Below are positions 1-26,476 of a stretch of 26,476 nt of DNA, piece by piece. Location: IMG/VR virus record IMGVR_UViG_3300002835_000933, positions 1 through 26,476 of that record; one strand, written 5' to 3'. Every line of letters begins with the position of its first letter. The stretch's first letter is position 1. This stretch comes from a virus. A model generated the notes under the pieces. The model worked only from the letters and a program-made list of their open reading frames with translations, was not told the origin of the DNA and made no database searches. Made by a program: the position numbers and the translations under genes.

Positions 1-203
1 TCACCATACATATTTACTTTAACACCAACGTGTCCTGCATCAACTCTTTCACATGAATTGAATAATACTACTAATAGGATAAATCCTAATACACCTGCAC
101 TAATTGCTTTTATCATTTTTTTTATTTTTAATTTTTGTTTTAATTTATATTCTTCAATCTCTTTTTGTCTTAGAGCTTGATAATCCGTATCATATACTGC
201 CAT
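1..203 (-). CDS. SPFH/prohibitin-like membrane protein, N-terminal fragment
   Basis: Partial: the frame is open through the left edge, so only the first 67 residues are visible. A charged N-terminal stretch of about 29 residues rich in Lys/Glu/Tyr is followed by one hydrophobic segment (about residues 35-50) and then CERVDAGHVGVKV, which resembles the start of prohibitin/HflC-type SPFH domains just after their membrane anchor. I chose the ATG at 203 because it lies one base after the stop of the preceding gene (TAA-T-ATG). An in-frame ATG at 116 would give a short signal-anchor or lipoprotein-like start (FNSC), and cannot be excluded. SPFH proteins form membrane-bound oligomeric rings; the role in a phage is unknown. 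The identification rests on about 15 residues. Confidence 0.6.
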   Translation of the reverse strand, partial: MAVYDTDYQALRQKEIEEYKLKQKLKIKKMIKAISAGVLGFILLVVLFNSCERVDAGHVGVKVNMYG

Positions 204-204
204 A

Positions 205-465
205 TTATTTTGTTTTAGGTTTACGTTTTGGTTTTACATTTGTAGGTTCAATTGGTTTAACTTCGTCTACTGATTCATCAGGACTCCAACCCCAATCATA
301 TAATGCTAAACCACCCCAAATGAGTAATAGTAAAAGGGCAATGCCACCTACTATATTAGCGAAAGTATCTGCCATTGTTAGACTGGGATACACTCCAAAT
401 TGTAATAACAACCATATTGTTATGAAAGTGAAGATTTGTTTTTTGTACTTTTTGATTTTATTCAT
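205..465 (-). CDS. Small two-helix membrane protein (holin-like topology)
   Basis: 86 residues. A Lys-rich N-terminus (NKIKKYKK) precedes a hydrophobic helix at about 11-29 and a second at about 37-57 with a run of leucines, then an acidic stretch and a very basic C-terminal tail ending in KPKRKPKTK. Both ends positive with two helices predicts both termini in the cytoplasm. Small phage membrane proteins of this shape include two-helix holins, but no endolysin is visible nearby, so holin is only one possibility. It sits between a hypothetical gene and the SPFH-like gene, whose start follows its stop by one base, suggesting coupled translation and possibly a shared membrane role. Confidence 0.7.
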   Translation of the reverse strand: MNKIKKYKKQIFTFITIWLLLQFGVYPSLTMADTFANIVGGIALLLLLIWGGLALYDWGWSPDESVDEVKPIEPTNVKPKRKPKTK

Positions 466-479
466 TTTATTTTATTTAT

Positions 480-965
480 TTACCATATTTGAAATCCTCC
501 ACAATTGCGAAGAAAGTTAATCCACTCTTTTAATCTGCCTAACGATACACTATATGATGGTTCAACTAATGACCCATCTAATGCTACTACTGAGGTGAAT
601 AGAATATCACCATATTCGTATTGGTCATCTAATCCTTCGGTAACTTCTCTTGGTATAAATTTACCAGTACCCGCCTCACACCACATACCCATACAAACAT
701 ATAATCGGTCTTCATCCTCCGTAAGATGTTCACCATATTTTTCAGATATCAATAATTCTATTGCATCTGCTAACTTATTACATTCCCTTTGATTCTTTAA
801 ACCTTTACCATCGTTTGAACCCCAATTTGTGGTATCAAATCCCAATCCCTTTAATTCGATTGCAGTTTCAGAAAGTGCTTGGATTGGTCTCCATCCCCAC
901 CAATTAGCACCGAAATAATCACCTACTTCCGTTTTGGGCTTTCTGCCCGATATATCTACTCCCAT
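480..965 (-). CDS. Conserved phage hypothetical protein, Trp-rich
   Basis: 161 residues. The N-terminus MGVDISGRKP and the aromatic block WWGWRP (22-27) look like a hypothetical family I recall from many phages, often starting M-G-x-D-I-x-G. There is no signal peptide or membrane segment. The middle (60-85) looks helical and acidic; cysteines at 62, 91, 96 and 155 are not arranged as a clear metal site. The start is supported by a 16-base A/T leader (TTTAAAATATAAAATT) touching the ATG, identical to the one before the gene starting at 2617. No function can be given. Confidence 0.8.
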   Translation of the reverse strand: MGVDISGRKPKTEVGDYFGANWWGWRPIQALSETAIELKGLGFDTTNWGSNDGKGLKNQRECNKLADAIELLISEKYGEHLTEDEDRLYVCMGMWCEAGTGKFIPREVTEGLDDQYEYGDILFTSVVALDGSLVEPSYSVSLGRLKEWINFLRNCGGFQIW

Positions 966-981
966 AATTTTATATTTTAAA
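966..981 (-). promoter_or_regulatory. TTTAAAATATAAAATT leader of gene at 965
   Basis: Sixteen bases directly abutting the ATG on the coding strand, identical to 2618-2633. There is no Shine-Dalgarno sequence. A-rich leaders promote translation in Bacteroidota; a promoter role is less easy because the element touches the start codon. Confidence 0.45.
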
Positions 982-983
982 TT

Positions 984-1196
984 TTATCTATATAATGTTA
1001 CAAACGAACCGAAATTTTTATCAAACACATTTACTGCGTTTTCATAATCACCACTCATCATTTCTTTTTGAATTGTTGCACTATCTAATCCTAATTGTTT
1101 GGCTAAATTTCTAGCAGTTCCAATTAAGAAAAATACGTTACCTTGAGGACCAGTTAAGTCAATCTCAATACCTTTGTTTTTTTTAGTTTTTATCAT
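984..1196 (-). CDS. Small conserved phage hypothetical protein
   Basis: 70 residues: a basic N-terminus, then IEIDLTGPQGNVFFLIG, a helical segment (about 28-50) and a C-terminus ending in FGSFVTLYR. From memory this pattern recurs as a small hypothetical protein in phages, with no known role. No membrane segment or metal motif is visible. It starts 4 bases after the stop of the upstream SWIM gene, and its leader (TAAAATATAAAACA) overlaps that stop, so the two are probably co-translated. Confidence 0.8.
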   Translation of the reverse strand: MIKTKKNKGIEIDLTGPQGNVFFLIGTARNLAKQLGLDSATIQKEMMSGDYENAVNVFDKNFGSFVTLYR

Positions 1197-1211
1197 TGTT
1201 TTATATTTTAC
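1197..1211 (-). promoter_or_regulatory. TAAAATATAAAACA leader of gene at 1196
   Basis: Variant of the leader repeated in this region. It contains the stop codon of the upstream SWIM gene (ATA-TAA), so it doubles as coding sequence. Confidence 0.35.
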
Positions 1212-1548
1212 TTTTTAATTCGATTATATGTTTACAATCCTTACCTCTGCCAAATCCATGTGCCGGACAACTACATGCCCATCTACCATTCTCACTTACC
1301 ACCTCATAAACTTTACCTTTACTACCTTCAACTGAGAAAGTTTGTTTTTTTATTATTTTAGGTAGTATTACTACTGATTTTGTATCTTTTTTAAACTCAT
1401 CTTTGACCCACATTAATTCAATCTCACTCCAATCATATTTTCTATCTACCTTTGTCCATTTTCCTTCCTTACCGGTAGTAACGATATACCATTGACCATC
1501 AACTACTGATTGAAACGATACAGGTGGTAAATTTGATACGATATTCAT
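1201..1548 (-). CDS. SWIM zinc-finger domain protein
   Basis: 115 residues. The C-terminus holds a CxCx(n)CxH pattern, with C92, C94, C105 and H107 as presumed zinc ligands, which matches the SWIM zinc finger. SWIM domains mediate DNA or protein binding in varied proteins. The N-terminal 80 residues are beta-rich and basic (WYIVTTGKEGKWTKVD), with no other motif I recognise. It lies in a cluster of small genes of unknown role and is followed after 4 bases by the 70-residue gene. A nucleic-acid-binding or host-interaction role is an inference; the zinc site is visible directly. Confidence 0.8.
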   Translation of the reverse strand: MNIVSNLPPVSFQSVVDGQWYIVTTGKEGKWTKVDRKYDWSEIELMWVKDEFKKDTKSVVILPKIIKKQTFSVEGSKGKVYEVVSENGRWACSCPAHGFGRGKDCKHIIELKSKI

Positions 1549-1558
1549 AACTTAGTTT

Positions 1559-1939
1559 TTAGGTTCTAAAATGAGCTCCGTTTGATGCCCAACCCTTTGA
1601 GTGATTACTAAATGGTTTTGCTGCTTGAGCAAATCTACCCAAACTTTGAACTGAATTAGAGTGTGAACCGATTGAATCCCATCCACTTTCCCACTTATCA
1701 GGTATCTTACCATCTTTGAGTATCAATAACCCAATTGCGTTAAAATACTCCTTAATGTCAGTATATTTTACTTTAAAAAAGGTATTCAGACGATTCTCTT
1801 TATCTACGTTAATAAATAATAGTGAACGAGCCTTAACTCTACATACTTTAAGATTACGGGTCTTAATCTTCCCATTAAGGGAAACCGTCACATCTAAGAA
1901 CTGACCGGAGGGAAGATTTTCAAAATTTGAAGAATTCAT
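1559..1939 (-). CDS. Hypothetical protein
   Basis: 126 residues, not recognised. The N-terminal two thirds alternate beta-like and basic segments (about residues 8-72). The C-terminal 45 residues are rich in Ser, Asn, His and Gly and look flexible (GSHSNSVQSLGRFAQAAKP). No signal peptide, membrane helix or metal cluster. It is followed 10 bases later by the SWIM zinc-finger gene in the same direction, so they are probably one unit. Start chosen at the only N-terminal ATG, preceded by an A/T-rich leader without an SD. Confidence 0.7.
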   Translation of the reverse strand: MNSSNFENLPSGQFLDVTVSLNGKIKTRNLKVCRVKARSLLFINVDKENRLNTFFKVKYTDIKEYFNAIGLLILKDGKIPDKWESGWDSIGSHSNSVQSLGRFAQAAKPFSNHSKGWASNGAHFRT

Positions 1940-2007
1940 AATTTTAGGGTTTAACGTTAATTATTATTACAAAGCTAATATACGAAGAATAGCTGAGATT
2001 TCCAAAT

Positions 2008-2229
2008 TTATTTTAATGAATAACAAAATTGATATCCACAATCCTCATCATAATCATCCTTTTCTTCAACCGATTGACCTACTATTTCCTGTAACTTTTT
2101 CACATCAATTCTATTCCAATATCCAAATCGAAGATACACCTCATTTGAACCAAAAGCCTGGTCAATATCAAAATAACCAAACACCTCTTCAATTTTCTTT
2201 AATACATTAATATCAATTCTATTCATCAT
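2008..2229 (-). CDS. Small hypothetical protein
   Basis: 73 residues, strongly acidic toward the C-terminus (EEKDDYDEDCG), with alternating helix and strand (NEVYLRFGYWNRID). Not recognised. Two consecutive ATG codons (2229 and 2226) can start it. The TTTAAAATATAAA leader ends a few bases upstream, as for three other genes in this part of the window, which supports it as a real gene. An overlapping plus-strand frame is treated as a shadow. Confidence 0.65.
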   Translation of the reverse strand: MMNRIDINVLKKIEEVFGYFDIDQAFGSNEVYLRFGYWNRIDVKKLQEIVGQSVEEKDDYDEDCGYQFCYSLK

Positions 2230-2246
2230 AACGTTTATATTTTAAA
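2230..2246 (-). promoter_or_regulatory. TTTAAAATATAAA leader of gene at 2229
   Basis: TTTAAAATATAAACGTT immediately before the two ATG codons; shares its first 13 bases with the leaders at 966 and 2618. Confidence 0.4.
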
Positions 2247-2257
2247 TTTTAATAATA

Positions 2258-2617
2258 TTACAATCCTTGTTCTTTACGCAAATCGTACTCTTCCTTTTCA
2301 ATCTCTGAATACTCTACCACTTTAAGGTAGGGTTGAAACTTTGTTTCGTAATAACCTCTAAGGTTAGCCATATCAATCATTGAATCAACGAATGATTTAC
2401 GAACATAAGTCATATCAGATGAACCAAACCCCTGGTCTTCCGGCCAATCTTGATAATCTTCAGCCACATCATTTAGGGCTTCATACACTGCATCGGAGTA
2501 AGTAATTACTCTTTTAGTAAAACGACCCTCAACAGGGAAAGCGTTTCTAACTACATCGAACCCTTCGATTAAGGAGGCGGTAGCGAGAACGGAATTAAGG
2601 TTAAATGGTAGGCTCAT
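2258..2617 (-). CDS. Hypothetical protein
   Basis: 119 residues from the chosen start; not recognised. It is mixed helical and acidic, with DYQDWPEDQGFG near the middle and a highly charged C-terminus (IEKEEYDLRKEQGL), and likely soluble. The open frame extends 11 codons further upstream to 2650, but I prefer the ATG at 2617. That start is preceded immediately by the same 16-base leader found before the gene at 965, and the upstream codons would lie inside that leader. A terminator hairpin lies about 110 bases upstream, so this gene probably begins a new unit of small genes. Confidence 0.7.
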   Translation of the reverse strand: MSLPFNLNSVLATASLIEGFDVVRNAFPVEGRFTKRVITYSDAVYEALNDVAEDYQDWPEDQGFGSSDMTYVRKSFVDSMIDMANLRGYYETKFQPYLKVVEYSEIEKEEYDLRKEQGL

Positions 2618-2633
2618 AATTTTATATTTTAAA
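2618..2633 (-). promoter_or_regulatory. TTTAAAATATAAAATT leader of gene at 2617
   Basis: Identical to 966-981 over 16 bases, and decides the start of this gene in favour of 2617 over 2650. Confidence 0.45.
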
Positions 2634-2726
2634 GGTTTATTATCTCTCAATCTTATACAGCTAAACTACACATTATTTTCCACATTTCCAAATATTTTAC
2701 CGCTTATTTTTCATTTATTTTTAGAC

Positions 2727-2759
2727 AAAAAATAACCCATTGAAAATCAACGGGTTATT
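2727..2759 (-). terminator. Rho-independent terminator after the dioxygenase gene
   Basis: On the minus strand, AATAACCCGTTG, a five-base loop ATTTT, then CAATGGGTTATT form a 12-bp stem with one mismatched position, running into six T (2732-2727). It follows the stop at 2780 by about 20 bases. A second copy of the left arm, AATAACCCATTG, overlaps the stop codon (2784-2773) and pairs perfectly with the right arm, so a longer-loop alternative hairpin is possible. Confidence 0.85.
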
Positions 2760-2779
2760 AAGTATTCAGTATCAATGGG

Positions 2780-3556
2780 TTATTCTCCCCAATGTTTTTG
2801 TCTTAATTCGTACATATCGATAGCCTCTCTTTTCATCTGATTTCCGGTATGAAAATATGCACCTTCTTTAAGATACCCACCTAAGAAATTTCTTCTCATT
2901 CTCGTGGTATCTCCGTTTGGTTCACTACCATGTACTACGTGTGAGTGTAAAAGGGCAACTTGTCCTTTTTTAAGATATCCCTCAACCTTACGGAAATCGT
3001 GGCCTTCTGGCATTACACAACTCTTACCTCTTTCACTTCTCCAGTTATCAGTATTTGTTGCTTTTCTCTCTTCGTTATCTTCAATTGGTAATGTAGGTAA
3101 TCGGTGAGAACCTTCGTAGTTCCATACTGCCCCATTTTCAGGGTCGTGATTATCCAAAGCCAACGCAGTATTGATAATTTCATTATGACCACAACCAGTA
3201 TAGAATGCGTTTTGATGCATATCTCTACCCAATTCACCTTTTGGTTTGTAATAACCCCAAGTTTGTAAACCCACTACACTCCCTTCCATTAGGAATTCTG
3301 CTGCTTCCATAATTTTTGGATGTGAAAATAATTTAGCAATTTTTTCTGAATCTCTATGTGGATACATAATAGGTTCAAACTCTTGCCATTTTCCTGGTTC
3401 TCTTTCATTACGTTCTACACGTAAACGGTCTAATTCTTCGTTGATTTCATCTACTTCAGTTTCAGTTAATAATTCCAAAACTGTGAAGCCTCGGTATCTC
3501 CAATCAAATGACATTTGTTGAAGTTCTTCCGTTGTAAGGTGTTTGTATTTTTGCAT
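2780..3556 (-). CDS. Phytanoyl-CoA dioxygenase (PhyH)-like Fe(II)/2-oxoglutarate oxygenase
   Basis: 258 residues, a normal length for the family. Visible landmarks: MHQNAFY (113-119) where the first metal ligands lie, DPENGAVWNYEGSHR (138-152) matching the family's 'e-N-G-x-x-x-x-x-G-S-H' block, and HVVHGSEPN (206-214) with H209 as the expected distal His, followed by R219/R221/R222 for 2-oxoglutarate. The family hydroxylates small molecules or side chains using Fe(II), O2 and 2-oxoglutarate. Oddly, the usual H-x-D reads H114-Q-N116, with Asn in place of the Asp ligand. The gene has its own TATATTTATA element 15 bases upstream and a terminator downstream, so it looks like a single-gene unit next to the baseplate genes. 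Related genes are known in marine phages; the substrate is unknown. Confidence 0.8.
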   Translation of the reverse strand: MQKYKHLTTEELQQMSFDWRYRGFTVLELLTETEVDEINEELDRLRVERNEREPGKWQEFEPIMYPHRDSEKIAKLFSHPKIMEAAEFLMEGSVVGLQTWGYYKPKGELGRDMHQNAFYTGCGHNEIINTALALDNHDPENGAVWNYEGSHRLPTLPIEDNEERKATNTDNWRSERGKSCVMPEGHDFRKVEGYLKKGQVALLHSHVVHGSEPNGDTTRMRRNFLGGYLKEGAYFHTGNQMKREAIDMYELRQKHWGE

Positions 3557-3571
3557 AACTTTTGTGTTTTA

Positions 3572-3581
3572 TATAAATATA
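3572..3581 (-). promoter_or_regulatory. TATATTTATA element before the dioxygenase gene
   Basis: Exact copy of the ten-base element on the coding strand, 15 bases before the ATG at 3556, in the gap after the 129-residue gene. Candidate late promoter. Confidence 0.45.
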
Positions 3582-3622
3582 TATATTTTGTAAAAACGAT
3601 AATTATTTTTTTATGATTTTTA

Positions 3623-4012
3623 TCATTTATAAAATTGTAATAAATTCGGTAGGTATAATTTTAATGCAGGTATACTTTCATATACCAATTTTATTGCCCT
3701 TCTATTAGATTCACTTACACTTACATCGAATACATCACCATTTTCTCTATATTGAGTTTCCTTTGGACCAGATATTCTCCATTTTAAGGAACAACGACTG
3801 AATAAAGGATTTGTTTGAAATCTTAAATAAGTTTTTGAATCGATTTCAAATATAGGTGAATTGATATCATTTACTTTTTTTATAAAATATCTTGTAATAT
3901 ACCCACGAGTATAATCTATTTTAGATGGCGTAGGAATATGGGTATCAAATGAATCATTTGGTAAGGATGTTGTCGGTTTTACCAACTTATTATATGAATC
4001 TAATATACTCAT
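3623..4012 (-). CDS. Conserved T4-like virion-associated hypothetical protein
   Basis: 129 residues. The segment DYTRGYITRYFIKKVND (33-49), the Trp-Arg-Ile-Ser-Gly block near 80 and a C-terminus ending in LPNLLQFYK resemble a small protein I recall beside the baseplate genes of marine T4-like phages; its exact role is not known. No membrane segment. Its start lies directly beside the stop of the large baseplate gene (TAATCATG), so translation is probably coupled. Position as last gene of the baseplate run suggests a structural or assembly role, by inference only. Confidence 0.65.
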   Translation of the reverse strand: MSILDSYNKLVKPTTSLPNDSFDTHIPTPSKIDYTRGYITRYFIKKVNDINSPIFEIDSKTYLRFQTNPLFSRCSLKWRISGPKETQYRENGDVFDVSVSESNRRAIKLVYESIPALKLYLPNLLQFYK

Positions 4013-4014
4013 GA

Positions 4015-6516
4015 TTATTTTTCTTTACCCACTATTCTTAATTTGGTTTTAACATCGGTTGTCCATGTCATACCATCTAATGTATGGTCTACTTTTACTA
4101 CTTGGAACACATTAGGTGCACCAAATTTTTCAGGTAATCCATCTATTTGAAGTTGGTCACCCACTTTAAATCCACTAACTCCATGTACTTTAAAATCAAA
4201 ATCAGCAACACCGAATGGCGGGTTTTGACTATTATTATCAGCCTTTTTTTGTAAAGTTTGAATAGGAGTTAATCCTTTATCAACTAAAAAACATTGTCGT
4301 AATGCAGATGTATCATTCCATGCACCAACCATTAAAACACTTTCGGCCGTATTATCATTGCTACTATTCCAATCAAACCAGGATTTTGTTATATCTAATT
4401 TTGCTTCTCTATTTTGTACTTTAGGGTATACTGCACCTGTTTTTATAAAAAATTCAAAATTAGCTATTTTTGCTTCCTTTTCTAATTCATCTGCCGATTT
4501 TCTTGCCGGAGCTGTATTTGATGTATCAGGTGGGTCTTCAGTTGTCTCCGTTTCTGCTTGTTGTATTCCTGCTAGGGCAGTTCCCACTTTATCTTCTCTT
4601 CTTGAAAAGACAGTTCCTTTCATAGGTCTCGGGTTTAATTCAGGACTATGGTCGTATGTTTTTCCTTTATCATCTTTTAATTTATTATTTACAACGGATG
4701 ACATCATTGCTGCAGGAACTTCTACTGAAAAATCACAACTAATAAATGGTGATTTAACTCCTCTAGATTGAAATGTTGTAATACCACTATTATTTGAAAT
4801 ATCACCTAAAAAATTTAAATCAACTACTGCCAATTCATATTTACCAGCAGCGTTTGCTACAATACATTCTTGTATTTGAAATTTCCAAATTGAATTACAT
4901 GCAGAGGACATACCATTTAACATTTCATAAAAAACATCTCTAATTACAAAATTTGGTTTACTTATACATTCTACAAAAAAATTAAAGTTTATGTATAAAT
5001 CTTTTAGGTATCCCCAAAATCTAGCTTTTTCTTGTATTGCTATAAATGAGGAATCTGCTGGAGATTTTGCACTCAACCCTCTTGTATTTGGAAATGCATA
5101 TGGAACTAATCTATCTTTACCAGTAGCAGGGTCTTTTCTAGAATCTGTATGTTGTAGCCACGGATATGCTGTCAGTTCTGCTTCGGGATGTATATTAGCA
5201 AAGTTTTTAGCATCGTCTAATGCCGAAAATTCTATAAATTTAGTTATTTCAGTTTTTGCAGAAAGTGCATCTAAAAATTTAAAATTTGGAGTAGTTGGAT
5301 TTGGTATAAATAATTTCGTAGGGTCAGTTGAAAACATATGTGGAAACCCACTAATGTAAGTACTTTGGATATTGATTAATTTACTACGAGTATCATAACC
5401 AGGACACGAACTTCCCTTACGTCCTAATTGGATTGGGTATTTGTTTACAATTTCACACGCCAATTCAAATCTAATAAATTTATGTTCTGATAATAGAGGT
5501 AATTCTTTTGGTATTTCTAAATCTTTACCACTATCTGTTTTTAATTCTGCGGATTCGGTCAGAGCATCTTTCAAAGTTTCAGCAACAACCTTATCCATAT
5601 TTACAAAATTAGCAGAATCTGCCCATTTAGGTTGAGTCCATAGATTATAAACTTCAGGTGTTCTTTTTTGACCAGGAAGTTGATTAAACATTTGCATGAA
5701 AAGTGCAGCACCAATTTTATTATCACCTACCGCAGATTCAATCTCCTCCGGTTTAAAAGTTTTTCCACTTTCTTTATCATCGCTTGATGTATTATTAGCA
5801 TCTCTATGAGTTTGCATATATTCAGCAACATTACCGATTGATGTTAATTTTACTTCCAATTCATAACTTTCATTATCACCAAATGATATTCCACCACCAG
5901 TTACAATACCTAAAAATGCATCATAAGTAAAATCAGATTTAATTCTCTTATCTTTTATTGTAGACCATTGGTCATATGCAACCAACTCACAAAAATCTAC
6001 TTTATTACCACTTCCTACTTTTTGTGCATTTGATTTTTGAGTATTCCATCCCCATTCACATAAGCAATGAAATCCTGGTTCTAAAAAATAACCTGCCAAT
6101 ATATCACCCTGTTCTTTTGTAAATGCACGAATTTTAATAGTTGCTAATCGACTACCACCTTCGGCTTTTTCATCCATAGTCATAGATGTTATAATCGGTG
6201 CTGGTCTTAATGCTCTACTTTTACCAGATGGTATCCATATTTCATCTCCATTAAAATTTCTACCCACTGCACCTGGTCCGATATAACTGCCTCCATTTGA
6301 ACCATATACCGATTGAAAATCAGTTGCGTTTGGATTTATTGATTCTAATATACATCCATTAGGGGATGCACCTGATAATAATCGAATCCACGTGGATAGA
6401 CCACTAACACCGGGATTTACTTTTGCATTCCACGGGTTATTATTACCTGCTCTTTTTTTTAGAGTGGTTTCTAATTCGGTGTATATATTTGATAAATTTG
6501 GAAATGAACCTGGCAT
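4015..6516 (-). CDS. Large baseplate structural protein, hub-like candidate
   Basis: 833 residues. The N-terminal region has ALRPAPIITSMTMDE (102-116) and YFLEPGFHCLCEWGWN (143-158), a pattern I associate with a large virion/baseplate protein of marine T4-like phages. The C-terminal 64 residues (770-833; VSGFKVGDQLQIDGLPEKF, then an FQVVKVDHTLD...WTTDVK segment) resemble the small beta-barrel seen in hub-type proteins that join tube to spike. Residues about 630-680 are polar and low-complexity (TETTEDPPDTSNTAPARK), a likely linker. It lies between the LysM protein and the 129-residue protein, within the run tape measure - baseplate proteins. Which T4 protein it replaces (gp27, gp6 or another) cannot be settled here. 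Confidence 0.65.
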   Translation of the reverse strand: MPGSFPNLSNIYTELETTLKKRAGNNNPWNAKVNPGVSGLSTWIRLLSGASPNGCILESINPNATDFQSVYGSNGGSYIGPGAVGRNFNGDEIWIPSGKSRALRPAPIITSMTMDEKAEGGSRLATIKIRAFTKEQGDILAGYFLEPGFHCLCEWGWNTQKSNAQKVGSGNKVDFCELVAYDQWSTIKDKRIKSDFTYDAFLGIVTGGGISFGDNESYELEVKLTSIGNVAEYMQTHRDANNTSSDDKESGKTFKPEEIESAVGDNKIGAALFMQMFNQLPGQKRTPEVYNLWTQPKWADSANFVNMDKVVAETLKDALTESAELKTDSGKDLEIPKELPLLSEHKFIRFELACEIVNKYPIQLGRKGSSCPGYDTRSKLINIQSTYISGFPHMFSTDPTKLFIPNPTTPNFKFLDALSAKTEITKFIEFSALDDAKNFANIHPEAELTAYPWLQHTDSRKDPATGKDRLVPYAFPNTRGLSAKSPADSSFIAIQEKARFWGYLKDLYINFNFFVECISKPNFVIRDVFYEMLNGMSSACNSIWKFQIQECIVANAAGKYELAVVDLNFLGDISNNSGITTFQSRGVKSPFISCDFSVEVPAAMMSSVVNNKLKDDKGKTYDHSPELNPRPMKGTVFSRREDKVGTALAGIQQAETETTEDPPDTSNTAPARKSADELEKEAKIANFEFFIKTGAVYPKVQNREAKLDITKSWFDWNSSNDNTAESVLMVGAWNDTSALRQCFLVDKGLTPIQTLQKKADNNSQNPPFGVADFDFKVHGVSGFKVGDQLQIDGLPEKFGAPNVFQVVKVDHTLDGMTWTTDVKTKLRIVGKEK

Positions 6517-6523
6517 AATTTAT

Positions 6524-6811
6524 TTATTTTGTAAAATTATTCGAAATTTCTAAATAATTTTCCGGTATTCTTAGTATTGTTCCATCGTTTACTGCGAATG
6601 GTGCATCGTGAATATTGTTAGCAGTTGCTATAATCCACCATAAGGATGCATCTCCGTAAAACTGATGTGCAAGTGTATCCAATCGGTCACCCGTCTGGGT
6701 CACTGCATAAATATCAGTATCTCTCAATGGTATATTTGGGTATATCTTTGTTCTGAAGACTTCCCTACCATCTTTGAGTTTTTGTATTTTATTATTTGTG
6801 TATCTTGACAT
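6524..6811 (-). CDS. LysM-domain baseplate wedge protein, gp53-like
   Basis: 95 residues. A LysM-like domain spans about 39-83: TQTGDRLDTLAHQFYGD, then WWIIATANN and GTILRIP. In T4, gp53 is a small baseplate wedge subunit; short LysM proteins at this place in phage tail clusters usually act in the baseplate, not as lysins. Here it sits between two large baseplate genes. The stop is 7 bases before the next start (TAA...ATTATG), consistent with co-translation. The LysM call is clear; equating it to gp53 relies on size and context. Confidence 0.8.
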   Translation of the reverse strand: MSRYTNNKIQKLKDGREVFRTKIYPNIPLRDTDIYAVTQTGDRLDTLAHQFYGDASLWWIIATANNIHDAPFAVNDGTILRIPENYLEISNNFTK

Positions 6812-6856
6812 AATTTAATTTATTTTTTATCGGATAGTTTACTATATTAAGATGGG

Positions 6857-9466
6857 TTAGATTCCTTGCTCTTTAAGTGGGTTAACTCCGTTATTAACCA
6901 TTCTGAACCACGTATTATATCTCATTGCTACGGCAACACCTTGTTTATTTATATAGAAACACATATCTCTACTTGATGTTTGTCCTTTATAGGTTACAGG
7001 TGCGTAATATGCAGTTTCAGTTGCTTTTTCAATACTACCATCACTAATTTTACTACCTAATGCTATCTCATTGGCCATTCTAGCAGCTATCAAATCTGGT
7101 ATACCAAGCTCATCTTTATAGTTTGTATATGCCTCTTTTCGAAGTTCTTCTGCTCTGGTTTCCGATTTTTTAATAATTGCAGCCAATAAAGCAGGGTCAA
7201 TACTTTCTTTTGGTGTTTCTGCCGGTTCTCCTGTTTCTAATGATTTTGGAGTTGAATCTACCCCTAACATACCCCCACTTGTTGATTCTGTCTTCGGTGG
7301 TTCAGTTTGAGGTACACCTACACTATTAATTGGCGGTGGTGGTGTTGTTGGTTGAACTACTTGGATTGTATTTGTTTTTGTAATTACTGAAGTACCACCG
7401 GTTTTTGGTTCTTGACTTACAGTATTTGTATTACCAGATTGTTCAGCCTTTCTCTTATTAATTACTTTAACCGCCTCTTTAGAAATTGGAGTTCCATAAA
7501 GTTTAAGTTCTGAACCAACATTTTCAACAAATTTAAATTCCATTTGGACTTCAACTATTTTTGGTAATTGATTACCATTTACAGTTTCCCATGTACCATC
7601 ATCAGGGAATGTGTACGAAAGAGAGTTTATAAATGCAGTTTTTTGTTGATACATATTACCTAATGTAAATTCAATAAATGGTGGATTTACTAAATTACTC
7701 TTATCAATAGTTGGATATGCTTTACCTGTTAAAAATTGAATTCGTTGCCACATTGTTGATAATTCATTAGAATTCATACAATACATTTTTAATTGCAATG
7801 ATAAGGTTCTTTCTACTCCACCATATGTGTAGTAACTATATGGATTACCGACAAATTTAGCAGAATCCCAAGTTGGTGAAACAGTTTCACTTAAACTTGT
7901 TATTAGGGTTCTAAAATATACTTTTTTAGAATCACTTACACCTGCTATTGAAAATGTTACCAAATCTTTATCATCGCCATTACCAATACCACTTACTCCA
8001 TACGAACTATTAATTAAATCACCATTATTACTTGTAATTCCATATTGCGTTTCTATTGTAGTAATTTTTTGGCCTCCTGCTACTCCACTATATGTATTAG
8101 TTGGGTCATTAGGCATAACAGCACCAGTATTATTTTTTATATCTTTAAATGCATAGGGTGATGTACCAAATACACCATTTGTACCTCTTCTATCAATTCC
8201 ATATACCGGTGATACTAATTTCAAATCAATACGTTCACTTACTTTTTCGTTTGTATAATCACCTAATTTTCCACTATAAGTCTTTGGAGTTGCAGTAGTT
8301 GTTTTAGTTTTTGCTTCAACTGCTTTATCTATTTCTGGTTTTGATTCAGTACCTTTTAATTTATCTTTTACTGATGTAGCACTTTTTCCTAACTTTTCTT
8401 TAGCCTTACCAATTTCTGCAGAATCCTTTACTGCAGTATCCGTAGATTCAGCAGTTGGCATTCTTAAATTAGTTTCTGTACTATTCGATGTTATATATGA
8501 ACTATATTTTTCATTATATGGTCTAGAATTATCAGCTCTTTCTTTAGCTTTTTCCTCTACAAGTTTGTCAAGTGCGGATGGGTCTGCAGTCTTTTTTAAT
8601 TTTTGTTTTAGAGATGCAGTTGCATTTGCAGATGCCTCTCCTAATTTTTTCTTAGCATCAAGTTGTAATTGAGTTACTTTTTTGGTAATATCAGTTGCAG
8701 CTTTATCTACTTTACTTACTGATTTTGAATTAAATTTAACATTATCAATTTGTTTTGAATATGGTAGTTTTGAACTATATTCGTACTTATCAGTTGCACC
8801 TGCAGTATTAGTACCTAATGAGTTTGGATTACCAAATAGGGTAGTTCTTAATTTATCCTTTACTAATGAGATACCTTGACCTATTATTTGTTTACCAATT
8901 GTTTTTGGATTACCCCCACCGGTATTCTTTAAGAATCTACCAACGATTGTACCTTTTGCATCATTTTTTATTTTTGAAAGAGTAATCATTGTATCTGGTT
9001 CTAATCCAGCTTGTAATTCTCCTGTATTATTTACATAGGTTGGTATCACATTTTGTGGAATACCTAAACGTGAATTTATACCATCTCTTGCTTGGTTTAA
9101 AGAAGTAACTTTACCACCAAAAACAAATTTACCAAACTTACCACCGGTAATAGCACCCAATCCTTTACCAATCAATCCACCATCCGCTGCACTTCCACCC
9201 GTTGCCTGTTTCATTTTCTCAACCGATGATGTACTACGAGTTGCTATACGAATTGCTTCGTTACCATATATTAATGGATTATTTAATTCTACCTTAGTTT
9301 TTATACGAATACCACTAAGTTCTTGTTCTATTAAAGTTAGTTTATCTGGTTTTACACTTTTTTCTTGTGTAGAACCTGCAAATAATTCTTGCACGGGAGT
9401 TAAGTCCAATATTTTTGGAGTTATATCTTTATTCGAACCTTTAAATAATTCTAATATTGTTGGCAT
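6857..9466 (-). CDS. Baseplate/tail-tube-associated structural protein with long disordered N-terminus
   Basis: 869 residues. About 515-660 forms the recognisable core: FRTLITSLSETVSPTWDS, then GNPYSYYTYGGVERTLSLQL, MWQRIQFLTGKAYP, and PPFIEFTLGNMY. I associate this with a baseplate protein of marine T4-like phages, possibly equivalent to the tube-initiating gp48/gp54 group, by position. The first roughly 400 residues are rich in Lys, Ala, Thr and Ser with repeated K-A-K-E-K-L-G-K-like segments and look helical or disordered. A Pro/Thr/Gly linker (about 675-760, with TPPPP) leads to a charged C-terminal domain. It starts two bases after the tape-measure stop (TAATTATG), a coupled junction. 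Function is inferred from the core and neighbours. Confidence 0.65.
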   Translation of the reverse strand: MPTILELFKGSNKDITPKILDLTPVQELFAGSTQEKSVKPDKLTLIEQELSGIRIKTKVELNNPLIYGNEAIRIATRSTSSVEKMKQATGGSAADGGLIGKGLGAITGGKFGKFVFGGKVTSLNQARDGINSRLGIPQNVIPTYVNNTGELQAGLEPDTMITLSKIKNDAKGTIVGRFLKNTGGGNPKTIGKQIIGQGISLVKDKLRTTLFGNPNSLGTNTAGATDKYEYSSKLPYSKQIDNVKFNSKSVSKVDKAATDITKKVTQLQLDAKKKLGEASANATASLKQKLKKTADPSALDKLVEEKAKERADNSRPYNEKYSSYITSNSTETNLRMPTAESTDTAVKDSAEIGKAKEKLGKSATSVKDKLKGTESKPEIDKAVEAKTKTTTATPKTYSGKLGDYTNEKVSERIDLKLVSPVYGIDRRGTNGVFGTSPYAFKDIKNNTGAVMPNDPTNTYSGVAGGQKITTIETQYGITSNNGDLINSSYGVSGIGNGDDKDLVTFSIAGVSDSKKVYFRTLITSLSETVSPTWDSAKFVGNPYSYYTYGGVERTLSLQLKMYCMNSNELSTMWQRIQFLTGKAYPTIDKSNLVNPPFIEFTLGNMYQQKTAFINSLSYTFPDDGTWETVNGNQLPKIVEVQMEFKFVENVGSELKLYGTPISKEAVKVINKRKAEQSGNTNTVSQEPKTGGTSVITKTNTIQVVQPTTPPPPINSVGVPQTEPPKTESTSGGMLGVDSTPKSLETGEPAETPKESIDPALLAAIIKKSETRAEELRKEAYTNYKDELGIPDLIAARMANEIALGSKISDGSIEKATETAYYAPVTYKGQTSSRDMCFYINKQGVAVAMRYNTWFRMVNNGVNPLKEQGI

Positions 9467-9468
9467 AA

Positions 9469-12027
9469 TTAAGCTCCCATTAATCCAAATCGGTTTTCAC
9501 CACTTTTTTCGTTTGTTTTCACTACTGCTGATGAAACTTTTTCTTTATCCATATAGACATCTCTATTAGAATATACCGCTGAGATTAATTCATCTAATTT
9601 AGCAACAACTGCAGTGTTATCTTGTCCTCCACCCATCATACCACCCAATAATCCACCGATACCAGTTCCTAATCCCGTAGCAATTGTTTCCAATAAACTA
9701 GCAGGGTCTTTAGTTGCTAATAAAACATCTGCCGGATTTGTTCCGATTACTTTACCATCTTGAACTACACCATCGTTAATACTTGATGTTGTTGCAGTAC
9801 TACCATCTGTTACTGCAGGGTCACTTATACCTAAGAATGAACCTATTGAATTAAATGCCCCACCAATTGCGTTAACCGCAGTCATTATTGGTTCAACTAT
9901 GTATTTGTTAATTGTATCTCCTATAAAACTAATTACATCGTATATTAATCCAAATCCCTTTACTAAGAAATTTATAAAAAATCCAATTGCTCCACCTACC
10001 AGTGAACCAAATATTTTACCAATACTACTAATAACTCCAATGATTGGTTGTGCGAATTTCATCATTACTTCTTTGAATTCACCTATTTTTAAAAATAACG
10101 GGTCTAACGCATCAGCTGCAGCTTCAAATGGAGTAAGTAACGCATCACTTATTGCAGAACCGATTGCTACTAATGGCATTACAATTGCAGATATAACATC
10201 ATAAACTGCTTTAAGTGGTTTGAATACCATTTTAAACGCCAATCCTATAACTCTAAATATCGGTAATAGAACTGCATTTAATATTGTAAATAAATCATTT
10301 AATACTGGCATTACAAATGCTGCTATTGGTTCGAACATATCACTAAATCCAGTTTTAAGAGCAGATGAACTATTTGCAAGGTTATCCATTACTCCTTGCA
10401 TTTCTTTTTGAGATGATAAACGTTTGGTTTGTAAATCTAAATCCTCTTTTGATAATGAAGTGATATCTCTGCCGGAATCCATTAAGGACATTGCAGATGT
10501 TAATTGTTCTTCATTTAATTTACCAAATTGTTCTTTAATTTTTTGTTGACGTATTAAATCACCTATTTGCATATTACTTGCTTTATTAAGTGCTTCTTGT
10601 TCAAATTTATTTAATTTTGTTAAATCACCTAAACTTGAAACCTGATTCAACACTTCTTGTTGTGCTTCTACCGTTTTACCATTTGCTGCTAGGTATCTTG
10701 CTTGTGAAAGGTTTAAGTTTGTTCCTAATATTGCACTTGCTTCTAATTCTGAGGTAATACTGGTTTCAAAATCTAATAAACCATCTGCAACTGCACCTGC
10801 CTCTTTAATTGATGTTCCTAATTTTGCTGCTTGAACTGCTGCTTTAGCTAATTCTTTTGGTGAACCATTAAAATAACGATATGCATATTCGGAACTCTCC
10901 GCCATATCTGCTATTACCTTTGAAGGTGCAACCCCGGCCATTTTTGCCATTTCAGCAGTTTGACCAATTAGGGCTTGTGATTGTGCGGCTGTTAATCCAC
11001 CTATATTCTGAAATACTTTATTTAATTCTGCACCTTGTTCTACCCCAACACCAAAGTTTTTATTCAACATAACCATAGAACCCAACACTTCTCTTGAAGG
11101 TTGCTCTAGCCCGCCAAATGTTTGTGTAAACGCGGTTGCTGATTTACCTACATCTTCTGCACTTACACCTAACCCTGCAAATTCGGTTGATACTGCTTTT
11201 ATATTACCTTGTAAAGTTCTAGTTTGAGAATTTAATAATCCGGTTTCCTCTCTAAAAGATTTTGCTGCTGCTTCGATTTCTTTGAATCTTTCTAATCCTA
11301 CTTCGAATGCTTTGTATAATGCATATGCAATTAGTGCAACTGCTGCTACTACTGCTACAACTGATAAGATTGCTATTCCTTGTGGTCCTAATAACCCCAT
11401 TATCATATTTTTAGCAGAACCAAAACCCCTACTTAATCCAGAAGTAAATGATTCCATCATATTAGCACCTTTGTTAGTTGCTTGAGTAAATCCCGTTTTG
11501 AACTGAGTCATAAAACGTTTTTTTACTGCATCTATACTTCCTTTAGCTTTATCTGAGAATGGTGTCCAAAATCTATTGAATAGGGTTTCACCTATTATCG
11601 GTATACCTTTTATCTTTTCACCAATTGAATCTAATGATTTTACAAATTTATTTTGTAAATTATCAGCAATTCGTTGGGTTTCATTTATTATTTTTAATCT
11701 AGCTAATTCCTTTTTTACAATCGCATCTGCTGCATCTAATTGTGCTAGATATGTTGATTTCATTCTATCATTAACACCAAAATTTGTTTGTAAAACACCT
11801 TTTTTTTGTTCTGCTAGTTTAATTAGGGCTTCTTCGTAGGATTTTTCATCCTTTAATGAATTTAATACTTTTTTGGTTAAACTAATTTCTTCAAATATTT
11901 TTTTATTGCGCAAATCGGAAGCTTCAGCAGTTGCTTCAATAGCCCTCTTCATATCACCTATGATAGATGAGGTATATTTGACTGCATCTTGATATTCTTT
12001 TTCTTCTGCTGTTCTATTTTTTGCCAT
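9469..12027 (-). CDS. Tail tape measure protein
   Basis: 852 residues. It has a charged, helical N-terminus (1-140) and a strongly hydrophobic helix at about 217-241. A long Ala/Gly/Gln-rich helical region follows, then several hydrophobic stretches (about 560-700) and a Gly-rich segment near the C-terminus (GTGIGGLLGGMMGGG). It ends in VYMDKEKVSSAVVKTNEKSG, typical of tape measures. Tape measures set tail length and scaffold tube growth; with the usual ~0.15 nm per residue this would give about 128 nm, longer than T4 (gp29, 590 residues). It lies after the tube and gp26-like genes and before the baseplate genes, as expected. Starts two bases after the upstream stop (TAATTATG). No peptidase or lysozyme domain is visible. 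Confidence 0.9.
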   Translation of the reverse strand: MAKNRTAEEKEYQDAVKYTSSIIGDMKRAIEATAEASDLRNKKIFEEISLTKKVLNSLKDEKSYEEALIKLAEQKKGVLQTNFGVNDRMKSTYLAQLDAADAIVKKELARLKIINETQRIADNLQNKFVKSLDSIGEKIKGIPIIGETLFNRFWTPFSDKAKGSIDAVKKRFMTQFKTGFTQATNKGANMMESFTSGLSRGFGSAKNMIMGLLGPQGIAILSVVAVVAAVALIAYALYKAFEVGLERFKEIEAAAKSFREETGLLNSQTRTLQGNIKAVSTEFAGLGVSAEDVGKSATAFTQTFGGLEQPSREVLGSMVMLNKNFGVGVEQGAELNKVFQNIGGLTAAQSQALIGQTAEMAKMAGVAPSKVIADMAESSEYAYRYFNGSPKELAKAAVQAAKLGTSIKEAGAVADGLLDFETSITSELEASAILGTNLNLSQARYLAANGKTVEAQQEVLNQVSSLGDLTKLNKFEQEALNKASNMQIGDLIRQQKIKEQFGKLNEEQLTSAMSLMDSGRDITSLSKEDLDLQTKRLSSQKEMQGVMDNLANSSSALKTGFSDMFEPIAAFVMPVLNDLFTILNAVLLPIFRVIGLAFKMVFKPLKAVYDVISAIVMPLVAIGSAISDALLTPFEAAADALDPLFLKIGEFKEVMMKFAQPIIGVISSIGKIFGSLVGGAIGFFINFLVKGFGLIYDVISFIGDTINKYIVEPIMTAVNAIGGAFNSIGSFLGISDPAVTDGSTATTSSINDGVVQDGKVIGTNPADVLLATKDPASLLETIATGLGTGIGGLLGGMMGGGQDNTAVVAKLDELISAVYSNRDVYMDKEKVSSAVVKTNEKSGENRFGLMGA

Positions 12028-12029
12028 AA

Positions 12030-12296
12030 TTAGTAATCAAAACCTAAATATTTTCTAACTGATTGAGGTATTGCTTTTTTAACTGCTTCTTTATCACCAC
12101 CAAATCTTTTTTCAATGGTTTCACGTGCAGTTTCAATTGATTCATCTGCATCTTTTATTGCTTTAGCTATATTTTTATCACTTTTTAAATTACGACTTAA
12201 TATAGATAGAAATAAATTACTGATAAATCCTTCTTTCAATTTATGTTTAGTATAAATTTCTTTAAAAAGCTGTCTATCTTCTTTTGTTAATTTCAT
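12030..12296 (-). CDS. Small helical protein upstream of the tape measure
   Basis: 88 residues, charged and helical (KEDRQLFKEIYTKHKLKEG..., AKAIKDADESIETARETIEKRFGG), ending in RKYLGFDY. Not recognised. It opens the tape-measure operon, with a TATATTTATA element 21 bases upstream and two AGGAG sequences (about 8 and 19 bases before the ATG). The near one, in AATAGGAGAACTTTATG, is a good ribosome-binding site. Its stop is two bases from the tape-measure start. A tape-measure chaperone or assembly role is suggested only by position. Confidence 0.75.
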   Translation of the reverse strand: MKLTKEDRQLFKEIYTKHKLKEGFISNLFLSILSRNLKSDKNIAKAIKDADESIETARETIEKRFGGDKEAVKKAIPQSVRKYLGFDY

Positions 12297-12317
12297 AAAG
12301 TTCTCCTATTATACTCC

Positions 12318-12327
12318 TATAAATATA
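12318..12327 (-). promoter_or_regulatory. TATATTTATA element before the tape-measure operon
   Basis: Exact ten-base copy on the coding strand, 21 bases before the ATG at 12296 and just after a terminator. It runs straight into AGGAG. Confidence 0.5.
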
Positions 12328-12333
12328 AGACAT

Positions 12334-12361
12334 AAAAAAAGTGAGGAATTTATTTCCTCAC
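12334..12361 (-). terminator. Rho-independent terminator after the gp26-like unit
   Basis: Coding strand GTGAGGAA, loop ATAAA, TTCCTCAC, then seven T (12340-12334). The left arm overlaps the last codons and stop of the short ORF ending at 12350. Confidence 0.9.
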
Positions 12362-12589
12362 TCTTACACCTGGCCCTTTTGATGGTTGGTTAGTTTTTTG
12401 TGCTTTATTTGCATTATCACTTTCTCGTTTCTTTGTATCTACCAATTCTTTGTAATAAAAATTTCTTAAATGAACTGGTAATCTATATACATCGGATTGA
12501 ATAAATCCATTCCCGTGATAACATAATTCAAAAATTTGTTTATGCAATAAAACGGAATAATTACTCGGTAGGCCAAAAAAAGCTAACAC
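12350..12589 (-). CDS. Short tail-assembly ORF, probably expressed by frameshift from the gp26-like gene
   Basis: 79 codons if started at the GTG at 12589; there is no internal ATG. The body (KQIFELCYHGNGFIQSDVYR, then LPVHLRNFYYKEL) looks like a conserved small domain I recall after gp26-type genes in T4-like phages. The tail is Lys/Gly-rich and likely disordered. It overlaps the end of the gp26-like gene by 29 bases in the +1 frame. Both frames read Phe-Phe through a run of seven T (12581-12575), so a ribosome slipping +1 (or -2) would make a fused protein, SFF then GLPSNY. The nearest SD-like sequence (GGAGG, 12612-12608) is 18 bases from the GTG, too far for a normal start. Independent initiation by coupling remains possible. 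Confidence 0.75.
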   Translation of the reverse strand: MLAFFGLPSNYSVLLHKQIFELCYHGNGFIQSDVYRLPVHLRNFYYKELVDTKKRESDNANKAQKTNQPSKGPGVRVRK

Positions 12590-13316
12590 CCATTGTAATA
12601 GGTCTTACCTCCGTTTCTCCTGTTTCAGGATTTGTGTAATCAAATTCCATTTTGATATCCGGTTGTAAATTTTTTACATATTCTCTAAATCCTTTAGTAT
12701 CTCTAGCAAGGAATTTATTATTAATAAAATCAGTTATAGATTTAGTGTCTTCTTTACCATCTACCGATTGTATCATATAACGATAACGGGTGGTTAATTC
12801 ACTACCCATCGAATCTTTGTTTAATCTTTTTAAAGCATTAACATCGGCATCAATTCTTTTTTCATCACCATGTGTTAATAGTTTAAAAACTAATACATTT
12901 CCAGTTGATGTTGTGAATTGATAACGATTTTCAGTATTTAACTTTGAATAATCAATGTCTTTTGTTTGAACTTTACCTAAATCAACAGTAACTTGTTGTT
13001 TGGTATCATTATCATCTAATATTTCAATCTTATATTCTGGTCCATATCCTAAGATACGAGTTGCTAACATAATAGCGTTTTTATCACCCAAAAGAATATC
13101 ATCTGGATTTACTTTCTTATCTACTATAATTGCTTCGAATAATTTATCTAATACTACACCTTTTTTAATCAAACTTTGAGATGAAAGAATTTCTTCCTCT
13201 CTTGCCGTCATATATTTTAATTCGATGTTACCACTTGATAATGGATTTGTTTCTGGATAGCATTTACCTTGAGATGGTAATCCAACTATCTCCGTTGAGA
13301 ATTCGTATTGTGACAT
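12561..13316 (-). CDS. 26: gp26-like baseplate hub / tail assembly protein
   Basis: 251 residues. GLPSQGKCYP (12-21), ELKYMTAREEEIL (32-44) and DDILLGDKNAIMLATR (72-87) match the T4 gp26-type baseplate protein family as I know it from T4-like phages. T4 gp26 is 208 residues and acts in hub assembly. In gene order (tube - this gene - short overlapping ORF - tape measure) it occupies the slot of the G/GT tail chaperones of other tailed phages, which also use a frameshift. It is a separate unit: a terminator precedes it, a TATATTTATA element lies 26 bases before the ATG, and AAAGG 6-10 bases before it is a modest SD. The family call is good; a chaperone role is inference. Confidence 0.8.
   Translation of the reverse strand: MSQYEFSTEIVGLPSQGKCYPETNPLSSGNIELKYMTAREEEILSSQSLIKKGVVLDKLFEAIIVDKKVNPDDILLGDKNAIMLATRILGYGPEYKIEILDDNDTKQQVTVDLGKVQTKDIDYSKLNTENRYQFTTSTGNVLVFKLLTHGDEKRIDADVNALKRLNKDSMGSELTTRYRYMIQSVDGKEDTKSITDFINNKFLARDTKGFREYVKNLQPDIKMEFDYTNPETGETEVRPITMGVSFFWPTE
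12575..12581 (-). other. Putative programmed frameshift (slippery T7) site
   Basis: In the gp26-like frame: AGC-TTT-TTT-TGG-CCT. In the overlapping frame: GCT-TTT-TTT-GGC-CTA. A P-site Phe-tRNA on UUU can re-pair one base forward, skipping T12575. The 0-frame stop (12561-12563) follows 11 bases after the run, so slippage decides between a 251-residue product and an extended one of about 325. No convincing downstream pseudoknot was found by eye. Confidence 0.55.
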
Positions 13317-13342
13317 ATTTTACCTTTATTTTGTTTATTGTA

Positions 13343-13352
13343 TATAAATATA
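13343..13352 (-). promoter_or_regulatory. TATATTTATA element before the gp26-like gene
   Basis: Exact copy on the coding strand, 26 bases before the ATG at 13316, with a second overlapping partial copy (TATTTATA, 13358-13351). It follows the tube terminator by about 20 bases. Confidence 0.5.
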
Positions 13353-13370
13353 TAAATAAAAAAAAAATTG

Positions 13371-13399
13371 AAAAAAAAGGAGATATTTCTATCTCCTTT
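13371..13399 (-). terminator. Rho-independent terminator after the tail tube gene
   Basis: Coding strand AAAGGAGATA, loop GAAA (a stable GNRA-type tetraloop), TATCTCCTTT: a perfect 10-bp stem followed by T-rich sequence. It lies 24 bases after the tube stop. Confidence 0.92.
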
Positions 13400-13422
13400 C
13401 TTAATTTTATATTTTAATTCTA

Positions 13423-13911
13423 TTAGAATTCAAGTATTGCATAATCATAAGCTAACGTTAATGTAATCTCTGCAGGGTCATTTGATGTCCAATCTAACTC
13501 ACCGAATTGTGCGTTTAAGATAAATGCACCTTTAAGTTTCCAGTTTTCAATTTTATCACCTACTGGTCCTAACATATAGATATCGATATCTTTTTTGTAG
13601 AAATCTGCATATCCATCACGTCCTGTTAGGGATTCATGTGAAGTTCTAACCCACTCCATTACTGCCTGTGCACCTGATGGTACGATTGGGTCATATAATG
13701 TGATTTCTAAATCTTGCCATTCACCTTTACCTTTCAACTTTCTTTTTAAGTTGATGTGTTCTAATGTTACAGCTTCAAACTGAATGTTTGGTCTGTTACC
13801 TGCTTTGATAAGATATGAAGGGATACCAGCGATTTCCATGATGAAACGATTTTTCATCTTTGGTTCAAAGTTGGTATAGAACATTTCGTTAAACTCTAAT
13901 ATTTCTGCCAT
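13423..13911 (-). CDS. 19: Tail tube protein (gp19-like)
   Basis: 162 residues, almost the same length as T4 gp19 (163). The N-terminus (FEPKMKNRFIMEIAGIPSYL), the centre (WQDLEITLYDP) and the C-terminus (FGELDWTSNDPAEITLTLAYDYA) follow the pattern of T4-like tube subunits, which stack as hexamers to form the inner tail tube. It lies directly downstream of the sheath gene. It has a strong RBS, AGGAG, 8-12 bases before the ATG. A near-copy of the ten-base element (TATATTTATT) is 22 bases upstream. Two in-frame stops, TAA TAG, end it, followed by a strong terminator. These fit very high, separately controlled expression. Confidence 0.93.
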   Translation of the reverse strand: MAEILEFNEMFYTNFEPKMKNRFIMEIAGIPSYLIKAGNRPNIQFEAVTLEHINLKRKLKGKGEWQDLEITLYDPIVPSGAQAVMEWVRTSHESLTGRDGYADFYKKDIDIYMLGPVGDKIENWKLKGAFILNAQFGELDWTSNDPAEITLTLAYDYAILEF

Positions 13912-13933
13912 TTTTATTTTCTCCTATTATATT

Positions 13934-13943
13934 AATAAATATA
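13934..13943 (-). promoter_or_regulatory. TATATTTATT element before the tail tube gene
   Basis: Nine of ten bases match the TATATTTATA consensus; 22 bases before the ATG at 13911, followed by AATAGGAG. Confidence 0.45.
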
Positions 13944-13965
13944 AGGTTTCTCTTTTTTTTAAAAT

Positions 13966-16278
13966 TTATGCTGAGAACGATGCTCCAGTCGGTAAGATAT
14001 TGAAATCTAACACGATGAATTCAGCGGTTTTTGTTGGTTGTAAGAAAATCTGTCCAGCCAATATATTTCTATCAATTACATCAGGAGTGTTATTACTCTC
14101 ATCCATTATTACTCTAAATGCATATAAACCTTGTCTTTGTTGAATTGCTTCTAAATAAGGGTTAACTGTATTTAAGAATCTTGAACGAGTGGTAGAAGTA
14201 TTTTGTTCGAATACTAAGTATCTTGATGTAGAAGCGATATACTTCTTAACTTTGATAAGTAATCTTCTAACATTGATTCTGTCTAACGCTGATGATTTTT
14301 CTTGTAATGTTTTCTGTCCAAATGCCACGATACCCTCGCCAGGGAAAGATGCGATAGGATTTATTTTTCCTTCGTATAATGTATCTCTCTCTGCGTGTGT
14401 TAATCTATTCAATACTGAAACTGCTCCTACGATTCCACCACGATTTAAACCAGCTGGTGCGAACCATTCTGCTGCAACCGCGTCATTTGCTGCGAAAATA
14501 CCTGGCATCAATACTGATGGCGGTACTGCAGTTAATCTGTTGGTGTTTCTATCGATTGTCTTTACCCACGGGTAGTAAGTACCTACATAGTTAGAATCTA
14601 CTGCTGCACCTTGTTCTACTGCTAAATCAATTGAATCATCTTGTGAAGTTACATCACCAATGAAGAATACATCTTCTCTATTCTCACACATTTCAGTTAT
14701 GTAATCAAACACATAAGAGTGATGTCTACGAACTATACCAGGTGCTGCGATTATGTTGATATCGAAATCATCAGGGTTAGATACCGCGTTGATTGCTTTT
14801 ACATATGCAACTGAACCACTTGAGATTGATGTTGCTAAGTTAAATCCTTGTGAATTACCTGATGATAAATCAGAACCTTTACTTGCTACTCTTGTTGGAG
14901 TTACACCATCAAATCCACCTTGAAACGCTAAAGTAAATTGTCTTTTAGCAATTGTTTCAGCAGTATCATCAGTTGATAATGTATAATTTAATTGAGAATC
15001 AAACGCAAAATCAACATTAGCACCTACTGTTGCTGATGATGGAATTGGTTTTAAGTATTGTAAGTTGTTTATCTTAGTTGTAGCAGTTTCTAAATCAATA
15101 CCAGAATATCTATATGTAGATGATGCGGTATTACTATCAGAAACTGTTGAATAAATAACTGCTGGAACTAATGTTTCAGTCCCACCCACATAAATTGGGT
15201 TGGTATATGCACCATGTCCAAAAGGTGCTGCTATAATAGGGAATGAACCCTCAGCTGCAACTTCTACTCTAATTAACTTAGAACGATTTGCATAATCACC
15301 ATTTTCATTTTGTTTACCATTTGCATCAATTGTTAAATTTCTATCACCAATTATTTTAGCAATATAGTTTGGAGATGCTGGGTCTAAGTTAACGTTATTA
15401 TATGTTTCTTTTACTGATTTTTTTCTATCTGTATCACTAAATCCACGAACTACTACTGAGAATGTTGCGTAATCAGTTGCACCAGATACTCCTGCTGCTT
15501 TAACATTAAAAATACTTACTTTATATTCAGTATTGTATGGGTTACCATCACCTAATGTATGGAAACGGAATAGGTCACTTCTAACACCACTAATTAATTG
15601 AGATTTAACCCACGGAGTAGATGCGTATGTTGTATCTTCAGTAAAAGCTTGTGTTGCTAATTCTAATATTTCAACATCTGCAGATGAACTTGCAAATGCA
15701 TCCGTTTTATCTGTTGCTGTTTTTTCAAAATAAGTGTAGGTGTATACCGATTTAGCTCCAAATGGTGATTCACCAAATACATCACTAATATCGTTTCCAT
15801 CTATTGGTAATACTGATGCAGAAACTGCACTTGAACCACTAACTATTATGGAAAAACTACTTGCACCTATCGGTGATGTAATTGTGGATGATGCAAAACC
15901 TGTACTTTCTTTATTACCAGTTAAGGTTGAATGTAAGGTTGCTACAATTTTTTTACCACCTTGTACTTCTGAACCACTTACTACAATTGCAAGAGGTGTT
16001 TCATGCGAATAACCACCTATGTGACCAACACGAACAATTGTTGCTGTTCCTGCTTCTCTTAGATAGTTTTGTACTGCGTACCCTGTATAGTATTCCCCAT
16101 CAGGTGTACCGAATATTTCTTCAAATTCTGATTGTGTATTTACGATAGTTGGTAAGAATGCTGGTCCTTTACTAAAAGGTCCTACTATTGCTGCTCCAAT
16201 TTCTCCGATACCCTGTGATAAAAATGATAAATCATTCTCTCTTGTGAATACACCAGGTGATACAATTTTTTCTGCCAT
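13966..16278 (-). CDS. 18: Tail sheath protein (gp18-like)
   Basis: 770 residues from the chosen start. VSPGVFTREND at the N-terminus and the C-terminal block (RINVRRLLIKVKKYI, then FLNTVNPYLEAIQQRQGLYAFRV and an I-F-L-Q-P-T-K-T-A-E-F motif) are the sheath signatures; the C-terminal domain carries the strands that interlock neighbouring subunits. It is longer than T4 gp18 (659), with Ser/Thr/Ala-rich material in the middle (about 105-400) that would lie on the outside of the tail. I chose the ATG at 16278, not 16314: AGGAG lies 8 bases upstream and the protein then starts MAEKIVSPG like homologues. The tube gene follows after 54 bases. Confidence 0.95.
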   Translation of the reverse strand: MAEKIVSPGVFTRENDLSFLSQGIGEIGAAIVGPFSKGPAFLPTIVNTQSEFEEIFGTPDGEYYTGYAVQNYLREAGTATIVRVGHIGGYSHETPLAIVVSGSEVQGGKKIVATLHSTLTGNKESTGFASSTITSPIGASSFSIIVSGSSAVSASVLPIDGNDISDVFGESPFGAKSVYTYTYFEKTATDKTDAFASSSADVEILELATQAFTEDTTYASTPWVKSQLISGVRSDLFRFHTLGDGNPYNTEYKVSIFNVKAAGVSGATDYATFSVVVRGFSDTDRKKSVKETYNNVNLDPASPNYIAKIIGDRNLTIDANGKQNENGDYANRSKLIRVEVAAEGSFPIIAAPFGHGAYTNPIYVGGTETLVPAVIYSTVSDSNTASSTYRYSGIDLETATTKINNLQYLKPIPSSATVGANVDFAFDSQLNYTLSTDDTAETIAKRQFTLAFQGGFDGVTPTRVASKGSDLSSGNSQGFNLATSISSGSVAYVKAINAVSNPDDFDINIIAAPGIVRRHHSYVFDYITEMCENREDVFFIGDVTSQDDSIDLAVEQGAAVDSNYVGTYYPWVKTIDRNTNRLTAVPPSVLMPGIFAANDAVAAEWFAPAGLNRGGIVGAVSVLNRLTHAERDTLYEGKINPIASFPGEGIVAFGQKTLQEKSSALDRINVRRLLIKVKKYIASTSRYLVFEQNTSTTRSRFLNTVNPYLEAIQQRQGLYAFRVIMDESNNTPDVIDRNILAGQIFLQPTKTAEFIVLDFNILPTGASFSA

Positions 16279-16309
16279 TTTATTTACTCCTATTAAGTTT
16301 GTGTAATGA

Positions 16310-16319
16310 TACACATATA
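16310..16319 (-). promoter_or_regulatory. Degenerate ten-base element before the sheath gene
   Basis: Coding strand TATATGTGTA, eight of ten matches to TATATTTATA, 31 bases before the ATG at 16278. Weakest member of the set. Confidence 0.3.
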
Positions 16320-16370
16320 AGTATTAGATACTTTTTCTAAAATATTATTTTATATATGCGTAACGTAGTA

Positions 16371-16640
16371 TTATTCCGCGATTGGTGTGAATTCTCCCGT
16401 TGTAGGGTTGTAATCACCATCTCCGTATTTTTCATTTAAACCTTTAAATAAGGTTTCTTCTTTGATAACTAAATCCGAATGTTGTTTAGTTAATTCTATT
16501 TCTCTTTCTTCTAATTCTGACAATCTTCTTCTTTTTTCAATATGAATTTGTCCTAATTCAGTAAAAACAGCCCCAACTTCAATTCTTAATTCGTTGATTT
16601 GTTTGACCTCGTCTTCTGTAAACTTAATTTTTTCTGCCAT
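16371..16640 (-). CDS. Small coiled-coil phage protein upstream of the sheath
   Basis: 89 residues. A long charged helix with heptad-like spacing covers about 8-71 (LSELEEREIELTKQHSDLV), followed by a conserved-looking tail YGDGDYNPTTGEF. I recall similar small proteins in marine T4-like phages, without known function. It has its own TATATTTATA element (33 bases upstream) but no SD. Its first five codons (ATGGCAGAAAAAATT) are identical to those of the downstream sheath gene. It may be a minor virion or assembly protein, by position only. Confidence 0.75.
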   Translation of the reverse strand: MAEKIKFTEDEVKQINELRIEVGAVFTELGQIHIEKRRRLSELEEREIELTKQHSDLVIKEETLFKGLNEKYGDGDYNPTTGEFTPIAE

Positions 16641-16673
16641 TTTGATATATTTTGTTTATTAATTACTTATATA

Positions 16674-16683
16674 TATAAATATA
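16674..16683 (-). promoter_or_regulatory. TATATTTATA element before the coiled-coil gene
   Basis: Exact copy on the coding strand, 33 bases before the ATG at 16640, within the 68-base gap after the Hint-domain gene. Confidence 0.45.
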
Positions 16684-16708
16684 TGGATTTTCCCCAAACG
16701 ATAAAAAA

Positions 16709-17977
16709 TTATCTAGTAAATGTTAAAGTTGCATATGTTCCTGGAAGACCTTGGTCTATAGCTCTAACTCTTGCATACCATGTTCCTGCGGTTAATAGGG
16801 TGTTAACTTCTATATTCGCTTCACTCCATTCCGTAAAATTAATAGTAGGAGCTGAAAAGTCTGCATTTGCTGAAACTTGTACATCATATGCGGTAATACC
16901 AGCAGTTCCTACTGCCGTAGGTGCTACCCATGTTAAGAAAGGTGTTGCGTAGGTAAGAGAAGTTGGTGCACCTGGTGATGCTAAATCTGCGAATGAGTTT
17001 CCACCCTTATTGTGGGTTACATATCCATTTACTAAATAAGTATCCTCTTCTTCAACGTCAATTGATACAATTTCACTTGTTTTTACTACAACTTCGTTTG
17101 AATTAATTATTTTTTCAACTAAAACTCCACCTTCTGCTTTTAGTAATTTGTCATCGGTTGTAATTCTAAATATTTCTTTAAATTTATATAATCCATCTTC
17201 ACCATCTTTTACTAATAATGGATGTTCTGATGTTGCTGTTATTTCTCCATCATTAATATCATAATATTTTGATGAAAATGAGTATACTAATCCAACTACG
17301 GTTACTTCTTTTTCTGAGGTAACCAATTCATTTGTATTCCATGTATAAAACCCACCATCTAAATCTGGTGATAATCCATTTAATGAATACCCTTTTAATT
17401 TATCACCCTCTACTAAATCTCCTGCCTCAACTATTGAACCATCTGCTAAAGTAATAGGTGAATCAATTGTTAAACATAACGCGGTAGAGTTACCATCATA
17501 TGAATCTACGGAATAAACCGTTTTATCTTTATTTGTATTATATCCAGTAACGTGGTCGTTAAACCCATCAACAAATACACATCTAATCGTATTAGATTGT
17601 GCAGACATTAATGCTGTTTGAGCTCCTGGTGATTGTGGATTCATACTAGAAATTGAAAAAGTAGCAGTTACACCACTATTTGTTCCTAATGTTATATATG
17701 AACCTGCAGGAACACTCCATGTGAAGTTTGCTGCTCTACTACTAATTCTACCAAAATTTGCACCATCACCTGTAAAACCTAATGTATAAGTTTCGGTTGT
17801 AGATTCAACTGCGTAAGTGTATCCGGTTACAGACCCTACTGAATCAATTGCAAATGATGACATTGCTATGGGGCCAGTTGTATCTCCCTTAGCTGCTGAT
17901 AATGATTTTGTACCCTGTCCTGTTGCAGAACCTAAACTATTTAAACTTAGTGTATCGCCTGATGTTAGTGTTGCCAT
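16709..17977 (-). CDS. Fibre/adhesin protein with Hint (intein-like) self-processing domain and fibronectin III domain
   Basis: 422 residues. Residues 1-167 are beta-rich with phage-tail-like repeats (SLNSLGSATGQG). A Hint domain covers 168-323. It has C168 at the splice-type N-terminus (CLTIDSPITLADGS), block B T249-x-x-H252, and the C-terminal YLVNGYVTHN with H322-N323. No homing-endonuclease insert is present. Residue 324 is Lys, not Cys/Ser/Thr, so ordinary protein splicing is unlikely; Asn cyclisation and C-terminal cleavage, or N-terminal thioester chemistry, remain possible as in bacterial intein-like domains. About 334-422 resembles a fibronectin III domain (SPGAPTSLTYATPFLTWVAP, GTWYARVRAID). 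It follows the glycosyltransferase by 11 bases, with its own promoter-like element and RBS (AATAGGAAT). Likely a virion surface protein. Confidence 0.8.
   Translation of the reverse strand: MATLTSGDTLSLNSLGSATGQGTKSLSAAKGDTTGPIAMSSFAIDSVGSVTGYTYAVESTTETYTLGFTGDGANFGRISSRAANFTWSVPAGSYITLGTNSGVTATFSISSMNPQSPGAQTALMSAQSNTIRCVFVDGFNDHVTGYNTNKDKTVYSVDSYDGNSTALCLTIDSPITLADGSIVEAGDLVEGDKLKGYSLNGLSPDLDGGFYTWNTNELVTSEKEVTVVGLVYSFSSKYYDINDGEITATSEHPLLVKDGEDGLYKFKEIFRITTDDKLLKAEGGVLVEKIINSNEVVVKTSEIVSIDVEEEDTYLVNGYVTHNKGGNSFADLASPGAPTSLTYATPFLTWVAPTAVGTAGITAYDVQVSANADFSAPTINFTEWSEANIEVNTLLTAGTWYARVRAIDQGLPGTYATLTFTR
17009..17476 (-). other. Hint domain, Cys168 to Asn323
   Basis: 156 codons from the conserved Cys to the His-Asn pair: about the size of a minimal intein without endonuclease. 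The next codon (17008-17006) is Lys, then Gly-Gly. Confidence 0.8.
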
Positions 17978-17988
17978 TTATTTTATTC

Positions 17989-18987
17989 CTATTTGTTATA
18001 AATATCTAATAATGAATCAATCCACTTATTCTTATCCGTATATTTTTCAATCATATAAGTTTTTATAGTATTGAACCAATATAATTTTTCAGAATAAGGT
18101 AATGTAGTAATCTTTGTATAAATATCAAAAAATTCAGTTTTAGACGATACTCGATATGGATAATTTAAATCTTTACACCATGTGGTATGTAATATTGGTA
18201 ATTTACCCCTATCAACTGCTTCAAATATTGAATATCCAAAGGGTTCTGATATAAATGCGGAATGTGATATTCCCCAATCCATATCATAAAAAGTATCTTT
18301 AAACTCCGAATCATAATGATATAATTTTGATTTTGAAACATCTACCTTTACGCCATTTTTCCAAAGTAAATTAAATTCTTGTGAATTAGTAAAAATAAGA
18401 CTTGGTATTTTATCTAAATAGTGTGGATTTTTTCTACCTTCACTCCTTGCTGCGAATCCTAACTTATTAGATTTGGATAGTGGTAGATTCTTTTTAAATT
18501 CGTAAAAATTTGGTATATTGGTGTTTTTATAAAGTATTTCGTATAATCCTACCCATATATTATTCTCACACCAATCAGTAACCTCTTGTTCCCATTCTGA
18601 ACTCATATACGGATGATGTCCTATTGGTAAATCACTTCCAAATTGAGATTTTAGAATATGGTCTACTGAATTGTGTAATATATTTGAATGAATTTTATCT
18701 TTATTGTCTACAATCGGTTTCATTGGAGTATAATGTCCATGTAGAATATTAATTCTTCTAGCACCTTTACATAGTTCTTCAAATTTTTGAATATCTTCAC
18801 CATGCCAATAAGTTTCTATTGGAAATTGGTAATCTTCGTGTCCTTTGGGTTTGTTTCTATGAATAAGGAGAATTGGTTTAACATCTAATTTAGGTGCTAT
18901 TAATTCCATCCAAAGATTTACCCAAATATCAGAACCTGCGTTGACCCACGGCCCTCCACCTGTGGTATAATAAACATCATAAACCAT
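17989..18987 (-). CDS. GT-B-fold glycosyltransferase, GT4-like
   Basis: 332 residues. The N-terminus has a Gly-rich opening (YYTTGGGPWVNAGSD, 6-20), as in nucleotide-sugar transferases of the GT-B fold. GFAARSEGRKNPHYL (177-191) matches the donor-binding Arg/Lys segment, and E248-PFGYSIF-E256 is the E-x7-E signature of GT4-type enzymes. Family members transfer a sugar from a nucleotide donor to an acceptor. It begins 5 bases after the stop of the 624-residue fibre gene, so the two are probably translated together, and is followed by the Hint-domain gene. Glycosylation of the Ser/Thr-rich fibre proteins is a reasonable inference; host surface sugars are another candidate substrate. No membrane segment is visible. 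Confidence 0.75.
   Translation of the reverse strand: MVYDVYYTTGGGPWVNAGSDIWVNLWMELIAPKLDVKPILLIHRNKPKGHEDYQFPIETYWHGEDIQKFEELCKGARRINILHGHYTPMKPIVDNKDKIHSNILHNSVDHILKSQFGSDLPIGHHPYMSSEWEQEVTDWCENNIWVGLYEILYKNTNIPNFYEFKKNLPLSKSNKLGFAARSEGRKNPHYLDKIPSLIFTNSQEFNLLWKNGVKVDVSKSKLYHYDSEFKDTFYDMDWGISHSAFISEPFGYSIFEAVDRGKLPILHTTWCKDLNYPYRVSSKTEFFDIYTKITTLPYSEKLYWFNTIKTYMIEKYTDKNKWIDSLLDIYNK
17997..18006 (-). promoter_or_regulatory. GATATTTATA element before the Hint-domain gene
   Basis: Nine of ten matches to TATATTTATA; 19 bases before the ATG at 17977, overlapping the 3' end of the glycosyltransferase gene, followed by AATAGGA. Confidence 0.4.
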
Positions 18988-18992
18988 TTATA

Positions 18993-20867
18993 TTATTTTT
19001 TTATTATAATTAATCCAGCAAATACTCCAGCAAAAGTTATACTCAATGCATTAACCGAAGTTGATTCTATAATTGAAGGAACTTCCTGTCTTTTATTGGC
19101 AGTATTCCATGCTTGAACTATTGGATATTCTTCATTTAAACTATGTGTAATTGAATAAGTTGAATTACCACTAACTGTTTCCTTATATGTTGTTAATGCA
19201 GTTATTTGTGAAGAACCACTCACTAATCCACTTGGCGTTCCTGCTAAGTTAGCAAATGAAGTAGAACCACTTACTATATGACCACCTTTAGCAACTACTG
19301 CGTATCCACTTTGAGCGGATGATAATATTATTGTTGCAGTATTGTTATTAGTAAGGGTTACCGATGATGGTATTATTTGTGAATCATTTGTTCCATATAC
19401 TGAAACTAATACATTTTTAGTATTAAAGTTGTGTGTTACCGAAATAGTTGATTGTGTATCAAACGAAGATGTAACTGTTGCTACTTCTGCAATTTCAGTT
19501 ACTACGTTTGTAATACCACTACCATCTCCAACAAAGTATGATGCAGTGATTGCACCATTTGCTAAATTAATTGATTGACTTACTAATGATGACAGAATTT
19601 GGGTAGAAGATGATACGATATTACTTCCACCTAATATTTGGATTGACCCGGATATTAATGTTGGTAATGAACTAATTCCACTAAAAGTAATTTGAGATGA
19701 ACCTGATACAACGTTATCACCACTAGCAAGTAATATTTTTGATTCAGACCCACTTATTCCACTTTTCCAATAATCATTAGTTGAATCCCAAAGTAATGAA
19801 CCACTAATAGTAGAACCACCGGTTGAATCTTTTACTAATAACCCACCATTTGCTACACCTGTACCATTCAATTCAATAATATTATCACCTAATTGAATTG
19901 TAGTTGAATTTACGGAGGTTGTTGTTCCTCTAACTATTAAATCACCTAATACCACTACATTCGAACCTGTCAATTCTAAAGCGGTTTTGAGGGAGGATGT
20001 ATATGTGTTTAAAGATGCGGTTGATTCTTGTATTCTATCTAACTCATTATCAATTGAAGCAGTATAAGTTGTAAGGGTTGAGTTCTTAGTATCTTGTGAT
20101 TGTGTATACGAATTTAATGAACTCAATATACTAACTATCTGAGATGAACCACTTACTAACCCGCTTGGTTTATTTGTATGATTTGTATAATCTAAATAGT
20201 ATGAACCGGATTCGCCATTTAATTTATTTGAATCATCTGCAGAACCACTAACAATGTGGCCACCTTTAGCAACTACTGCATAACCACTTTGAGCGGAAGT
20301 TAATACTATTGTTGCAGTATTTAAATCCGTAAGAGTTACTGATGATGGGATTATTTGTGCATAATTAGAATCGTATACCGAAATAATTACATTTCGTGAA
20401 TTAAAATTATGACTAACTGATATGTTTGAGGAATTGAAAAAAGCGTAATTAACAGTTGCTACTTGAGATATATCTGATGCAGGTAAATTTGTTAATCCAC
20501 TTCCATCTCCACCAAATGAACCAGTGAAAGAACCACTAATAGTTCCTTCACCTAATGTATTTAAATATCTTGAATCTAATGAGGATGTTAATTGTGATGA
20601 ACCGGAAACCATTCCAGTCCCACCGAATGTTATTTGAGAACCATTTCCTATGAAATATGAAGCGGTTATGGCACCATTAATATTAAGAGAACCTGTTATT
20701 AGGGCATCTGTAACTACAATTGTTTGAATTGATGGTATTCCGTTATCTTTTTCAAAATATAACTTACCATCGTATGTATTTATCGCCAACTCTCCTAATT
20801 CAAGAGTGTCGGTTGTAGGAATTTTACCCTGAACAGCTGTTCTTTTTAGCTTTAATACTTGTGCCAT
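18993..20867 (-). CDS. Tail fibre protein with Mtd-like N-terminal domain and repeated beta modules
   Basis: 624 residues. The N-terminus (LKLKRTAVQGKIPTTDTLEL, then GELAINTYDGKLYF) is a common phage-fibre attachment-type domain, similar to the N-terminal domain of the major tropism determinant. It is followed by VSGSSQ-type repeats, two copies of a 75-residue beta module (about 135-212 and 460-540; each ends AQSGYAVVAKGGHIVSGS), a GDNIIELNGTGVANGGLLVK segment shared with the fibre gene at the right edge, and a degenerate third beta module as the C-terminus (ending GLIIIKK). There is no S74 chaperone domain, so trimerisation must rely on other parts. A terminator lies upstream; the glycosyltransferase follows 5 bases downstream. 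Receptor binding is inferred. Confidence 0.8.
   Translation of the reverse strand: MAQVLKLKRTAVQGKIPTTDTLELGELAINTYDGKLYFEKDNGIPSIQTIVVTDALITGSLNINGAITASYFIGNGSQITFGGTGMVSGSSQLTSSLDSRYLNTLGEGTISGSFTGSFGGDGSGLTNLPASDISQVATVNYAFFNSSNISVSHNFNSRNVIISVYDSNYAQIIPSSVTLTDLNTATIVLTSAQSGYAVVAKGGHIVSGSADDSNKLNGESGSYYLDYTNHTNKPSGLVSGSSQIVSILSSLNSYTQSQDTKNSTLTTYTASIDNELDRIQESTASLNTYTSSLKTALELTGSNVVVLGDLIVRGTTTSVNSTTIQLGDNIIELNGTGVANGGLLVKDSTGGSTISGSLLWDSTNDYWKSGISGSESKILLASGDNVVSGSSQITFSGISSLPTLISGSIQILGGSNIVSSSTQILSSLVSQSINLANGAITASYFVGDGSGITNVVTEIAEVATVTSSFDTQSTISVTHNFNTKNVLVSVYGTNDSQIIPSSVTLTNNNTATIILSSAQSGYAVVAKGGHIVSGSTSFANLAGTPSGLVSGSSQITALTTYKETVSGNSTYSITHSLNEEYPIVQAWNTANKRQEVPSIIESTSVNALSITFAGVFAGLIIIKK
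19264..19488 (-). repeat. Fibre beta module, copy B
   Basis: Second copy inside the same 624-residue gene; the 3' portion is nearly identical to copy A at nucleotide level as well. Bounds are approximate. Confidence 0.7.
20240..20464 (-). repeat. Fibre beta module, copy A
   Basis: About 75 codons (VSHNFNSRNVIISVYDSN, IIPSSVTL, then AQSGYAVVAKGGHIVSGS). Repeated at 19264-19488 and, more divergently, in the 214-residue gene. Bounds are approximate. Confidence 0.7.
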
Positions 20868-20910
20868 ATGTATGACTTACCAATTTCATTATATAATTAC
20901 TCGGTTATTT

Positions 20911-20940
20911 AAAAACCCCCTTTATGTAAAGAGGGGTTTT
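20911..20940 (-). terminator. Hairpin terminator after the S74 fibre gene
   Basis: Coding strand AAAACCCC and GGGGGTTTT arms, extended by CTTTA/TAAAG pairing with one bulged base, followed by a T-run. It lies about 16 bases after the stop at 20956. The stem is flanked by A/T on both sides and could also act on the other strand. Confidence 0.85.
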
Positions 20941-20955
20941 ATATGTCTTTTTTAT

Positions 20956-22257
20956 TTAGATTTTGTTTTCTAGAGAATTTACTTTAGAAGTTAAATCATC
21001 AATTTGTTTTTGTTGTTCTTTAATACCTTCTATTAATAAGGTTACTAATTTATCGTATTTAACTGCTTTGTATCCGTTTTCTCTTGTCTGAACTAATTGA
21101 GGTAATACTGCTTCAATTTCTTGTGCAATTACACCCACATCGTTTCCTTCGTATCCGTGCTCAGCTTTAGTTTCTGCTTTCCAATCGTAAGTGTTACCAC
21201 TAATCTTAGAAATCTTATCCAATGCGTTTTCGATTGGAACGATATTTTCTTTGAAACGAATATCTGAAGATGAGTAAGCAACGATATCATTGGTTGCATC
21301 AATTCTACCTGCAGTAGCAGATGCGGCCATTCCTATTCCTAAAGAAGTTGCAGTTGCTGCACCTATTATTGTATGTGAACCACTAACTTGTACTGAACCA
21401 GTGAATGAATGTGTATCGTTACTGAAATCACCAAATCTATTAGAACCACTACTGAATATAACTGATGCCGTTTCATTAATTGTTGTTAAATTAACAATAG
21501 TTAAATCTGTAATAGTAGTTCCACTCAATTGAGATGAACCAGAAACAATTCCTGCTGGTATTGAACCAACACTAGCATAAGTTATTTGAGATGAACCCGA
21601 AACTACACCATTAGTTGCGTTGATTGTACCATTAAATGATGTACCATTGAAAGTTGTACCTGTTATAGTACTATTTGAAGTAATCGAACCAGTTACTAAT
21701 AAATCATTTCCAAATACTATATTAGTTCCACCTGAACTTAAAAATTTAGATGTACCATCTTGCATGCTAACATTTCCTTTAACGGAAATTAAACCAGCAG
21801 TTGGGTCTAATAATATATCACCACCACCTGAAGATTTTAATTCAATGTCTCCATCGGCAGTTTGAAGTACAATATTATCAGTACCTAATTCGTTAAATTT
21901 AATTGATTGACCGGTGTCGGTTGTAAATATTAATTCTGTTGCATTTGATGATAATATTTGTGTTCCAGCTATGTAAAGTGATGCTGAAGATAGGTATAAA
22001 TCACGAAATGGTTTAGTTGCACTACCTAAATCTACGGTTAATGTAGTAGGTATTATATGTTTAGAAGTAGTTACCGAATCAGTACTTTGTGAAAATGGAG
22101 TACCATTAACAGTATTAAACTGAACTTGTGATGAACCACTTATTACACCATTTGTTGATGCAATTGAACCTGTAAACGCACCACCAGTTGGTAAGGTGAA
22201 AGTTGCACCATCTGCGAATGTTAGTGAACCTGAAATTATGGGACTATGTATTATCAT
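20956..22257 (-). CDS. Tail fibre protein with C-terminal peptidase S74 chaperone domain
   Basis: 433 residues. It begins abruptly with fibre repeats (SPIISGSLTFADGATF) and has no N-terminal attachment domain. VSGSSQ repeats and Gly/Ser/Thr-rich strands fill about 1-320. The last 103 residues are an intramolecular chaperone of endosialidase (S74) domain: S331-D-I-R-F-K336 carries the Ser and Lys expected for self-cleavage, followed by GNDVGVIAQEIEAVLP and a C-terminal coiled coil (EQQKQIDDLTSKVNSLENKI). Such domains assemble fibre trimers and then cut themselves off before the Ser. The gene has a TATATTTATA element 24 bases upstream and an AAGGA RBS. It may work together with the 214-residue attachment-type protein just upstream. 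Confidence 0.85.
   Translation of the reverse strand: MIIHSPIISGSLTFADGATFTLPTGGAFTGSIASTNGVISGSSQVQFNTVNGTPFSQSTDSVTTSKHIIPTTLTVDLGSATKPFRDLYLSSASLYIAGTQILSSNATELIFTTDTGQSIKFNELGTDNIVLQTADGDIELKSSGGGDILLDPTAGLISVKGNVSMQDGTSKFLSSGGTNIVFGNDLLVTGSITSNSTITGTTFNGTSFNGTINATNGVVSGSSQITYASVGSIPAGIVSGSSQLSGTTITDLTIVNLTTINETASVIFSSGSNRFGDFSNDTHSFTGSVQVSGSHTIIGAATATSLGIGMAASATAGRIDATNDIVAYSSSDIRFKENIVPIENALDKISKISGNTYDWKAETKAEHGYEGNDVGVIAQEIEAVLPQLVQTRENGYKAVKYDKLVTLLIEGIKEQQKQIDDLTSKVNSLENKI
20959..21267 (-). other. Peptidase S74 (ICD) domain, copy 1
   Basis: From the predicted catalytic Ser to the C-terminus; the central part is almost identical to copy 2 (22931-23233). Confidence 0.85.
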
Positions 22258-22281
22258 CTTTTGTTTTCCTTATTTATTTTG

Positions 22282-22291
22282 TATAAATATA
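22282..22291 (-). promoter_or_regulatory. TATATTTATA element before the S74 fibre gene
   Basis: Exact copy on the coding strand, 24 bases before the ATG at 22257, in the 42-base gap after the 214-residue gene. Confidence 0.5.
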
Positions 22292-22299
22292 TATTTTTT

Positions 22300-22944
22300 T
22301 TAAATTGAACCACCATCTATGTTTGTAATTGTTGTTGCATTTGCTGTTCCTGTCACATCTCCACTCAAAGTTATTTGAGCCGAACCACTAAATACACCAA
22401 GTACATTTACTTGATTTGTTACAGCCGTACTTAATCCAGTAACATTACCGGAATCAATCGAACCACTAACTATATGACCACCTTTTGCTACAACTACATA
22501 ACCACTTCTAGCAGATTCAAATGTAATTGTTATATTATTATTATCGGTATGTCTTAATGTTGATGGGATTATTTGGTATCCATCAGTATCAAACACTTGT
22601 GCAATTGCGTTAGGTGTACTCAAATTATGATTTACAACCCACGTAGATGATGCAGTAAATGTTCGTTGAACTGTTGCCGTTTGAGCAATTGTTACGTTTT
22701 CTAATGCACTACCATCACCTTTAAAGTACGAAGCGGTAATTGAACCAGTTATATTAAGGTTACCCGCTATAGCAGTTGCAGTATTAGTTGTTACTAATGT
22801 TTCTACGGAATCAACTGAACCGGATTTTCTAAAGAATACCTTTCCGTCTACAACGTTCATTGCTATCTCACCATATTGTAATGAGCCAGTGGTAGGTATA
22901 CTTCCAGGTGTAGTGGACCTTTTAAATTTAATTATTTGTGCCAT
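22300..22944 (-). CDS. Short tail-fibre protein with Mtd-like N-terminal domain
   Basis: 214 residues. The N-terminus (IIKFKRSTTPGSIPTTGSLQ, then YGEIAMNVVDGKVFFRKSG) matches that of the 624-residue fibre. One beta module follows (about 85-160, ending ARSGYVVVAKGGHIVSGS), then a short Gly/Thr-rich tail. It overlaps the end of the preceding fibre gene by 17 bases, so is probably translated by coupling. It looks like the attachment half of a fibre, with the distal half encoded by the next gene. It could instead be a complete small adaptor. There is no chaperone domain. Confidence 0.75.
   Translation of the reverse strand: MAQIIKFKRSTTPGSIPTTGSLQYGEIAMNVVDGKVFFRKSGSVDSVETLVTTNTATAIAGNLNITGSITASYFKGDGSALENVTIAQTATVQRTFTASSTWVVNHNLSTPNAIAQVFDTDGYQIIPSTLRHTDNNNITITFESARSGYVVVAKGGHIVSGSIDSGNVTGLSTAVTNQVNVLGVFSGSAQITLSGDVTGTANATTITNIDGGSI
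22465..22689 (-). repeat. Fibre beta module, copy C
   Basis: More divergent copy of the module at 20240 and 19264 (VNHNLSTPNAIAQVFDTDG, ending ARSGYVVVAKGGHIVSGS). Bounds are approximate. Confidence 0.6.
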
Positions 22945-25900
22945 TATTTTCTACTTTTGTTTTTAGTTCGTCTACTTGTTTTGTTAATTCTTTAATACCT
23001 TCTATTAGTAATGCTACTAACTTATCATATTTAACCGCCTTATAACCATTTTCACGGGTTTGAACCAATTCTGGTAATACTGCTTCGATTTCTTGTGCAA
23101 TTACACCCACATCGTTTCCTATATAAGTATTCTGTATTTCGCTATTCCATACAAAATTATAGCCACCAATTTTAGATATTTTTTCTAATGGATTAGAAAT
23201 AGGGCGAATATTGTTTTTTAATCTTATATCTGATGATGAATATGCAATAATATCACCGCCTGCATTTATACTACCACCCAATCCAATACCACCTGTTATT
23301 ACTAATGCACCCGTACCAGTTGTGATTGATGCAGTAGCATTTGTAATTGTAATTGCGTTTGATGTAGATGCACCTTGAGTAGTTACTTCTTGTAATGTTT
23401 TACTTACTTGTGATGAACCGGATATAACACCATTAGATGCTGATATTGCCCCATTAAATGATGTTGCTGTTGATGCACCTGTTATTTCGATTGAACCTGT
23501 TATTTTAACCGAACCTGTAAATTCATGTGTATCATTATTAAAGTCACCGAATTTATTTGAACCACTACTGAATATAACTGATGCGGTTTGATTAACACTC
23601 GTTAAGTTTGTTATAGTAAGATTTGCTATAGTAGTTCCATCTAATTGTGAAGAACCACTTACTATTCCAGCTGGGATAGAACTAATACCTGCATATGTTA
23701 TTTGAGAACTTCCACTTACCAATCCGCTTCCACCAAATAGTTGAGATGAACCTGATACAATTCCTCTACCTGTTGTTTCGTAGGATGAAGTTGCACCATT
23801 TAAATTTGAAATATGTGAATCAATCGATGCCGTATAAGTAGCAAGAGTTGAATTCTTAGTATTTTGTGAAGATGTATATGAGTTTAGTGATGTTAATGGA
23901 ATTAATCTAGCATCAACACCATTTGTGAAATGTGCAGAACCAGTATCTAATGTAAGAGTAGCTGAACCACTTTCAGCACCACCACTTAAACCATTACCCG
24001 CATTGACTGCAGTAATATCACCCGCTCCAGCCAATACCATTGCATCATCTACATATTCTTTAATAGCAAATGCGTTTCCTAATGTATTTGGATTACCATC
24101 TGCAATTGAAGATGATACGTGATAAAATGCTGCTGAGCCTAATGATGCTAATGTATTTGCACCTAATAGGGTGGCAAAAGATGCAGATGGTGCATATAAT
24201 AAATTATATGAACTTGATAATTGATTTGAACCACTAACTACACCAGTTGGTAATAATGATGGTATCTGTGAAGAACCACTAACTATGCCCGCCGGGATTG
24301 ATGTTAATGATGTATATACTACTTGAGATGAACCACTAACTACACCGGTTGGTAATAATGGAGTTACTTGAGAACTACCACTAATAATACCTGCGGAAAT
24401 TGATGATATATCACTATATGTTATTTGTGAACTACCACTAACTACACCGGTTGGTAATAATGATGCTATTTGTGAACTACCACTTATAATCCCATTACCT
24501 CTTGTTTCGTAAGATGAAGTTGCATTAATTAAAGATGCGGTTACATTTGATAATGTATCCCATTTTGTATCATTTGAACCACTATATGTTCCTAACGTTG
24601 TATTTTTAGTATCTTGTGAACCAGTATAAGAATTTAAATCACTTAATATACTTACGATTTGTGCAGATGATGAAACTACTGAATCACCATCAATCATTAA
24701 ATATCTTAAATCCAATGAACCTGTTACTTGTTGAGAACCACTTACTACGCCTCCTGGTAATAATGAAGTCACTTGTGCGGATGATGAAACTATCCCGTCT
24801 CCTCCAGCTAAAAGTATTTTTGATTCTAAATCTTTTTTACCACCTATCCAATAATCATTAGTTGAATCCCATAATAGAGAACCACTAATAAAAGAAGCAG
24901 CAGTGGGGTCTTTAACTAACAAACCACCATTTGCTACACCAGTACCATTTAATTCGATGATATTATCACCCAATACAATTGCAGTTGAATTAATTGATGT
25001 TTGTGTTCCTTCAACTATTAAATTTCCTTTAATCGTTGTAGTTGATGCCGCGTTTTCGCCAGTAACAGTTATTGCATTTTTTAAAGATTGGGTATACGAT
25101 AATACTGATGCAGATACATTTAATAGGGTTTCCCATTTAGTATCAACTGAACCGGTATATGTTCCTAATGTTGTATTTTTAGTATGTTGTGAACCGGTGT
25201 AAGAATTTATTTCCGTTATAGATATATCAACCGATGCCGATTTACTTTCTAAATTATCTAAACGAATATTACTTGAACCAGATGTTGTTTCTAAATTAGA
25301 TAATCTAATCAATGCACTACTACTAAACGTATTAAGTGATGCGGATGTAATTTCCAATTTATCCAACCTACCATCTAAACTTCCACTAATTGTATCAACA
25401 TATGTTTTAACTGCAAATTGAGTTGGAACTGTATCTTCACCTGTAATTCCTTGTGCGTTTAATAAAGTTGTGTTATTACTAACTTCATTTAATACAACAC
25501 CCACACCTACTCCATTTCTTTTGAATGGGCCGATTGCACTTAATCCTGATAGATTGAATTGATTTGCGTCAATTGTAACTTCTCCGGTTAATTGATTTAC
25601 TGCGAAGAAATCACCAATTTTTAAATTACCTATATTGTCAACTGTTGAATAAAATACTCTACCTGGAGCATATTCAACAATTTCTTTTGTTCTATTTGGA
25701 ACTCCACCGAATTTTGGAAGTGCGTTATATGTTACACCACTACCAACATATTCCATTACTAATCCACCCGTTGAGATGTTTGATAATTGGTGGAAATAAA
25801 CATTATTTCCAGTTGTAATTGAAGGTGGTGCAGGATAAACTGTTACATATCTTTCATTTGCCGAACTACCCGTTGCAACATTTGTTACTAAATAGTCAGT

Positions 25901-26476
25901 TCCGTTTAAAATCATATTTGAAGAAACATCCACACCTCTACTTCCACTTTCTAATTGGAATAATATTGCGGCAATACCACTAATATTTGCTTTACCTGCA
26001 ATTGTTGTAGCTTGAATTGCACCTGCACCTGTTGGTGCTGCTATTACAACATTTGGTTGAGATGTATATCCACTACCAGGAGTTAAAATTACAATTTCAT
26101 TAATTGAACCATTTGCATTAACAGTTGCTTCTGCAGTTGCTTGAACACTTGCTCCTCCGCCACTAATAGTCACACTTGCAACTGAACCCGTATAACCTGC
26201 TCCGTCTTGGTCAATAACGGCACCAACTACTGTGGATGTCAATGTTTGTAACGATGAGCCCGAATTATATGTTTGAGGGAAATATGTTTTAGATACTAAT
26301 CCTTCTTTACCAAAATCTATTACTGAATTTGAAATATTTGCAAAACCACCATTCGCTACTTTGAAACCATAAGTACAGAATGTAGTAAAGCAAGATACAA
26401 ATTGTGCATATCCTTTATTGATTACCAAGTGACCAGGTCCACCCTGATTAACTTGAGTAAATGCATCTGCTACAAA
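22928..26476 (-). CDS. Large tail fibre protein with C-terminal S74 chaperone domain, N-terminus outside the window
   Basis: Partial: the frame is open to the right edge, giving 1182 visible residues; the TTG at 26428 is not a real start. In order: a segment typical of T4-like fibre/beta-helix proteins (QFVSCFTTFCTYGFKVANGG); Gly-rich repeats (GSGYTSQPNVVI); a stretch close to cyanophage-type fibres (NIGNLKIGDFFAVNQLTGEV, FNLSGL); the GDNIIELNGTGVANGG module shared with the 624-residue fibre; about a dozen VSGSSQ-type repeats including a 34-residue tandem array; and an S74 domain (SSSDIRLK, then GNDVGVIAQEIEAVLPELVQ) with a short coiled coil. The S74 domain probably drives trimerisation and is then cleaved off. 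The next fibre gene starts 17 bases before its end. Confidence 0.85.
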   Translation of the reverse strand, partial: FVADAFTQVNQGGPGHLVINKGYAQFVSCFTTFCTYGFKVANGGFANISNSVIDFGKEGLVSKTYFPQTYNSGSSLQTLTSTVVGAVIDQDGAGYTGSVASVTISGGGASVQATAEATVNANGSINEIVILTPGSGYTSQPNVVIAAPTGAGAIQATTIAGKANISGIAAILFQLESGSRGVDVSSNMILNGTDYLVTNVATGSSANERYVTVYPAPPSITTGNNVYFHQLSNISTGGLVMEYVGSGVTYNALPKFGGVPNRTKEIVEYAPGRVFYSTVDNIGNLKIGDFFAVNQLTGEVTIDANQFNLSGLSAIGPFKRNGVGVGVVLNEVSNNTTLLNAQGITGEDTVPTQFAVKTYVDTISGSLDGRLDKLEITSASLNTFSSSALIRLSNLETTSGSSNIRLDNLESKSASVDISITEINSYTGSQHTKNTTLGTYTGSVDTKWETLLNVSASVLSYTQSLKNAITVTGENAASTTTIKGNLIVEGTQTSINSTAIVLGDNIIELNGTGVANGGLLVKDPTAASFISGSLLWDSTNDYWIGGKKDLESKILLAGGDGIVSSSAQVTSLLPGGVVSGSQQVTGSLDLRYLMIDGDSVVSSSAQIVSILSDLNSYTGSQDTKNTTLGTYSGSNDTKWDTLSNVTASLINATSSYETRGNGIISGSSQIASLLPTGVVSGSSQITYSDISSISAGIISGSSQVTPLLPTGVVSGSSQVVYTSLTSIPAGIVSGSSQIPSLLPTGVVSGSNQLSSSYNLLYAPSASFATLLGANTLASLGSAAFYHVSSSIADGNPNTLGNAFAIKEYVDDAMVLAGAGDITAVNAGNGLSGGAESGSATLTLDTGSAHFTNGVDARLIPLTSLNSYTSSQNTKNSTLATYTASIDSHISNLNGATSSYETTGRGIVSGSSQLFGGSGLVSGSSQITYAGISSIPAGIVSGSSQLDGTTIANLTITNLTSVNQTASVIFSSGSNKFGDFNNDTHEFTGSVKITGSIEITGASTATSFNGAISASNGVISGSSQVSKTLQEVTTQGASTSNAITITNATASITTGTGALVITGGIGLGGSINAGGDIIAYSSSDIRLKNNIRPISNPLEKISKIGGYNFVWNSEIQNTYIGNDVGVIAQEIEAVLPELVQTRENGYKAVKYDKLVALLIEGIKELTKQVDELKTKVENNGTNN
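22931..23233 (-). other. Peptidase S74 (ICD) domain, copy 2
   Basis: Predicted catalytic Ser codon at 23233-23231 in SSSDIRLK, with the Lys five residues later, as in copy 1. Confidence 0.85.
24229..24534 (-). repeat. 34-residue (102-base) tandem repeat in the large fibre gene
   Basis: Copies begin at about 24231, 24333 and 24435 (plus-strand CCACTAACTACACC then GTTGGTAATAATG), spaced exactly 102 bases. Each unit holds two VSGSSQ half-units joined by a Y-x-x-I-S-S-I segment and an LLPTG segment. More degenerate copies flank the array. Confidence 0.75.

Follow-up and report, generated by a model that had tools for sequence, protein, structure and literature searches.

A-type BILs cut themselves at one or both ends and splice to some extent. 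Those known mostly cleave rather than ligate (PMC4031507), and cleavage products dominate the reactions described for them (PMC7664689). Ligation of their flanks through a freed amine has been proposed (PMC4031507). In BIL2, from the BUBL1 polyubiquitin locus of Tetrahymena, the upstream flank is reported to be joined to lysine side chains as an isopeptide, and the acceptor lysine lies within the neighbouring ubl5 domain (PMC8616854). The window analysed here, a viral record 26,476 bases long, encodes on its minus strand a protein with a Hint domain of this general kind, placed between an Ig-like and an FnIII-like domain and followed by a lysine at +1. Its parts are the following.

16709..17977, minus strand: whole ORF of 422 residues, comprising an Ig-like, a Hint, and an FnIII-like domain (ORF list, three-domain relatives, and synteny)
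17477..17977, minus strand: N-terminal part, residues 1-167, with the Ig-like domain (about 40-160) and, at its end, the conserved linker DxYDGN...L-1
17489-17506, minus strand: linker DSYDGN, shortly before the scissile Leu-Cys
17009..17476, minus strand: Hint domain, residues 168-323, without endonuclease (TIGR01445 above cut-off and fold match)
17474..17476, minus strand: Cys168, the block A nucleophile at intein position 1 (invariance and alignment to residue 1 of solved inteins)
17222..17233, minus strand: block B, T249-S-E-H252 (conservation)
17009..17014, minus strand: block G, His322-Asn323 (invariance)
17006..17008, minus strand: Lys324, the +1 residue (invariance and codon changes on the tree)
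16712..17005, minus strand: C-terminal flank, residues 325-422, a flexible G-G-N-S linker and the FnIII-like domain

The original prediction had placed the Hint domain at 17006-17476, a span that corresponds exactly to residues 168-324 of the ORF, and all the residues it named were found (C168, T249-S-E-H252-P, H322-N323, and K324-G325-G326). It had also described a domain free of endonuclease and followed, after K324-G-G, by an FnIII domain. Only 156 residues extend from C168 to N323, the Pfam search detected no endonuclease among them, and the downstream part matched FnIII structures in the PDB.

The N-terminal half of the Hint domain (residues 168-256) matched the NCBIfam model intein_Nterm TIGR01445 with 31.6 bits (E = 2.5e-7; cut-off, 24.5), while Pfam gave an intein match below threshold only. 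In an AlphaFold model of the 422-residue protein, built from 21 relatives (mean pLDDT, 75.5), residues from about 163 to 328 adopt a Hint fold, with Z scores of 17 to 19 to Hint structures over 130 to 141 residues. The linkers at 157-166 and 325-332 have pLDDT values below 50, and the residues after 332 are mostly between 74 and 94. The top fold match was BIL2 (6y75; Z = 19.1, rmsd 2.1, 141 residues aligned), followed closely by the M86 and Ssp DnaB mini-inteins, matches within one Z unit being counted as tied; the Clostridium thermocellum BIL (2lwy; Z = 17.7) and Hedgehog (Z = 17.4) scored lower. A profile of the relatives also had BIL2 as its best match by sequence (E = 8.7e-5), and both BIL2 and some inteins scored better than the C. 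thermocellum BIL (E = 0.037). The prediction would have been contradicted by a fold that keeps Cys168 and Asn323 apart. In the alignments of the predicted model, Cys168 instead falls on residue 1 and Asn323 on the final residue of Mtu RecA intein structures (1..440), and by numbering the two correspond to C1 and N143 of BIL2, which places both at the catalytic ends. Profile alignment and conservation counts further showed that block F carries Ser305 and Asp312 at positions usually occupied by Asp and His, respectively.

Environmental phage relatives were collected by scans of viral contigs, in which E values are relative to the candidates only; their pairwise identity in the Hint region was at least 44%, and 107 distinct Hint sequences made up the conservation set. 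C168, H252, H322, N323, and K324 were each present in 107/107 and T249 in 106/107. Residues, fold, and invariance therefore agree on a Hint/BIL-type domain whose N- and C-terminal chemistry residues are complete and whose +1 position lacks Cys, Ser, or Thr, as had been proposed. It is very improbable that this domain is a structural spacer that has lost its chemistry: the replacements in block F (Ser305 and Asp312) would be in line with such a loss, whereas the catalytic residues at both ends are strictly invariant over a long divergence.

Conservation extends to the junctions. The tree spanned 13.35 substitutions per site, and the median column had 9 amino-acid changes, counted, like all changes given here, by parsimony on one tree of related sequences. 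K324 had 0 amino-acid changes versus 7 synonymous codon changes, and L167, at -1, was Leu in 107/107 sequences with 0 amino-acid changes versus 31 codon changes. In the linker before Cys168, D158, Y160, and D161 had no changes and G162 and N163 one each. The survey of the HN-K-G-G motif suggested by the original prediction gave HNK in all 107 sequences; the next residue (+2) was Gly in 101 and otherwise E, D, or Q, and from +3 onward the residues were increasingly free. The invariance of Lys324 was not built into the collection, since two of the search patterns excluded the HN-K site and a third contained HN without the K. Since AAA and AAG both occur at this codon, the constraint acts at the amino-acid level, and a nucleotide-level cause was rejected in view of the synonymous changes. 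The +1 lysine had been seen simply as a missing nucleophile; this stands in so far as there is no Cys, Ser, or Thr there, but the invariance says that Lys itself is selected. The fixation of Lys324 argues that this residue has a role of its own: the amine chemistry proposed for A-type BILs should tolerate nearly any residue at this position, and the jumbo-phage relatives described below do vary there. The fixed Leu at -1 and the nearly fixed DxYDGN linker suggest, at the level of sequence, that both junctions matter. This linker is nearly invariant although it is flexible in the predicted model; docking or metal binding would be possible roles.

Both the Ig-like and the FnIII-like flank are present in full-length members, and the flank from the Lys onward has 97 to 111 residues in every relative. 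Modelled alone, residues 1-167 reached a pLDDT of 88, and residues from about 40 to 160 resemble the Ig-like parts of T5 pb6 (Z = 8.1) and lambda gpV (Z = 7.3), which are the best PDB matches at modest Z scores. This resemblance of predicted folds may reflect only a common arrangement.

Our main reading, with a probability of about 0.45, is that this Hint domain is fixed in the protein, processes itself in the manner of A-type BILs, sits between two surface-type domains that fold independently, and uses an amine of Lys324 as the acceptor that joins the two flanks. The residues needed for an N-S acyl shift at Cys168 and for cyclisation of Asn323 are complete, and we infer from them the reaction, the order of its steps, and its product. 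Cys168 would take the carbonyl of Leu167 as a thioester, Asn323 would cyclise and cut the Asn323-Lys324 bond, and Lys324 would resolve the thioester with an amine, either the alpha-amine released by the cut or, before or after that cut, the amine of its side chain. The Ig-like and FnIII-like parts would thus be joined without the Hint domain, and hydrolysis into separate pieces would compete; the change in block F (Ser305 and Asp312) could slow one of the steps. We count in favour of joining that K324 is fixed although the residues from +3 onward vary and +2 may be Glu, Asp, or Gln, that ligation through the freed amine has been proposed for A-type BILs (PMC4031507), and that BIL2, a close structural match, makes its isopeptide with a lysine side chain (PMC8616854). 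The invariance of Lys324 adds an intramolecular, lysine-accepting outcome that was absent from the earlier reading. In one form of this outcome, Lys +1 would stand in as nucleophile for the Cys, Ser, or Thr of inteins: its side-chain amine would take the Ig-like domain from the Cys168 thioester in cis, giving an isopeptide bond, and cyclisation of Asn323 would free a spliced product with the Ig-like domain on the side chain of the N-terminal lysine of the FnIII-like domain. We regard this specific product as quite unlikely. Against joining, we count that the alignment to BIL2 does not extend into Lys +1 and that the BIL2 acceptor is the lysine in ubl5. A BIL2 crystal chain extended to a Lys at +1 was considered and is unsupported by the alignment.

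More distant relatives of the Hint domain were found in jumbo phages: NCTB, Dickeya AD1, Erwinia SNUABM_32, Yersinia fHe-Yen9-02, and the uncultured LR756508. Several of them are annotated by their depositors as tail or virion structural proteins. Their Hint domains lie at the very C-terminus of the protein, with 2 to 10 residues after the Asn; they have Gly at -1 where this position is alignable, and A, T, V, or K at +1. The Hint protein of LR756508 ends in HNKH, and its block B reads SASQ and so lacks the His. Three Hint proteins are encoded in a single tail cluster of phage NCTB; one is a stand-alone Hint domain of 153 residues ending in HNKVD (L034 2768-3229). Since the jumbo relatives share Asp at the block F His position, this Asp is not tied to Lys +1, and the idea of a lysine kept only for pairing with Asp312 was rejected, because these relatives keep the Asp while +1 varies. 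The variable +1 also counts against joining. Judged from these sequences, the fixed Lys +1 is mainly a trait of the present phage lineage, and the wider Hint group does not depend on it.

These relatives bear on the main rival outcome, in which the protein is only cut, at Asn323 and perhaps by hydrolysis at Cys168. The Ig-like, Hint, and FnIII-like parts would then come apart, and Lys +1 would be kept because it either is needed as the N-terminus of the FnIII-like part or speeds the cut. The prevalence of cleavage among the known A-type BILs (PMC4031507, PMC7664689) speaks for it, as do the jumbo relatives, whose C-terminal Hint domains have no following domain to ligate. By itself, however, cleavage leaves the fixation of Lys in 107 sequences unexplained, and jumbo relatives with the same block F Asp have A, T, or V at +1. 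We consider it somewhat unlikely that cleavage is the whole outcome.

The Hint gene lies in a tail region, also on the minus strand, whose other genes are the following.

13423-13911, minus strand: tail tube
13966-16314, minus strand: tail sheath
16371-16640, minus strand: 89-residue protein, between the Hint gene and the tail sheath
17989-18987, minus strand: 332-residue protein adjoining the Hint gene
18993-26428, minus strand: tail-fibre-like genes
20956-22257, minus strand: tail-fibre-like protein with a C-terminal Peptidase_S74 chaperone domain

The order 332-residue protein, Hint protein, 89-residue protein, tail sheath, and tail tube was found in about 150 loci, wherever the contig reaches. 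This neighbourhood makes it plausible that the Hint protein is of the fibre type, as originally proposed; the release of its FnIII end, a covalent link to another molecule, and an adhesin role, put forward in the same prediction, are hypotheses. The Peptidase_S74 protein is a second type of self-cleaving module within the same tail region. The 89-residue protein occupies the same place in the approximately 150 loci, yet it had no match among annotated phages. The 332-residue protein is very highly conserved, for instance at YTTGGGPWVNAGSD and EPFGYSIFEAVDRGK, the latter resembling by eye a GT-B glycosyltransferase motif, and it had no significant match in Pfam, PHROGs, or the PDB. In the 484-kb uncultured phage LR756508, a homologue of this protein (35.8% identical) adjoins the Hint gene as well.

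This conserved neighbour is one of the points for an attachment in trans, the second of the outcomes originally proposed. Here the Cys168 thioester would be attacked by another virion protein, a glycan, or a host-surface molecule through an amine or hydroxyl group, and the Ig-like part would become anchored there. BIL2, the closest solved match, offers a precedent, since lysines of other proteins receive its upstream domain (PMC8616854), and the C-terminal Hint domains of the jumbo phages would have little else to do. For such a transfer, the Lys at +1 of the same chain would have no need to be invariant, and no partner molecule was found; we hold this outcome to be unlikely.

No version of the protein without the Hint or the FnIII domain was found among the approximately 150 loci or the 50,697 phage records searched. 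When profiles of the N- and C-terminal domains were run against all ORFs of the collected loci, they recovered only Hint-bearing members and two insignificant matches, and the N-terminal domain had no match in the 50,697 phage records. One scan of cellular genome contigs gave no relative, and the Hint protein of the 484-kb phage had none in the viral contigs. The pre-sheath genes of Microcystis phage Mel-JY01 and Flavobacterium phage immuto, the closest cultured phages by their sheath, are not homologous to the Hint protein, and our literature searches found no paper describing this phage family. The constant position and the absence of any Hint-less member from these searches indicate a fixed component of a phage tail-region locus rather than a mobile intein. 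Taken together, the protein would most probably process itself, either by reaction at both junctions with an amine of Lys324 as acceptor or by plain cleavage. An active domain would make it a particle component that processes or ligates itself, and would be a natural means of joining proteins in which the acceptor is neither a thiol nor a hydroxyl. The family bears on the domestication of Hint domains as fixed parts of virion proteins, and on whether phages, too, use lysine acceptance, which is so far known from a ciliate.

The protein can be set against several described Hint systems. Class 1 mini-inteins share the fold, Cys1, TxxH, and HN, whereas the phage domain has no Cys, Ser, or Thr at +1, no intein-free allele was found for it in the collections above, and its junctions lie in linkers rather than inside a conserved enzyme site. 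B-type BILs lack an intein-like block G, and the invariant HN sets the phage domain apart from them. The Hog domain of Hedgehog has no C-terminal Asn and is followed by a sterol-recognition region, while polymorphic-toxin pretoxin Hint domains are followed by a toxin domain; the phage protein has HN and then an FnIII-like domain, with no toxin domain found. The jumbo-phage domains share detectable sequence similarity and the block F Asp, and differ in the -1 and +1 residues, in their terminal position, and in having no FnIII domain after them. BIL2 (6y75, 6tmm) is the best match by fold and by sequence profile and likewise lies between independently folded domains, but its flanks are ubiquitin-like, its host is a ciliate, and it is activated by zinc, whereas the phage flanks are Ig-like and FnIII-like. 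With the A-type BIL of C. thermocellum (2lwy), the phage domain shares the Hint fold, Cys1, the block B TxxH, the C-terminal His-Asn, the lack of Cys, Ser, or Thr at +1, the lack of an endonuclease, and a host protein of the variable surface type; it differs in its fixation in a tail-region phage gene, in the strictly conserved Lys at +1, and in Asp312 in place of the block F His. In its fold and catalytic motifs, the domain fits an A-type BIL except for the invariant Lys +1 and block F (Ser305/Asp312), and among domains of the A-type BIL/Hint kind it stands out by a strictly selected lysine at +1 in a phage tail-region gene.

Follow-up and report, generated by a model that had tools for sequence, protein, structure and literature searches.

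A probable GT-B glycosyltransferase gene in the tail module of an aquatic phage group, beside an adhesin slot that turns over

To our knowledge, sugar has been demonstrated on the virions of only a few phages. According to the sections considered of the relevant papers, mycobacteriophages of the Che8 group encode glycosyltransferases (GTs) and carry sugar on virion proteins (PMC11256854, PMC12691614, PMC12619734; Freeman et al. 2023, cited therein). The locus described here resembles theirs in having a phage-encoded glycosyltransferase, in our case putative; the sugar described for the mycobacteriophages is on the capsid and tail tube, whereas the neighbours of our GT are tail adhesins and a protein with a Hint domain. 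Moraphages, which the sections considered of PMC12619734 present as large aquatic T4-related phages with predicted Bacteroidota hosts, are alike in phage type and in having putative GTs, an annotation given to four orthogroups of their core; the adhesin-GT-Hint arrangement is not described in those sections, and the titles and abstract openings of the open-licence papers listed by our searches yielded no description of it either. Large phages such as cyanophages and jumbo phages also group several GTs, epimerases and methyltransferases in glycan clusters, as do the phages studied here; in the parts of PMC7824862 considered, such clusters are read as serving host-surface modification, whereas ours lie near fibre modules, and the GtrA and Wzx families were found in none of the 10 records searched.

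The tail locus and its conservation

The stretch of DNA analysed, 26,476 nt (the window), carries the following features around the GT gene.

13423..13911, minus strand: tail tube (gp19-like), 162 aa; ORF adjoining the sheath gene, strongly conserved in relatives, its gp19 label taken from the equivalent Mel-JY01 gene
13966..16314, minus strand: tail sheath, 782 aa; PHROG tail sheath, E 9.4e-70
16371..16640, minus strand: 89-aa protein in the gap between Hint and sheath genes; position kept in relatives
16709..17977, minus strand: Hint-domain tail protein, 422 aa; ORF, 3' of the GT gene in relatives
17009..17476, minus strand: Hint domain, residues 168-323 (Cys168 to Asn323); coordinates derived from the ORF
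17989..18987, minus strand: putative GT-B glycosyltransferase, 332 aa; ORF and AlphaFold model
18993..20867, minus strand: 624-aa SGSSQ-type fibre occupying the swappable adhesin slot; ORF with weak PHROG structural matches and 4 SGSSQ
20916..20935, minus strand: terminator-like hairpin 5' of the 624-aa fibre gene; pattern scan
20956..22257, minus strand: 433-aa fibre with Peptidase_S74 chaperone domain; Pfam PF13884, E 7e-18; 3 SGSSQ
22300..22944, minus strand: 214-aa fibre-like protein; PHROG tail-fibre N-terminal matches
22928..26428, minus strand: large fibre with Peptidase_S74; Pfam PF13884, E 7.5e-16; 9 SGSSQ; the 5' end lies past the edge of the window, and the ORF is longer in the relative L009

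The sequence-only reading had the GT start 5 nt after the fibre gene and precede a Hint-type ORF, and the ORF coordinates bear this out: fibre and GT genes share the minus strand, and 11 nt separate the GT stop from the Hint start. A hairpin like that upstream of the fibre gene occurs in 25 of the 43 scorable gaps of relatives. A scan for sigma-70 promoters returned fewer sites than shuffled sequence (31 vs 51.6) and was not used as evidence.

Whether relatives keep the fibre-GT pairing had been set as a test of the original proposal. In the clade containing the window's own GT (the window clade, as distinct from a paralog clade of diverged copies), the position is held, the GT starting no more than 20 nt from the preceding same-strand ORF at 57 of 58 distinct loci, but the identity of the adhesin varies: the preceding ORF belongs to one related fibre group at 49 of these 58 loci and is something else, mostly lectin-like, at the other 9. 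GTs that are still 71-80% identical stand beside adhesins that lack both similarity to the 624-aa fibre and SGSSQ. On the other side of the GT the Hint gene follows directly at all 64 distinct loci. Sheath and tube genes lie beyond it. The adhesin-GT-Hint order persists during adhesin turnover.

We also drew an unbiased sample of relatives with the tail tube as anchor, in two scans each taking the best 80 of about 596. Of the 100 distinct contigs obtained, 48 were dropped for having less than 2.9 kb before the sheath gene (neither gene in view in 37, both in 6, Hint only in 5) and one for lacking a sheath gene; among the 51 scored, GT and Hint genes were both present in 28 and both absent from 23, with no discordant case. 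On the sheath tree this joint presence and absence amounts to one change (branch support 78), and so we place more weight on a rearranged relative and on the paralog. Absence of the GT from the GT-negative contigs (sets of 5 and 12) is weak evidence, since all are fragments; a scan of genome contigs gave 40 pattern stretches and a scan with the GT of LR756508 gave four, none of which was confirmed.

LR756508, a 484-kb phage, is the rearranged relative: its GT and Hint genes are still adjacent, in reversed order, with the sheath gene about 76 kb away. A second GT copy is present in five of the eight GT-positive records, near a second fibre module; genes for a methyltransferase, a GT and Glyco_transf_7 come after it. 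It is an old paralog within a glycan-enzyme cluster; these clusters hold an epimerase and several GTs. In the paralog clade a giant fibre-like protein is encoded ahead of the GT at only 22 of 49 distinct loci; the preceding ORF can also code for an enzyme.

The putative glycosyltransferase and the Hint-domain protein

In sequence searches the window's GT matched no PHROG, exceeded no Pfam cut-off and had no credible counterpart in the PDB, and none of the 58 family members exceeded the cut-off for a Pfam GT family (best E-values only were compared); Glyco_transf_4 matched 3 of the 58 weakly (best E 0.0037), and small hits to Nitrophorin, G-alpha and tyr_de_CO2_C were taken as chance. The earlier assignment to GT-B, which sequence families left without backing, was upheld by the predicted structure. 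An AlphaFold model built from 58 related sequences (pLDDT 88.7, pTM 0.87) replaced a single-sequence model (pLDDT 32.7) and is predicted to form two Rossmann-like domains, the GT-B fold, with Foldseek and VIA matches spanning residues 1-332. Its best Foldseek match in the PDB has E 6.1e-9, to GT-B glycosyltransferases, and VIA Z scores among the 50 matches listed run from 19.0 to 23.1; some of the VIA matches are enzymes whose substrates are small molecules, lipids, teichoic acid or DNA. Sequence identity among the matches listed is 7-15%.

GT4-like members of the GT-B class are marked by an E-x7-E motif with Arg or Lys upstream. In the phage family R181, E183, R185, K186, N187 and E248 are present in all 58 aligned rows, as are H83 and H105; residue 256, the closing acid of E-x7-E, is E in 33, D in 23, N in one and Q in one, while LR756508 and the second copies carried by two records (G007, G008) have Q at the closing position. 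In its fold the phage GT is like GT4-type enzymes such as HepE, PimA, BshA, TarM and tll1591, and its basic stretch and E-x7-E-like motif, putative donor-site residues, resemble theirs; it differs from them in its low identity and in falling under the cut-off of every Pfam GT family. The gene is under purifying selection (dN/dS 0.067-0.184 in six comparisons), and its product reaches a maximum 19-residue mean hydrophobicity of 0.96, that is, it has no long hydrophobic segment. It is probably a soluble GT-B glycosyltransferase, to judge from the model, coded among tail genes.

In the neighbouring protein the N-terminal Cys (C168), the block-B His (H252) and the terminal His-Asn (H322, N323) of a Hint domain are the same in all 59 distinct proteins, as is K324 at position +1, while the Pfam Intein_splicing match (E 0.09) lies below cut-off. 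At all 87 junctions that could be read (88 proteins, of which one is truncated) Lys stands where splicing inteins have Cys, Ser or Thr at +1, and it does so too in L272-L274 and L035; canonical splicing is therefore not expected. The domain is like Hint domains of Hedgehog and of bacterial intein-like proteins in its Cys, His and terminal His-Asn and unlike them in its +1 Lys; in LR756508 it lies at the C terminus of its protein, as in Hedgehog. GT and Hint protein might even form one machine, the Hint domain cleaving the tail adhesin through a thioester and transferring the N-terminal piece of that adhesin to a sugar acting as nucleophile, though we consider this very unlikely. The nucleophile would be made by the GT or mounted by it on the fibre, and the machine would be a phage counterpart of Hedgehog cholesterol ligation, with an adhesin welded either to a glycan or to a fibre that is itself glycosylated.

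Possible targets of the enzyme

The fibre next to the GT is indeed rich in Ser and Thr, as had been remarked: they make up 28.2% of the 624-aa fibre. The corresponding share is 25.1-25.7% for the three remaining fibre ORFs, 23.0% for the Hint protein and 12.0% for the GT, and among ten other proteins compared it ranges from 8.0 to 18.6%. Of the two repeats that had been named, the first is borne out, SGSSQ occurring four times in this fibre (shuffle mean 0.007, maximum 1, in 1000 shuffles). The second, SLNSYTGSQ, does not occur as such in any of the four fibre ORFs, where we found near variants (SLNSYTQSQ in the 624-aa fibre; DLNSYTGSQ, EINSYTGSQ and SLNSYTSSQ in the 1166-aa ORF). SGSSQ repeats are not peculiar to the GT-adjacent fibre; besides those in the 1166-aa and 433-aa ORFs (nine and three) there is one SGSAQ in the 214-aa ORF. 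Tracts of at least eight Ser/Thr were rejected as a general acceptor, being rare in all locus sets scanned (paralog clade 2/62, window clade 0/98, GT-negative 0/23, fetched regions 1/8).

The GT most likely glycosylates tail proteins, a reading we hold with modest confidence; its gene is linked to virion structural genes, and its position, wedged between swappable fibre genes and a Hint tail protein, suggests a sugar on some part of the tail. We infer that the enzyme, co-transcribed late, would take a sugar from a nucleotide-sugar donor and pass it during assembly to tail adhesins (the Hint protein, whatever fibre or lectin fills the swappable slot, or the two together), where it might shield the virion or tune adsorption. 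The idea that it decorates virion fibres gains from the conserved tail-gene position but finds no support for its proposed acceptor, the VSGSSQ repeats of this fibre, since the GT is conserved beside adhesins without them. The neighbour that never varies is the Hint protein, not the fibre, and a fibre-like ORF precedes fewer than half of the paralog-clade GTs; both count against a fibre-specific acceptor. We slightly prefer the Hint protein to the fibre as acceptor because it is the unchanging partner.

Modification of host surface glycans, for receptor masking or superinfection exclusion, we consider unlikely. The clusters of large T4-like phages are so read in the parts of PMC7824862 considered, and the epimerase and several GTs of the clusters found here would suit such a role, but the window-clade GT lies between tail genes and lacks a long hydrophobic segment. 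Moreover, GtrA (PF04138) and Wzx-type Polysacc_synt (PF01943) were each found in none of 10 records, possibly incomplete, in searches of these two exporter families whose controls were positive in 7 of 14 genomes and in 13 of 14, and this counts against host-envelope modification. It is likewise improbable that the GT merely inherited its place by chance or convenience and has a target that has nothing to do with its neighbours, for instance the capsid, the tube or a small molecule. The co-occurrence of GT and Hint as one tree change would fit, as would two observations from the sections considered, that in mycobacteriophages capsid and tail tube carry the sugar (PMC12619734) and that the GT genes of Maravista lie apart from its capsid genes (PMC11256854); against it, the adjacent adhesin is swapped while GT and Hint remain, and their pairing survives the rearrangement in LR756508.

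We give little credence to glycosylation of phage DNA bases in the manner of T4 alpha-GT. The structure of that enzyme (1y8z, Z 19.1) does turn up among the VIA matches, but scores no better than dozens of others; a viral match, H6WG44, is named a DNA alpha-GT; and a thymidylate-synthase-family gene (PF00303, over cut-off), which may be an ordinary thymidylate synthase, is present in three of 10 records and absent from seven, one of them the 26-kb window itself, while the position of the GT in a tail module also speaks against this target. Fibre chaperones of T4-like phages often adjoin fibre genes, and residue 256 of E-x7-E varies, as might be expected of a catalytically dead GT-B fold serving as assembly chaperone or as a structural part of the fibre base; this too we find highly improbable, R181, K186 and E248 being present in all 58 rows and the would-be client being exchanged when the GT is not.

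Implications for the phage group

In a common aquatic phage group, then, exchange of the receptor-binding protein leaves in place the enzyme next to it, a conserved GT-B protein as yet unnamed that remains with the tail genes. Its duplicate marks a larger glycan cluster close to a second fibre module. Should the tail prove glycosylated, predictions of host range that use only the fibre sequence would overlook a layer, and the GT-Hint pair, being fixed, would lend itself to direct tests of tail-protein modification.

The putative glycosyltransferase within the tail region

The 26,476-base virus record resembles a T4-like tail region, encoded on the minus strand, in which the putative glycosyltransferase (GT) has these neighbours:

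22928-26428, minus strand: large fibre, running past the window edge
Between the large fibre and the 433-aa fibre, minus strand: fibre-like protein, 214 aa
Between the 214-aa protein and the 624-aa fibre, minus strand: Peptidase_S74 fibre, 433 aa
20916-20935: terminator-like hairpin with T-run, before the 624-aa fibre gene
18993-20867, minus strand: fibre, 624 aa
17989-18987, minus strand: putative glycosyltransferase
16709-17977, minus strand: Hint-type protein (Hint domain 17009-17476)
Between the Hint gene and the sheath, minus strand: 89-aa protein
13966-16314, minus strand: tail sheath
13423-13911, minus strand: tail tube, named by likeness of position

As the sequence-only reading had noted, GT begins 5 nt past the stop of the 624-aa fibre. 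Its own stop is separated from the Hint gene by 11 nt. A hairpin like the window's recurs in relatives, in 25 of the 43 gaps that could be scored, so that fibre through tube may form a single transcription unit. The closest match of the sheath is Microcystis phage Mel-JY01 (47.6% over 98%), followed by the 484-kb phage LR756508 and Flavobacterium phages. Downstream of the baseplate region lies a Phytanoyl-CoA dioxygenase-like gene (2780-3556, minus strand; PhyH, E 3.2e-16).

Searching with the GT protein gave 26 loci and with a diverged copy 61, 11 of them on contigs >100 kb; the alignment search supplied the best 80 of 189 confirmed relatives. LR756508 (484 kb; 35.8% identity) was the single carrier among 50,697 phage records, and the collection of bacterial and archaeal genomes yielded no confirmed carrier.

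Variable adhesins and a constant Hint partner

Dropping identical copies left 65 loci with a GT like the window's (the window clade), 58 of which have an ORF before GT. It lies on the same strand in all 58 and measures 238-926 aa where complete (n=51). The fibre-GT pairing is kept in relatives as to position, GT starting no more than 20 nt from the end of that ORF at 57/58 loci; one BLAST-linked fibre group occupies the slot at 49, nine falling outside it. Occupants from outside the group include Laminin_G_3 lectin-like proteins without SGSSQ, the Ser-rich repeat of the window fibres, at L026, L022, L079 (over cut-off) and L091 (below); at L054 the slot holds an S74-type fibre, judged by eye. 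Since GTs adjoining non-group adhesins are still 71-80% identical to the window GT, the enzyme is tied to the position and not to the sequence of this fibre.

Enrichment of SGSSQ in the 624-aa fibre is real (4 copies vs a shuffle mean of 0.007), but the repeat is common to several fibres, not peculiar to the one beside GT; Ser+Thr makes up 28.2% of that fibre, 25.1-25.7% of the three other fibre ORFs and 23.0% of the Hint protein. SLNSYTGSQ, also quoted, is absent from the window's fibre ORFs, where near variants are present.

The Hint protein directly follows GT in all 97 window-clade entries with a following ORF (64/64 without copies). A GT-independent sample anchored on the tail tube, from the best 80 of about 596 relatives per search, comprised 140 loci, 100 of them distinct; among the 51 of these that extend 2.9 kb or more before the sheath, GT and Hint occur together in 28, are both missing from 23, and never occur singly. 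Presence maps to a single change on the sheath tree (55 rows; support 78), so this co-occurrence weighs as one event. Stronger evidence for the pairing is the arrangement in LR756508, in which the Hint protein is encoded 70 nt upstream of GT, not downstream, and the best sheath match is about 76 kb off. SGSSQ was in view at 22/28 positive loci vs 0/23 negative ones.

The 23 negative loci (L216, L282, L283, L285 and 19 others) carry before the sheath an alternative fibre cassette adjoining a 123-149-aa ORF, without GT, Hint or SGSSQ; proteins inspected at four of them were long fibres rich in Tyr, Trp and Gly, plus an ORF of some 130 aa.

Hint residues C168, H252, H322, N323 and K324 are invariant in 59/59 distinct proteins, and in a set of 88 proteins, one of them truncated, Lys follows His-Asn at each of the 87 junctions that can be read, likewise in the large records G011-G013 and in LR756508. 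Hint domains with Lys at +1 are not expected to splice but may cleave or transfer; the domain here has all its catalytic residues but an invariant HN-K, and the protein should therefore not splice. Its C-terminal portion is not constant: the window's looks FN3-like by eye, that of G011 (L272:9879-11639) has no Pfam match and that of G012 (L273:8392-10119) is Laminin_G_3, the last two being swaps in large-phage proteins. In LR756508 the Hint domain itself is C-terminal.

Diverged copies in glycan clusters

GT of the diverged, paralog clade starts no more than 20 nt from the preceding ORF in 46/49 distinct loci, with a 4-nt overlap in 28. In 22/49 it encodes a giant fibre-like protein; elsewhere its place is taken by DUF5977 proteins, 2OG-Fe(II) oxygenases, further GTs or unclassified proteins, a looser neighbourhood than the window clade's. 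No Hint domain was found in 62 locus entries. The oxygenase genes directly before GT (L124:7083-7658, L117:6942-7994) could provide hydroxylation ahead of glycosylation. At 5/5 loci viewed, the cluster module's giant fibre gene has in front of it a short conserved ORF (57-61 aa) that runs on the other strand:

L110:2627-2812, minus strand: 57-61-aa ORF
L118:2598-2777, minus strand: the same
L122:2614-2793, minus strand: the same
L126:392-565, minus strand: the same
L163:1134-1313, minus strand: the same

A GT profile found copies in 8 of 13 records, two each in G007, G008, G011, G012 and G013, and none in the five records from GT-negative loci. In G011-G013 one copy stands in the order SGSSQ fibre-GT-Hint-sheath-tube, like the window's, and the other in a glycan cluster of paralog type. 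In G007 a gap of 79 nt divides the second copy from a preceding ORF of 717 aa that looks structural; in G008 the structural ORF and GT have two genes between them, one for a radical SAM protein and one of 314 aa. A protein encoded near the G008 cluster (L276:11044-12480, minus strand) also looks structural and contains tracts of 10-20 threonines.

Clusters at L110 and L118 encode Methyltransf_24, Glyco_transf_7 + Laminin_G_3 proteins and an epimerase, with matches below cut-off to a family-2 GT (27.0 vs 27.5 bits) and radical SAM (just under). Glyco_transf_7 (galactosyltransferase-like; L110:12820-16004, L118:12242-13648) is joined to Laminin_G_3 in 3/3 proteins scanned; the family occurs in 0/14 control genomes, and Glyco_transf_7N in 9/10 large records, G006 lacking it. 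A tree of 37 GTs sets Hint-context copies and LR756508, a long branch, apart from cluster copies (split support 97/92); the split is old, and the two contexts have been kept apart since.

Fold and probable acceptor

Sequence families gave GT no assignment as a glycosyltransferase, with weak Glyco_transf_4 matches in 3/58 relatives; the proposed GT-B fold was borne out by structure prediction. The model, built from 58 sequences (pLDDT 88.7, pTM 0.87), had 70 Foldseek matches in the PDB at E <= 0.001 (top tll1591, E 6.1e-9, TM 0.67), among them GlgM, HepE, PimA, BshA and the O-GlcNAc transferase GtfA; VIA-align Z was 19.0-23.1 among the 50 matches listed, T4 alpha-GT included. The predicted fold says GT-B but leaves the acceptor undecided. 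Residues H83, H105, R181, E183, R185, K186, N187 and E248 are identical in 58/58 aligned rows; residue 256, ending E-x7-E, is E in 33, D in 23, N in 1 and Q in 1, and is Q in the GT of LR756508 and, in G007 and G008, in the second copy. In GT4 enzymes such basic and E-x7-E residues bind the donor. dN/dS was 0.067-0.184 in six comparisons.

We lean towards a soluble putative GT-B enzyme that would add sugar to tail adhesins during assembly. Decoration of a virion fibre, as first proposed, is supported in part: it agrees with the conserved slot; the neighbours without SGSSQ speak against the 624-aa fibre's repeats as sole acceptor, which are still a possible substrate because SGSSQ can also occur in further fibres of those phages. 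Mycobacteriophage virions are reported to be glycosylated, according to the citing papers PMC11256854, PMC12691614 and PMC12619734; the last also describes moraphages, which have predicted Bacteroidota hosts and four core orthogroups annotated as putative glycosyltransferases.

The alternative that GT modifies host envelope or surface glycans draws on section 3.4.10 of PMC7824862, where clusters comparable to those here are ascribed to host-surface modification; we hold it unlikely, as GtrA and Polysacc_synt were each found in 0/10 records (possibly incomplete), the controls being positive in 7/14 and 13/14. That it glycosylates phage DNA is highly improbable: GT sits among tail genes, and a thymidylate-synthase-family gene, present in some records, occurs in only 3/10 (possibly incomplete). 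What is new, at the strength of these predictions, is an unnamed GT-B family kept at a tail-adhesin slot and paired there with a Hint protein not expected to splice.
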